The notes under the pieces were generated by a model. It did no database searches. It had not been told where the DNA came from and worked only from the letters and a program-made list of their open reading frames with translations. Of a DNA stretch of 64,000 nucleotides, positions 1 through 64,000 are shown in pieces (position 1 is the stretch's first letter; each line of letters starts with the position of its first letter). The stretch is from a virus, in the IMG/VR virus record IMGVR_UViG_3300019889_000008, positions 1 to 64,000 of that record. One strand, written 5' to 3'. Made by a program: the position numbers and the translations under genes.

Positions 1-275
1 AAGACGCTTTAGACGCCGCAGTAAAATGAGGGGGGCTCAGGTTTGTGCCGCGGCTAAAACGCAATAAAAAGTCGTTTTGTGCGCGACGCACTGAAATTGC
101 AGGGGAATTCCCTTGCATTCACAAGCACAGGCGAAAGCCAAAGTCACCAGCATCACCTCGGGAAAGGCCCGGATCGGTCCTTTCCAGCGCCGGAAAAGGT
201 CCGGATCGGCCCTTCAATGCTTGGCCAGCCGCGATCTGACCCGCCAACAGCCCGATTATAACCCGGATAAAACCC
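1..275 (+). promoter_or_regulatory. Leader of the late operon with palindrome and repeated motif
   Basis: No gene is seen here. Two structures stand out. Positions 98-117 form a 20-bp near-perfect palindrome centred on GGGAATTCCC, with one mismatched pair. Positions 161-183 and 192-214 are two copies of an element containing CCGGATCGG flanked by GGAAA and CCTT; the copies start 31 bp apart, about three helical turns. Placement directly before the first late gene suggests regulator binding or a late promoter, but no consensus -35/-10 pair was identified. Confidence 0.4.
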
Positions 276-1637
276 ATGCCGAAGGCCAAGTCGACCCCGC
301 CGCAGCCACTGCTGGAGGCCGATGGCACCCCGGTGCTATGGCCGGCTGACCACGTCGAGCGGTGGCCAATCGACAAACTGGTGCCCTACGCCCGGAATGC
401 GCGGACGCATTCGGACGAACAGATCGCGCAGATCATGGCGTCGATGCGGGAGTGGGGCTGGACGAACCCGGTCCTCATGGACGAGGCCGGCGGCATCATC
501 GCTGGCCACGGCCGGGTCCTGGCCGGCCAGCGGCTCGGGTTCGACACCGTGCCGGTCATGGTGGCCCGCGGCTGGAGCGAGGCGAAGAAGCGGGCTTACA
601 TCCTGGCCGACAACAAACTGGCGCTCAACGCCGGGTGGAACGACGAACTGCTGCGTCTGGAGATCGCCGATCTCGACGCGATGGGCATTGATATCCCGAT
701 GCTCGGCTGGACCGAGAAGGAACTGGACAAGTTGATGGGCGGCGGCAAGGCGGGGCTCACGGACCCCGATGCCGTCCCCGAGGAGCCGCCGGTCCCGGCG
801 ACCCTGCCGGGCGACCTGTGGCAGCTCGGCGGCCATCGCGTGATCTGTGGGGACGCCACCGACAGCGCGACGGTCGGCCGACTGCTGGCCGGGGTGAAGC
901 CGCATCTCATGGTGACCGATCCGCCCTATGGCGTGTCCTACGACCCGGCCTGGCGCAATGGCGTCGACCTCGGGCTCGGCGAGGGCAAGCGGTCCACCGG
1001 CAAGGTCCAGAACGACGATCGGGCCGATTGGTCGCCCGCCTGGGCCCTGTTCCCCGGCGACGTGGCCTATGTCTGGCACGGCGGTGCCCATGCCGACACG
1101 GTGGCCCAGAGCCTCCGGATCGAGGGGTTCCAGATGCGGTCGCAGATCATCTGGGTCAAGCAGCACTTCGTGGTCAGCCGGGGCGACTATCACTGGATGC
1201 ATGAGCCCTGCTGGTACGCGGTCCGCAAGGGCAAGACCGGGCATTACAACGGGGATCGCAAGCAGACCACGGTTTGGGAGATCCGCAACAACAACCCGAT
1301 GGGCGGCGGCTCGACCAAGGAGAAGACCTGGGATCACGGCACGCAGAAGCCGGTCGAGTGCATGCGCAAGCCGATCGAGAACAACTCCTCCGCCGGCCAG
1401 GCCGTTTATGATCCCTTCCTCGGATCGGGCACGACGATCATCGCGGCCGAGATGATGGGCCGCGCCGGCTACGGCTGCGAACTGAGCCCCGGCTATTGCG
1501 ACGTGATCGTCAAGCGGTGGCAGGAGTTCACGGGCGAGGACGCCCGCCTGGACGGGACCGGCGAGACCTACGAGGCCGTCCTGGCCCGGCGGATGCAGAT
1601 GCCGACGCATCCCGAGCTGGCCAAGACGGTCCAGTGA
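276..1637 (+). CDS. ParB-domain DNA methyltransferase
   Basis: 453 aa. Residues about 30-145 are a ParB/sulfiredoxin-type domain, with the AGHGR motif after a run resembling ParB box I. Residues about 180-430 are a DNA methyltransferase domain with catalytic DPPYGV (motif IV) near residue 214 and the SAM-binding motif DPFLGSGTT (motif I) near 381. Motif IV precedes motif I, the beta-class order typical of N6-adenine or N4-cytosine enzymes. The fusion is common in phages, usually beside the terminase genes as here. It probably methylates phage DNA against restriction; the target sequence cannot be read. The start follows a weak GGAT ribosome site. Confidence 0.9.
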   Translation: MPKAKSTPPQPLLEADGTPVLWPADHVERWPIDKLVPYARNARTHSDEQIAQIMASMREWGWTNPVLMDEAGGIIAGHGRVLAGQRLGFDTVPVMVARGWSEAKKRAYILADNKLALNAGWNDELLRLEIADLDAMGIDIPMLGWTEKELDKLMGGGKAGLTDPDAVPEEPPVPATLPGDLWQLGGHRVICGDATDSATVGRLLAGVKPHLMVTDPPYGVSYDPAWRNGVDLGLGEGKRSTGKVQNDDRADWSPAWALFPGDVAYVWHGGAHADTVAQSLRIEGFQMRSQIIWVKQHFVVSRGDYHWMHEPCWYAVRKGKTGHYNGDRKQTTVWEIRNNNPMGGGSTKEKTWDHGTQKPVECMRKPIENNSSAGQAVYDPFLGSGTTIIAAEMMGRAGYGCELSPGYCDVIVKRWQEFTGEDARLDGTGETYEAVLARRMQMPTHPELAKTVQ

Positions 1638-1655
1638 CACCGAAAGGGCAATCCC

Positions 1656-1937
1656 ATGAGCTATTCCTTCAGCGTGGCGGCCGACACTAAGGCCGAGGCC
1701 AAGGTCCAGATCGCGGCAGAGTTCGACCGCATCGTCAGCACGCAGCCGATTCACGCCGCGGACCGCGAGGTGGCCCAGGGTGCTGCGGAATCGTTCGTCG
1801 ATCTCGTCAGCGAGCCGGCTGAAAATCAGACGCTCGTTGTCAACGTCCATGGCTCCGTCAGTTGGCTCAACGAGGACGACTTTCAGGGTGCGAACGTGGG
1901 CATCGGCGTGCAGATCGTCGCCAAGGCCCAGGAGTAA
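1656..1937 (+). CDS. Hypothetical protein
   Basis: 93 aa, acidic, no membrane segment and no motif I recognise. It lies 18 nt after the methyltransferase and before the terminase group, in the same operon. Function unknown. Confidence 0.6.
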   Translation: MSYSFSVAADTKAEAKVQIAAEFDRIVSTQPIHAADREVAQGAAESFVDLVSEPAENQTLVVNVHGSVSWLNEDDFQGANVGIGVQIVAKAQE

Positions 1938-1945
1938 GTCGTCCT

Positions 1946-2125
1946 ATGATGCTCCGCGCTGATCTGCCGCCCGACTTCGTCGCCGCGGAGTTCGAACGCC
2001 TGGACGTCACCCTCCGCACCATGGCGATGGTGATGGCCGTCGATGCCGCTGCCCTGCGCGCCTACTGCCAAGCCTATGGCCGATGGGCCGAGGCCGAGCG
2101 ATGCAGAGTCGCCGGCTCTCGCTGA
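1946..2125 (+). CDS. Hypothetical protein with a terminase-small-subunit-like tail
   Basis: 59 aa from ATG 1946. The C-terminal stretch AYCQAYGRWAEAER is nearly the same as AYCQAYGRWVQAER inside the terminase small subunit (2303-2785), and 29 nt are identical (2059-2087 and 2521-2549). It is either a small paralogous fragment or a remnant of a duplicated terS. It overlaps the next start by 25 nt. An upstream GTG-rich extension is possible but less likely. Confidence 0.5.
   Translation: MMLRADLPPDFVAAEFERLDVTLRTMAMVMAVDAAALRAYCQAYGRWAEAERCRVAGSR
2059..2087 (+). repeat. 29-bp exact direct repeat, copy 1 (copy 2 at 2521-2549)
   Basis: Identical 29-nt segment in the small ORF before terS and inside terS. 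After three divergent positions the identity resumes for 10 more nt. Both copies are read in the same relative frame, so the amino acids are shared. Confidence 0.9.
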
Positions 2126-2508
2126 TCGAAGCCTGCACGTCCACCGCGATCGGGTTCGTCGTCGCCCTGGCCGCGCAGATCGTCGTGTTTCCGCTCTTCG
2201 GGCTCCACGCCAGCATCGGGGACAACGTCCTGATCGGGGCGATCTTCACCGCCGTATCCATCGCCCGATCGTATCTGGTGCGGCGCCTGTTCGAGACCTT
2301 GCATGTCCAAACTCAGATCCTCGGCCAAGCCGACCGCGCTGAAGCTGATCCAGGGCAATCCCGGCAAGCGCCCGATCAACAAGCGGGAGCCGCGGCCGGC
2401 GAACGTGGTCCCCGACCCGCCCGAGGTGCTGTCGACGGCCGCTGCGATCGAATGGATGCGGATCACGCCAGAACTTCATGCCCTTGGGCTGCTGACCGGC
2501 CTCGATAG
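2101..2508 (+). CDS. Small membrane protein, DUF7220-like
   Basis: 135 aa from ATG 2101. Residues 1-65 have two hydrophobic segments and the pattern SLIEA...VFPLFGLH...IGAIFTAVSIARSY, which resembles a short phage membrane family (DUF7220, from memory) of about 70-80 aa. The frame runs 206 nt into terS (2303). This tail is Gln/Ala/Arg-rich and probably has no conserved function. Role unknown; the family is often near packaging genes. Confidence 0.65.
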   Translation: MQSRRLSLIEACTSTAIGFVVALAAQIVVFPLFGLHASIGDNVLIGAIFTAVSIARSYLVRRLFETLHVQTQILGQADRAEADPGQSRQAPDQQAGAAAGERGPRPARGAVDGRCDRMDADHARTSCPWAADRPR

Positions 2509-2785
2509 GGCCGTGCTCGCCGCCTACTGCCAAGCCTATGGCCGATGGGTCCAGGCCGAGCGCGGCATCGCCGAGATGGCGAAGAAGGACATGCTGACCG
2601 GCGGCCTGATGATCCGCACCAGCAACGGCAACGCCATCCAGAACCCGCTCGTCGGCACCGCCCACAAGGCTGCCGCGGACATGGTCCGGTATGCCTGCGA
2701 ATTCGGCATGAGCCCGGCCGCCCGGTCCCGCATCGCCGCTGGGCCGATCGACGACGGGTCGAAGTTCGACGGGCTGCTTGCCTAA
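2303..2785 (+). CDS. terS: Terminase small subunit, P27 family
   Basis: 160 aa. The N-terminus reads PTALKLIQGNPGKRPINKRE, the hallmark of the P27 family of DNA-recognition subunits of the packaging motor. A proline-rich linker and a helical body follow. The stop overlaps the TTG start of terL by 8 nt, which supports the pairing and translational coupling. Confidence 0.93.
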   Translation: MSKLRSSAKPTALKLIQGNPGKRPINKREPRPANVVPDPPEVLSTAAAIEWMRITPELHALGLLTGLDRAVLAAYCQAYGRWVQAERGIAEMAKKDMLTGGLMIRTSNGNAIQNPLVGTAHKAAADMVRYACEFGMSPAARSRIAAGPIDDGSKFDGLLA

Positions 2786-4367
2786 GAAGCGGGGCGCGTT
2801 CCCGGAGCGCGCAGAGAGGGTCCGCCGCTTCATCGAGTGCTTGGTCGTCCCGAGCGGTGTCGGCCAGGGCGGCCGGTTCCGGCTGCGGCCCTTTCAGCGG
2901 AAATTCATCAAGGCGATCTATGAGCCCCACACCTTCAAGGGGCGGAACTGGCGCCGGGTGGTGCGGCGGGCGATCCTGTCGATCGGCCGCAAGAATGGCA
3001 AGACCGCGCTGATCGCGGCGCTCGTGCTCGTCCATCTGTGCGGGCCCGAGGCGATCCGGAACGGCGAGATCTACTCGGCCGCCAATGAACGCGAGCAGGC
3101 CGCCCAGGTCTTCAAGGTCTGCCAGCAGATGATCCTGGCCGACCCGGAATTGCGTTCTCGAGCTGGGCTTGAGGTGATCCCGTCGACCAAGACCATCCTC
3201 TGCCGGCGCAACGGCAGCGTGTATCGGGCGATCTCGGCCGAGGCCGGGACCAAGATGGGCTTGAACCCGAGCGTGGTCGTCTATGACGAACTGGCGCAAA
3301 GCAAGAACCGGGCTCTCTACGATGCGCTCGATACCGGCATGGGCGCCCGCGAGGAGCCGCTCTTCATCGTCATCAGCACGCAGAGCAATGACCCGCAGCA
3401 CATCCTCTCGCAACTGATCGATGACGGGCTCCGGGCGGAAGACCCAACGATCGTTTGCCACCTATACGCCGTCCCCGACGATGCCGAGGACGTCTTCGAC
3501 GAAAGCGTCTGGAGCATCGCGAATCCGGCCCTGGACGATTTCCGCAGCCTGGAGGACATGCGGGCGATGGCGGCACGGGCGGCCCGCATGCCTTCGTTCG
3601 AGAGCACCTTCCGCAACCTCTACTTGAACCAACGGGTCGACTCGCAGAGCCCGGTCATCCCGCGGGCCGAATGGGAAGCCTGCCAGGCCGGCGAAACGCT
3701 GAAGCCGGGCGAGCGGATCTATCTCGGGCTCGACCTGTCGGCCACGACCGATCTGTCCGCGCTCGTCGGCTGCTCGGCCGATGACGGCGATCGGGTTTCG
3801 TCGTGGTTCTGGAAGCCCGGTGACTTGCTCCGTGACCACGAGCTGCGGGACCGGGCGCCCTATACCCTCTGGAAAGCGCAGGGGTGGCTCCAGGCGCCGC
3901 CCGGCAAGGCCATCGACTACGGCTACATCGCCGAGCAAATCGCCGCCCTGCAAACCGACTACGACGTTGCGGCCCTCGCCTTCGACCGCTGGCGCATCAA
4001 GGATCTGATGCGGGAGTTCGAACGGATCGGCTTGCAGACCTACGCCGACGACGACAAGCCGATCCCCGGTGCCCTGCGGCTGGTGTCCTGGGGCCAGGGC
4101 TTCCGGGACATGAGCCCGGCGATCGACGCCCTGGAGATCTCCATCTTGCAGCGCCGGTTCGCCCATGACGGCAACCCGGTGCTCAACTTCTGCATTGCCA
4201 ATGCCACGGCGGTTAGCGATCCGGCCGGCAACCGCAAATTGGACAAGTCGGCGACCCGGTTCCGGATCGACGGCGCCGTGGCCTGCGCCATGGCAGTCGG
4301 CCTCAAGGCCCGCGATCTCCAGCGGGTGGTGCAGCCGTCCTATCAGATGCTCTTCGTCGGAGGGTAG
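2778..4367 (+). CDS. terL: Terminase large subunit
   Basis: 529 aa, starting at TTG 2778. The Walker A-like motif SIGRKNGKT lies at 68-76 and Walker B VVVYDE near 166-171. The C-terminal RNase H-like nuclease begins with LGLDLSATTDLS near 315, carrying a metal-binding Asp. It is the ATPase and nuclease that cuts and packages DNA into the prohead. It resembles HK97-type large terminases that partner P27 small subunits. The stop is followed by a 178-nt gap with structured RNA and a terminator, unusual in this operon. Confidence 0.96.
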   Translation: MPKKRGAFPERAERVRRFIECLVVPSGVGQGGRFRLRPFQRKFIKAIYEPHTFKGRNWRRVVRRAILSIGRKNGKTALIAALVLVHLCGPEAIRNGEIYSAANEREQAAQVFKVCQQMILADPELRSRAGLEVIPSTKTILCRRNGSVYRAISAEAGTKMGLNPSVVVYDELAQSKNRALYDALDTGMGAREEPLFIVISTQSNDPQHILSQLIDDGLRAEDPTIVCHLYAVPDDAEDVFDESVWSIANPALDDFRSLEDMRAMAARAARMPSFESTFRNLYLNQRVDSQSPVIPRAEWEACQAGETLKPGERIYLGLDLSATTDLSALVGCSADDGDRVSSWFWKPGDLLRDHELRDRAPYTLWKAQGWLQAPPGKAIDYGYIAEQIAALQTDYDVAALAFDRWRIKDLMREFERIGLQTYADDDKPIPGALRLVSWGQGFRDMSPAIDALEISILQRRFAHDGNPVLNFCIANATAVSDPAGNRKLDKSATRFRIDGAVACAMAVGLKARDLQRVVQPSYQMLFVGG

Positions 4368-4368
4368 G

Positions 4369-4472
4369 CGGCCCGGCGACCGGCTTCGATCTTGGGGAGG
4401 GGCGAAACCACCGGAGAAGCCCCGACCGGAGAAGTCTCCGGGGTAGCAGGGCTAACGGTTTCCGCCGGGCCG
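4369..4472 (+). ncRNA. Candidate structured RNA after terL
   Basis: Nested perfect complementarities are seen. P1 is a 10-bp stem 4369-4378 with 4463-4472. P2 is 6 bp, 4404-4409 with 4457-4462. P3 is 5 bp, 4418-4422 with 4449-4453. P4 is a hairpin, CCGGAG 4426-4431 with CTCCGG 4436-4441 and an AAGT loop. All are compatible in one fold. It sits between the terL stop and a terminator hairpin, with no ORF. No known riboswitch signature was recognised. It may be a cis-acting regulator of the capsid gene or a processed small RNA. Confidence 0.5.
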
Positions 4473-4504
4473 ATCCGAAGATACGGCACAGATCAGAGAC
4501 CTAC

Positions 4505-4530
4505 AAGGGCGCAGTTGTGCGCCCTTTTGC
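4505..4530 (+). terminator. Rho-independent terminator before the capsid gene
   Basis: Perfect 9-bp stem AAGGGCGCA (4505-4513) / TGCGCCCTT (4518-4526), loop GTTG, then a short T-rich tail ending around 4534. It lies 16 nt before the protease-capsid start, so it may attenuate transcription from the terminase genes into the head genes. Confidence 0.7.
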
Positions 4531-4545
4531 TTTTGGAGCCTGCCC

Positions 4546-6516
4546 ATGCTCGATCGGGCTTACAGCATCCTGCATATCCGGTCCGTCGATGAAGACGCCC
4601 GAGTGATCGAAGGCATCGCCTCGACCCCGCGGGCGGACCGGATGGGCGACATCGTCGAGCCCATGGGCGCGCAGTTTGCGCTGCCGATGCCCCTCCTGTT
4701 TCAACATGACGCGCGGCAGCCCATCGGCCATGTCGAGTTCGCCAAGCCGACCAAGGACGGCATCCCGTTCCGCGCAGTGATCGCAAAGATCGCCGACGCC
4801 GGCAAACTCCGGGATCGGGTCGATGAAGCGTGGCAGTCGGTCAAGGCCGGCCTCGTTCGCGCCGTGTCGATCGGCTTCCGGGCCATCGACCGTGAATTCA
4901 TGGAAGGCGGCGGCATCCGCTTCAAGACCTGGGAATGGCTCGAACTGAGCGTCGTGACCATCCCGGCCAATGCCGACGCCACCATTACCACCATCCGATC
5001 GATCGACACCGAACTCAGGGCCGCGTCCGGCCAGCGAGTGCGGGTGAACCTGAATCCCCGTGAAGCCACGGGGCCGATCGGCACGTCCACCACTCTGCCC
5101 GGCGCCTCGGGCTCCCTGAAACAGAATGCGAAGAAAGGGGCCAAGGCTATGCCGAGGACCATCGCAGAGCAGATCACTGCTTTTGAGAACAGCCGCGCCG
5201 CCAAGGCGGCCCGGATGGGCGACATCATGAACACCGCCGGCGAGGAAGAGAGCACCCTCGACACCGAGCAGGCGGACGAATACGACGGCCTCCGCGACGA
5301 GGTGCGGGGCATCGATGACCACCTGGCGCGGCTCCGCGAGCAGGAGGCCATCCAGGCCGTTGTCGCCAAGCCGGTCAACGCGGTCGATACCCGCTCGGGC
5401 AGCGACGCCCGCGGCAGTCAGATCGTGATCGTCCGCGACACGAAGCTGCCGCCCGGCATCGAGTTCGCCCGCTACGTCAAGGCGCTCGCCGCGGCGAAGG
5501 GCAACCCGCAGATCGCCTATGAGATCGCGAAGTCGCAGTACCCCGACAACTCGCGCATCCATAGCGTCCTGAAGGCCGCGATCACGGCCGGCACCACGAC
5601 CGACCCGACCTGGGCCGGCCCGCTGGTGGACTATCAGGTTTTCGCCGGGGACTTCATCGAGTTCCTCCGCCCGACGACCATCCTGGGCAAGTTCGGCGCG
5701 AACGGCATCCCGTCGCTCTTCAACGTGCCGTTCAACATCAAGATCCCGGCTCAGACCAGCGGCGGCAACGCCTACTGGGTCGGCGAGGGCAAGCCCAAGC
5801 CCCTGACCAAGTTCGATTTCTCGCAGATCGAACTGCGCTGGGCCAAGATCGCGACCATCGCGGTCCTGACCGAGGAGCTGGTCCGCTTCAGCAACCCGTC
5901 CGCGGACGCGCTCGTCCGTAACGCCCTGGCCGATGCGGTTCGGGCCCGGATGGACATCGACTTCATCGACCCGGCGAAGGCGGCCTCGGCCAATGTCAGC
6001 CCGGCGTCGATCACCAACGGCGTTACCCCGATCGCGTCGACCGGCGACGTCTCCGCCGATCTGGATGCCCTCTACACGGCATTCATCACCGCGAACCTCT
6101 CGACCGCGAACGCCGTGTTCGTGATGAGCGAGATCCTCGCCCAGCAGATCTCGCGGGTGAAGACCCCGCTCGGCGCGGCCGAGTATCCCAACATCGGGCC
6201 GCGTGGCGGCTCCCTGGAGGGCGTGCCGGTCATCACGTCGCAGTATGTCCCGGCCGGGCTGATCATCCTCGTGGCGACCGATCAGGTCTACCTCGCGGAC
6301 GATGGGCAGGTTGTGATCGACGCCTCCCGCGAAGCGTCGCTGGAGATGCTCGACAACCCGACCAATGCCTCGGCGCCGCCGACCGCGACGTCGCTGGTCT
6401 CGCTGTGGCAGACCAATAGCATCGGCATCAAGGCCGAGCGCTTCATCAACTGGCAGAAGCGCCGGGTCGAAGCGGTGGCCTATGTCGAGGACGCCGACTA
6501 CACGCCGACGACCTAA
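4546..6516 (+). CDS. Fused HK97-type prohead protease and major capsid protein
   Basis: 656 aa. Residues 1-150 match the S78 prohead protease family, with catalytic His54 (LFQHD), Ser108 (AVSIG) and an acidic residue in WLELS. After a linker, residues about 205-275 look like the coiled delta/scaffold domain, and 280-656 are an HK97-fold capsid protein (YWVGEGKPKP, then a long capsid core). Protease and capsid are usually separate genes; here one polypeptide would be self-processed during maturation. It follows the terminator hairpin and has its own ribosome site (GGAG). Confidence 0.92.
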   Translation: MLDRAYSILHIRSVDEDARVIEGIASTPRADRMGDIVEPMGAQFALPMPLLFQHDARQPIGHVEFAKPTKDGIPFRAVIAKIADAGKLRDRVDEAWQSVKAGLVRAVSIGFRAIDREFMEGGGIRFKTWEWLELSVVTIPANADATITTIRSIDTELRAASGQRVRVNLNPREATGPIGTSTTLPGASGSLKQNAKKGAKAMPRTIAEQITAFENSRAAKAARMGDIMNTAGEEESTLDTEQADEYDGLRDEVRGIDDHLARLREQEAIQAVVAKPVNAVDTRSGSDARGSQIVIVRDTKLPPGIEFARYVKALAAAKGNPQIAYEIAKSQYPDNSRIHSVLKAAITAGTTTDPTWAGPLVDYQVFAGDFIEFLRPTTILGKFGANGIPSLFNVPFNIKIPAQTSGGNAYWVGEGKPKPLTKFDFSQIELRWAKIATIAVLTEELVRFSNPSADALVRNALADAVRARMDIDFIDPAKAASANVSPASITNGVTPIASTGDVSADLDALYTAFITANLSTANAVFVMSEILAQQISRVKTPLGAAEYPNIGPRGGSLEGVPVITSQYVPAGLIILVATDQVYLADDGQVVIDASREASLEMLDNPTNASAPPTATSLVSLWQTNSIGIKAERFINWQKRRVEAVAYVEDADYTPTT

Positions 6517-6518
6517 GC

Positions 6519-7067
6519 GTGATCTGGCACGCGACGCCCTGGCTCTCGGGCAACATCGGCGGCGGGTTGAACCTGTTCGTCGAGCGGTTGCCCGAGGACG
6601 CCTGGGTCTGCCTCCGCGATGGCGACACTCTCTGGCTCACGTCGGATTGGGGCGCCCTCGTCGAGCGGGTTGTGGCCGAGCACGGTGATCAATATTCCGT
6701 GATCGGCTGCATGACCAATCGGCTCCGGTCGCCCCACCAACTCCATGGCGGCGCGTTCAATCAAGATCCGGACATAGGTCACCATCGGGAGATCGCACTC
6801 GGCCGGTGGGTCACGCATGGCACGGCCATCCAGCCGCTGCCCCGCGGGGTCCTGGCCGGCATGTGCCTGATCTTCCCCAAGCGGGTTTGGGTCGAGCACC
6901 CGTTCGAGGAGCGCTCGATCCACTTCGACAAGACCTTCTGCGAGGCGGTGCGGGCCGGCGGTGGCCGGCTCGGCATCGCCCTGGGGCTCTACCTCTTCCA
7001 TCTCTACCGCTGGGGCGCTCGCAATCCGAGCAATGCCGTGGCGCATCTGGCAGGAGCGGCCGGGTGA
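6519..7067 (+). CDS. Putative glycosyltransferase, GT-A type
   Basis: 182 aa, GTG start 2 nt after the capsid stop. It contains RDGDTLWL, resembling the nucleotide-sugar and metal-binding acidic motif of GT-A enzymes, and ends with GLYLFHLYRWG, typical of small phage glycosyltransferases. It overlaps the next glycosyltransferase by GTGA, so the pair is probably co-translated. Possible target: capsid protein or phage DNA. Family assignment is moderate. Confidence 0.6.
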   Translation: MIWHATPWLSGNIGGGLNLFVERLPEDAWVCLRDGDTLWLTSDWGALVERVVAEHGDQYSVIGCMTNRLRSPHQLHGGAFNQDPDIGHHREIALGRWVTHGTAIQPLPRGVLAGMCLIFPKRVWVEHPFEERSIHFDKTFCEAVRAGGGRLGIALGLYLFHLYRWGARNPSNAVAHLAGAAG

Positions 7068-8446
7068 AAATCGGGATCGGCATCACCACTCACAACCGGC
7101 GCGACACCTTCCTGCGGAGCCTTGCCGAGATCCGGCGGTTCGCCCCGCGGGGAACGACGATTGTCGTCGTTGACGATGCCAGCACCGAGCCGGCGCCAGG
7201 CGCAACCTTCCGGTTCGAGAAGAACGTCGGCATCGCTCAGGCCAAGAACAAATGCCTGGAGTTGCTCGACGACGCCGGCTGCGACGAGATCTTCCTCTTC
7301 GACGACGACACCTATCCGCTCTGCGCGAACTGGTGGCGGCCCTACGTCGAGAGCGCCGAGCCGCATCTGATGTACATCTTCACCGACTTTCGGGACCACC
7401 CGACGCTCCGGGACACGGCCAAGCTTTACGCCGACAGCAAGATCACCGCCTACAGCCATGCCCGCGGCTGCATGCTCTACCTCAACCGGGTTTGCCTGGA
7501 GCGGGCCGGCGGCATGAACCCCGGCTTCGGCCGCTGGGGATGGGAGCACCCGAACCTTTCTGAGCGGATCTACAATCTCGGGTTGACGACCTTCCGCTAC
7601 GCCGACGTCACCGGCAGCGAGCACCTGATCCACAGCGCCGACGAATTCCTGGAGGTGAAGTCGACCGTCCTCGGCGAGGAGCGGCAACGGTGGATCGCCC
7701 GGAACAAGAGCATGCACCTGGGCCTCCTTGGGGATGCCGACTTCGTCCCCTACCGCGCCACCGACGACGTGATCGTCACGTCCTACTTCGCCGGACAGCC
7801 CGACCCCCAGCGCGGGGTCGCGATGACGCCCAACTACGACGATCTTCTGCCGCTGGTGAACAGCATCCGCGGCCAGCGGCTCGTGATCCTGCACGATTGC
7901 CTGGATGCGCCCGACACCGAGCACGTCCAGCACGTCCGCGTCGAGACCAGCATCTCGCCCTATTTCCAACGGTGGATCTCGATCCTGCAATACCTGCGGG
8001 CGAACCCCGAGATCGGGCGCGTTTTCTGCGTCGATGCGACCGACGTTGAACTGTTGAACGATCCGTTCGAGCAGATGGCCGACCATCTCTACGTCGGCGA
8101 CGAGCCCTCGCGGACCGCGTGCCCTTGGATGGTCCAGCAGCACCGGGCCGTCTTCCTGCTGGAGTTCTTCCGCCGCCACGGCAGTCAGCCGCTGCTCAAT
8201 GCTGGCCTCGTCGGCGGCCGGCGGACGCTGGTGGTGCAGTTCCTGCGCCGGCTCATCTCGGTCTATTTCGACTGCCTGGAAGCGGCGGCGATCAAGCGGC
8301 TGCCGGGCCCCGGAAATACCGACATGGGCGTCTTCAACTACACCGCTCGAACCTTCTTCGCCGGCCGGCTCAAGCATGGCCGCGAGGTCAATACCGTCTT
8401 CAAGACCTTCTCGAAGGACGGCCCGAGCTGGTTTCGCCACAAGTAG
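7064..8446 (+). CDS. Two-domain glycosyltransferase, family 2 N-terminal domain
   Basis: 460 aa from GTG 7064. Residues 1-220 are a GT2 fold: GIGITTHNR at the N-terminus, VVVDDAST, and FLFDDDTYP carrying the DxD-type metal site. A second alpha/beta domain (about 250-460) contains VFCVDATDVELL and resembles another transferase domain. It probably transfers sugar to a structural protein or DNA. Its position between capsid and portal suggests virion decoration. Confidence 0.8.
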   Translation: MKIGIGITTHNRRDTFLRSLAEIRRFAPRGTTIVVVDDASTEPAPGATFRFEKNVGIAQAKNKCLELLDDAGCDEIFLFDDDTYPLCANWWRPYVESAEPHLMYIFTDFRDHPTLRDTAKLYADSKITAYSHARGCMLYLNRVCLERAGGMNPGFGRWGWEHPNLSERIYNLGLTTFRYADVTGSEHLIHSADEFLEVKSTVLGEERQRWIARNKSMHLGLLGDADFVPYRATDDVIVTSYFAGQPDPQRGVAMTPNYDDLLPLVNSIRGQRLVILHDCLDAPDTEHVQHVRVETSISPYFQRWISILQYLRANPEIGRVFCVDATDVELLNDPFEQMADHLYVGDEPSRTACPWMVQQHRAVFLLEFFRRHGSQPLLNAGLVGGRRTLVVQFLRRLISVYFDCLEAAAIKRLPGPGNTDMGVFNYTARTFFAGRLKHGREVNTVFKTFSKDGPSWFRHK

Positions 8447-8454
8447 AGGTCGCC

Positions 8455-8757
8455 GTGCCCGAACTGATCTCCCTCACCTCCATGCGCTACCGGCATCGCC
8501 TGCTGCGCCCCGGTGTGCCGTTCATGGTCCCGACCACGGCCGAGGCTGCCCTGCTGAAGCTGGCCCGCAAGGCCCGTGATCCGGAGCCCGAGGCCCCGGC
8601 GCCAGCGCCCAAGCCCAGGGCCATGGAGGCCACGGCCAAGGCCCTGGAGGCCGAGCCCGAGGGCCTGGACGCCGAGGGCGACGACAAACCGGCCAGGCCG
8701 ACCCTGAAGCTGAAGCCGCCCCGCTACCAGCGCCGGGACATGCGCTCCGATGACTGA
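8455..8757 (+). CDS. Hypothetical protein, Pro/Ala/Glu-rich
   Basis: 100 aa from GTG 8455. A short folded N-terminus (about 40 residues) is followed by a low-complexity Pro-Ala-Glu-rich segment and a basic C-terminus. It overlaps the next gene by 8 nt. Possibly a minor head or decoration protein; not recognised. Confidence 0.6.
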   Translation: MPELISLTSMRYRHRLLRPGVPFMVPTTAEAALLKLARKARDPEPEAPAPAPKPRAMEATAKALEAEPEGLDAEGDDKPARPTLKLKPPRYQRRDMRSDD

Positions 8758-9016
8758 GCCCTATGCCGACCTGTGGCCCAAGGAGCCGGCGGCCGAGCCC
8801 GGCGACGAACCGGTGCTCCACGTCCGCGTGCTGGAGGGTGATCTCCAGCGGTTGCGGCTACGCCGGGGCGACAAGATCGTCGTCATGGTCCGCCATCGGA
8901 TCTCGGACAACGAGGCCGAGATGATCAGCCGCCAAACCGAGCGGAAGTTCCCTGGCCACGAGATCATCGTCCTCCCCGCGGGCTATAGCCTCGGGGTCAT
9001 CGAGGCACCGGAATAG
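8750..9016 (+). CDS. Hypothetical protein
   Basis: 88 aa. A predicted alpha/beta small domain with LRRGDKIVVMVRH and HEIIVLPAGY. Located just before the portal gene. No family recognised. Confidence 0.6.
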   Translation: MTEPYADLWPKEPAAEPGDEPVLHVRVLEGDLQRLRLRRGDKIVVMVRHRISDNEAEMISRQTERKFPGHEIIVLPAGYSLGVIEAPE

Positions 9017-9018
9017 CT

Positions 9019-10404
9019 ATGCGCATCTTCGGGCTCTCGATCACCAGGGCGGATGCCACCAAGGCGCTGCCGACCAATCTGCGTCCGCCGAACAATCGTG
9101 GCGGCTGGTGGCCGATCATCCGGGAGCCCTATGCCGGCGCTTGGCAGCAGAACGTCGAGTGGACCACCGACGAGGTGCTGGCGTTCCCCGCGGTCTTCCG
9201 CTGCATCAGCCTGATCAGCAACGACATCGCCAAAATGGCGCTCATGCTGGTCAAGTGGGCAGATGGGATCTGGACCGAGACCGAGAGCCCTTCGTTCTCG
9301 CCGGTCCTGGCCAAGCCCAACGCCTACCAGACCCGCATCCAGTTCTATCAGTCCTGGGTCATCTCCAAGCTGGTCAACGGCAACGCCTACATCCTCAAGG
9401 AGCGGGATCAGCGCGGCGTTGTCGTGGCGCTCTATGTGCTCGACCCGTGGCGGGTCCGCCCGATGATCTCGGATGACGGCTCGGTCTTCTACCAGCTTGC
9501 GGTCGACACCCTCTCCGGGCTCGAAAAGAGCGTCACCGTCCCGGCCCGCGAGATCATCCATGACCGGTGGAACACGCTCTACCACCCGCTCGTCGGCGTC
9601 TCGCCGATCTTCGCTTGCGGCCTGGCGGCGATGCAGGGCCTCAAGATCATGCAGAACTCGGCGACCTTCTTCGCCAACGGATCGCAGCCCGGCGGCATCC
9701 TGACTGCGCCTGGCGCGATCTCCGACGAGACCGCGGGCCGGCTCAAGACACATTGGGATGCCAACTACACCGGCACCAACGTCGGCCGCGTGGCCGTGCT
9801 GGGCGACGGGCTCAAGTATGAGTCCATGGCCCTGTCGGCCACGGATTCGCAACTGATCGAGCAGCTCCGCTGGACCGGCGAGGTGGTGTGCTCGACCTTC
9901 GGCGTTCCCGCGTACATGGCTGGGATCGGGCCGATGCCGGCCTATAACAACATCGAGGCGCTGTCGCAGCAGTATTACTCGCAGTGCCTTCAGATCCTCA
10001 TTGAGAGCATCGAACTCTGCCTCGGCGAGGGGCTGGCGCTGCCGAAGCCCTACGGCGCCCGGTTCTCGATCGACGATCTGCTGCGGATGGACACGGCCAC
10101 CATGGTCAAGGCCGAGGCCGACGCGGTCGGCGCCGGCATCAAGTCGCCGAATGAGAGCCGGCTCCGCCTCAACCTGCCGCCGGTCAAGGGGGGCGGGACC
10201 CCGTATCTCCAGCAGCAGAACTACTCGCTCGCCGCCCTGGACGAGCGCGACAGCAACGACCCGTTCGCGCTGCCGCCGGCCCCGGCGCCCCAGGTTCCGG
10301 CGCCGGCTGATGACCAGGGGGATGACGAGCCGCCGGTCGACGAGGCCGTGGCCGCTTCCTTCGCAGCGCGGCTGACCCGGCGGCTGCTCCAGGCGGCTGC
10401 ATGA
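9019..10404 (+). CDS. Portal protein, HK97 family
   Basis: 461 aa. Typical features of the HK97 gp3-like portal are [18 protein letters not shown] near the N-terminus, VNGNAYI, HDRWNT and FGVPAYMAG. It forms the dodecameric ring through which DNA is packaged and the tail is joined. The gene lies downstream of the capsid, the reverse of the usual portal-protease-capsid order. It overlaps the next gene by 4 nt. Confidence 0.93.
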
Positions 10405-12047
10405 TCACGGTGGTGATCGGTCCGCCGACCGCGGGGAAGTCGACCTACGTGGCCGAGCACGCCAGGACCGGCGACGTGATCGTCGACTATGACGCCATCG
10501 CCAAGGCGCTCGGCTTCGCGGCCGACCATGATGTCGAGGGCTCGATCCGGCTGGTGACCCGATCCGCGCGGGTCGGCGCCATCAATCGAATTGTCGACGG
10601 CCTCGACGACGACGCTTGGATCATCGCCACGAAGCCGAAGCCGTTCCGGCTCCTTGCCTACGCCAAGGCCGGGGCGGAGTTCGTGATCGTCGACCCCGGC
10701 AGGGAGGAGTGTCTCCGCCGGGCCAAGCTCCAGAGCCGGCCGCCGGGCGTCTTCGCGGCGATCAATGACTGGTACGACGATCCGCCCGTGTTGCCGGGAG
10801 CGGATGGAGGGCCGAAGGCGATGCTCGGAAAAACTGCCGGCGTGGCCGACATGGCCGATGCTGTCTATGACGCGGTCGAGGTCTATGTCGAACGCCAGAT
10901 GCGCCCGATGCGGGGGCTGGCCACCACGAACCGGCAAGACATCGAAGCCTGCACGGCGATGCTGTGCGTGATGGAGACCGAGGTCAAGGATCTGCGCTCG
11001 GTCAATGGCGACCTTGTCGAGCGGCTTGTCGACCTGACAGAACGGCTGTCCATCCTGGAGGCCAGAGAGGCCATTGCCGGCCCGCAGGGGCCCGCTGGGG
11101 CCGATGGGGCGCCTGGAGTGGCCGGTGCCAGGGGCGAACCCGGCGAGGCTGGCCCAGCCGGCCCCCAGGGGCCTCCGGGCCAAGACGGCGTGGCCGGCCT
11201 GGCGGGCGAGTCCGGCCCGAAGGGCGAACCCGGCGAGATGGGCCCCGAGGGGCCGCAGGGTCCGGCTGGCCAAGACGGCCTGGCCGGCGCCGATGGCGCG
11301 CCCGGCGAGATGGGTCCGGCTGGGCCCCAAGGTGACATGGGCCCGGAAGGGCCTGCTGGCCGCGATGGTCTAAACGGGGCGCCCGGCGCCGATGGCGCGC
11401 CCGGCGAGGCGGGTCCGGCTGGCCCGCAAGGGGATATTGGCCCGGCTGGCCCCGCGGGCCTGGACGGGGCCTCTGGCGCCCCTGGCGAGGCCGGGGAGCC
11501 GGGTCCGGCTGGTGCCCAGGGCGAACGGGGCCTGGAGGGGCTACCGGGCGCCCCTGGCCGCGACGGGCGCGATGGCATGGCCGGTGCCCAGGGCGAACGG
11601 GGTCTGCCCGGTCCGCAGGGCGAGGCCGGCCCAGTTGGGCTGCGGGGCGACCGCGGCGAGAAGGGCGACCCCGGCCGCGATGGTGCCAGCGTCGCCGACA
11701 TGGACTTCTCCTCGCCGGATGGCGGCCGGACGTTCGTCTTCAGCATCGAGGGCGGCGATACCGTCCTCACCAACGAAGTCCAGACCCGGAACACGATCTG
11801 GCAGGGCGTCTATCACGAGGGCGAAACCTACCAGCCCGGCGACCTTGTCACTCTCGGCGGCTCCATGTGGCACTGCAACCTGGAGACCACCGAGCGCCCC
11901 GGCGAGGCCAAGGCCGCCTGGACGCTCTGCGTCAAGCGCGGACGCGACGGCAAGGACGGCAAGGACGGCGACCGCGGCGAGCGCGGGCCCGAGGGCAAGG
12001 CCGGTCGTGACCTGACCCAGATCGCTCCAGATGGGACGCGCTACTGA
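10401..12047 (+). CDS. P-loop kinase-like domain fused to collagen-like repeats and a carbohydrate-binding-like module
   Basis: 548 aa. Residues 1-170 resemble a small P-loop kinase: Walker [10 protein letters not shown] at 7-15. Residues about 175-225 are a probable coiled coil. About 226-430 are Gly-X-Y triplets, more than 60 in a row with few interruptions. About 460-510 contain a Trp-rich beta module ([15 protein letters not shown]) like chitin-binding or CBM5/12-like modules. A second short Gly-X-Y run ends the protein. It is likely a trimeric structural or fibre protein; the kinase domain is an unusual fusion. Confidence 0.8.
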
Positions 12048-12349
12048 TGGCCACCACCCCGCTCGTGACCTTGGAGATGGTGCGCGCTCGGCTCCGGATT
12101 GATGCGACCGACGACCAAGAGGACGTCGAGCGTCTCATGGCCGAGGGCACCCGCATCATCCTCGGCTATCTGAAGCCGCAGCCGGCGGGCACTGCCCTCG
12201 ACCGCGGCTGGACGATCAGCACCGTGCCCGAGCACATCCAGACCGCGATCCTGCTCGTGATCCGGGCGCTCTACGATGGCGAGGACAACGTGCTGTCGCA
12301 GTCGGTGCTCGACGTCCTCCATCGAGACCGGGACCCGGCGCTCGCATGA
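12047..12349 (+). CDS. Head-tail connector protein, HK97 gp6-like
   Basis: 100 aa. The helical LVTLEMVRARLRID start, AEGTRIILGYL and late helices match the gp6-like adaptor that docks under the portal. It overlaps the preceding stop and the next start. Position after the portal group fits the role. Confidence 0.85.
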   Translation: MATTPLVTLEMVRARLRIDATDDQEDVERLMAEGTRIILGYLKPQPAGTALDRGWTISTVPEHIQTAILLVIRALYDGEDNVLSQSVLDVLHRDRDPALA

Positions 12350-12693
12350 GCCGGCAGCCGCTCCGGGCCCGGCGGCTCCGGACCCGTCTCCAGTTCTATC
12401 GTCCGATCGAGAACGTCAGCCCGACCGGCAATGTCGATCTCGGTTGGGTGTTGCACGTGGAACGTTGGGCCGAGATCGCGGAGATGAAAGGGCGGGAGCA
12501 ACTGGAGGCCGGTCGCCTGGAGGCACAGGTGCCGGCGACGGTCCGCGTCCGGTACGACAGCGAGACGGTGCAGATCGACGCCTCCTTCCGGGCCGGTCCG
12601 ACCGGGCCCGACCTTGCGGTCGTGTCGGTCGCGCAGCCGGACCAGATGCGCCGAATGATCGAGATCGTCCTGCTCACGGGGAAGCCCGGCTAG
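12346..12693 (+). CDS. Head-tail adaptor (head closure)
   Basis: 115 aa beta-rich protein with LRTRLQFYRP and the GREQLEAGRLEA segment, as in the phage head-tail joining family (SPP1 gp16-like). It closes the portal channel and joins the tail. Confidence 0.85.
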   Translation: MSRQPLRARRLRTRLQFYRPIENVSPTGNVDLGWVLHVERWAEIAEMKGREQLEAGRLEAQVPATVRVRYDSETVQIDASFRAGPTGPDLAVVSVAQPDQMRRMIEIVLLTGKPG

Positions 12694-12697
12694 ACCC

Positions 12698-13162
12698 GTG
12701 GGCACGTTCAAGGTCGATGGCATGGCCAAGCTCGATCAGAAGCTTCGGGAGATGCCCGAGGCTGTCCGAGCGGCGATGTCGGAGGCCATCTCCGATGGGA
12801 TGGATGATCTCACCAACTACCAGCGCCGGCTCGCCCATCGGGTTTGGCGCACGGGCGAGTTGGAACGAAGCATCGGCTGGGGCTGGGTCACGCCGGGCCA
12901 AGCCGGGCTGGAGGGGCTGAAGAAGTTCCGGGCCGTCAACCTCGCGGCCAAGGGGGCGCTCCAACTGGCCGCCAAGGCATATGCCGGCCGGGTCGACGGG
13001 CACGAAGCCTACTACGCCAAGTTCGTTGAGTTCGGCACACGCTTCATGCCGCCGCGGCCCTTCTTCTATCCGGCCTATCGGATCAAGAAGAAGGAGATCA
13101 AGCGCAACATCTCGCTCGCGGCGCGCCGGGCCATCAAGCAGATCGCGAAGGCTGCCGCATGA
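12698..13162 (+). CDS. HK97 gp10-like tail component (neck protein)
   Basis: 154 aa, GTG start at 12698. GMAKLDQKLREMPEAV at the N-terminus and VEFGTRFMPPRPFFYPAY in the second half are the family signature. It acts in tail completion and joining. Confidence 0.88.
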   Translation: MGTFKVDGMAKLDQKLREMPEAVRAAMSEAISDGMDDLTNYQRRLAHRVWRTGELERSIGWGWVTPGQAGLEGLKKFRAVNLAAKGALQLAAKAYAGRVDGHEAYYAKFVEFGTRFMPPRPFFYPAYRIKKKEIKRNISLAARRAIKQIAKAAA

Positions 13163-13575
13163 GCCCAGATGCCTCGAACGAACTGCTGGAGGCGGTGCGT
13201 GACCGGCTGCTCGCCGACCCGGCGGTGACCGCCATAGTCGGGACCCGTATCTTTGATCGGCCGGACATGGGCGTCGCCTTCCCCTGGCTCCAGATCGGGG
13301 AGACGCAACTCCTCCCGTTCGAGGCGCACTGCGTCACCGGGACGAGCATCTTCTTCACGCTCCATGGCTGGGGTCGGGACGGTCACGCTGGCGACGCCAT
13401 GCGGGCGCTCGGCGCCGCCGTCTACGGCAGCCTCCATGCCCAGCGCTTCGCCCTGCCGGCGCCCTACGCGCTTCAGACCCTCGAACATCAGAACACGCAG
13501 GTTCTGCGCGATCCGGACGGCACGACCCGCCATCTGGTGACCGAGTACCGCGCCGACACCACGGCCGACATCTAA
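13159..13575 (+). CDS. Tail terminator, DUF3168 family
   Basis: 138 aa. VRDRLLADPAVTAIVGTRIFD plus LHGWGRDG are typical of DUF3168 tail-completion proteins, which cap the tail tube. It overlaps the previous gene by 4 nt; an 81-nt gap follows before the tube gene. Confidence 0.86.
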   Translation: MSPDASNELLEAVRDRLLADPAVTAIVGTRIFDRPDMGVAFPWLQIGETQLLPFEAHCVTGTSIFFTLHGWGRDGHAGDAMRALGAAVYGSLHAQRFALPAPYALQTLEHQNTQVLRDPDGTTRHLVTEYRADTTADI

Positions 13576-13656
13576 CCGGCCTGCCCCGACCCGGCCCTTG
13601 GGCAAGGCTGACCGGCCCGCAGCGATGCGCGCCATTCCCATGATGGAGCCCTTGCC

Positions 13657-14109
13657 ATGGCCCAGCCCGAACTCGTCGGTGCGAGGGAACTGCTGCTGTA
13701 CTTCGAAGATCCCGATACCCCCGACGCTTGGCTCTTCGCCTGCGGCATCAACTCCCGAGCCCTCAACGGCACCCTCAACAACACGGAAACGCCGACCGCG
13801 GATTGCGATGACCCCACGGCGATGCCCGTCCGGCGAGTGACGGCCAACTATTTTGCCGAGGACATCTCGGGCACCGGGATGCTGGCGATGGAGCGCTTCG
13901 ACGACTTCGAGGAGATCTACCAGTCGGCAATCTCGCACCGCTGGCGGATCGGGCTCCTGAACAGGGGCTATTGGCAGGGCCCGTTCCTGATGACCAGCCG
14001 CAACGTGGGTGGCGAGCAGGAAGGGTACGTCACCCTTGAGATCGCCCTCACGAGCGATGGCCCGGTCCCGTACACGGCCGATCCCACCTTCCCCGGAGTG
14101 ACCACCTGA
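13657..14109 (+). CDS. Major tail tube protein
   Basis: 150 aa beta-sandwich protein of the TP901-1/GTA-like tube class, with DISGTGMLAMERFDDFE and an FPG-containing C-terminus. Size and position before the chaperone genes fit. Its start follows an 81-nt leader, consistent with separate high expression. Confidence 0.82.
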   Translation: MAQPELVGARELLLYFEDPDTPDAWLFACGINSRALNGTLNNTETPTADCDDPTAMPVRRVTANYFAEDISGTGMLAMERFDDFEEIYQSAISHRWRIGLLNRGYWQGPFLMTSRNVGGEQEGYVTLEIALTSDGPVPYTADPTFPGVTT

Positions 14110-14540
14110 TGACCTGGACAGCCCTGATCGAGGTGCCGTTCGCCGATGAACTGCACCGCTTCCGCCTTGGCCTCGGCCAACTGGAAGATCTGGAGACCCG
14201 GTTCCGGGTCGGCACGATCGAATGGGTCGAGCGGTTCCGCGCGAACCAATGGCGCATCGGCGAGATGCGTGCCGTGCTGATCACCGCGCTCGTCGGCGGC
14301 GGCATGGACGCGGCCCAAGCCAAGGAGGTCGTCGACCGCTGCATGATGGCGTGGCCGATGGTCAAGAACGTCAAACTGTTCTGGCTGATCGTCAACGCCG
14401 CAATCCTGGAACCGCCGAGCGGCCTGTCCGCGGGAAAAGATCAAGCGGACGAGGAGGAGGAGGAGATGGTCTCAGCCTCGCCCGCCTTCTCGGCCTCGGC
14501 GGAGCCCTCGGTTACACGGCGGAAGAAGTCTGGCGCATGA
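14109..14540 (+). CDS. Tail assembly chaperone, GTA gp10-like (zero-frame product)
   Basis: 143 aa. Residues 1-95 match the GTA gp10-like chaperone: RFRLGLGQLEDLE, MRAVLITALVGGGM and a helical end. The acidic tail DEEEEE follows the frameshift site at 14432-14438. ATGA overlaps with the tube stop. It binds the tape measure during tail assembly. Confidence 0.85.
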   Translation: MTWTALIEVPFADELHRFRLGLGQLEDLETRFRVGTIEWVERFRANQWRIGEMRAVLITALVGGGMDAAQAKEVVDRCMMAWPMVKNVKLFWLIVNAAILEPPSGLSAGKDQADEEEEEMVSASPAFSASAEPSVTRRKKSGA

Positions 14541-14665
14541 GCCTGTGGGAGTTGACCGCTCTCGTGGACGGGTTCAACGCCGCTCATGGCAGCGATGGCG
14601 ATAAGCCGGAAGGCATGACGGTGGAACGGTTGAAGCAGATCAACCCGCCGAAGACGCTTCACTGA
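14109..14665 (+). CDS. Tail assembly chaperone, -1 frameshift fusion product
   Basis: At GGGAAAA (14432-14438), read in the correct phase as G GGA AAA, a -1 slip would join residue 110 to 75 residues of the -1 frame ending at 14665. The extension carries GYTAEEVWRMSLWELTALV, resembling the second tail-chaperone domain of GTA-like phages (rcc01693 type). Its conserved Trp region begins upstream of the only internal ATG (14537), which argues for fusion rather than a separate gene. The arrangement is equivalent to lambda G/GT. Confidence 0.75.
14432..14438 (+). promoter_or_regulatory. Slippery heptamer for -1 ribosomal frameshifting
   Basis: GGGAAAA positioned so that zero-frame codons are GGA AAA. 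It fits X XXY YYZ and lies inside the tail chaperone gene, where such sites are conserved across siphoviruses. Confidence 0.75.
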
Positions 14666-15044
14666 GCGAGCGCTTCAATTCTTGGGCCCGCGCCTCGTCG
14701 CTTTCCACCTTCGCGGGGTCGCAAGGGCCAGCGGACCGGGCGTTGAAGCGGTCGAAGTAGGCATCGACGATTTGCTTCACCGCTTCACGTGAAAGGCCTG
14801 CCTCTTCGGCAAGGCCGGGCAGCGCAAGGCCGTGTCCGACGATGGCGTTGCTGGCCTTGTAGCGCTCGGCCGCGTCGTCCTTGAGGCAAAAGATCCTGCC
14901 GCCATCGGCGTCGCCCTGGGCTCGTGCCATCTCGACAAACGCTTCAGCCGGGCTCGGCTTGCCCGATCCGAAATCGTGGACGTTGGCGCCGACCACTCCG
15001 CCCATCAGGGCGGCGATCACAATCATCGGGATGTAATGGCTCAC
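14640..15044 (-). CDS. Leftward gene between tail chaperone and tape measure, unknown
   Basis: 134 aa from GTG 15044, with a GGAG site 6 nt upstream. A hydrophobic N-terminus (MIVIAALMGGVVGA) suggests a signal anchor. The rest is soluble and helical with two cysteines. The 3' end overlaps the chaperone by 26 nt in convergent orientation. It is the only leftward gene inside the tail block and may be a moron expressed from its own promoter. No family recognised. Confidence 0.65.
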   Translation of the reverse strand: MSHYIPMIVIAALMGGVVGANVHDFGSGKPSPAEAFVEMARAQGDADGGRIFCLKDDAAERYKASNAIVGHGLALPGLAEEAGLSREAVKQIVDAYFDRFNARSAGPCDPAKVESDEARAQELKRSLSEASSAG

Positions 15045-15098
15045 TGAAATCTCCGGGTTTCTGAGTCGTTCCCGCACGCATACCATGAGGCGGGTTTT

Positions 15099-17621
15099 AT
15101 GGCAAATACAGAGCTTGAGACCCTGCTAGTCACGGTCGAGGCCGATCTCCGCCGCTATTCCAAGCAGATGCAGCAACTCGGTCAGATGACCGATGGCGGA
15201 TTCAAGAAGGCCAGCAAGGCGGCCAACGATGCGTTCGGGAACATCGAGACCCGATCGGTACGGGCCGGCGCCGCCGCCACACGGGCGATGCAGGACGCCC
15301 AACGCTCCTCGCGCCAATTTGGTCAACAACTTCAAAACGTTGGCTACCAAGTCGGTGACTTTTTTGTGCAGTTGGAGGGCGGCCAGGGGGTCGTAAGAGC
15401 CCTCACGCAACAAGGGTCGCAAGTGCTCGGCGCCTTCGGCCCGTGGGGCGCCATCCTCGGCGCCGCCGCTGGTGCGGCAGGCGCCCTGGGCACGGCGCTC
15501 CTGGGCATGGGCGAAGAGGCGAACAAGGCTGCGGCGGCAACCGACTCGTTCAAGGTCGCCCAAACTGCGCTCGGCGGGGTCCTGACCGAAACCCAGGGAA
15601 AAGTCTCCGACACGAAAGACGCTCTGAGCCTCCTCCAGCTCGGATATGCCAGCCTGGCCAAGCTGGCCCTGAGCGACGCGATCAAGAAGAACAACGAGGC
15701 CATCGCCGAGAGCTTCAACGAGATCAAGGATGCCGGCGACTGGGAGTGGGTCGTTACGGTCCTCGACCAATACGATGCAGCCGCGAAACGTGCCGGGCAG
15801 ACCTTTGCCGAAAAGTTCGGGCCGGGGCTGGACAGGTTCCGGCAGTCGCTCGACGAACTCGGCAAGACGGCGACGCCGACGCTCGCGCAGATCGAAGCTT
15901 TCATCGACGAATTGATGGCCCTCCAGGGGACCGTGCCGGGCGCCGAACAGCGCATCCGCGGCCTCCTCGAAGCCGTCGCGCCGCTGATCATGAAGCTGAA
16001 GGATCAAGCGGACCGCACCCGCGCGCTCAACGAGTTGAACGAGGCGTTCGCGCGAAGCGGCGGCAAGGCTACTACCGCTCTTCAGGTACTCGGCTTCGGC
16101 TTCGTGAGCGCCACCACGCAGGCGGCCGATTTCGGCAATGCCGTCCGTGGCGCTGTCGGAGCGATGGACACGCTGTCCAACATGAAGCCGACGTTCCCGA
16201 TGGTCGAGGGCACCGGCAACTTGAGCTTCGGCGGCAAGCCGCGCGGAGTCCAGGGCTTCGGGACGACCGGCCAGACCTTCGGCAAGCTGGACCCGTCGTC
16301 GCTGCTGTCGGAGCCCGCCTGGGTCGACAGCGACGAGATCAATAAGGCGATCAAGCCGCTCAACGTGATGGGGCTCGGCTTCGCCAAGGTCGTCCCCGAG
16401 GCGGTGGAATTCACGGAGTCGCTCAACGGCGCCAGGGGCGCGATCGTTGACCTGTCCAAGGCGCCCAAGACGTTCGCCTTGGGAGGGCAGGGTCTGGCCT
16501 TCGGCGGCGCCATGGCCGATCGTCCCGACCTGTTCGGTGGCACCTTCGGCCAAGACAACCCGGCGTTTTTGGAGTCCAGCAAGTTCTCCGATTACGAAGG
16601 CGGGGTCATCAAGGAGAAGAAGCCGAAAGCCGAAAAGGCCGAGAAGCGGACGCCAGAGGATCGCGCCGAGGACCGGACCCAGGCCCTTAAGGACGAGATC
16701 GCCTACAACGAGCAATTGGCGGCCGTCTACGGCCAAGGAATCGAGGCCCGTAACCGCGTCACGGCCTCGTATGAGGCGCTCAAGGAGGCCCGCAAGACCG
16801 GCCTGGCCGAGGGCTCCAAGGAATTCCAGCAGTTCGTCGACACGCAGACCGCGCAGAACGTGGTCAACCTCGGGCTGGAGCATCGTCTCGACCTGATGAA
16901 GCAAGGTCAGACGCTCACCGAATCCGTGATGACGGATCAAGAGCGACTGAACAAGTTGCTCGCTGAATACAAGGCGATGCTCGACGCGGGCGCGATCGGG
17001 AATGAGGTCTACAAGCGGGCCGTCGAGACTGCCACGAACCAAAATCAAGATCTGATCAGCGCCATCGAAGGCGTCGGCGGCGCGATCGAGTCCGGCATCC
17101 AGGACGCCGAAAGCTTCGCCGATGCGCTGGAAAAGATCGGCCTCCAGCTGCTCCAACTCGTCGGCCAAGGGCTGTTCGGCCAAGGCCCGCTCGGCGGCAT
17201 CATCAACGGCCTCCTCGGCGTCGCGGGTGGCGGCATCCTCGGCACTCCGGCCGGCGCGATCGGCGGCGGCGGGGCGACCGCGGGCGCTACCGTGGGGGGT
17301 TTGTCCGCCGGGCTCGGAACCGGGTTCCGGCGCTCCTTCGCTGCCGGCGGCATGGGCGGGCCGGGCCCAATCCTGACCGGCGAGCAGGGCCCGGAGATCG
17401 TCAACATGCCGGCCCGCGGCTACGTCACCCCGGCCAGCGCCACGCGGCGGCTCTTGGCGCCGGCCAGCAAGGCCCAGCCCATGCACATCACGGTCAGCGG
17501 CGCCAAGGGCAATCAGGAGATCATGCGGATGATCTCGGTCGGGGTGGCCGAAGGGGTGCGCCAGTCCGGCAAGAACGTGCCGGGCATCCAGAACAATTAC
17601 AATCTGCGGTTCGCACCGTGA
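15099..17621 (+). CDS. Tail tape measure protein
   Basis: 840 aa. Helical N-terminus with FGQQLQNVGYQVGDF, hydrophobic segments (about 110-150 and 690-720), and a C-terminus ending LTGEQGPEIVNMPARGYV, common in tape measures. A region of about 160 residues (roughly 325-500) looks like two diverged copies of an 80-residue unit beginning VLGFGF and VMGLGF. Length would set tail length. It starts 13 nt after the leftward gene start region and overlaps the next gene by 4 nt. Confidence 0.92.
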   Translation: MANTELETLLVTVEADLRRYSKQMQQLGQMTDGGFKKASKAANDAFGNIETRSVRAGAAATRAMQDAQRSSRQFGQQLQNVGYQVGDFFVQLEGGQGVVRALTQQGSQVLGAFGPWGAILGAAAGAAGALGTALLGMGEEANKAAAATDSFKVAQTALGGVLTETQGKVSDTKDALSLLQLGYASLAKLALSDAIKKNNEAIAESFNEIKDAGDWEWVVTVLDQYDAAAKRAGQTFAEKFGPGLDRFRQSLDELGKTATPTLAQIEAFIDELMALQGTVPGAEQRIRGLLEAVAPLIMKLKDQADRTRALNELNEAFARSGGKATTALQVLGFGFVSATTQAADFGNAVRGAVGAMDTLSNMKPTFPMVEGTGNLSFGGKPRGVQGFGTTGQTFGKLDPSSLLSEPAWVDSDEINKAIKPLNVMGLGFAKVVPEAVEFTESLNGARGAIVDLSKAPKTFALGGQGLAFGGAMADRPDLFGGTFGQDNPAFLESSKFSDYEGGVIKEKKPKAEKAEKRTPEDRAEDRTQALKDEIAYNEQLAAVYGQGIEARNRVTASYEALKEARKTGLAEGSKEFQQFVDTQTAQNVVNLGLEHRLDLMKQGQTLTESVMTDQERLNKLLAEYKAMLDAGAIGNEVYKRAVETATNQNQDLISAIEGVGGAIESGIQDAESFADALEKIGLQLLQLVGQGLFGQGPLGGIINGLLGVAGGGILGTPAGAIGGGGATAGATVGGLSAGLGTGFRRSFAAGGMGGPGPILTGEQGPEIVNMPARGYVTPASATRRLLAPASKAQPMHITVSGAKGNQEIMRMISVGVAEGVRQSGKNVPGIQNNYNLRFAP

Positions 17622-18286
17622 TGCTGCTGATCCCGTTCCCCAGCGTCTTGTCGCCAACGTTGCAGAACTGGTGGCTCGACGCGCGCTCCCGGTCCGGCGG
17701 CGAAACCGTCGCCGGGCGGGAGCAAGTCATCTCATCTGGGCTTCAGCGCTGGCGCGCGTCCATGAGTTTCCCTCTGTTCAACAGGGAAACGATCCTGGCC
17801 TTTCGGTCCTGGATTACGCAGATGGATGGACGTGCCAATCGGACGTTGATCGGTCCCTGCGATTGCTCCAACGGCAACCGCCTCGGCCCGTCCATCGGCG
17901 GCATCCCGCACAGCGATCAGACGATGCACAGCGACGGCGCCGGCTATGCCCAGGGCGCGGTCCCTGGAGAGGTGGCGGCGGCTGCGTCGGTTGGGAGCAA
18001 TCAAGTCCTGATCTACAACGGCTCGACCGAGATGCCGATCCAACTCGGGGCATTCATCGGTCTCGGCGACTATCTCTACGTGATCATCGCGGCGGTGCCG
18101 GGTTCCAACAACGAGACCCTTCTCACCTTGGCCCCCAAGCTTCGGGCGACTGTCCCGATCGATACGCCGATCGACTGGTGCCGCGCCCGCTGTCCGATGC
18201 GGCTCATGGCCGACGACAGCGGCTCTTACGATCTCAGCCTCGGGCGCTACGGCACCGCGACGCTCGACCTTGTCGAGGTGTGGTGA
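17618..18286 (+). CDS. Distal tail-like protein
   Basis: 222 aa, GTG 17618 or ATG 17621. Segment SSGLQRWRASMSFPLFNRE and the following LRSWI-like region resemble distal tail proteins just after tape measures. Beta-rich; function by position is to join tube and tip. Confidence 0.65.
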   Translation: MMLLIPFPSVLSPTLQNWWLDARSRSGGETVAGREQVISSGLQRWRASMSFPLFNRETILAFRSWITQMDGRANRTLIGPCDCSNGNRLGPSIGGIPHSDQTMHSDGAGYAQGAVPGEVAAAASVGSNQVLIYNGSTEMPIQLGAFIGLGDYLYVIIAAVPGSNNETLLTLAPKLRATVPIDTPIDWCRARCPMRLMADDSGSYDLSLGRYGTATLDLVEVW

Positions 18287-18891
18287 TGCCATTGTTCCCG
18301 GATGCCGTGCGCGATCAGGCGCAGGGCCTGCACGTCGTTGCAGCGCTCTTCGTCACGTTCGATTTTCTCTCGGGCCCGGTGTTCGTTTGGGAAGGCGACG
18401 GGCCTCTCGATCGTGCTGGCGTCACTTGGCGCGGTCTGGGGTCTCGCGTCGACAACGACGGCAGCCCATTGCAATCGATTGATGGGCTGGAGCAGGCCGT
18501 CAACGGGGTGGCGCCACAGGTGACGCTCACCCTGTCCGGCGTCGACCAAACGGTGGTCGCCGCAGCCCGTGAGGATGTCGCCAACAACGAGATCGAAGGC
18601 CGCGACCTGACCATTCAGATCGGCTTCTTCGACGCCACGCAGCCAGGCTTGGTTCCCTTGGACGATCTTCTCGTCCTCGGCGTCTGGAGCATGCAGAAGC
18701 CCAACTTCACCGCCACTGGGCCGACAGTCAGGACGATCACGTTGCCTTGCGAGACCCTGTTCGCGCAACGCAGCCGGTCGCCGTTTGGCCTGCTGACCGA
18801 CCGTGATCAGCAGCGCCGTTTCCCAGGCGACCTTGGCTGCCAATTCCCGCCGTGGCTCGTCGACAGGGACGTTGCGTGGCCGCGCCACTAG
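18286..18891 (+). CDS. Tail tip / baseplate hub-like protein
   Basis: 201 aa. The C-terminal TDRDQQRRFPGD segment and the ETLFAQRSRSP pattern resemble the protein before the tail peptidase in GTA-like phages (DUF2163 neighbourhood). It overlaps both neighbours. Confidence 0.65.
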   Translation: MPLFPDAVRDQAQGLHVVAALFVTFDFLSGPVFVWEGDGPLDRAGVTWRGLGSRVDNDGSPLQSIDGLEQAVNGVAPQVTLTLSGVDQTVVAAAREDVANNEIEGRDLTIQIGFFDATQPGLVPLDDLLVLGVWSMQKPNFTATGPTVRTITLPCETLFAQRSRSPFGLLTDRDQQRRFPGDLGCQFPPWLVDRDVAWPRH

Positions 18892-19301
18892 GCGCCTCCG
18901 GGCCGGCCTTCGACGCCGGCCTGGCCGACCATCTGGCCATCGGCAACGAGACCGCGTTCGAACTGGGCCGGTGCGATTGCTCGCTTTGGGTCGCCGACTG
19001 GGTTCGCAAGCGGGTCGGCGTCGACCTGGCGGCGGACTTCCGCGGCAAGTACCGCACCCGAACCGAGTACCTGCGGCTGCTGATCCCCATGGGCAACCTC
19101 GTGCGGTTGACCGCGCGGAGGCTGGAAACCATCGGCTCGGAGATCATCCCGGAAGCCGAGGCGCAGCCCGGCGACATCGGGATCGTGCCATCGACCGATG
19201 GCCCGGTGCTCGCGATCCGTGGCGATGGCGAGTGGCTCTGCAAGACCGACGACCGGCTGTTGGCCGCCCCACACGCGACGATCGCCTGGAGACTGCCGTA
19301 G
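18876..19301 (+). CDS. Tail-associated NlpC/P60-like peptidase
   Basis: 141 aa from GTG 18876 (GTG 18852 also possible). CDCSLWVADWV carries the likely catalytic Cys, in the DUF6950/NlpC-type phage family (GTA gp14 position). It would cut peptidoglycan during DNA entry. It overlaps the previous gene by 16 nt and abuts the tip protein. Confidence 0.75.
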   Translation: MAAPLGASGPAFDAGLADHLAIGNETAFELGRCDCSLWVADWVRKRVGVDLAADFRGKYRTRTEYLRLLIPMGNLVRLTARRLETIGSEIIPEAEAQPGDIGIVPSTDGPVLAIRGDGEWLCKTDDRLLAAPHATIAWRLP

Positions 19302-22300
19302 ATGGCCAAGGCAATCCCGATCGTCCTTGGCGTGGCGGCAATCGCCCTCACTGGTGGCGCGGCTATCCCTGGGGTCGCGGTTGGCCTCGGCATGACCGCG
19401 GGGATGATGTCGGCGATTGGTGTCGGGCTTTCGATCGCCGGCACCCTGGCCGCGACGCTCCTGGCGGAGACGCCGCCCAAGCCGCAGATGCAGGAGGGCG
19501 ACGTCTCGATCCGGCAGGCGATCCCGCCTCGCGTCCGGCTCTACGGCCGGCAGCGGATCGGCGGGACGATGCTGTATTACGACAGCACCAACGACGGCGA
19601 TCTGCTCAACCTGATCTGCCACTGCGCCCACGAGGTCGCCGAGTACGAGGAGGATTGGCTCAACGACGATCGGGTGCAGATCGACGAAAACGGCAACGTC
19701 CTAGATGACCCGTGGTGGCAAGAGGGTTCGTTCGGGGAGGAGGGCAGCAGCACCGTCGTCATCGTCCACAACCTGGGCTCGCCCGACCAAACGATCGGCG
19801 ACCTACCAGATCCGCCGTGGACCGCGGAGCATCGCGGTCGCGGCCTCTGCGCCACGCGGGTCAAATATTCGGATCTGAAAGACGAAGACCAACTCAAGGT
19901 CTTCCCGAGTGGTCCGCCGCCTTATCGAGTGGTGCTGAAGGGCGCCAAGATCTTCGATCCGCGAGACGTTGGCCAGACCGCCGGGATCGAGGCAGGCTAC
20001 CAATGGTCGGACAACGCGGCGCTCGTGGTCCTGGACTATCTGACCCGAACCGAAAGCGGCATCCCGGTCGGGTTCGGCATCCCGTTCGACCGCATCGATC
20101 TCACCAGTTTCACGCTCGCCGCGGACGTGTCCGATCAACTGATCCCTATCAAGATCGAGGGCGAGGTCGTGGGTGTCGAGAAGCGGTGGCGCTCCTGGGG
20201 AGCCTACGAGCTGACCGAGGACCGCAAGGACGTCCTGAAAGATCTTCTCGACGCTTGCGCTGGCCGCCTGATCCAAGGCGGAGACGGCAGGATCGGATTG
20301 TCGGTCGGCTCCGGACGATATCGGGCCGAAGTGCTCGATGAATGGACTGTTCCAGATGGCATCCCCGTGTCGTCGGTGACCCTGGACGAAATGCAACTCT
20401 ACGGGTGGGACCTGACCGAGGGGCGCCCCGCGATCGAGCGGGTGAACGAGGTCCGCGCGACCTACGTGTCCGAGGCTTGGGAATGGGCCGAGACCGAGGC
20501 CGGCATCCAGACCGACGAGGACGGGATCGAGCGGAACGGCACCGAAAGCAGCCAGATCAAGCTTCGGTTCGTCCCGTCCGAGAGCCAGGCGCAGAGGGTG
20601 GCGCGGGAGGTTCTGCGCCGGGGCAATCCGACCTGGACTGGTACGGTCCGCACCACCCTCGCGGGCCTCGACGCCTGGGGTGAGCGCTGGATTACCCTTC
20701 AGATCAGCGAACTCGAAATCGACGGGATCTTTGAGATCACGGGAATCCGGCTCGATCGCGAGACCATGATGGTCGAGATCGGTGTCGCGTCCTATGACGC
20801 GTGGTGGGACTGGACCGCAGAGACCGACGAGAAGGCCCCGGCTGTGCCGCCGCCCCTGATGGACGACGACGCCGAGATCCCGGTCCCCGAAAACGTCGTC
20901 GTCACGATCGCGCATCGTGCGCTGAACAATGGCACCCTTGTGGCAGTCGGCATCATCGCGTGGGACCCGCCGCCGCGCTCGGTCTATGTCGGCAAGGCTC
21001 GGTATCGGCCGGTGTCTCCTGCGAATGGGCCATGGCAGCCGCTCCCGGTGGCGCAGGATAGCAACCAAGTCGAGACGTTCCCGCTGGAAGACGGCATCGC
21101 CTATGAGGCCCAAGTGCGCTTCATCGGATCGCGCGGTTCCGGCAGCGATTGGTCGACCCCGCCAGCGCTGTTCACCGCGATTGCCGATCCGGTAGCCCCG
21201 TCCGCTCCTGTACTCCTGTCCGCCACACCAGCGGGCGCCAACGTCAACCTGTCCGCGACTGCCGCGAACAGCTCGAACCAACGCCTCATTCGGTTCTGGC
21301 GCGATAGCGATGCCACCTTTGCGGGCGCTGTCGACATCAGTGGTGCGATCTGGACCGGCCCGAACGGCATCGCAACCTACACCGATACGCCGGGTCCTGG
21401 GGCTTGGCGATATTGGGCGACCGCTGGCAACTGGAGCGACGTCGACAGCGCACCAATTGGGCCGGAGGCGGTGACGATCACGCCAGCGGCCCCGGTCATC
21501 GTCTCGCCGGCCACGCCCTATCTGACCAGCGACAACACGCCCACTTACAGCGGCACCGGCCCAAACGGCACCACCGTGCATCTCTACGATGGCGCCACCG
21601 ATGTCGGATCCATCGCTGTCGTAGCCGGCGCCTGGAGCATCACCGCGTCGACGCTGGCCGATGGTACGCGCAATGTCACGGCCGAGGCGGTTGCGCCAGG
21701 CCCAATCACCAGCGTCGCCAGCAACGTCGTTGTGACCACGATCGACACGGTGGTGTCGCCGCCGGTCATCACCACGTCGTCGCCGCTGTCGACCACCGAC
21801 ACCACGCCGGACACCAGCGGCACGTCGGAGCCCAGCGCCTCGATCGCCATGTTCCGCGGCGGCTCGACTCCTGCGGGATCTGCCACCGCGGACGGCGCCG
21901 GGGTCTGGACGGCGACGCTCTCGCCGGCACTGGCGGTTGGCAGTTATAGCATCACCGCCAAGCAGACCGACCTGGCAGGGAATACCTCGGGTGCGTCCTC
22001 GGCGCTGATCCTGAACGTAAACCCGCTGGCGCCAGCGATCAGCACCAGCACCGCGACCATTGGCAACACCAACCCCGTCGTCGCCGGCACGTCCACCGCC
22101 TCGGCCAGCATCGGCGTCTATGTCGACGGCGTGCTCAACCAAACCGTGGCGGCCGATGGCTCGGGCGCCTGGACGGCGACCCTATCCGGCCTCACCGCCG
22201 GGGCGCGCAGCATCACGGCTCGGCAAACTGTCGCCGGCTTGACGTCGGCGGACTCGACGGCGATCACGTTGACCGTCGTCTGGTACGACCCAGATGCGAC

Positions 22301-23483
22301 GATTTCGATCGACTATCCGGGGCAGCGCTATCGGCTTAACGGTTCCGAGGTTGACGCCTCGGTGTCCGGCTGGGGTGGCCTGTTCACCACCCTGACCACG
22401 CCTGCCCAGATCGCCCTCGGGTTGGATGGGCAGATGCACTACTGGGCCGCGAACACCCTCCCGATCGTGACCGGTTCCTCGGGCTCGCTGATCCGGCAGC
22501 CCACTCGGACCAACAGGCAGACCAATTTCAACGTCGCCCCGGTCACCAGCGTGACGACCAACCTGACCATCAGCGGCGGAGCCGGCGGCACGCTCACGGC
22601 GGCATCGGATAGCTCTGCCCTGACCAGCGGGATCTTCGACGCCTCCATGGCGGCGATCATGACCACGGGCAACGCCTTCAAGATCGACAGCACCACGGCG
22701 GCCGGCGACGTGCTGGTGACGATCACCGGCACCTGCGGGATCACCACCAACTGCTCGTTCCAGATCTGCATGCGGGGCGATAACTGCTCAATCGAGACCA
22801 GCAACGCCAGCCCGGCCACGCTCGCGACAGTGATCGGCTCGGGCTCGGTCTATCAGCGGATCGCGGTCACATTCGTCCCCGCCGCGATCGGAGATCAGAT
22901 CGTCATTCGGGTGCCGACCGGGCTGGTCGTTTGGTTCATCCTCAACTCGCTCGAACAGGGGACCGGAGTCAGCGGCCCGATCGTAGTTGCGGGCGCGAGC
23001 GCGACCCGCGGCAGCCCCACGGTTCGCCGCACCCTTGGTGCCGAGTGGAACGCCACCGAGGGTTATGTGACTTCGAAGGTGCAGCAGATCGCGAACGCCG
23101 CGAACGCCGGCTACATCGCCGAAGTTCGGGCCGCCGACGCGTCTAATCTGCAACGCCTGAAGGCCGCTTCCGCCAGCTCGTTCAGCGGCACCACGATAGT
23201 TGCGGCAGTCGCCCAAGCCGCCCCGACCATCACCGCGACGGCGGGGGCGACGCACACGATCTGCTATGGCTGGAAGGCCAATGACTATGCCGCCGCCATC
23301 GACGGCGGCGCGGCGTCCATCGATACCAGCGGCTCGGTCCCGACCGGCTCGCCAGCGGTGCTTGAGGCGATGCGGCCCGACGCCTTCGAATTCTTTGGCC
23401 ATCACATGCGGCTGAACCTCGGCGTCACGAAGCCCGCGAACGTGACCATCCAGGCCAAGAGCGGCTGGACGACCCTGACCTAA
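19302..23483 (+). CDS. Tail tip attachment protein, J-like, with Ig-like repeats
   Basis: 1393 aa. The N-terminal hydrophobic segment and RQAIPPRVRLYGRQRIGGTM start are typical of host-specificity proteins of GTA gp15/lambda J type. Residues about 730-980 contain three beta repeats of about 85 aa, each with a TP.(T/S).TST or GTG/GTS pattern, like bacterial Ig-like domains. The C-terminal 400 residues look like a receptor-binding beta region. It recognises the host surface. Confidence 0.88.
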   Translation: MAKAIPIVLGVAAIALTGGAAIPGVAVGLGMTAGMMSAIGVGLSIAGTLAATLLAETPPKPQMQEGDVSIRQAIPPRVRLYGRQRIGGTMLYYDSTNDGDLLNLICHCAHEVAEYEEDWLNDDRVQIDENGNVLDDPWWQEGSFGEEGSSTVVIVHNLGSPDQTIGDLPDPPWTAEHRGRGLCATRVKYSDLKDEDQLKVFPSGPPPYRVVLKGAKIFDPRDVGQTAGIEAGYQWSDNAALVVLDYLTRTESGIPVGFGIPFDRIDLTSFTLAADVSDQLIPIKIEGEVVGVEKRWRSWGAYELTEDRKDVLKDLLDACAGRLIQGGDGRIGLSVGSGRYRAEVLDEWTVPDGIPVSSVTLDEMQLYGWDLTEGRPAIERVNEVRATYVSEAWEWAETEAGIQTDEDGIERNGTESSQIKLRFVPSESQAQRVAREVLRRGNPTWTGTVRTTLAGLDAWGERWITLQISELEIDGIFEITGIRLDRETMMVEIGVASYDAWWDWTAETDEKAPAVPPPLMDDDAEIPVPENVVVTIAHRALNNGTLVAVGIIAWDPPPRSVYVGKARYRPVSPANGPWQPLPVAQDSNQVETFPLEDGIAYEAQVRFIGSRGSGSDWSTPPALFTAIADPVAPSAPVLLSATPAGANVNLSATAANSSNQRLIRFWRDSDATFAGAVDISGAIWTGPNGIATYTDTPGPGAWRYWATAGNWSDVDSAPIGPEAVTITPAAPVIVSPATPYLTSDNTPTYSGTGPNGTTVHLYDGATDVGSIAVVAGAWSITASTLADGTRNVTAEAVAPGPITSVASNVVVTTIDTVVSPPVITTSSPLSTTDTTPDTSGTSEPSASIAMFRGGSTPAGSATADGAGVWTATLSPALAVGSYSITAKQTDLAGNTSGASSALILNVNPLAPAISTSTATIGNTNPVVAGTSTASASIGVYVDGVLNQTVAADGSGAWTATLSGLTAGARSITARQTVAGLTSADSTAITLTVVWYDPDATISIDYPGQRYRLNGSEVDASVSGWGGLFTTLTTPAQIALGLDGQMHYWAANTLPIVTGSSGSLIRQPTRTNRQTNFNVAPVTSVTTNLTISGGAGGTLTAASDSSALTSGIFDASMAAIMTTGNAFKIDSTTAAGDVLVTITGTCGITTNCSFQICMRGDNCSIETSNASPATLATVIGSGSVYQRIAVTFVPAAIGDQIVIRVPTGLVVWFILNSLEQGTGVSGPIVVAGASATRGSPTVRRTLGAEWNATEGYVTSKVQQIANAANAGYIAEVRAADASNLQRLKAASASSFSGTTIVAAVAQAAPTITATAGATHTICYGWKANDYAAAIDGGAASIDTSGSVPTGSPAVLEAMRPDAFEFFGHHMRLNLGVTKPANVTIQAKSGWTTLT

Positions 23484-23544
23484 CGCGCTCGGCGCCGCCC
23501 TGCGTCTTCCGAAATCACGCCAATCCCCACGGAGATGCCCGATT

Positions 23545-25611
23545 ATGGCAATCCCGACTGCTGACCAGATCTGGAAGGATTTCGATCCGGAAGGAAATCC
23601 GCACGAGCCGATCAAGGAGGAGATCCGGCGCTACCTGAATTTCGTGTTCGCGCTCGCCACTGCGGCCGGGATGAAGACGTATCCCACCAAGGCGGCGATG
23701 GATGCGGATACGACCCAACCGGATGGCATGCCGGCTCTGCTCTATGCCGACCCGGTTGCCGCGAACAACTTCCCGACCGTCTGGGTCTGGAATGACGCAT
23801 CAAACATCTGGATCGCAGGTGTCGATCGGATTGCCGAAGTCAAGGCCACGGCGGACGACGCCAGCGCAAAGGTCAACCCGCTCGCCGCGGCAATGACGAT
23901 CGTTCCGACGAACATCGTCAACTTTGTCGCCGGGTTGAACCTCGGCGAGGTCATGCAGCGGCTGATCGCGTCCCCGGTCTACAGTTACTTCGTCAGCAAT
24001 CAGATCGATGGAGTCTTCCACGGCGCGCGGCTCGACGGCGATTACGAGTTCATGGGGCTCAAGTTCCGGGTGGTCCGGTCGCCCTATCCGATCTTCGTCA
24101 CCAACGAGCAAGGCGAGCCGGTCTGGATGCTGGGGGACGATGGCTTCCCGCTCGGCGGCCTCACGCCGGACCAGGAGGCCGAAGTCCAGACGATGATCGA
24201 CGCCTCTGGCGGTGGCGCCTCGGATGCGACGTTGACTCCGGTCTACCTGGACGCGGGCAAGCTCTACGAGGTCGATGCGGACGGCCCGAGCCTCGTGCTC
24301 GACCCGGCGCCGTATGCCTTCAGCCGCAGCGCGGTCAGGGACGCCGATCGGACGGTCACGGTCACGAACCGGCCCTTCATCTCCGCCACCGAGACGGCTG
24401 TCGCGGTCGATCAGGGGCTCGGCCTGGCGGTGCCGGCCTCCCCGAAGATCCTCAACATCTGCCCCGGCACCGGGCAGAGCCTCTTGGTCGGCTTCCAGGG
24501 CAACCCGCTCACGCTGGGCCTGACCAATCCCTATCCCGAGAAGATCCTCAAAGGGCTCGGGCTCGATGTCCGGCTCGGGCTCGCCTCCGACGCCGGGACG
24601 AACCCGGTCTTCAATCCGGCGGTGCTGACCGACTTCGATCCGCTGATCTCGATGACCGGCACCGGCGGTTCCGCCTTCGGGGTGACCGTGTTCGAGGGCA
24701 TGGGCCCCGGCATGCTGGCGCCGCTCGACGAGGCGATCGGCCTCACGCCGCGCCACCTGTTCATGGCGATCGGCCGGGGCGGGCAGCCCTACTCGACGAT
24801 CAGGAAGGGCACGAACTGCTACGCCAACATCATCGCTGCGGCGACCAAAGCCTGCGCCCTGGCCGTGGCGAAGGGATGGGTGCCCTTTATCCCGTTCGTG
24901 ACGATCGTCCACGGCGAGGCCGATGGCGCCAGCCTGACGTATTACGACGATCTCATCGAGTGGCAGGACGACCTCAACACCGACCTGAAGGCCATCACCG
25001 GCCAAGCGGCCGACATCTTCTTCCTCATCAGTCAGCCCTCCGCCTTCAGCGCCGGCAATCACCTATCCGGCCTGGCCATGGTCAAGGCCATGGAGGACTT
25101 CCCGGATCTGTTCACGGTCGCCGCGCCGAACTACCAGTTCCGCACCCTCTACGATGCCGACCTAACCCATCTGACCGGGCCGGGCTACTACGCCCTCGGG
25201 CGCGACTACCTCGCCCGTGCCGCCCTCCAGCAGGCTTACGGCGGCGGGTGGCGTCCGCTCTGGCCGATCCGCGCGGACGCGACCTGGGATGGGACCACGC
25301 TCACCGTGCCGTTCAACGTCCCGGTCGGGCCGCTGGTGCTCGACACGGTCACGCTCCCCGATCCCGGCTCCTACGGATTCAAGGCCGTTGATGGCAGCGG
25401 CGATTTCCCGATCCTGACGGCGGCCCTCGCCGCCGGAAATACCGCGATGGCGTTCACCTTCACCCGCGCCAAGTCAGGCGCCGCCACGCTGCAATATGCC
25501 CTGACCGGTTACGGCATGCCGAAAGTGCTCGCCGATCAGCCGCGCGGGAACCTGCGCGACAGCGCACCCGGCGCCCCGAACTGGTCCCTCCATTTCGACC
25601 TCGCGTTCTAA
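23545..25611 (+). CDS. Tail fibre with SGNH/sialate O-acetylesterase-like domain
   Basis: 688 aa. The N-terminus (about 1-100) is a tail-attachment module. Around 305 CPGTGQSLLVG holds the nucleophile Ser, HGEAD near 456 is the block typical of carbohydrate esterases, and DLTHLTGPGY near 539 offers the catalytic Asp-His pair. This would deacetylate capsular or LPS sugars at adsorption. ATG 23545 has GGAG upstream. Confidence 0.8.
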   Translation: MAIPTADQIWKDFDPEGNPHEPIKEEIRRYLNFVFALATAAGMKTYPTKAAMDADTTQPDGMPALLYADPVAANNFPTVWVWNDASNIWIAGVDRIAEVKATADDASAKVNPLAAAMTIVPTNIVNFVAGLNLGEVMQRLIASPVYSYFVSNQIDGVFHGARLDGDYEFMGLKFRVVRSPYPIFVTNEQGEPVWMLGDDGFPLGGLTPDQEAEVQTMIDASGGGASDATLTPVYLDAGKLYEVDADGPSLVLDPAPYAFSRSAVRDADRTVTVTNRPFISATETAVAVDQGLGLAVPASPKILNICPGTGQSLLVGFQGNPLTLGLTNPYPEKILKGLGLDVRLGLASDAGTNPVFNPAVLTDFDPLISMTGTGGSAFGVTVFEGMGPGMLAPLDEAIGLTPRHLFMAIGRGGQPYSTIRKGTNCYANIIAAATKACALAVAKGWVPFIPFVTIVHGEADGASLTYYDDLIEWQDDLNTDLKAITGQAADIFFLISQPSAFSAGNHLSGLAMVKAMEDFPDLFTVAAPNYQFRTLYDADLTHLTGPGYYALGRDYLARAALQQAYGGGWRPLWPIRADATWDGTTLTVPFNVPVGPLVLDTVTLPDPGSYGFKAVDGSGDFPILTAALAAGNTAMAFTFTRAKSGAATLQYALTGYGMPKVLADQPRGNLRDSAPGAPNWSLHFDLAF

Positions 25612-25627
25612 TTAAGGAGCCCCAAGC

Positions 25628-26368
25628 ATGGCGCTGCATCCCCTTGCCTTGCAGATCATTGCCCCGCAGGCGACGCCCCGGCCCGGCCTGCCGTCGCCGT
25701 TCGGCACGAGCGCGCTGACCGGCTTCTCCGGTGCCCTGGCCGTGTTCGACATGCTCTCGGAAGGAGATCTCACTGGGAACGGCTACCGGCTGCTCGGCGA
25801 TTATGAGCTGACCAGTACGGGCCTGCTGCTGCCGGGCGGCGTCTCCGGTCTCAGCATCGGGCTCGTGCCGCCTTCGGGCAGTTACACGATGTGCATCGCG
25901 GCCAAGGCGGCGGCCGATGCTGCCGCGGACGGCTTCTTCGTCTCCTGCCTCGACACCGATGGCAATGTCGGAGCCGGCATCCGCTACGTGATCAGCACCA
26001 CGAATGTGCAGGGCCAAGTGTTGCAGGCCAGCGGCACCGCGCTCACGACCACGACCGCGGTGACCAGGGCACTCGACACGTGGTTTGCAGTGTGCTTCCG
26101 CACCAACTCGGCCCTCGCCCCGCCGAGCAACATCGGCTTCATGCTGTCGAATACCTCTGGCATCTCCGCCACCGCCACGGTCGGCGCCCTCAACACGCCG
26201 ACGAAGAACTTCCGGATCGGTGACGGCTGGACGGCCACCAAGGGCGTCAAGGGCACCCTCGGCATGCTCGCGATCTATGATGGATTGAAGAGCCAAGGCG
26301 ACATGGCGGCGATCATCGCCGCCATGCGCTCAGAGATGGCCACGAAACACGGCGTCACGATCCCTTAA
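25628..26368 (+). CDS. Tail protein with a lectin-like beta-sandwich domain
   Basis: 246 aa. After a 45-residue N-terminus, a LamG/concanavalin-like jelly roll is suggested by alternating beta strands, SYTMCIAAK, and NFRIGDGWT...GTLGMLAIYDG. Spacing with AAGGAG before ATG. Probably a receptor or fibre-associated protein. Confidence 0.7.
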   Translation: MALHPLALQIIAPQATPRPGLPSPFGTSALTGFSGALAVFDMLSEGDLTGNGYRLLGDYELTSTGLLLPGGVSGLSIGLVPPSGSYTMCIAAKAAADAAADGFFVSCLDTDGNVGAGIRYVISTTNVQGQVLQASGTALTTTTAVTRALDTWFAVCFRTNSALAPPSNIGFMLSNTSGISATATVGALNTPTKNFRIGDGWTATKGVKGTLGMLAIYDGLKSQGDMAAIIAAMRSEMATKHGVTIP

Positions 26369-26386
26369 CCGGGGCGTGGCGCCCGG

Positions 26387-26554
26387 TCACACCGCCGGGC
26401 AAGAGCCCTCTACTGGCGCCGGGGCGAGGCTCAAGTAAGCGGCGAATTTCTGCTGCTCGCAATCTGTTCCGGTCGATAACCCCCATGCGGTTCCCACGAG
26501 TAGGGCAAGCGCAAAGGCGATGCCGGCGAGTAGAGGGTTCAACGTGATCTCCAT
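26387..26554 (-). CDS. Small membrane protein, leftward
   Basis: 55 aa from ATG 26554. A strongly hydrophobic stretch (LLAGIAFALALLVGTAWGL) at 8-26 is followed by a short Cys-containing tail ending SCPAV. It is too short for many ORF screens. Ribosome site weak. In a 300-bp rightward gap between tail and lysis genes; could be a moron. Moderate support only. Confidence 0.4.
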   Translation of the reverse strand: MEITLNPLLAGIAFALALLVGTAWGLSTGTDCEQQKFAAYLSLAPAPVEGSCPAV

Positions 26555-26580
26555 CAATGCTTAATCGACTATTCGTGTGG

Positions 26581-26596
26581 CGCGCCACTAGGCGCG
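26581..26596 (+). repeat. Perfect 6-bp hairpin
   Basis: CGCGCC ACTA GGCGCG in the gap before the holin-like gene. It is not followed by a T tract, so it is more likely an operator or processing site than a terminator. Confidence 0.4.
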
Positions 26597-26668
26597 GGTC
26601 TGACAATATGGCCTCCCAAAAGACGAGTCCAGACCAGACCCAAGCGGAAACTCATAAGCGGGTCCAAA

Positions 26669-26977
26669 ATGTCCGACCATGAAGACGGGCCACGCTACTC
26701 TATGCGCCGCGCCAGCGACTTGCCCGAGATCCGTGATCTTGTTCGTGAGGTGCAGGAACTCAGCCGCCGGGTCACGATCATCGAGACCAAGCTGGACCTA
26801 TCGCTTCAGCGGGTGAATGAGGCGCTCGCCGATCTCCGGACCGACGTGGCCGGCTGCGCGACCAAGGAGCAACTCAAGCCCGCGGTCTGGCTCTTGGGGA
26901 TCATCGGGTCGACCGGTGTCGGCGCCTTCGTCCTGACCTTGTGGAATCTGGTGCTCAAGCGGGGCGGTGGCCCATGA
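26669..26977 (+). CDS. Coiled-coil plus C-terminal membrane protein, holin-accessory-like
   Basis: 102 aa. Residues 15-75 form a coiled coil; residues 75-95 one membrane segment (VWLLGIIGSTGVGAFVLTLW); ends in Lys/Gly. This architecture matches XhlA/hemolysin-type phage proteins that act with holins. Overlaps the next start (ATGA). Confidence 0.6.
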   Translation: MSDHEDGPRYSMRRASDLPEIRDLVREVQELSRRVTIIETKLDLSLQRVNEALADLRTDVAGCATKEQLKPAVWLLGIIGSTGVGAFVLTLWNLVLKRGGGP

Positions 26978-27516
26978 ATGGTCGCGTGTCGGTCCCCTGG
27001 TATCGGCAGCCCCTGTGGTGGCTGACGATCATCGTCGGGCTGCCCATGGCGGCTGCCATGTCCATGATGCTCTGGGCCCTGATCGACCGCGCCCCGCCCG
27101 CGGTCTACAGGGGGCTCAATGCCGGCGCCTACGACCCGGCGACCCGCATCCTGTCGCTGCAATGGATCGTCCATCGATACCGCTACTGCCCAGGGGTGTT
27201 GACCCGCTCGATCGAGGCGGATGTCGGCGGGACGATCAGTTTGCCGTCCGTCGTCATTGATCCGGACGCGATGACACCAGAGGTCCGCGCCGCGCGGATC
27301 GGAACGACCTACATCGGTGGGACCAATCTCATCGAGATCCCCCCCACTGTCGGCGGCACGATCAAACTGACGACAGTCCCCCGGTTTGCCTGCTCGCCGT
27401 TTCAGGTTTTTGCCCCGATCGAGGCGGCGGTGCCCTCGATCGTCTTCACGCTGCCGGACCCTGAGTCCTGGCCTGGCGGCGGCCTGCCTGTTCAGGTAGC
27501 GCCGATCCCGGAGTGA
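26974..27516 (+). CDS. Membrane-anchored protein of the lysis region, unknown
   Basis: 180 aa from ATG 26974. One N-terminal membrane segment (about 10-35), then a periplasmic-side beta-rich domain with conserved Cys pairs (RYRYCPG and FACSPF). Located between two holin-accessory-like genes. Could help in lysis, but no family recognised. Confidence 0.6.
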   Translation: MNGRVSVPWYRQPLWWLTIIVGLPMAAAMSMMLWALIDRAPPAVYRGLNAGAYDPATRILSLQWIVHRYRYCPGVLTRSIEADVGGTISLPSVVIDPDAMTPEVRAARIGTTYIGGTNLIEIPPTVGGTIKLTTVPRFACSPFQVFAPIEAAVPSIVFTLPDPESWPGGGLPVQVAPIPE

Positions 27517-27518
27517 TC

Positions 27519-27902
27519 ATGGCGACCACACCGCGCGAGACATCGAGCCGAGCCTTCGACCGTGGGCGCGAGGCCGGGGAGATAGCTGGTCAGATCTCGG
27601 CGCGGCTGGAGGGCCACGATCGGCATTTCGAGGCCATCAATGGATCGATCGCGAAGGTGGCGGCCGAACTGCACGTCATCACTCTGACCATGCAGCGGCT
27701 CGCGGATCAGGCGGCGGCGCGGGATGCGACCACTGTCGCGACATCCCAGGCCCGACGAGATGCCGGCGAGGCCCAGCGATACACCGCGGCCGACAACTGG
27801 TCACGGTGGCAGAAGGTCTTCGCCGTCCTGGCCGCGATCGGCGTTGTGGTCGGCGCCGTGGCCGCCCTGTGGGTCTTCGGGACGCCGCGCCCCATCCCAT
27901 AG
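27519..27902 (+). CDS. Coiled-coil plus C-terminal membrane protein
   Basis: 127 aa from ATG 27519. Coiled coil in 10-90 and a membrane segment VFAVLAAIGVVVGAVAALWVF near the end. Same plan as the gene at 26669-26977, perhaps a diverged paralogue or a second holin-accessory. Confidence 0.6.
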   Translation: MATTPRETSSRAFDRGREAGEIAGQISARLEGHDRHFEAINGSIAKVAAELHVITLTMQRLADQAAARDATTVATSQARRDAGEAQRYTAADNWSRWQKVFAVLAAIGVVVGAVAALWVFGTPRPIP

Positions 27903-27914
27903 ATCGAGGCTTAC

Positions 27915-28625
27915 ATGATCTCTGCCGAGATGCTGCGCGCCCTGTGCCCACAGGGCGCGGAGACCGTCATTGCCGGCCTGGCGCGATCGTTCGATCTGCT
28001 GTTGCCGGCCTTCACCCTCTCGACGCCGCTCCGCCAGGCGCACTTCGTGGCCCAGGCCGCGGTCGAGACAGCCTACTTCCGGACCCTGCGCGAGTACGGC
28101 ACCGGCCAGCGCTATGCCCCCTATATCGGCCGCGGGCCGGGCCAACTGACGTGGGAGGCCAACTACGTCGACATGGGCCGCCGCCTGGAACTGCCGCTCA
28201 AGGCGCAGCCCCAGCTGGTCGAGGAGCCCGCGCTCGGCACGCTGGTCTTCCTGATCTACTGGATGCACCACGGCCTCAACCGCTACGCCGACGAGGACGA
28301 TGGCCGGGCGATCTCGCGCGCCATCAACCGCGGTTCCGCGGCTTCCGACAAGCCGGCGAACGCAGAGAGCGAGCGCCTAGCGATGGCCGAGACGGCCAAG
28401 GCCCTGCTCGGCGCCAGCAAGCCAACGCGCACCATCAAGGCCCTCCAGGCGGCGCTCAATCGGCTCGGCGCGCAACCCAAGCTTTCGCTCGATGGTATCG
28501 CCGGCCCAGCGACCGAGGCCGCGGTGCTTTGGTTTCAGGCGGAGCGCGGCTTGGCGGTGGACGGCAACGCCGGGCCGGGGACCTGGGCTGCCATCGACGA
28601 CGCCCTCGCCGAACTCGACGCCTAG
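27915..28625 (+). CDS. Endolysin, GH19-type with peptidoglycan-binding domain
   Basis: 236 aa. Residues 35-145 resemble a GH19 chitinase-like muramidase: FVAQAAVETAYFRTLREY contains likely acid residues Glu51 and Glu60, followed by YIGRGPGQLTW. Residues 150-235 match PG_binding_1 with LDGIAGPATEAAV and DGNAGPGTW. It degrades the cell wall at lysis. No signal peptide, so holin export is expected. Confidence 0.85.
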   Translation: MISAEMLRALCPQGAETVIAGLARSFDLLLPAFTLSTPLRQAHFVAQAAVETAYFRTLREYGTGQRYAPYIGRGPGQLTWEANYVDMGRRLELPLKAQPQLVEEPALGTLVFLIYWMHHGLNRYADEDDGRAISRAINRGSAASDKPANAESERLAMAETAKALLGASKPTRTIKALQAALNRLGAQPKLSLDGIAGPATEAAVLWFQAERGLAVDGNAGPGTWAAIDDALAELDA

Positions 28626-28640
28626 GAATGGAGCGCCTCA

Positions 28641-28826
28641 ATGGCCCCTCTCCCGATGCTTGCCAATCTCATAGCGGCGGTGATCGCCGTCGCGCTTTTG
28701 GTGTGGCTTATCAAGCAGATACCGATCGACCAATGGGTCAAGAGCGCTCTCTACGTGCTGCTCGTGGTTCTGCTGCTGCTGTGGCTGCTCTCGATCTTCC
28801 CGATCGTGCAACCCGTCATCCAGTGA
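28641..28826 (+). CDS. Small two-segment membrane protein, holin candidate
   Basis: 61 aa with two hydrophobic segments joined by KQIPIDQWVKS. Resembles a family of phage/proteobacterial small membrane proteins (Thivi_2564-like). Directly downstream of the endolysin, so a holin role is plausible. Confidence 0.65.
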   Translation: MAPLPMLANLIAAVIAVALLVWLIKQIPIDQWVKSALYVLLVVLLLLWLLSIFPIVQPVIQ

Positions 28827-28834
28827 GGTGATCC

Positions 28835-29023
28835 ATGGACTTCGGCAAGATCTCGAAGGCAATAGCTGGCGCTCTCGCTGCCGGCTTGGGTGGCGCCGGT
28901 ACGACTGCGGTCGTGATCCCCGATGGCGTGGCGATGCCATGGTACGGCTACGTCATTGTCGGAGCGATCAACGCTGTGTTCGGTTTCGTGGTGGTCTACT
29001 TCGCACCGCGGAACACGGCTTGA
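28835..29023 (+). CDS. Small membrane protein, holin candidate
   Basis: 62 aa with a glycine-rich hydrophobic N-terminal segment and a second segment YGYVIVGAINAVFGFVVVYF. Last gene of the rightward late operon. Good spacing with GAGGTG before ATG. Confidence 0.65.
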   Translation: MDFGKISKAIAGALAAGLGGAGTTAVVIPDGVAMPWYGYVIVGAINAVFGFVVVYFAPRNTA

Positions 29024-29024
29024 T

Positions 29025-29261
29025 CTAGCGTTGGATGGGCCGCCGTCTTCCGGATCGTAAGCCCCGTTCGAACTCTCCTAGAGCGGCTTTGCGCTCTGCC
29101 ACCAACTCCCTGAGCCTTGGGACGTTCGATTCGGGCACCTCGCCCAGGACTTTCCACTTGTAGATTGTCCGACGATTGACCCCCAGAGCCCGAGCGGCCG
29201 GAATTATCCAGTTGTCACCGAAAAGGAGCGCCCCAGCCTGCTCAAAGTAATCGAAATCCAT
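29025..29261 (-). CDS. Helix-turn-helix DNA-binding protein
   Basis: 78 aa from ATG 29261, with GGAG 6 nt upstream. The helix-turn-helix IIPAARALGVNRRTIYKWK fits a Fis/MerR-like or Cro-like fold; the C-terminus is basic. Convergent with the late operon end. The + strand terminator at 29286-29316 lies just beyond its start, so its own transcript comes from the region to the right. Possibly a lysogeny or late regulator. Confidence 0.75.
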   Translation of the reverse strand: MDFDYFEQAGALLFGDNWIIPAARALGVNRRTIYKWKVLGEVPESNVPRLRELVAERKAALGEFERGLRSGRRRPIQR

Positions 29262-29285
29262 GTGCAACTCCGTTAGAGACGAATC

Positions 29286-29316
29286 GCCCCGGTCTTCTTG
29301 GCCGGGGCTTTTTTTT
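29286..29316 (+). terminator. Strong terminator of the late operon
   Basis: Stem GCCCCGGTC (29286-29294) / GGCCGGGGC (29300-29308), nine pairs with one G-T, loop TTCTT, followed by eight T at 29309-29316. It would stop the rightward late transcript that runs through the holin genes. Confidence 0.9.
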
Positions 29317-29494
29317 GCGCGCGTGATCCGGCGGATTCCCAGGTCTTTGGCGCGCTCATGTTTCCGGGATCGAAGTGACATAAGGGGCACCACTATGAGA
29401 CCAAGGGGGCACACTCTCGCGCCCGGCACCTTAGCAAAGAATGTCGCAGGTTTGTACTAGCTTAATGAGCGGGCTTACCCCCCAAGGACTACTA

Positions 29495-29518
29495 GAGGGG
29501 CACATGGCCGTGCCCCTC
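29495..29518. repeat. 9-bp perfect inverted repeat, loop ATGGCC
   Basis: GAGGGGCAC and GTGCCCCTC flank ATGGCC. It may be an operator or a weak terminator. Confidence 0.6.
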
Positions 29519-29950
29519 CCGTGCTCGAATCTGAGCCCTGCCGCGATATGCCACAGGGCACACTTTTAACAGAAAAACCGCCACATTTAGCAAATGATGG
29601 ACATATGGTGACTCTGGCTCGGAGTCCCTGGGAGTCTCGGCGAATCGATTACCACTATTCCATTGTAGCGAGTTGTTGAGCGTTTCGCCAAAATACTCGA
29701 CTGTATACTTTGTCTAACTCTGAATCTCGTCGAGTCAGTCACCCGTCACTGCCTGTCGTATTGTTGATTCCGCCTTTAGCTTCACTGCGGAGATCTTTAT
29801 TCTTTCCTTATGCGATCGTTCGGCGACTCGCTCGGAGGGGGTTGCAATGGTTCTCGACTCGGGATTAACTTCTCAGAGGGAGGCTCATTCGTGCAATTGA
29901 TCGACCTTTTTCTTGATAACGGCTCGCAGCCCGCGGAACACCGGGCAATA

Positions 29951-29968
29951 ACGGGGCCAGTGCCCCGT
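29951..29968. repeat. 7-bp perfect inverted repeat, loop CAGT
   Basis: ACGGGGC CAGT GCCCCGT, about 30 bp before an AGGAGG site. Could be an operator or an mRNA hairpin that affects the downstream start. Confidence 0.5.
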
Positions 29969-30132
29969 GCCGTCTCCCCGCCTATTCTGTGGCTGTCGCA
30001 GGAGGAACCCTGATGGAACGAACGATTGGTCAGCCTTTGTCTAAAATTGTTCCGAATTCTAGTTTCACGATATCCAAACGTCATTTGAGATCCGTTGATT
30101 TCCGTCCCCTGTTGATGCAGGAGGGTCAACGA

Positions 30133-31749
30133 ATGACAGACGACGAGATCCCCGACACGGCCATCGCCCTCGCGCTGAAGCGGGCGGCGGGTGAGAAGCT
30201 CAGGAAGAGGAAGGCGACACGGGCCGAACGCGAGGCCGCCAAGCAGCGCCGCCTGGACAAGGTCAAGAGCAAGGCGCCAGCCGAGGCGCGGCCACCGCGA
30301 CCGATGCCGGCGCCACAGACTGCTGCCCCGCTCCAGGTCTCGGCGCAGCAGCATCTCCAGGACAAGGCCGCCCGCGAGCGCCGCATCCGCGAACTGACCG
30401 CGATCTCCCTGGGCCGCGCCGTGGCAACGGTGGTAGCCCCGCCAGAGCGGCCACCGCCATCACCGCCCACGGGCCCCGATGATCCGCGGATCAGGAATGG
30501 CACCCTCGCGCCATCGCCCAAGGTGGCGGCGATGCTCAGGTCAACTGTCTCCGAAGCAGCGACCGCGGCCTCCGCGCCGAGGCCGCGGGTCGAGCGGAGC
30601 GGCTATCCCGCCGAGTACCTGGAGACCCTCCGATCCGGCACGCCCGAGGCGATCCTCGCCGGGAGGCTCGCCAAGGATCTGAAGGGCACCGACCTCGACG
30701 CCTTCAATCGGGCTCGGAAGCGCGAGTTGGATGCCGTCCTCGCCGGGCGCCGGTTCAACGAGTTGAGCCGGGACGAGCGCAAAGCCTACATGCTCGTCAA
30801 GGCGCGGCACCTGAAACTGATCCTCGATCCCACGCTCCCAAGGGCGCGGCGGAAGGGTGCGGCGCGCGGCCGTGTCGGGACGATCATCGACCGGCTCCGC
30901 CACGAAGCCCGGCTCACGATCAAGCAGGTGGCAGAGCAGGCCGAGGTGCCGGCTTACAGGCTGGCGCACATCGTCGCCGGCAAGCGCCCGGCCAAGGAGG
31001 CAGACGCCAAGCGGCTCGGCAACCTGTTCAACGTCAACCCGGAGACCTTCATGACGACGACCAACACCGCTGCTGCATCACCGCCCGAGCCCCGGCGCTC
31101 CGCGGTGAACGGCATCACCCCGCCGAAGACCAATCCGAACCGGCCGGGCTACAATGAGACGACGGACATCGCCCGCCTCGCGGCCCTGACCGAGCCGCGC
31201 TCCAGCGACACCGCTTTCCAGGCCACCCTTCGCCGGATCATGCGGGAGCGCGGGCTCATGGCCCAGCACGTGGCCAAGGTTTGCGACCTGTCGCTCGACG
31301 TGCCGGGCCGGCTCTTGCGCGTTGGCAGCGTGCCGAGCCCCGCCACCCGCAGGAAGCTTGTCGCCGGCCTCGGCATGAGCGAGGAGTTGTTGTTCGGCAA
31401 GCCCGCGCCGAAGGCCACCAAGCCCGCGCCAGAGGCCCCGCCAGCGGCCGTCGCCGTCCCGCGGCTAGCCCAGCCCCAGGAGGCGCCGGTTTCCGACTTC
31501 GTCGGCCCCACCGTCGCTGTTGAGATGGGCGTCCCCATGCCGCCCATCGTCCTGCGCTCCGATCGCTACCCCTGGGCCATGCCCAAGGGCGGGAGCTTCA
31601 AGGCCGATGCGCCCTTCGGCATGTCGTGGGGAACGTTCCGCAGCCGGTTCGTAAAGATGCTCGACCGGCAGAGCGAGATCCTCGGCCACTGGTACACGTT
31701 CGAGGAGAACGAGCCCGATGGCTCGATCCGGGTCTGGAGGGTCATCTGA
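30133..31749 (+). CDS. Double helix-turn-helix protein, putative regulator
   Basis: 538 aa from ATG 30133 (GGAGGG upstream; ATG 30013 would add 40 residues encoded by AT-rich DNA). The N-terminus is Lys/Arg/Ala-rich and probably disordered. Residues about 247-306 are an XRE-type HTH (LTIKQVAEQAEVPAYRLAHI). A second similar domain lies at about 358-422 (GLMAQHVAKVCDLSL). The C-terminal 60 residues are globular. It is the first gene of a long rightward operon, so a role as regulator is likely. Two HTH domains in one chain is unusual for a phage repressor. Confidence 0.7.
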   Translation: MTDDEIPDTAIALALKRAAGEKLRKRKATRAEREAAKQRRLDKVKSKAPAEARPPRPMPAPQTAAPLQVSAQQHLQDKAARERRIRELTAISLGRAVATVVAPPERPPPSPPTGPDDPRIRNGTLAPSPKVAAMLRSTVSEAATAASAPRPRVERSGYPAEYLETLRSGTPEAILAGRLAKDLKGTDLDAFNRARKRELDAVLAGRRFNELSRDERKAYMLVKARHLKLILDPTLPRARRKGAARGRVGTIIDRLRHEARLTIKQVAEQAEVPAYRLAHIVAGKRPAKEADAKRLGNLFNVNPETFMTTTNTAAASPPEPRRSAVNGITPPKTNPNRPGYNETTDIARLAALTEPRSSDTAFQATLRRIMRERGLMAQHVAKVCDLSLDVPGRLLRVGSVPSPATRRKLVAGLGMSEELLFGKPAPKATKPAPEAPPAAVAVPRLAQPQEAPVSDFVGPTVAVEMGVPMPPIVLRSDRYPWAMPKGGSFKADAPFGMSWGTFRSRFVKMLDRQSEILGHWYTFEENEPDGSIRVWRVI

Positions 31750-32099
31750 TGCTCAAGGTCGAGGCCGGCGCCCTCTGCCCAAATTGCGGTGCCGAAATCC
31801 AGTATTGCATCATCCAGACCGTTGACGCGCCGCCGGAAGCGATCAAGGCGCTGAAGCGAGCGATGGCGGCGCACGCGGTTGAGCAGCGGCTGGCCCGGCA
31901 CAGCGAGCGATCCCTGATGTGGATTCGGTTCCTCTGGTACGTCGTCGCCTTCATGTCGGCTTGGGCTGGCTTCGCCCGAGCGTTCGGCCCGGAAATGATC
32001 CCGACATGGGCTGCTGTCGTTGCGAACGCCACAACGGCGATGGTGGCGATGACCGCTGCGATGTGGGTCGTCGACCTGAAGCAACGGGCGACCCGCTGA
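31749..32099 (+). CDS. Zinc-ribbon membrane protein, unknown
   Basis: 116 aa. CPNCG near the N-terminus suggests a zinc knuckle or half ribbon. Two membrane segments follow near 57-110. TGATG coupling to neighbours. Function unknown. Confidence 0.6.
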   Translation: MLKVEAGALCPNCGAEIQYCIIQTVDAPPEAIKALKRAMAAHAVEQRLARHSERSLMWIRFLWYVVAFMSAWAGFARAFGPEMIPTWAAVVANATTAMVAMTAAMWVVDLKQRATR

Positions 32100-32608
32100 T
32101 GGCCGAATCTGGCTTAATCCCCGATCAACTCAGGGAACAGATCGTCGCCGGTCTGCCTGCCCATTGCGCCAAGATCTGCGAGCAGATCCTCGTGGAAATG
32201 GGCGAACTCATGTTCGCTTTGGCCATCGTGGTCACGGAGAGTGACGTGCATACGATCATGATCCCGGTCCCGACCCCCGAGACCGAGGCCGCGGTGGCCG
32301 CCGGGATGCGGCGCCATCTGCGGGAGCATGGCGCGGTCGCCTATGCCGTTTGCACCGAGGGCTGGCTTCGATTCACCGGTCGGGATGGCCTGTCGGACGA
32401 GGCGCCCCCCAGCGAGCATCCGGACGGGGTCGAGGCGGTGCTGGTCATGGGCCAGACGCCGGGCGGCCCGTTCCATTCGTTCTTCCGGACGATGCGCGAT
32501 GCCGATGGGAAGATCTTTGCCCTCGGCGAGGATCTTGTGGCCGGGCGCACGCCGCCAACGACCGGGCTCTTCATGGGGCTCCTTGACCCCGCTCCGCAAC
32601 TGCATTGA
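32099..32608 (+). CDS. Hypothetical protein, family A
   Basis: 169 aa. Shares with the next gene a central IPVP(T/P) motif, a WL(R/F)xTG segment and a GQTPGGPFHS-like loop, so the two are diverged paralogues. No known fold recognised. Confidence 0.6.
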   Translation: MAESGLIPDQLREQIVAGLPAHCAKICEQILVEMGELMFALAIVVTESDVHTIMIPVPTPETEAAVAAGMRRHLREHGAVAYAVCTEGWLRFTGRDGLSDEAPPSEHPDGVEAVLVMGQTPGGPFHSFFRTMRDADGKIFALGEDLVAGRTPPTTGLFMGLLDPAPQLH

Positions 32609-32618
32609 GGGACGAGCC

Positions 32619-33155
32619 ATGGACCTTGGGGAATGGAGCCGGCTGCCTGAGCCGCAGCCCCTCTCGGACGAGCAGCGGACGGTCTTCGAAACCGACATTC
32701 TCGGGATCGGGCTGGACACGTGCGAGACGCTCTTCCAACGGCTTGGCGAGATGCCGGGCGGCCTGCTGGTCATCGTCTCCGCCAAGGGGGCGCGGATCAT
32801 CAGGGTCCCCATGCCGCAGGACTTTGCTGTCCGCACCGCGGTGGCGGAGACGTGCCGGAACCTGATCCTCGCCGATCACGCGACCGCGTACCTTTTCGCC
32901 TTCGAATTCTGGCTGCGGACCGGCTCGGCCGAGGATCTGAAGAAGCCCCAGCCCAACTATGCCGATCTTCCCGACAGCAAGGAGGGCGTCATGATCTGCG
33001 GCCAGACGTCGGAAGGCAGTTTCGGCTCCGCTTTCGACATCGTTCGGTCCAGGCGGGGAGCGTTCAAGAAGCTCCGCCCGCACGATCACGTCGGCGGCTA
33101 CATGCAGTTCACCGGCATCTGGACCGATCTGCTCTACCGCCAGCAGGCGAGTTAA
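32619..33155 (+). CDS. Hypothetical protein, family A paralogue
   Basis: 178 aa. Pattern RVPMP, WLRTGS, CGQTSEGSFGS aligns with the upstream gene. Preceded by a weak GGGACGAG site. Confidence 0.6.
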   Translation: MDLGEWSRLPEPQPLSDEQRTVFETDILGIGLDTCETLFQRLGEMPGGLLVIVSAKGARIIRVPMPQDFAVRTAVAETCRNLILADHATAYLFAFEFWLRTGSAEDLKKPQPNYADLPDSKEGVMICGQTSEGSFGSAFDIVRSRRGAFKKLRPHDHVGGYMQFTGIWTDLLYRQQAS

Positions 33156-33175
33156 CAGCACAAGGGAGGAAGGTC

Positions 33176-33493
33176 ATGGCAATCGAAATGCCGGACGGGA
33201 CGATCGGCCTCACGCCGGAAGAGGGCGCGGCGTTCTACGGGCGAGCGAACGAGGCGCTCATGACCGACATCGCAGCCGCAGCCAAGACCCACGGCCTGCG
33301 CGCGATCAGCGTCGTCGCGTTCACCCGCGACGTCGGTGTCCTCACGTTCTCGACCGGCGCCGACGACGAGTGGCGCGAGATCGCGCGGTCGCTGGCGCTC
33401 AAGATGGGCGTCGATCTCGGCGAGATGTTTGACACCAAGCCGCGGGTCGTCGGGCCGACCAAGGTCCGCAGGATTGGGGAGAGCAAGCGGTGA
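33176..33493 (+). CDS. Hypothetical protein
   Basis: 105 aa from ATG 33176 with GGGAGGAAGG upstream. Alpha/beta, ends with basic residues. Overlaps the next gene. Confidence 0.6.
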   Translation: MAIEMPDGTIGLTPEEGAAFYGRANEALMTDIAAAAKTHGLRAISVVAFTRDVGVLTFSTGADDEWREIARSLALKMGVDLGEMFDTKPRVVGPTKVRRIGESKR

Positions 33494-33795
33494 CCCAGGC
33501 GGGCCCAATGTCCGCCAGCGACGCGGCGCTCCTGCACGACGAAGCGGCCAAGGAGGACATTCTCACGATCTGGACGGTGACCACAGGCACCGCCGATTTC
33601 GGATCTCGCTTCGTGGCCCGGCCGCACTTCATCGGCGGCGTGCGCAGGGTCCCCATCGGCCCACTGATCGCCGACACATACGTCTCGTCGCGCTACCTGA
33701 TCGCCGACACATACGTCTCGTCGCGCTACCTGATCGCCGACACGCTGGAGGAGGTTCGGGAGATGTTGCCGCACGGTCTGAGCCGGCTCAATTGA
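33490..33795 (+). CDS. Hypothetical protein with internal tandem repeat
   Basis: 101 aa. Contains IADTYVSSRYL twice in tandem and a third partial copy, encoded by a 33-bp duplication (33665-33743). Function unknown. Confidence 0.6.
   Translation: MTQAGPMSASDAALLHDEAAKEDILTIWTVTTGTADFGSRFVARPHFIGGVRRVPIGPLIADTYVSSRYLIADTYVSSRYLIADTLEEVREMLPHGLSRLN
33665..33743 (+). repeat. 33-bp in-frame tandem repeat, 2.4 copies
   Basis: Two identical 33-nt units (33665-33697 and 33698-33730) and the first 13 nt of a third. Identical at the nucleotide level, which implies recent duplication. Confidence 0.9.
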
Positions 33796-33846
33796 AACGC
33801 TGAAGACGACGCGGTGATCGTCGAGACATGGATCTAGGAGCACGCG

Positions 33847-34041
33847 ATGGAAAAGCTGATCAGGGTTTCGATGATGATCGACGGCCGGGGCGAGACCATC
33901 ACGGTCGGCAGCCTCTACGATGCCGGGGCCCAGGCCGCGTCCTTCATCCGGCACCTCAATCTGGACGAGCACGTGGACGCCGAGGTTCGGATCGAGGTCG
34001 AGATCAGTGAACTTGCCACGTCCGGCTCTGTGGAGTTCTGA
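33847..34041 (+). CDS. Small hypothetical protein
   Basis: 64 aa, alpha/beta; GGAGCACG before ATG. Not recognised. Confidence 0.55.
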   Translation: MEKLIRVSMMIDGRGETITVGSLYDAGAQAASFIRHLNLDEHVDAEVRIEVEISELATSGSVEF

Positions 34042-34042
34042 C

Positions 34043-34519
34043 ATGGCGGAGGAGTTGATCCGGCGCGCCGCGCCCAAGATCGTTCGGACCTACCACGATA
34101 AGTCGTCCTGGGGTCCCGGCCCCTGGCAGTCGGAGCCCGACGAGGTCCGCTGGAGCGACAGCAGCACCGGCATCCGCTGCGTGCTGATGCGGGCCCGCGG
34201 TCTCGGGGTCTGGATGGGCTCGTGCGGCCTTCCAGGAAATCACCCGTGGGAGCGCCTCAAGGCCGAGGACATTCCGACCGGCGTCCATGGCGGCATCACC
34301 GCCAAGGCCGTCGTCATGGGCGACGGCTCCGGGATGACTTGGATCGGGTTCGGCTGCGCCGGCCCGCGGGATTTCGCGCCGGGTGTGACCGACGTGCCGC
34401 GCGGGCAACGGCTGATCTACCGTGATCAATGGTTCGCCAAGATTCAGGTGCTCCGCCTCGCCGTGGAGATCGTGCTCGCCACCGGGCCCGGCGCTTGGTG
34501 GGAGGGCGCCCATGGCTGA
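34043..34519 (+). CDS. Hypothetical protein
   Basis: 158 aa from ATG 34043, Trp- and Gly-rich. Overlaps the next gene by 8 nt. Not recognised. Confidence 0.55.
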   Translation: MAEELIRRAAPKIVRTYHDKSSWGPGPWQSEPDEVRWSDSSTGIRCVLMRARGLGVWMGSCGLPGNHPWERLKAEDIPTGVHGGITAKAVVMGDGSGMTWIGFGCAGPRDFAPGVTDVPRGQRLIYRDQWFAKIQVLRLAVEIVLATGPGAWWEGAHG

Positions 34520-34745
34520 CTTCTGCAATCAGTGCGCTGCGGAACTCGGGTTCCCGTATGGCGACCTGGACGGCATCACCACCGCGGCCGGCTGGGCAAG
34601 CGGCCTGGCGGCGATCGTCCTCTGCGAAGGATGCGGCCAGACCCAGGTTGACCCCGAGGGCAACTGCATCGCGGACGACTGCCTACGGCAGCACGGCTTA
34701 ACCAAGGGGAGGCAAGGCGATGAAACAGATCCCATTGGACATTGA
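34512..34745 (+). CDS. Cysteine-rich protein, zinc-binding
   Basis: 77 aa. CNQC, CEGC and a third Cys pair (NCIADDC) look like a zinc-finger fold. Overlaps the next gene by 26 nt. Confidence 0.55.
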   Translation: MADFCNQCAAELGFPYGDLDGITTAAGWASGLAAIVLCEGCGQTQVDPEGNCIADDCLRQHGLTKGRQGDETDPIGH

Positions 34746-34998
34746 GATCCCGGAGGACATGGAACGGGCCGCGGAGGCCCTGGGCCCGGAGCGGCTGGTG
34801 GCGATGCTTGACGCCATGTCCGCCGCAGCGGCCTTCCTGCACGAGCACGGCTGGATGAAGTTCGGGGTGGTCATGCAGAAAGGCGATCTGCGCGTCGTCT
34901 TGACGCTTGATGGTCAGATCTCGGTCGGGGGCGACGTGCCGGACTCCGGGGTGCCACCAGAGATCCACCGGCTTGCTGGAGCGCGGAGGCCGAACTGA
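34720..34998 (+). CDS. Hypothetical protein
   Basis: 92 aa, mostly helical; stop shares a base with the next ATG. Not recognised. Confidence 0.55.
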   Translation: MKQIPLDIEIPEDMERAAEALGPERLVAMLDAMSAAAAFLHEHGWMKFGVVMQKGDLRVVLTLDGQISVGGDVPDSGVPPEIHRLAGARRPN

Positions 34999-35582
34999 TG
35001 ACCGATAGCAAAGATCTGATGCAGCGGGCCTTGCGGCTGCTCGGCCGAGCCCGCGCGGTCCTGGAGGAAAAGGACGGCGATCTCGTCAACAGGTCGGTCG
35101 AGCATGACCCCTTGATCCTGGTCACCGAGGCCGAAGATCTGTTCGAGGATGTTGCCATGCGGCTCGGCCTCGTTACCCCGCCGCGGACGGTGTCGATGCC
35201 GATGCCGAGCGGGGCGCCGGTCAAGGGCCTCCCGCACCAGGACCGGGCATGGTTCGATGCTGGGCTGGTGCTGGAGTTCCTGAAGCGGTGCCCCCACCAC
35301 GGCGAGGCGCCGCAGCAAGGATGGCTCTCCCTCGTGAGGGAGGCGTGCCATCGCGTCGCCATCCTGGAGGGCACCAACGCAGCGCTCGAAATCTTGGTCG
35401 AGAAGCGGACCCTGACGCCGACGAGCGCGGCGACCGGAACGATGGACGAGTTCGCCCGCACGGTCGGGCTCATGCTCGATCTATTCGTGAGGCTGGGCTT
35501 GATGAAGGACGTCCTCGCCGATGCGCTTCGGTTTGAAGCCGATCGGCTGGATGCCGAGGACGAGGCGGAGGCGGCACCATGA
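34998..35582 (+). CDS. Hypothetical protein with GEAPQQGWLSLV motif
   Basis: 194 aa. The segment EAPQQGWLSLVREACHR is close to APQQGWFSLVEEACHR in the leftward gene 45965-46192, so a shared domain exists. Otherwise helical. Function unknown. Confidence 0.55.
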   Translation: MTDSKDLMQRALRLLGRARAVLEEKDGDLVNRSVEHDPLILVTEAEDLFEDVAMRLGLVTPPRTVSMPMPSGAPVKGLPHQDRAWFDAGLVLEFLKRCPHHGEAPQQGWLSLVREACHRVAILEGTNAALEILVEKRTLTPTSAATGTMDEFARTVGLMLDLFVRLGLMKDVLADALRFEADRLDAEDEAEAAP

Positions 35583-35716
35583 GCGGGATGATCTCAGATT
35601 TCGAGACCAGACTGGAGCAACTGATCGACGAATGGATGGCCCATGGCGGCGAGATGGGCGACGTGGAGGATGAGCACGGCCAGAACCGCAGCGTCGAAAG
35701 CGGGGACGAGCCATGA
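35579..35716 (+). CDS. Very small acidic protein
   Basis: 45 aa, ATGA overlaps both neighbours exactly, which supports translation. Acidic; no motif. Confidence 0.5.
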   Translation: MSGMISDFETRLEQLIDEWMAHGGEMGDVEDEHGQNRSVESGDEP

Positions 35717-35949
35717 CCGACAAGACGACGTGCCAGAGCTGCGAGATCGGCACCCTGACCGAGACCCTGGAGCAACAGGTCTTCGATCTTCGGGTCGGGC
35801 CTCGGCCGACTGATCTCGTGTCCCTGGTGGCCGAGGACGTCCCGGTGAAGACCTGTGACCATTGCGGCGATCAGACCACCGACTGGCGTGGCGGCCGGGC
35901 CCAGGAGCGCGCGGTCGCCGCCTATCGCGAGCAGGCGCGAGGGGAGTGA
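35713..35949 (+). CDS. YgiT/MqsA-type zinc-finger protein
   Basis: 78 aa. CQSC and CDHCG form a four-Cys zinc site spaced as in the zinc domain of MqsA/YgiT proteins. No HTH domain and no MqsR toxin is seen nearby, so it is an orphan zinc-finger. Confidence 0.6.
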   Translation: MTDKTTCQSCEIGTLTETLEQQVFDLRVGPRPTDLVSLVAEDVPVKTCDHCGDQTTDWRGGRAQERAVAAYREQARGE

Positions 35950-35953
35950 CGCC

Positions 35954-36367
35954 ATGACCGGCTATGTCCATCCGCCGGCCTTTGACCCCCCCAGGGTCTT
36001 GGTCACCGCGGAGCGGCTGGTGTCCGCCATGGCGTACATCGAGACCGCGCGTCCGAAGCGCTTCCTGAATCTCCTGCGCCAGGCCGGCCTCCTGGCCGCT
36101 GGAGTGGCGAAGCTGATCGACGACGGCATCGCGGGTGGTCGCGGCGGATATGTGGATTTCGGCGAGGTCGCTTCAGCCATGGTCCGGGTCGCGTCCTCCC
36201 GCCCCAAGATCGGTCGCACCGGGCTGGAGGCAGGATTGAGCGCGCTGGCCGACTTGGTGCTGATGCACCGCAACGAGGCGGACAAACCGCGGGCCGAGGC
36301 CGAGATGGATGCCCTTGCGGTGGCCTCGCTTGCTGCATTCGATCTGCTGAATGGAGACCAGCCATGA
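35954..36367 (+). CDS. Hypothetical protein, MTGYVHPP family
   Basis: 137 aa. The N-terminus MTGYVHPPAF and later motifs AMAYI, GGGRG-like match the gene at 38689-39120. Helical; function unknown. Confidence 0.6.
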   Translation: MTGYVHPPAFDPPRVLVTAERLVSAMAYIETARPKRFLNLLRQAGLLAAGVAKLIDDGIAGGRGGYVDFGEVASAMVRVASSRPKIGRTGLEAGLSALADLVLMHRNEADKPRAEAEMDALAVASLAAFDLLNGDQP

Positions 36368-44043: not shown

Positions 44044-44841
44044 CTATTCCTCGCCGGCCTTCATGGCTTCCACCATGAGCGCGGTCAGATCCCTTTTGCG
44101 GCTCGGCTTGCACTGGACCTTGATCAGGTCGACAGGGCCGCCGGGCACCTCGTCGTTGAACACCCCGACCACGATGCGTCCCGTGAACCATGCGAAGGTG
44201 TCCAGGTCGGTCCGGCCGGCATACAGCATCGGGCCCTCGGCGAACTGGTGATGCCCATGAACGACATGCCTGTCGCCGTGGCCCCGCTCGTCGTCGTCAT
44301 CGTAGAGCTTCCACATGAGCACATGAGGGCTCTGCTCACCGAGCGAGACAGTGGGGTCGACGCCGGCATGGACGAACACCCGATGTTGAGTGACGCAGAT
44401 CATCGGAAGGCCGTCGAGCCAATCGAGGTGCTCGACCGGCACGATCGCCCGGTCGGCTATCTCGCCGACCTTCTGGCCGTATGAGATCAGCGTCGCCCCG
44501 CCGCCGTTGACGATCCACCACCCGAGGTCGGCTTTCCCGGATGCGCATTGGACCATGATGTCCTCGTGGTTCCCCTTGAGGCAGATCCAAGTCCAGCCCG
44601 GCGACGGCCCGGCCATCAGCCGGTCGATGATCTGCTTGCTCTGCGGGCCCCGGTCGACATAGTCGCCCAAGAAGACGATCGTGCCAGGCCGCTTTGCATC
44701 GGCCTCGATGGCGGCCAGCGCCGCCTCCAGGATGTCGAGGCGTCCATGCAGGTCCGCGATGGCATAGGTGTAGCCCCGCGGGGCCTGGAGGCCCGCCAGC
44801 AGCCGGTCGCGCATTTCGTGTGCGGAGATGGTCTTGGGCAT
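44044..44841 (-). CDS. Serine/threonine-type metallophosphatase
   Basis: 265 aa from ATG 44841. PPP-family motifs: ADLHGR (GDxHG-like), GDYVDRGPQS and GNHED in order, plus later HAGVD and HGHH metal-ligand regions. Related to the lambda NinI-type phosphatases. May remove phosphates from proteins or dinucleotides; a role against nucleotide-signalled defence is possible but only an inference. Confidence 0.85.
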   Translation of the reverse strand: MPKTISAHEMRDRLLAGLQAPRGYTYAIADLHGRLDILEAALAAIEADAKRPGTIVFLGDYVDRGPQSKQIIDRLMAGPSPGWTWICLKGNHEDIMVQCASGKADLGWWIVNGGGATLISYGQKVGEIADRAIVPVEHLDWLDGLPMICVTQHRVFVHAGVDPTVSLGEQSPHVLMWKLYDDDDERGHGDRHVVHGHHQFAEGPMLYAGRTDLDTFAWFTGRIVVGVFNDEVPGGPVDLIKVQCKPSRKRDLTALMVEAMKAGEE

Positions 44842-45060
44842 CGTCTCACCGGTGTGCAAAGATCGCCGCGGGCCGGGCGCTAATCCGGCCTCCCTCTTGA
44901 GCCGACCTGATTCTCTTCGGCCGGGCCCGGCCTCCAAGGATAGGGCTCCCGAACCTGTACAAAGGTGGGGCGCCTGAGACGGCGGCATGTCTGCTTCCCA
45001 CGCTGCCGCGGCCACGCCATCATATCCGAGATCGGGCACAGATCAATGCCCATTGCGTGG
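44842..45060. other. Non-coding gap upstream of the phosphatase
   Basis: About 220 bp, no gene seen. Holds a perfect 14-bp palindrome GGCCGGGCCCGGCC (44919-44932) and, on the minus strand, a weak TTGTAC...TATCCT promoter-like pair. Contains the promoter of the phosphatase if there is one. Confidence 0.3.
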
Positions 45061-45149
45061 TGGTGGGCGCCCGAGGATTCGAACCTCACGCGGCCGACCC
45101 GTCTCGGATTGCGCGCCGGGTTTACAGCCCGGTGACGGGAAAGGCGCCC
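45061..45149 (-). tRNA. tRNA-Tyr (GTA)-like with missing D-arm and long variable arm
   Basis: Acceptor GGGCGCC/GGCGCCC, discriminator A and CCA, perfect anticodon stem CCGGG/CCCGG with loop CTGTAAA (GTA), T-arm with TTCGAAT. Only about 10 nt separate the acceptor from the anticodon arm, so the D-arm is absent. The variable region is about 27 nt with a CCGA/TCGG hairpin, longer than usual for Tyr. Confidence 0.6.
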
Positions 45150-45325
45150 CGAGAGGTTTGAGCGGGGAATACACACGGCAGCCCTCCCCGCCCGACACAG
45201 CTACCTCAGACCGCGTCCGGCCCTTGGACCACTGCGGCGCCCCCACCTCGGAGGGACCGCTGCTGAAGCCTACCCATCTGCCGAGAGAAGGCTTCCATCT
45301 CGCACTGCCACCTAGCCCGCATGGG
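45150..45325. other. Gap between tRNAs, tRNA-Leu-like remnant
   Basis: No ORF with support. On the minus strand a 45-nt piece near 45197-45245 resembles the 5' half of a tRNA-Leu (GACGCG...CTGAGGT, anticodon GAG), but no T-arm follows. Probably a remnant. Confidence 0.25.
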
Positions 45326-45396
45326 ATCGGGCGGCTGGATTCGAACCAACGTTGCAGAGACCAAAGCTCTGTGTCCTACCGCTAGACGACGCCCGA
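45326..45396 (-). tRNA. tRNA-Gln (TTG)
   Basis: Acceptor TCGGGCG/CGCCCGA, D-arm GTC...GAC, anticodon stem CAGAG/CTCTG with loop CTTTGGT (TTG), T-arm GTTGG TTCGAAT CCAGC. No encoded CCA; the discriminator would be T. Confidence 0.88.
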
Positions 45397-45405
45397 GCGG
45401 GAGGA

Positions 45406-45494
45406 TGGCGGAGGGCGGAGGAATCGAACCCCTAGCGCTGTCAACGCTACCCCGGTTTTCGGGACCAGTTGCCGGCCATTCAGCGGCGCCCTCC
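45406..45494 (-). tRNA. tRNA-Ser (CGA), type II
   Basis: Acceptor GGAGGGC/GCCCTCC, discriminator G (as expected for Ser) and CCA, variable stem TAGCG/CGCTA, T-arm AGGGG TTCGATT CCTCC-like. The anticodon loop is CCCGAAA, so position 33 is C. Confidence 0.8.
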
Positions 45495-45496
45495 AT

Positions 45497-45585
45497 TGGC
45501 GGAAGGGGAGAGGATCGAACTCTCGCGAGGACTGGCCCCGGCTCCCGGATAGCAACCGGGCGCATTACCGCTCTGCCACCCTTCC
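45497..45585 (-). tRNA. tRNA-Ser (GCT), type II
   Basis: Acceptor GGAAGGG/CCCTTCC, discriminator G and CCA, D-arm GCA...TGC, anticodon stem CCCGG/CCGGG with loop TTGCTAT (GCT), variable arm with CGGGG/CCTCG, T-arm GAGAG TTCGATC CTCTC. Confidence 0.9.
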
Positions 45586-45786
45586 AAAATCAGAAGGATG
45601 ATCGACTCGATTGCTGTCGATATCGCAGGGCGTGGGTCATGTCGGCCATGTAGCACGGCGCCTTCGCGGAGTCTAGATCGGCCAGCAATCAGCCCGCCGG
45701 TCTCGGAGACTAGCGCCCCGCCCAAAAACGGCAATTATGCATTCGTTTTTGGATGCTGTCGTCTTAACCATTCGAGCCAAGAAATT

Positions 45787-45951
45787 ATGAACAATCCCAT
45801 ATACAACATGGGCGGCGAGGTTGGTGGCGATCCGGTTGTCGATCAACTCGCCATCCTGCTACTCGTCGCATTGGTCGTGATCTTCATCGTCGGATATTGC
45901 TGGTGGTCGCGACGACTTTCCAGCCGTGGCGACCGCCCCCCGAAACCATGA
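45787..45951 (+). CDS. Small single-pass membrane protein
   Basis: 54 aa from ATG 45787. One membrane segment AILLLVALVVIFIVGYCWW and a basic C-terminus. Rightward in a leftward region; ribosome site weak (AAGAAA). Support is moderate. Confidence 0.4.
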   Translation: MNNPIYNMGGEVGGDPVVDQLAILLLVALVVIFIVGYCWWSRRLSSRGDRPPKP

Positions 45952-45964
45952 GATCTCCGCTGGG

Positions 45965-46192
45965 TTAAGAGGGGGGCAACATTTCGTTGCGGAGCTTCCT
46001 CACGGTCTCCGCGAGCCTGTCTGCGGTCTCGCGGGCGGTGACCATCCGCTCCTCCATCCAGAGCAGCCGGTGGCACGCCTCCTCGACAAGCGAGAACCAT
46101 CCCTGCTGTGGTGCATCGGCGGACGTCCGCACGAAGTCTAGGACCGCTTGCGCGTCGAACGTGTTTCGGTCCTGCTCGGGGAGCGTTCCCAT
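45965..46192 (-). CDS. Hypothetical protein, related to gene at 34998-35582
   Basis: 75 aa with GGAG before ATG 46192. Shares APQQGW(F/L)SLV(E/R)EACHR with the longer accessory gene. Its 5' end overlaps the macro-domain gene by 55 bp. Confidence 0.6.
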   Translation of the reverse strand: MGTLPEQDRNTFDAQAVLDFVRTSADAPQQGWFSLVEEACHRLLWMEERMVTARETADRLAETVRKLRNEMLPPS

Positions 46193-46653
46193 GGTGATCT
46201 CTCCTGGGGCGGCCGGAAGACGATGACTTCAGCGGCCAGCGGGTTGAGGTAACGGAAGATCTCGGCGGCCACCAAGAGCCACGGCAGGCCACCCTTGCCG
46301 CAGCCAAGGGCTGGGACGCCGATGGAATTGATGCCAAGCCGCTCGATCGTTGGGGCCAAGTGGCTCAACCCCCAGCCGATCCATTCGGGCCGGCTGGGCT
46401 TGCGCCACTCCCGCTTCGTCGGGAAATGGATGACCCACCGCGGGTGCGAGCCGGAGCCACGGTCGAATTCGTGCAGGCGCCCCGGCTGCAACTGGCCAAT
46501 GGCGCAGGCGGCCATGTAGGAGCGGCTCGCCTCGGGAAAGCGGTGCCGGAACTCCTTCGCCAGCCCAGCGCCCATCACGCCCTCGCAGTTCACGGGGTTG
46601 ACCAGGGCCTCGGCGCCGCAGGCGAAGATGTCGCCGTCGCTGTATCGGATCAT
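46138..46653 (-). CDS. Macro-domain protein, DarG/TARG1-like
   Basis: 171 aa from ATG 46653 with AGGAGG upstream. ALVNPVNCEGVMGAGLAKEF is the ADP-ribose-binding loop region; PTKREWRKPSRPEWI and GVPALGCGKGG match DarG-type macro domains that remove ADP-ribose from DNA. No DarT toxin or DarG C-terminal domain is adjacent. It could counter DarTG defence or remove other ADP-ribose marks; this is inference. Confidence 0.85.
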   Translation of the reverse strand: MIRYSDGDIFACGAEALVNPVNCEGVMGAGLAKEFRHRFPEASRSYMAACAIGQLQPGRLHEFDRGSGSHPRWVIHFPTKREWRKPSRPEWIGWGLSHLAPTIERLGINSIGVPALGCGKGGLPWLLVAAEIFRYLNPLAAEVIVFRPPQERSPWERSPSRTETRSTRKRS

Positions 46654-46654
46654 C

Positions 46655-47206
46655 CTATCGCCTCCTCGGCGCCCGATGCCCGAGCGCCTTATAGAGCGCA
46701 TCGCGGGTCTCGACGTCGTCTGGCCCGTACCGGAGCGAGTTGTTAAAGTGAGCCCCAAGCACCAGAGCAATCGCTCGAACTCCGGGCTCCAAATAGACGT
46801 ACTGGACCCATCCGAAGACGGGCCGACACGGGGTAGGAGGTTTTGGCAACCTCTCTTCCGTGATCCAGGTGGCCACTGCCGTCCCGCTCCGCCCGAGAAG
46901 CTTGGCCAACTCGGGCGGCGTGAACGTGAGCAATGATGCCCATTCGTCGTCGACATTGACCTCACGGACACTGCCGAAATCCATCAAGCGATCAAGTCGC
47001 AGCCGGGGATCATCGACGAACACGCCCGCACGCTCTCGATATGAGTCGCGAGCGCGCTCGGCGGTTCCAGAGCCATAAGCCTTGCGGCGCCGCCGGTTGT
47101 GCTCTTCGCCCCAATAGCGATCCTTCCGCTCTTCAGGCGTCAAGCCGCCGCGCGGGCCTGACCCGATGCCCAAGGATCGCCCGGGATGTTTCCCGTCTCG
47201 TTTCAT
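46655..47206 (-). CDS. Putative DNA-binding protein, MerR-like HTH
   Basis: 183 aa from ATG 47206. Segment FTPPELAKLLGRSGTAVATWI resembles a helix-turn-helix in phage excisionase/MerR-like proteins. The N-terminus is basic. Overlaps the previous stop. Confidence 0.55.
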   Translation of the reverse strand: MKRDGKHPGRSLGIGSGPRGGLTPEERKDRYWGEEHNRRRRKAYGSGTAERARDSYRERAGVFVDDPRLRLDRLMDFGSVREVNVDDEWASLLTFTPPELAKLLGRSGTAVATWITEERLPKPPTPCRPVFGWVQYVYLEPGVRAIALVLGAHFNNSLRYGPDDVETRDALYKALGHRAPRRR

Positions 47207-47613
47207 CAGCGGGTGCTCAGGGGAACATACCGCTTGCTCGACACGTCGTACCGCATCAGGTCGGGGCACCGCGCTTTGATCTGTGACAGATCATGCGAGG
47301 CTTGGGCATAGGTGACCTCGCCGATCCGAACGATGTCGGCGCGGTTCAATGATCCGGTGCGCATGAGATGTTCAACGGCCTTGGCGAGGCGCACACGGAC
47401 TCCTGGCCGTAGTCCGGCCCATGTCCCGCTCCCATCGCCGTTGTCACCTTCGGACGCCACGGCATCGCGCGACCGCTCCGCCTCGGTCAGGATCGCAAGA
47501 ACGTCGGCGATCTTGAGCGTCGTATAGGTGACGCCAGGGATTGCTGCGTGGCTCTCGACGACCCGACGTATCTCTGCGAGATCGACCATCTCCGGATCAG
47601 TCCCGGCAGCCAT
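47206..47613 (-). CDS. Hypothetical protein, possible winged helix
   Basis: 135 aa. The C-terminal part (about 75-130) has helix-turn-helix-like TYAQASHDLSQIKARCPD. Stop overlaps the next start as TGATG. Confidence 0.55.
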   Translation of the reverse strand: MAAGTDPEMVDLAEIRRVVESHAAIPGVTYTTLKIADVLAILTEAERSRDAVASEGDNGDGSGTWAGLRPGVRVRLAKAVEHLMRTGSLNRADIVRIGEVTYAQASHDLSQIKARCPDLMRYDVSSKRYVPLSTR

Positions 47614-47907
47614 TCAGATGGTCCGCTTGCTCGGCCAATCGCGGGGCATGTTCGTCGCCGCCCCCGGCACCTTGGTCGCCGAGGCGAGGTAGTCCATTCG
47701 GGTCCGGTCGCGACGGCCCTCGGCGTCGCGCTCGTTGTCCGACAGCGCGAGCCAAGCCGTCACCATGGCCCGATACACGTCGCCGAGGGTCTCTGGTGCT
47801 GGCAAGCCCAGCGCCGCCATACGGGCGAAGCAGCCGGGCTCCATGTCACAGGCATGCAGCACCATAATGGCGCCGTGCTGCTCGATCGCTTGTTCAACGG
47901 TAATCAT
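47614..47907 (-). CDS. Hypothetical protein
   Basis: 97 aa, helical; GGAG 6 nt before ATG 47907. First gene of this leftward group after a 290-bp control region. Not recognised. Confidence 0.6.
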   Translation of the reverse strand: MITVEQAIEQHGAIMVLHACDMEPGCFARMAALGLPAPETLGDVYRAMVTAWLALSDNERDAEGRRDRTRMDYLASATKVPGAATNMPRDWPSKRTI

Positions 47908-48198
47908 CTGTCTCTCCGGGTTGCCTTATGGGGCCACAATACCGTGCCCAGCCCAAACGTTGAAGGGCCGCCTGGACAATGCCCGGCGGCCCTTTCCAAG
48001 CATCGCGGTTTGTAAGTCTCCGTGGAACCCTATGGGCCGCCTTGGTCCCCGCATTTCGGTTTGTAAGGCCCAAGTCGTTGATATCGCTTAATTCAAGGGA
48101 TACTGGAAGTTCTTCTACCCTGCCCTGTGTGCCGCAGAAATCCTGGAGTTTTTGGCAGGTTTGTAAAAGGTTTGTAGAACAGGTCCCGTCCGCCGTTC
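47908..48198. promoter_or_regulatory. Control region with repeated GGTTTGTAA words
   Basis: About 290 bp, AT-richer, no gene. Holds a terminator-like 10-bp stem (47963-47994) and four copies of (A/C)GGTTTGTA(A/G) at 48006-48016, 48057-48067, 48157-48166 and 48168-48177. The same word occurs at 29449-29456 and, reversed, at 51157-51165. A repressor operator array is the simplest reading. Confidence 0.55.
47963..47995. terminator. Bidirectional terminator-like hairpin
   Basis: Perfect 10-bp stem AAGGGCCGCC (47963-47972) / GGCGGCCCTT (47985-47994), loop 12 nt, followed by TTTCC. It may end rightward or leftward transcripts or attenuate the leftward genes. Confidence 0.6.
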
Positions 48199-48393
48199 CT
48201 ATTTCGGTCCCTTCTGATCGCGCTGGTGGGGCTCGGCGAATACCCTTTGGCACCACTGCGCGGCATCGAACTCGTCGTCCATGGCCGCCTTCAGCGCCGC
48301 CTCGGCGACCTGGAGATCGTTGCGGGCTCGCTCGACGGCGCGCTTGGCGGTTTCCCATCGCCGCTGCGCCCGGCGCTGCTCCAGCGTGGTCAT
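48199..48393 (-). CDS. Small coiled-coil protein
   Basis: 64 aa from ATG 48393, Ala/Glu/Arg-rich helix then a short acidic tail. ATGA overlap with its upstream neighbour. Confidence 0.5.
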   Translation of the reverse strand: MTTLEQRRAQRRWETAKRAVERARNDLQVAEAALKAAMDDEFDAAQWCQRVFAEPHQRDQKGPK

Positions 48394-48638
48394 CGCTTGC
48401 GCTCCCACGTTCCACCTTTCGCGATGATCCGCCGGGCGCAGTCCAGGCCAAAGGGGAACCATCCCTGCGACCGATCCTCTGGGACATCCTCCCGGTCGTG
48501 ATACGTGTTGTCACGCTGATCCAACTCCAGCCATGCGGCCGGGCCCTTGAGCGGCTCCCCGCATCGGGTGCAGGACCGGTTGCTCGGGTCGATCTCGTCG
48601 GCGCGGCCGATTTGGCGCGGTTTCGGTTTGCCGGTCAC
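48390..48638 (-). CDS. Small zinc-finger-like protein
   Basis: 82 aa. CTRCGEP and GLDCARR offer four or fewer zinc ligands. Between two coupled genes. Confidence 0.5.
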   Translation of the reverse strand: MTGKPKPRQIGRADEIDPSNRSCTRCGEPLKGPAAWLELDQRDNTYHDREDVPEDRSQGWFPFGLDCARRIIAKGGTWERKR

Positions 48639-49126
48639 TTCAGCGCCTCCTCAATCGCAACCCGCACGGCCTCGGCACGCTCTCGGTCTGCTCGCCGGAT
48701 GGCCACGGTAAGCCGCCGGATTTTCCTGGCGCTGGTCACGGCAAGCACCCGAAGGATCTCATCGTCGGAGCAATGGGCTTCGCGAAGCATGGTCACGACC
48801 ACGGATTTCTCGGCCATGGTCATTGGCCGTTCGCTAGCGGCCTTCAGGAGGCCCTCAATCTCCGCCAAGCGGCGACAGCCGATGGCAGGCATGCTCTCGA
48901 TTTGGTGGACACCAGCGGCGGCAAGGTCCGCGGCCATGGCGGCGCGCTCGACCCTGGTCATCTTGGCGGAGTCAACCGCGGCCCCCGGCTTCAGCAGCGC
49001 GCGGCTGCCGTGGCTCCGATACACGTCCTTGATCTTGCCGGACCCGATGGCCTTGAGATCGGTGTCCTTGATGGCCCGCCGGGCTTGCCGCCGCTGCTGG
49101 GCCCGCGTCGTCGATTTGCCGGTCAT
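48635..49126 (-). CDS. Basic hypothetical protein
   Basis: 163 aa, helical, Arg/Ala-rich. Possible DNA-binding helix ILRVLAVTSARKIRRL. Not recognised. Confidence 0.55.
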   Translation of the reverse strand: MTGKSTTRAQQRRQARRAIKDTDLKAIGSGKIKDVYRSHGSRALLKPGAAVDSAKMTRVERAAMAADLAAAGVHQIESMPAIGCRRLAEIEGLLKAASERPMTMAEKSVVVTMLREAHCSDDEILRVLAVTSARKIRRLTVAIRRADRERAEAVRVAIEEALK

Positions 49127-49347
49127 GATTGTGGTCCCTTGGGCACGGCCTCTCTGCCTGCATCGGTGATGTAATGATCGCCGTGAACGTTGGGGACGAT
49201 CAACCCTGCTGCCTCCAGGCCGGCCAAGGCGACCTTGATCCGGTGCCGATCAAAGCCGGTCCGGCCGCCGCCACGGACGACCCCATCGGGGTGCGCCGCG
49301 CCGTCCTGGAGGAGGCGCACCTTCGTGACGGACAGGCGGACGGTCAT
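49123..49347 (-). CDS. Small winged-helix-like protein
   Basis: 74 aa. KVALAGLEAAGLIVPNVHGDHYITDAG resembles a winged helix-turn-helix wing region. Overlaps both neighbours by ATGA. Confidence 0.55.
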   Translation of the reverse strand: MTVRLSVTKVRLLQDGAAHPDGVVRGGGRTGFDRHRIKVALAGLEAAGLIVPNVHGDHYITDAGREAVPKGPQS

Positions 49348-49523
49348 CGTGTCACCTCCCGCGCCGCTGGCGCGGCCTTCTGTGCCTGGATGGCCTCCTC
49401 GGCCCAGCGCCGCACCATGGCGGGGTCGGGGCCGTTGAGCAGCGAAGTGATCTGCTCGACGCTGTTGCCGGCCTCGACCATGCGCCTGACCATATTTCTG
49501 GAAACCGAGAGGAAGGAAGTCAT
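49344..49523 (-). CDS. Small helix-turn-helix-like protein
   Basis: 59 aa. MVEAGNSVEQITSLLNGPD suggests a small DNA-binding fold. ATGA coupled. Confidence 0.5.
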   Translation of the reverse strand: MTSFLSVSRNMVRRMVEAGNSVEQITSLLNGPDPAMVRRWAEEAIQAQKAAPAAREVTR

Positions 49524-49714
49524 CCTTGGCCTCCCTTCGGGTCGGCAATCTCCAGATCCTTGCCCCATACGTCGCCGCTGTTGATCAGGTAGACCAGTGC
49601 TCTGGAGATCGTCGGCGTGGTGACCGTGGCGATCACGACCCCGAGCCTGTTCCTGATGGCCAGACCATCGGCCCTGACCGGCGGGAGGACGAGGCTCTTG
49701 GCAGTCTGGGTCAT
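49520..49714 (-). CDS. Small hypothetical protein
   Basis: 64 aa, ATGA coupled at both ends. No motif recognised. Confidence 0.5.
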   Translation of the reverse strand: MTQTAKSLVLPPVRADGLAIRNRLGVVIATVTTPTISRALVYLINSGDVWGKDLEIADPKGGQG

Positions 49715-49950
49715 GGCCGGCCTCCCACGGCGGCGCTGGCCGGCGTTGGGCCCTGTGCGGCGTCCAGGCGGCGCACGGTGGCCTCCAGGCGCCGGATATA
49801 GGCCACGGCCAGCGGCAGGGCGTATTCGGGCGCGAGGCCCCGGCCGTCGGCGGCGTCGGTCAGGGCCGCGGACAACTCTTCGTCATCCTTGAAGGTGACG
49901 AAGAGATCATCCAGACGGGGGCGGCGGGCGAGTAGATCGAGCATGTTCAT
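49711..49950 (-). CDS. Small helical protein
   Basis: 79 aa from ATG 49950 (ATG 49944 also possible). Acidic and helical. Immediately downstream of the integrase. Confidence 0.5.
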   Translation of the reverse strand: MNMLDLLARRPRLDDLFVTFKDDEELSAALTDAADGRGLAPEYALPLAVAYIRRLEATVRRLDAAQGPTPASAAVGGRP

Positions 49951-49961
49951 GGCTGCCACCC

Positions 49962-51077
49962 TCACCCGACGTCCCGGAAGCGATCCCGCATCTTGCGCGC
50001 AACGCCCTTTTGCAGGATCGCCTGCTGTGCGGCATCGCAATACCGCTGGACCTCGGAGAGGGTCTTGTGGCCCGTCACGGTCATGATCTCGTGCGGGGTG
50101 CAGCCGGCCTCGGCCAGCCGCCGGGCCGCCGCCTTGCGCAGGCCATGCGACACGCACCGATCGGGAAGCCCGGCGGCATCGAAGTTGTCGGCCATCCAGC
50201 GGCTCAGGGTGGTCGGGGCGAACTTGCGGTGGATGCCGTTGAGGAGAATGTGCTGGTGGATGTCGGTCGGCACCTTCTCCCGCGCGCAGGTTTCCTTCCA
50301 CGCATCGAGCGCCTCGATCAGTTCGGGCTCGCAGTTGATGTTGAGCGTCCGATCGTTCTCGGCGTCGTCGCCCTTCTCCTGCTGCACCGCCATGGTGGCC
50401 CGGCGATGACCCTCCTTGTCGGTCCACCACGTGATCTCGGGCAACTTCATCTTGGCCACGTCGACCACCCGCTGGCCGCTGTAGAGGAACAGGGCGAAGG
50501 CCGTCCGCTCCCGCGTCCCAAGCTTCCACCGCTTCTCGTACTGCGCGATCTCCGCCTCGTTCCAAGTGTGGTGACTGCCGATCTCCAACTTGTCGACGCC
50601 CATGGTCGGGTCGCGGTCGATCCACCCGCGCCGGATCACAAACTTGGTCAGTTGCCGCATCACCTTGAGCAGGTTGTTATGCTGGCCGGGGCGATCGTGG
50701 TAGGTCGCGAGGAACTCCTCGATCTTGGCGACCGGGGTGCCCCGCACCGACCGGTGGCCATGGAGCCGGCAGAAGATGTTGAGCAGCCGGGTGGTCTTCT
50801 TCTTGGCCTCCTCGCCCTGCGCGCCGAGCCCGACCTTGATGAAGTCGGTCTTGGCGGCGTTCCACGTCCGGTCGCCGCTGCTGGTCTTCACGACCTCGGT
50901 CAGCGGCGTCGCCTGGGGCGCGAAGCCGAGCGCCATGGTGTACTGCCCCATGTATTCGGGCGAGCCCGGCTTGCCGATCAGCTTCACCGCCTTCTGCTTG
51001 GGATACCGGAAGTAAGACCGCTCCTTGCCGTGCCGGTCGGTGAAAGTGTTAACGTATTTCAAATTTACGGTTGTCAT
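49962..51077 (-). CDS. int: Tyrosine recombinase (integrase)
   Basis: 371 aa from ATG 51077 (GGAG 6 nt upstream). N-terminal arm-like and core-binding domains precede a catalytic domain with Arg in SGQRVVDVAKM, a Lys in the beta-hairpin, HxxR in SHGLRKAA, His in GHKTL and the Tyr nucleophile in QRYCDAA. It would integrate the phage at a host attachment site. The adjacent non-coding DNA (51078-51184) is the most likely place for attP, but no core could be identified. Confidence 0.93.
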   Translation of the reverse strand: MTTVNLKYVNTFTDRHGKERSYFRYPKQKAVKLIGKPGSPEYMGQYTMALGFAPQATPLTEVVKTSSGDRTWNAAKTDFIKVGLGAQGEEAKKKTTRLLNIFCRLHGHRSVRGTPVAKIEEFLATYHDRPGQHNNLLKVMRQLTKFVIRRGWIDRDPTMGVDKLEIGSHHTWNEAEIAQYEKRWKLGTRERTAFALFLYSGQRVVDVAKMKLPEITWWTDKEGHRRATMAVQQEKGDDAENDRTLNINCEPELIEALDAWKETCAREKVPTDIHQHILLNGIHRKFAPTTLSRWMADNFDAAGLPDRCVSHGLRKAAARRLAEAGCTPHEIMTVTGHKTLSEVQRYCDAAQQAILQKGVARKMRDRFRDVG

Positions 51078-51184
51078 TATGATCTCCGGGTTAGGACACG
51101 TATCGGTGCCAGGGCACACATTAGTGCCTTCGCCCGGAGATCGGGAAGGACTATTTTTACAAACCAAGGGCACCGGGGCGTGCC
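51078..51184. other. Int-Xis intergenic region, attP candidate area
   Basis: 107 bp. Contains TTACAAACC (51157-51165), the reverse of the repeated control word, and several GGGCAC/GTGCCC-type words. No inverted core with a tRNA match could be shown. Confidence 0.35.
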
Positions 51185-51454
51185 CTAGGCGTCGTCCCAT
51201 GACGTGTCGCGGACCGGCGCCGCCAGATCCCAGACGCCACCGACATGCGGGATGGCCTTGTATGCCGCCCGCAGTTCGTCGGCATCCCAGGTCATGACCC
51301 CGCCTACCAGCCTGGCGGGCGGCATCTTCCGGTCCTTGACCATCCGCTGGAAATTCGACACGCCGATGCCGACATAGGCCGCGGCCTCGTTGATCTGGAG
51401 GCCGAGCAGGCACGGCAGCCGGTCCAGGGCTTCAGCGCGGGCAACCTTCTTCAC
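51185..51454 (-). CDS. Excisionase/AlpA-like DNA-binding protein
   Basis: 89 aa from GTG 51454. QINEAAAYVGIGVSNFQRMVKD is the helix-turn-helix of AlpA/excisionase-type proteins, and a wing-like segment follows. Upstream of int in the same direction, the usual order for xis-int. Confidence 0.75.
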   Translation of the reverse strand: MKKVARAEALDRLPCLLGLQINEAAAYVGIGVSNFQRMVKDRKMPPARLVGGVMTWDADELRAAYKAIPHVGGVWDLAAPVRDTSWDDA

Positions 51455-51634
51455 CTAGACCTCCCTGATCACGTAGCCATAGAACTCCGGATCGGCGGCG
51501 ATGAAGTCGAAGACGTCGCCGTAACCCAGCCCCAGCTTTTCATGCACCAGCATCCAGTGCGCGCCCTCGGGGAGATCGAGTTCCCCGACCTCCTCCAGCA
51601 CGTCGCGGACCCGATCCTTGGTCGGCCTGGCCAC
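51455..51634 (-). CDS. Small hypothetical protein
   Basis: 59 aa from GTG 51634 with AGGAGG nearby (GGAGG 5 nt upstream). Begins MARPTKDRVRDVLEEV. Its stop abuts the excisionase start. Not visible as a long ORF but well supported by ribosome site and spacing. Confidence 0.6.
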   Translation of the reverse strand: MARPTKDRVRDVLEEVGELDLPEGAHWMLVHEKLGLGYGDVFDFIAADPEFYGYVIREV

Positions 51635-51643
51635 GATCCCCTC

Positions 51644-52537
51644 CTAGACCATCTCGGGGAACGTCTCCTTGACCCCACCGCGGGTCCGGAAGACGAAGTT
51701 ATTGGGCCTCTTACCCAAGCGCACGGCATTCCAGGCTTTCCAGAGCACCGCCAATTCGATGATGATTGGTCGCCGCCCGGCATCGGCCGCCGCATTGACG
51801 AAGTACCGGCGGACGGTCATCGCCGGATGATCACTCGACAATCCGACCCCGGTGGCGATCTGCTCGCAGAACGACAGGGCGAGATCTGGGTCTATGCGGG
51901 AAGTCCGCAAATAGAAGAAGCCCCAAGCCGCAACCTTGATCGGCCTGAAAACCCTGTTCCAATCCCGCCCTCGCATGCTCGCGTCGATGATGTCGGGGTT
52001 CGCTTCCACGTGCAGCCGCAGATCCTCGTTCGGGACGATCTCGTTGAATGTCGTGTTCCCGGCGTTCAAGGAGATGTCGAACCGGGCGATGGCGGCGGTG
52101 TTCCGATCCTTCGCCAGATCGTGCCGTTTCAAAGTGTCTTGGCCAGTCCGAACACCGGGTCCATCCATTGTGTCGTATGCATCCGGGTCGATACCGAAGA
52201 TCACGTAGGACACGAATGGTTTGCGGGCCCTTCGGCCGCCGAGCAGTCGGTGCTGGCCATTGGCCAAATTGCCGTCCCAATCGAAGATGATCGCCTCGCC
52301 ATTCAGCCGCCATTTTCGGGCGCTGATGCGACCGGAGTACAGCGTGATGCGCCCCTTGCGGATGGCTCTGTTGTTGACCGGGTTTCGGGCCAGCATCTCC
52401 TCAAAGCCATTCTCGTCGATCTCGATGACGACAACCGCAGCCGTTTGGACGAGATAGTCCAGGAGCCTTGCCCAGCCCGCCCTCGTCTTTGGCGTAACGA
52501 TTCGCGGGACATCAATCACATACGGAAGCTGATCCAT
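51644..52537 (-). CDS. ParB-like / NGQHR-motif protein
   Basis: 297 aa. DWDGNLANGQHRLLGG resembles the DGQHR/ParB-type motif in phage proteins of unknown role. The C-terminal half is helical. Possibly DNA or nucleotide binding. Confidence 0.6.
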   Translation of the reverse strand: MDQLPYVIDVPRIVTPKTRAGWARLLDYLVQTAAVVVIEIDENGFEEMLARNPVNNRAIRKGRITLYSGRISARKWRLNGEAIIFDWDGNLANGQHRLLGGRRARKPFVSYVIFGIDPDAYDTMDGPGVRTGQDTLKRHDLAKDRNTAAIARFDISLNAGNTTFNEIVPNEDLRLHVEANPDIIDASMRGRDWNRVFRPIKVAAWGFFYLRTSRIDPDLALSFCEQIATGVGLSSDHPAMTVRRYFVNAAADAGRRPIIIELAVLWKAWNAVRLGKRPNNFVFRTRGGVKETFPEMV

Positions 52538-52546
52538 TCCTCCCCC

Positions 52547-52798
52547 CTATTTGAGCCGCTTGAGACCGATCTCCTTCACCGTCTCGAACTCGATGCGCGA
52601 GCGGCGGAAGACCTCGTCCTTGGCCCAATACAGGACGTGCCAGCACTCGCGGACGTCCTGCATCCCGGCGGCCCGGCCCATCGACTGATAGGTCACGATT
52701 TCGCCGGCTGGCACCTTGAGCAGCAGGGCGACGAGGCCCTTCCGCTGATCGATGCGGGGCCGGCTCGGCCTGCGCATGGTGGCGATGCCCATTTCCAT
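52547..52798 (-). CDS. Small hypothetical protein
   Basis: 83 aa from ATG 52798 with GGAGG upstream. A LLLKVPAGEIVTYQSMGRAAGM segment resembles a winged helix. Not recognised. Confidence 0.55.
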   Translation of the reverse strand: MEMGIATMRRPSRPRIDQRKGLVALLLKVPAGEIVTYQSMGRAAGMQDVRECWHVLYWAKDEVFRRSRIEFETVKEIGLKRLK

Positions 52799-52803
52799 CT
52801 CGG

Positions 52804-53283
52804 TCACCTCCTGTTGAGCGATGCTTCCTGGCTCGCCCGGTCGCGCTGACTGCGGTAGGCGTCGGACAGCCGGGTCCAGATCCCGGCGGCGTCGGGGTTG
52901 CTGTCCAGGTCGCGCCGGCTCTTGCAGCCGCAGATGCGCCGCACCTGCACGGCCGCCGCCTCCTCGCTGTCGACCTTGAGCCAAGCCTGGAATTCGGCGT
53001 CCTTGCACAGGATGCCTGCCTGCTTGACGAACGGGAGCTTCCGCCACGACTGCCGCTCGGGTTCCGGGGCCGGGAGATCTTTGGTCATGCGCACCGCCAG
53101 AACGTCGGGGTCGAGGGTGACGATGGCGCAGGGCCGCGACACCCCTGGCAGCGGGAAGCCGCCGAGCCGGTGGTGGATTCCATCGCCATCCTCGATCGGG
53201 GCCTCGAACAAGATCTGGACGACCCCGCGGCTGGGGATGGCTTTCAGCTGGACGAAGTCGGCGATGATCGGTTGCTCGGTCAT
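52804..53283 (-). CDS. Hypothetical protein
   Basis: 159 aa from ATG 53283; the first half is beta-rich. Cys pair RICGCKSRR near the end. Overlaps the methyltransferase start region. Not recognised. Confidence 0.55.
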   Translation of the reverse strand: MTEQPIIADFVQLKAIPSRGVVQILFEAPIEDGDGIHHRLGGFPLPGVSRPCAIVTLDPDVLAVRMTKDLPAPEPERQSWRKLPFVKQAGILCKDAEFQAWLKVDSEEAAAVQVRRICGCKSRRDLDSNPDAAGIWTRLSDAYRSQRDRASQEASLNRR

Positions 53284-53804
53284 GCCGCCGGCTCCGCTGG
53301 CAACGCGAACTTCAGGCCCCACGACCTCCAGGCGGCGCCGACCGCGCCAGTGCCGGGGAACAGGTCGTGGAGATCATCTTCCGGCCTGGCGCCGGCCATC
53401 TCGAACGCCCAATGGCAGACCGCCTCGGGCTTGGCCCCGGTCAACCCGCGCCGCAGGGTGATCGACTCTGCGATCCAATCCCGCATGACGAGCCGCTTCG
53501 ACACGACCGGTTTGCGCGCGGCCTTGACGATGACCGGTTCCCACGCGAAAGCGACCGAGACGTTCCGCTTGAAGGCGGCGAAGCCTTTCACCCATGCCAT
53601 CCAGCGGGCTCCGGTGCCCTCGACCATCGGGGCGAGGAGCGCCATCGAATAGGGGGTCGCGTTGGTGTGCAGGACCCACCCGTCGAACTCGGACTGGAGC
53701 CGATCGATCAGACCGCGGAAGTCGATCTCGCCCGAGTAATCCGGCTGGTCCCGGTAGAGATGGGCGCAGCCGGGATACGGGGGGTCGGCGTAACCGATCC
53801 TCAT
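53280..53804 (-). CDS. DPPY-type DNA methyltransferase-like protein
   Basis: 174 aa from ATG 53804. YADPPYPG close to the N-terminus (motif IV) and DLFPGTGAVGAAW near the end (motif I). This family is common in actinobacterial and proteobacterial phages and probably methylates adenine. Small for a DNA methyltransferase. Confidence 0.75.
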   Translation of the reverse strand: MRIGYADPPYPGCAHLYRDQPDYSGEIDFRGLIDRLQSEFDGWVLHTNATPYSMALLAPMVEGTGARWMAWVKGFAAFKRNVSVAFAWEPVIVKAARKPVVSKRLVMRDWIAESITLRRGLTGAKPEAVCHWAFEMAGARPEDDLHDLFPGTGAVGAAWRSWGLKFALPAEPAA

Positions 53805-54007
53805 CACCGGTTCGCCCCTCTCGGAACGATCGTGAAGCCGCGGGCCTCCAGCCTTGCCAGGGCCTCCTCGGCCTCGACCATATAGCCGGACCAATAGCCG
53901 TCGACCATGTCCAGGTCGGCATCGGCCTTGCACGCTTCGAACCGGTCCAGCTTGCCGTCGATGCTGGCCCAGACGGCGGCGAGCGCCTCGATGGCGGACG
54001 TGGTCAT
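53804..54007 (-). CDS. Small hypothetical protein
   Basis: 67 aa from ATG 54007, acidic helical. Stop overlaps the next start as TGATG. Unknown. Confidence 0.5.
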   Translation of the reverse strand: MTTSAIEALAAVWASIDGKLDRFEACKADADLDMVDGYWSGYMVEAEEALARLEARGFTIVPRGANR

Positions 54008-54858
54008 TGCGGCAACTCCATCGGTTCGGCGGCCAGGGTCTCGGCCTCGGTGATCAGGTCGATGGCCCAGCCACGCTCGGGGTCGGTGGCGGCCCAAGCC
54101 CGGATCGCCTGGACGGCATCCTTGTTCTCCTGGATGTCGATCAGCCGCCGGTTCGTGCCGAGACCCCGGATCAGATTGGTCAGGAAGTCTTTCGCCCCGG
54201 TGCCGTTGGCCGGGAACTTCCGCTCCACGACCCGGCCGGTGAACGTGTCGGGCGGGAATGACAGGACGAAGTGCCGGCCGCCCGTGGCCGCGTCCTGGGG
54301 CCGCTGGGCCGGCACAGGCGGCGATGGCGGGCTGGTGGGGGTGTCGGCCTGGCGTTCGGCCTGGCGGCGCCCCTGGCCACCCTGTGCGCCCTGGCGCTGG
54401 CCGTCGCGTCCGGCGTTGGCCACTCGGTCGCGGACGAAGTTGCCGGCGGCGAGCCCACCATCATCGTCCTCGTCGCCGGTCAGCCCGACCGCGGCGCCGA
54501 AGGCATACCGCTTCGCATAGGTGATCGCGCTGCCCATCTGCTGGGCCGTGTATTCCCGGTCCAGCACCACGGGGATCTCGGTCTCGACCCATTGGCCCGA
54601 GGCGTGCATCAGCAGCGTGGTGACGACGAGCGGCCCCTTCTGGGAATACTCGGGGGCCTGCATCCAGGCGATGGCGTTTTCGCTCAGGGCGGCGCGGGCC
54701 GCGTCGATCAGGGCATCGAAGGTCGCATACTTGAAGGTGTACTTGCCGCCGGTCTTGGTCTGAACCTCGACCGGCCGATCCCGGCCGGGGTTCTTCATCG
54801 CGCCCTGAGCCTTGGCCAGGGCCTCGGCGAACTTGTCGATCTCCATGCTGCGGATCAT
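54004..54858 (-). CDS. erf: ERF-family single-strand annealing protein
   Basis: 284 aa. The N-terminal 130 residues match ERF: GGKYTFKYATFDALIDAAR, LTTLLMHASGQW, GSAITYAKRYAF. A Gln/Gly/Arg-rich linker and a C-terminal helical domain follow. It anneals single strands in phage recombination. ATG 54858 or 54846. Confidence 0.88.
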   Translation of the reverse strand: MIRSMEIDKFAEALAKAQGAMKNPGRDRPVEVQTKTGGKYTFKYATFDALIDAARAALSENAIAWMQAPEYSQKGPLVVTTLLMHASGQWVETEIPVVLDREYTAQQMGSAITYAKRYAFGAAVGLTGDEDDDGGLAAGNFVRDRVANAGRDGQRQGAQGGQGRRQAERQADTPTSPPSPPVPAQRPQDAATGGRHFVLSFPPDTFTGRVVERKFPANGTGAKDFLTNLIRGLGTNRRLIDIQENKDAVQAIRAWAATDPERGWAIDLITEAETLAAEPMELPQ

Positions 54859-54860
54859 GG

Positions 54861-55367
54861 TCAGCCCTGCCGGATGGAGATTGTGGGGGCCGGGTTCGAC
54901 AGGGCCGCGCCGGGCACGTCATCGCCAGCATCGAGCGCGGCCTTGATGTCAGCCTTGACCGGCTTCCGGATGATCTTGACGTAGGCGTCGGGCAGCGCCG
55001 CCTCGTCGGTGACGATCACGTGCCGGCTGCCCTTGGTCAGGGTGACGGTCGCCTCGGGGAAATCGAACCGCTTCCGGGCCGCCGCCTCCATGGCCGCCTG
55101 CACCAGGAACTGCTTCCGCATGACGCGGTCCTCCAGCCGGCTTTTCCGGGACGCCATCTTTCTGATCCGCGCGGTCAGCGCCTCCGCCATCGTCTCGTCG
55201 TCCAGCGACGACACGATCAGCGCCCGGCACCGCTCGGGGAAATCCGAGATGCCGTCGAGGGTGTCGGTCAGCGCCGGCTCGTCCTCGGCCAGGGTCGGGA
55301 ACTCGCGCAGCAGAGCTTCGCGCAGGGCCGCATCGGACGCGGCATCGGCCTGGAGGCTTCGATTCAT
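54861..55367 (-). CDS. Siphovirus Gp157-like protein
   Basis: 168 aa from ATG 55367. SRKSRLEDRVMRKQFLVQAAMEAA and RKRFDFPEATVTL are hallmark segments of the Gp157 family, which often sits beside recombination genes and resistance functions. Role unclear. Confidence 0.8.
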   Translation of the reverse strand: MNRSLQADAASDAALREALLREFPTLAEDEPALTDTLDGISDFPERCRALIVSSLDDETMAEALTARIRKMASRKSRLEDRVMRKQFLVQAAMEAAARKRFDFPEATVTLTKGSRHVIVTDEAALPDAYVKIIRKPVKADIKAALDAGDDVPGAALSNPAPTISIRQG

Positions 55368-55558
55368 GGCTTCATCCCCAATGCGACATAGGCGGCCGGC
55401 ATGCCCCACAGGATCAGCACCAGACCGGCGGCGAGGATGATCGTGCCGAGCACGGTCTCCGCGGCGCCCGATGTGGTTCGGCAATGGGGCGATGCGACGA
55501 GCGCGGTCCCGTAGATGACGAGGAAGACCGCGGAGATCAGGAGGATCACGCCGGTCAC
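55364..55558 (-). CDS. Small two-pass membrane protein
   Basis: 64 aa from GTG 55558. Two hydrophobic segments; overlaps the next gene. Unknown. Confidence 0.6.
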   Translation of the reverse strand: MTGVILLISAVFLVIYGTALVASPHCRTTSGAAETVLGTIILAAGLVLILWGMPAAYVALGMKP

Positions 55559-55764
55559 AGGATCATCTCCTGGACCAAGCGGGCTCCGATGGCGGCGACC
55601 CAGAACACGGCGTTCATCCCGAGGTAGATGTAGAGAGCCTGCCGGGTTGTCTGCGCCGTCCAGACGATCCGGCCAGCCATGCCTTGGACGATCATCATCG
55701 CGGTCCCGAAACCGGCCGTGAACGCGCACGTGGCCATGAAGGCGGCGAGGAGGGCCCTGGTCAT
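55555..55764 (-). CDS. Small two-pass membrane protein, tandem paralogue 1
   Basis: 69 aa. Aligns with the next gene across its length (GFG...MI...W.(A/R)Q...Y(L)G). Overlaps both neighbours. Possibly superinfection-related; inference only. Confidence 0.6.
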   Translation of the reverse strand: MTRALLAAFMATCAFTAGFGTAMMIVQGMAGRIVWTAQTTRQALYIYLGMNAVFWVAAIGARLVQEMIL

Positions 55765-55970
55765 GCCGCAGGCCCCTGGAGGATCGCCGAGACGAGGCAG
55801 ATGACCCAAAACAGGGCGATCGTCCCGAGGTAGTAGCAGGCGGCTTCCCGGCGAGCCTGCCGCGTCCAGGCGACGGGGCCATTGAGCTTCTCGGCGATCA
55901 TCAGCATTAGGCCGAAGCCTGCGATGAAGCCGCCGGTCGACATGCAGGCGAGATAGATGGCGTCGATCAC
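55761..55970 (-). CDS. Small two-pass membrane protein, tandem paralogue 2
   Basis: 69 aa; same plan as the neighbouring gene with IAGFGLMLMI and YYLGTIALFWV. Confidence 0.6.
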   Translation of the reverse strand: MIDAIYLACMSTGGFIAGFGLMLMIAEKLNGPVAWTRQARREAACYYLGTIALFWVICLVSAILQGPAA

Positions 55971-56266
55971 GGCATCTGCTCCCGCCGGACCTGGGCACGG
56001 ATGCGGTCGCGCTCACGGCCGTCGTCGATCTTGTCCTCGGTCCACCACCGATGATGGGCAACGATGTCGAACGGGGCCCAATGGAGCCGGGGCGTCCCGT
56101 TGCTGGTGACCTCCATGACCTTGGAGCCACCGATCACGTCGTAGCCGGGCTCGCTCTCGTCATAGGCGGAGCAGGCGTCGTCGAGGCGATCGTAGAGCGA
56201 GACCATGTGCTTGTGGTCCAGGACGCTCCACCAGATCAGGACATAGAGGGGGGGCATGGCGCGCAT
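55967..56266 (-). CDS. Hypothetical protein, first gene of the leftward early operon
   Basis: 99 aa from ATG 56266, with GGAG 6 nt upstream. One aromatic-rich strand PLYVLIWWSV then a soluble domain. Nearest to the divergent control region. Confidence 0.6.
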   Translation of the reverse strand: MRAMPPLYVLIWWSVLDHKHMVSLYDRLDDACSAYDESEPGYDVIGGSKVMEVTSNGTPRLHWAPFDIVAHHRWWTEDKIDDGRERDRIRAQVRREQMP

Positions 56267-56408
56267 ACCGATCTCCCGGTTGCACCTTGCGGCTGGGCTG
56301 TAAGGGGTAGATGTCGAGGGCTCCGATCCGAGCCCGTGTCGATCCATCGATCATGTGATTCGACCGTTTGGCCGTCAAGCACGTTTTCTAAGCGGATCGT
56401 GTCATGCC

Positions 56409-56417
56409 TGTGGATAA
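56409..56417 (+). promoter_or_regulatory. DnaA box
   Basis: TGTGGATAA, the exact complement of TTATCCACA. One copy only, in the early control region. Confidence 0.6.
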
Positions 56418-56446
56418 ATCTGGGGGTTGTAAGTTCCGGATCTGTC

Positions 56447-56476
56447 ATATGGGCCCATATGGGCCCATATGGCCCC
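56447..56476. repeat. Three tandem 10-bp units, palindromic operator-like array
   Basis: ATATGGGCCC, ATATGGGCCC and ATATGGCCCC in tandem. They create overlapping palindromes (CCATATGG, ATGGGCCCAT), spaced exactly one helical turn, so binding sites would lie on one DNA face. Confidence 0.8.
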
Positions 56477-56616
56477 AATAGAGTCCCGTACAATAAAAAT
56501 TCAACCGTCCGAGTTCATGAAGTCATCGGCGACAGTTTATGACCTAATTGTATGGCACTCATTTTTACTTTGCTTTTCCAGTTGCCAAGCCGTCCAAAAC
56601 GCGATCTCTTTTGGGC

Positions 56617-56877
56617 ATGCTCTATTGTGATGCAGCCCTGTATCGAGTGCAGCGGTGGATCGAAGACCTCGATCCGAACCTGCGTTCTGCTGTCGTTCTG
56701 GCGGGCCTGACAGGGCTCAGTCTTGGGACCATGCGCCGCTTCTTGGCGCCGGGCGGGGTCGGCAACGCGACCCTCGATACCCTGCGGCGCCTGGAGCGGC
56801 ACGTGCCCGCGGATTTCATGCCGCTGCGCATGCACGCGGAGATCGCGCGGGACGAAAAGTCGGCGAACGCCGCCTGA
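56617..56877 (+). CDS. Cro-like helix-turn-helix protein
   Basis: 86 aa from ATG 56617 (TTG 56548 would add 23 residues, with no clear ribosome site for either). LRSAVVLAGLTGLSLGTMRRF is a helix-turn-helix, followed by TLDTLRRLERHVP. First gene of the rightward early operon, so a Cro-type regulator is likely. Confidence 0.65.
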   Translation: MLYCDAALYRVQRWIEDLDPNLRSAVVLAGLTGLSLGTMRRFLAPGGVGNATLDTLRRLERHVPADFMPLRMHAEIARDEKSANAA

Positions 56878-56917
56878 CCACCAACGGGCCGGCGCGACCG
56901 GCCACGGGAGGCTCCCT

Positions 56918-57229
56918 ATGGTCGATTTCGAGAAGATGGTCGGTTCCGGAGCGCTGAAGAAGCGTCTGGCCACGGCGGTTGAGACGATCGCGGGGTACGA
57001 CCGCGACATCGCCGGGCTCAAGGCCCAGCGGAAGGAGGCCCTGGCCGCCGCCGAGGCCGACGACAAGCTGTCGCCCGGCGCTGTCGCCTATCTGGCCCAT
57101 CTCCACCGCACCGGCAACAGCGATCGGGTCACGTCGGCCATCTGGCCCGTGGTCGAGAAGTATGCCGAGGTGCTGGGCCTGAAACTGCCCGGCAAGGATC
57201 AGCTCGATCTCTTCGACGAGGGCGAATGA
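56918..57229 (+). CDS. Hypothetical protein, early operon
   Basis: 103 aa from ATG 56918, GGAG 7 nt upstream. Coiled-coil-like helix IAGYDRDIAGLKAQRKEALA. ATGATG overlap with the nuclease gene. Unknown. Confidence 0.6.
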   Translation: MVDFEKMVGSGALKKRLATAVETIAGYDRDIAGLKAQRKEALAAAEADDKLSPGAVAYLAHLHRTGNSDRVTSAIWPVVEKYAEVLGLKLPGKDQLDLFDEGE

Positions 57230-57696
57230 TGGTTCGGCCGCCCAGGCCGCCGCCGCTCGGCACGTTGACGCCGTCCCAACTCCGCCGGCACCAGCTCTCG
57301 CTCGTGACAGAGGATGCGGTGCAGGCGGAGATCGTCTCGGTGCTGCGTCGGCTCCCGCCGCCGCCGCTCGGCCCCGCTTGGACGGCGATCAACCCGATCC
57401 CGGCCAAGAGCAAGGCTGTGGCCGGCATGTCGAAGCGGCTCGGGCTCGTGCCCGGCTTCCCGGATCTGCACGTGCTGTGGGGTGGCGTCGCCGCCTATGC
57501 CGAGTGCAAGCGGCCGATCGGTGGACAAGCCGGCTATCAGCAGCCCGAGGTCCAGGCCGCGCTCCGTGAAGCCGGCGGCCGGGTCGCGGTGGTGACCAGC
57601 CTGGACGAGTTCCTGGGCTTCCTCCGGTCGACGTTCCCGGAGCAATGGGCCGCGCTCGGCCTTGCCGCCCCGGTCCTGTGGAAGGCGATGCAATGA
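57226..57696 (+). CDS. VRR-NUC domain nuclease
   Basis: 156 aa. GLVPGFPDLHVLWGGVAAYAECKR carries the catalytic D...(E/Q)xK motif of VRR-NUC enzymes, often Holliday-junction resolvases or nickases in phages. N-terminus Pro-rich. It acts in replication or recombination. Confidence 0.85.
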   Translation: MMVRPPRPPPLGTLTPSQLRRHQLSLVTEDAVQAEIVSVLRRLPPPPLGPAWTAINPIPAKSKAVAGMSKRLGLVPGFPDLHVLWGGVAAYAECKRPIGGQAGYQQPEVQAALREAGGRVAVVTSLDEFLGFLRSTFPEQWAALGLAAPVLWKAMQ

Positions 57697-58004
57697 ACGC
57701 GATGTATTTCGCCGTGAAGGTCGGCCTGGCCGGCAATCCCAAGATCGCCGAGGCGGCCGAAATCTCGGGCACCGACCGGTCGGCCGTGGTGGCGGTGCTG
57801 CTGGCGATGCTGGAGGCGGCGGCGCAGTCGGACCCGCCCGGCGACCTGTCCGCCTTCGATCCGGAGGTGTGCGCCGAGGCTTACGGGATGGAGTGGGTCG
57901 ACATCGCATCGATCGTCGATGCCCTCCGGGCTGCCGGCGTCGTCGGTGTCGGCTTCAAGAACTGGGCCGACTGGGGGCCGCACGACGAGGGGGCCCGCCA
58001 ATGA
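57693..58004 (+). CDS. Replication-region hypothetical protein
   Basis: 103 aa from ATG 57693, helical with a winged-helix-like middle (RSAVVAVLLAMLEAA). Overlaps neighbours. May belong to the initiation complex. Confidence 0.55.
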   Translation: MNAMYFAVKVGLAGNPKIAEAAEISGTDRSAVVAVLLAMLEAAAQSDPPGDLSAFDPEVCAEAYGMEWVDIASIVDALRAAGVVGVGFKNWADWGPHDEGARQ

Positions 58005-58219
58005 CCCCGATCGCCGACATCCTCGACCGGGTGCTGTTCGAGATGGCCGAGGCGATGGACTGGCCGCTCGATCCCACGTCGCGGTTCTTCTACCGGCTCG
58101 CCGATCTGCTGCCGGCGGCCACGGTCAAGTCGCTGATCCTGGACGCCTGCCAGGCCGGCATCCTGTCGGTCAATCAGGCCCGCCGGCTGATCGTGGCCCT
58201 GGACCTGGGGGCCGAATAG
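58001..58219 (+). CDS. Small hypothetical protein
   Basis: 72 aa from ATG 58001, helical. Coupled to its neighbours. Unknown. Confidence 0.5.
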   Translation: MTPIADILDRVLFEMAEAMDWPLDPTSRFFYRLADLLPAATVKSLILDACQAGILSVNQARRLIVALDLGAE

Positions 58220-58221
58220 GG

Positions 58222-59043
58222 ATGGTCGAGAACTGGCTCCGCTGGCACGTCGGGACCGGAACCGATCCGAAATGGAAGGTGGTCGCCCGCCGTTGCCGCC
58301 AGCCGGTCCATGCGGTCCTCGCGGTGTGGGCGCTGATGCTGGAGTGCGCATCGCAGGCTGCCGACCGGGGCACCCTGGAGGGGTGGGACGACGAGGATGC
58401 CGGCGCAGCGCTGGACCTGACCGTCGAGGATGTGGCCGCGATCCGTGAGGCCATGCAGGGCAAGGTGCTCGACGGTGGTCGTCTTGAAGCCTGGAGCCGG
58501 CGGCAACCGAAACGCGAAGACAATTCGGCAGATCGTGTCCGTGCGTTCCGCCAGCGAAAGCGAGCGTCACCGATCGTTACGGATGGCGATGTAACACAGG
58601 GTAACGCTTCGGAAACGCAAAGAAACGCTAGAGGAGAGGAGAGGAGAGTAGAGGAGAAGAGAGAAGAACAAGATCCGGTTTTTTCGCTTCGCTCAAAAAC
58701 CGACGCTCCTCGCGTTTCGGCTGAAGCCGAGCCCGCGGTCGCGTCGCCGATCGAACCGAAGGCCCCGGAAACACCGCAGCAGGCCCCGTCCAGGCCCATC
58801 GGCGACGTGCTGTGGGCGGAGGGGCTGGCGTACCTCAAACGGGCTGGTGTGCCGGAAAAGCAAGCCCGGTCGCTGCTGGGTCGCTGGCGCCGCGACTTCG
58901 GCGACGGCGAGGCCCTGGCCGCCATTGCCGAAGCCGACAAGGCCGCTGCCACGCAGCCGGTCGAATTCGTCACCGCCATCCTCCAGCGCCGCCGGCAGAC
59001 CAGAAGCCGCGATGCGCCGTCGTCCACCCGGTACGCGATCTAG
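58222..59043 (+). CDS. Replication initiator / helicase-loader-like protein
   Basis: 273 aa from ATG 58222. N-terminal winged-helix-like region (1-110), a low-complexity acidic/basic linker (115-190) and a C-terminal domain GDVLWAEGLAYLKRAGVPEKQ with conserved YLK and LGRWRRDFG motifs seen in phage replication proteins that load DnaB-type helicases. The linker DNA carries an ori-like tract, as in lambda O. Confidence 0.7.
   Translation: MVENWLRWHVGTGTDPKWKVVARRCRQPVHAVLAVWALMLECASQAADRGTLEGWDDEDAGAALDLTVEDVAAIREAMQGKVLDGGRLEAWSRRQPKREDNSADRVRAFRQRKRASPIVTDGDVTQGNASETQRNARGEERRVEEKREEQDPVFSLRSKTDAPRVSAEAEPAVASPIEPKAPETPQQAPSRPIGDVLWAEGLAYLKRAGVPEKQARSLLGRWRRDFGDGEALAAIAEADKAAATQPVEFVTAILQRRRQTRSRDAPSSTRYAI
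58603..58702. promoter_or_regulatory. Candidate replication origin within the initiator gene
   Basis: AACGC iterons at 58603, 58614 and 58624 (10-11 bp apart), a purine-rich GAGGA tract at about 58630-58672 and an 8-bp inverted repeat CGGTTTTT/AAAAACCG (58676-58683/58695-58702). The combination resembles origins inside initiator genes. Confidence 0.45.
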
Positions 59044-59050
59044 GCCGGCC

Positions 59051-59365
59051 ATGCGGGTCGAGGTCACCAGCGTCCGCCAGGGGCTCGAAGCCCAAGGCTT
59101 CCGGCTCCGCTCCTACAACCCCGGCGAGCACCACTCCGTCTGCCCACGGTGCAGCCCCCAGAGGACGAAGAAAAATGCCCGATGCGTTTCCGTCCGGATC
59201 GAGCCCGATGGGGCCGCATGGCAATGCCACCACTGCGGATGGCGAGACGGCTTCCGGCTACACGGCGATCAGCCGGGCCGCCGAGAAGTGGTTCCACAAG
59301 CGGGGCATCCATCACGGCGCCCTTCGGGTTGGCGGCGTGTATTCGGAGGTTCGGGGCGGCTCTGA
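59051..59365 (+). CDS. Primase zinc-ribbon N-terminus in a different frame from the helicase
   Basis: ATG 59051, 104 aa in its own frame. CPRC and CHHCGW form the zinc ribbon of T7 gp4-like primases. The toprim and helicase part is in the +1 frame (see 59175-61727). After CHHCGWRDGF the present frame has no further conserved sequence. Needs a +1 frameshift, or else two overlapping genes. Confidence 0.65.
   Translation: MRVEVTSVRQGLEAQGFRLRSYNPGEHHSVCPRCSPQRTKKNARCVSVRIEPDGAAWQCHHCGWRDGFRLHGDQPGRREVVPQAGHPSRRPSGWRRVFGGSGRL

Positions 59366-64000: not shown

Follow-up and report, generated by a model that had tools for sequence, protein, structure and literature searches.

Rho-independent terminators between phage late genes feature a GC-rich stem of 7–9 bp, a 4-nt loop and a T-rich tail, in + strand orientation only and at the end of a gene. 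The terminator-like hairpin described here resembles them in all of these respects. Unlike them, however, it carries an interrupted tail that merges into the Shine-Dalgarno sequence of the next gene, ~20 nt from the start codon. Among other described systems, the T7 gene 10 leader raises translation. The put and EAR processive antitermination RNAs are structured and precede a terminator, in phages or operons. Our locus lies in the window, that is, the whole stretch of 64,000 nt that was analyzed (bases 1–64000 of a 73.8-kb IMG/VR virus record). Similar to put and EAR, it has a putative structured RNA upstream of a terminator; in contrast to them, its inner helices are unconserved and it bears no sign of polymerase modification, the sequence comparison having been made with Rfam. 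As with the T7 gene 10 leader and, in LUZ100, the T7-like MCP unit, local transcription signals set the capsid gene apart from its neighbors. The MCP unit of LUZ100 comprises a local promoter together with a terminator that follows the capsid gene (PMC10134795). The window differs in that the terminator-like element is located upstream of the capsid gene and that a search for a sigma-70-like promoter in positions 3800–5200 found none.

The most similar junctions are those of Pseudomonas phage PAJU2, Salmonella phage FSL SP-016 and Escherichia phage JLK-2012. These phages have the same gene order as the window (terS, terL, fused protease-capsid gene, small ORF, portal gene) and share its hairpin, T-tract and Shine-Dalgarno sequence, but their gap is ~60 nt, the upstream structured region is missing and the capsid is ~50% identical.

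The terL–capsid junction

Open reading frames and Pfam matches in the window identify genes for a ParB/N6-N4 methylase, the small terminase (Terminase_4), terL and a fused S78 protease-capsid protein, followed by the portal gene at 9019. On its 3′ side, the portal gene is adjoined by a gene for a long collagen-like Gly-X-Y repeat protein with a P-loop-like N-terminus (10401–12047, + strand). Further downstream, a very strong terminator (29286–29308, + strand; 9 bp, TTTTTTTT) apparently marks the end of the late gene block. The original prediction had described a gap of 178 nt after terL, and this is borne out, with terL ending at 4367 and the capsid ATG at 4546. The junction comprises the following features:

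2778–4367, + strand: terL, large terminase of the HK97 type, the gene upstream of the gap (ORF; Pfam TerL_ATPase and TerL_nuclease)
4368–4545, + strand: non-coding gap of 178 nt between terL and the protease-capsid gene (ORF limits; 140–157 nt in L003, L006 and L007)
4369–4378, + strand: 5′ arm of the closing stem, directly past the terL stop codon (perfect 10-bp inverted repeat, GC-rich)
4379–4462, + strand: interior of the upstream hairpin, fast-changing and not conserved (alignment of relatives)
4463–4472, + strand: 3′ arm of the closing stem, partner of 4369–4378
4473–4504, + strand: linker between the hairpins (alignable in five close relatives)
4505–4526, + strand: terminator-like hairpin AAGGGCGCA-GTTG-TGCGCCCTT (stem kept with different pairs in relatives)
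4525–4534, + strand: T-rich tail TTTTGCTTTT (recurs in relatives)
4535–4538, + strand: Shine-Dalgarno sequence GGAG for the protease-capsid gene, immediately next to the T-rich tail (sequence; alignment)
4546–6516, + strand: fused prohead protease (S78) and HK97-type major capsid gene (Pfam Peptidase_S78 and Phage_capsid)

An ORF at 4392–4592 was considered as a small gene hidden in the gap and rejected: it has no Pfam match, and indels between the relatives L003 and L006 argue against coding. Rfam searches at gathering and permissive thresholds gave no family match in the gap (best E = 1.7), and at gathering score the whole window contains three tRNAs only. A DNA similarity search with the gap in a phage collection returned only a 26-nt chance match.

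A terminator-like hairpin adjoining the capsid start region

The hairpin stem comprises 9 bp with six GC pairs, and its inner part has a folding energy of −13.4 kcal/mol; across the close group, the hairpin energies range from −10.9 to −15.9 kcal/mol. The tail consists of T at 8 of 10 positions, is interrupted, and is present in + strand orientation only. The element thus combines a stable GC-rich stem-loop, an immediate U-tract and pairing that is conserved in relatives, as intrinsic terminators do. It is the only strong + strand terminator in the first 20 kb, where terminator-like sites of all grades number 8, as compared to 9.8 in shuffles. The 9-bp terminator predicted at this place therefore stands as a terminator-like hairpin with a T-rich tail that recurs in distant relatives; the type of element is known, and its location is a recurrent one.

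In our preferred explanation, to which we assign a probability of roughly 0.6, the intrinsic-terminator-like hairpin at 4505–4534 would end the terminase message, by partial termination or by mRNA trimming, and merge into the ribosome-binding leader of the protease-capsid gene. As an intrinsic terminator, it would probably be leaky. Termination may be poor because the T-tract is interrupted and is weak in some members (TTTGCATTT in L003 and TTTCGCATTT in L018).

Recurrence upstream of protease-capsid genes

At strict settings, a strong hairpin with a T-tract was found within 90 nt upstream of the protease-capsid gene in 17 of 75 distinct loci, as compared to a mean of 0.7 (maximum 2) in dinucleotide shuffles. 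Such elements were also rare in the other controls, with 0/76 upstream of terL, 5/79 upstream of the portal gene and 7/780 in random pieces. For 15 of these 17 hairpins, the distance from their end to the start codon is 15–31 nt. Recurrence reaches down to ~39–50% capsid identity and includes enterobacterial genome loci (L162–L165), whose capsid is ~50% identical; stem sequences differ between groups, with pairing maintained. The remaining 58 of the 75 relatives lack such a hairpin at the scanned thresholds, and it is thus not essential to the gene order. Named phages with the same junction comprise PAJU2, FSL SP-016, JLK-2012 and PPompW_132418; in Rhizobium phage RHph_X2_26 (12-nt gap) and SOVA965, the hairpin is absent at the junction. 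Of 5,426 complete E. coli genomes, 1,243 carry the JLK-2012 junction, and the examples read keep the stem while loop and flanks vary. Among the titles and abstract openings returned by a literature search, we recognized no paper describing a terminator upstream of the capsid gene, and a search naming PAJU2 found none about its terL–capsid junction.

The same data bear on a different role, in which the hairpin would serve mainly as the leader of the capsid message: it would block nucleases or mark a processed 5′ end, the U-rich stretch would recruit ribosomal protein S1 and increase capsid translation, in the manner known from the T7 gene 10 leader, and termination would be incidental. The location of the hairpin 15–31 nt before the start codon is in line with such a leader, and so is the T-tract, which runs into a strong Shine-Dalgarno sequence in distant relatives and, being often broken by C or G, fits a leader better than an efficient terminator. 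However, intrinsic terminators are characterized by precisely this combination of a stem and a T-tract right behind it, and a leader hairpin needs no abutting T-run. In addition, a pattern search found the hairpin-TTTT-GGAG composite before unrelated genes in other phages (L269, L270 and L272); compact phage genomes thus seem to share this design in general. We therefore consider a predominant leader function rather unlikely.

Cargo genes between terL and the capsid gene

In several relatives, the terL–capsid slot contains additional genes. L013 and L180 have an Acb2 anti-CBASS gene there and L042 has one for a type IV pilin; in further relatives, small RHH/NikA-like ORFs occupy the slot. Both acb2 genes (L013:2588–2845 and L180:4062–4319) are followed by a terminator-like hairpin directly before the capsid gene. 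This arrangement would fit a terminator that once closed a cargo (moron) cassette and was left behind, together with a degenerate spacer, when the cassette's gene was lost in the window's group. We consider such an origin improbable, as the terminator is present with a gap of 42–66 nt and without cargo in L018, L033, L034, L078, L085, PAJU2 and JLK-2012, and no coding remnant was found in the gap of the window. Since many cargo-free phages carry the terminator, it is independent of cargo.

Several further features were noted in passing. The pilin gene of L042, an IMG/VR contig, is located at 1453–1980 and encodes both the pilin domain (PF00114) and the N-methylation motif (PF07963); a phage-borne pilin would be unusual, and the contig may alternatively be a prophage or a misassembly. 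In the window itself, positions 61760–61960 (+ strand) match the Acb2/Tad1 hairpin family PF24729 above the cut-off (65.7 bits), and the predicted product is likely a cyclic-oligonucleotide sponge (anti-CBASS). Between acb2 and the terminator, L013 further contains a perfect 18-bp palindromic hairpin (GTTACCGATCGTCGGCAA ... TTGCCGACGATCGGTAAC; ~2870–2921, z of the region −8.5) that lies inside a second stem.

The upstream hairpin and its conservation in close relatives

The four helices originally proposed upstream of the terminator fit together into a single nested rod over 4369–4472, with the 10-bp repeat exact (10 bp, 4369–4378/4463–4472; 6 bp, 4404–4409/4457–4462; 5 bp, 4418–4422/4449–4453; 6 bp, 4426–4431/4436–4441). 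The minimum-energy fold uses the 10-bp helix and the apical 6-bp helix and pairs the middle otherwise. The length of the 10-bp repeat is mildly unusual for a sequence this rich in GC: among 300 dinucleotide shuffles of these 114 nt, 7 contained a perfect stem of at least 10 bp. The folding energy hardly stands out, either for the upstream hairpin of the window (z = −1.34 versus shuffles) or for the whole gap including the terminator (z = −2.19; 6 of 200 shuffles as stable).

Searches with terL in IMG/VR yielded four distinct relatives at ~90% terL identity, L002, L003, L006 and L007 (L003 having the same sequence as L004 and L005 across the compared 3.5 kb). The next relative, L013, has 84% terL identity and a terL–capsid gap of 418 nt. 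All five keep the terminator hairpin beside the capsid start, and the gap spans 140–157 nt in close relatives as compared to 178 nt in the window. In the four close relatives, as in the window, the upstream region opens at the terL stop with a long stem, which reads GGCCCGGCG/CGCCGGGCC in the window, GGCGCGGCG/CGCCGCGCC in L002 and GGCGCGGCAA/TTGCCGCGCC in L003 and L006. Over the only four distinct rows, it shows two full compensatory changes (G-C/C-G and G-C/A-T) and one C-G/G-U change. With the arms aligned by hand, 95% of cells are paired and 11 of 500 shuffles are as good, for four distinct sequences of which one is broken. The broken stem is that of L007, where an A·C mismatch leaves a 7-bp run, a length reached in 150 of 300 shuffles. 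In a neutral simulation at fourfold-site divergence, the chance of keeping a stem of at least 9 bp was <1% per lineage. Conservation of the outer stem is thus suggestive.

The inner helices have no counterpart in the close relatives, where alignment reveals unrelated sequence instead; L002 and L007 feature a different hairpin inside the outer stem. The energy z values of the upstream hairpin in five close relatives are −1.3, −1.8, −1.7, −3.0 and −0.5, and distant relatives with the terminator lack the upstream structure. Consequently, the outer stem and, in the closest relatives, a gap of 140–178 nt persist from the original proposal, but its three inner helices do not. With stability near that of shuffles, an elaborate structured RNA ahead of the terminator hairpin is weakly supported and not established. 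As a separate observation, numerous substitutions and indels distinguish the hairpin interiors of L003 and L006, whose sequences otherwise agree to ~99%; this sharp difference over ~50 nt (L003 ~1856–1915 versus L006 ~1579–1640) is confined to the interior and may stem from local hypermutation or from a template switch at the inverted repeat.

Linker identity between groups is 0.74–0.83, as compared to 0.67–0.73 at terL fourfold sites, showing little or no extra constraint. The linker was rejected as a promoter, as it contains no sigma-70-like site and its identity is near the fourfold-site level. A search with the linker pattern across IMG/VR matched 75 stretches; in the terL–capsid context these were the already known relatives only, and a mobile or widespread motif was thus also rejected.

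We further folded the transcript as far as the T-tract, once with 16 nt past the terL stop masked and once unmasked. The terminator stem has a probability of 0.98–1.00 in the window, L003, L006 and L013 under either condition. A competing GGGCACA/TGTGCCC pairing, found in L002 and L007 only, disfavors the terminator stem, whose probability upon masking goes up in L002 and down in L007. Attenuation, one of the functions originally suggested, thus finds no shared antiterminator fold (four of six sequences unchanged), and because the competing pairing is limited to L002 and L007, there is no switch common to the group. Two related candidates were discarded: the linker as antiterminator works on paper in L002 and L007 only, and a coupling to translation, in which a ribosome at the terL stop would free the hairpin, does not fit with masking leaving the stem unchanged in the window, L003, L006 and L013.

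The two compensatory changes, the neutral simulation and the kept gap size would favor 4369–4534 being one regulatory RNA, an attenuator or a put-like polymerase-modifying antitermination RNA whose upstream structure controls the terminator, but given the unconserved inner helices, the broken L007 stem, the lack of a common alternative fold and of an Rfam match, and the missing upstream part in distant relatives, we regard this as very improbable, and just as much so a phage-specific version that encloses a fast-changing interior in a conserved closing stem, anchored at the terL stop, and acts perhaps as a self-terminated small RNA or as a capsid-operon antitermination element.

Proposed function of the junction

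If the hairpin acts as an intrinsic terminator at the end of the terminase message, polymerase arriving from terS–terL would terminate at 4505–4534 part of the time; alternatively, the terminase mRNA would be trimmed back to the hairpin. In the capsid message made by polymerases that pass the hairpin, the U-rich stretch beside the Shine-Dalgarno sequence would lie open. Capsid transcription very probably reads through, because the hairpin is about 20 nt away from the ATG and the vicinity lacks a promoter-like site; the terminator would therefore be partial, or overridden in the late phase. It would lower capsid transcription from upstream unless the capsid mRNA gains stability or translation, and the sequence would accommodate either outcome. 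The upstream GC-rich stem-loop would represent a lineage-specific 3′-UTR structure, acting at most as a passive protector or spacer.

Should the hairpin terminate or protect transcripts, it would provide a simple switch point between low-dose terminase and high-dose capsid expression in HK97-type phages with a fused protease-capsid gene directly after terL; otherwise, it would be an ordinary terminator. As E. coli prophages commonly carry the junction, the effect of the hairpin would be directly measurable in them.
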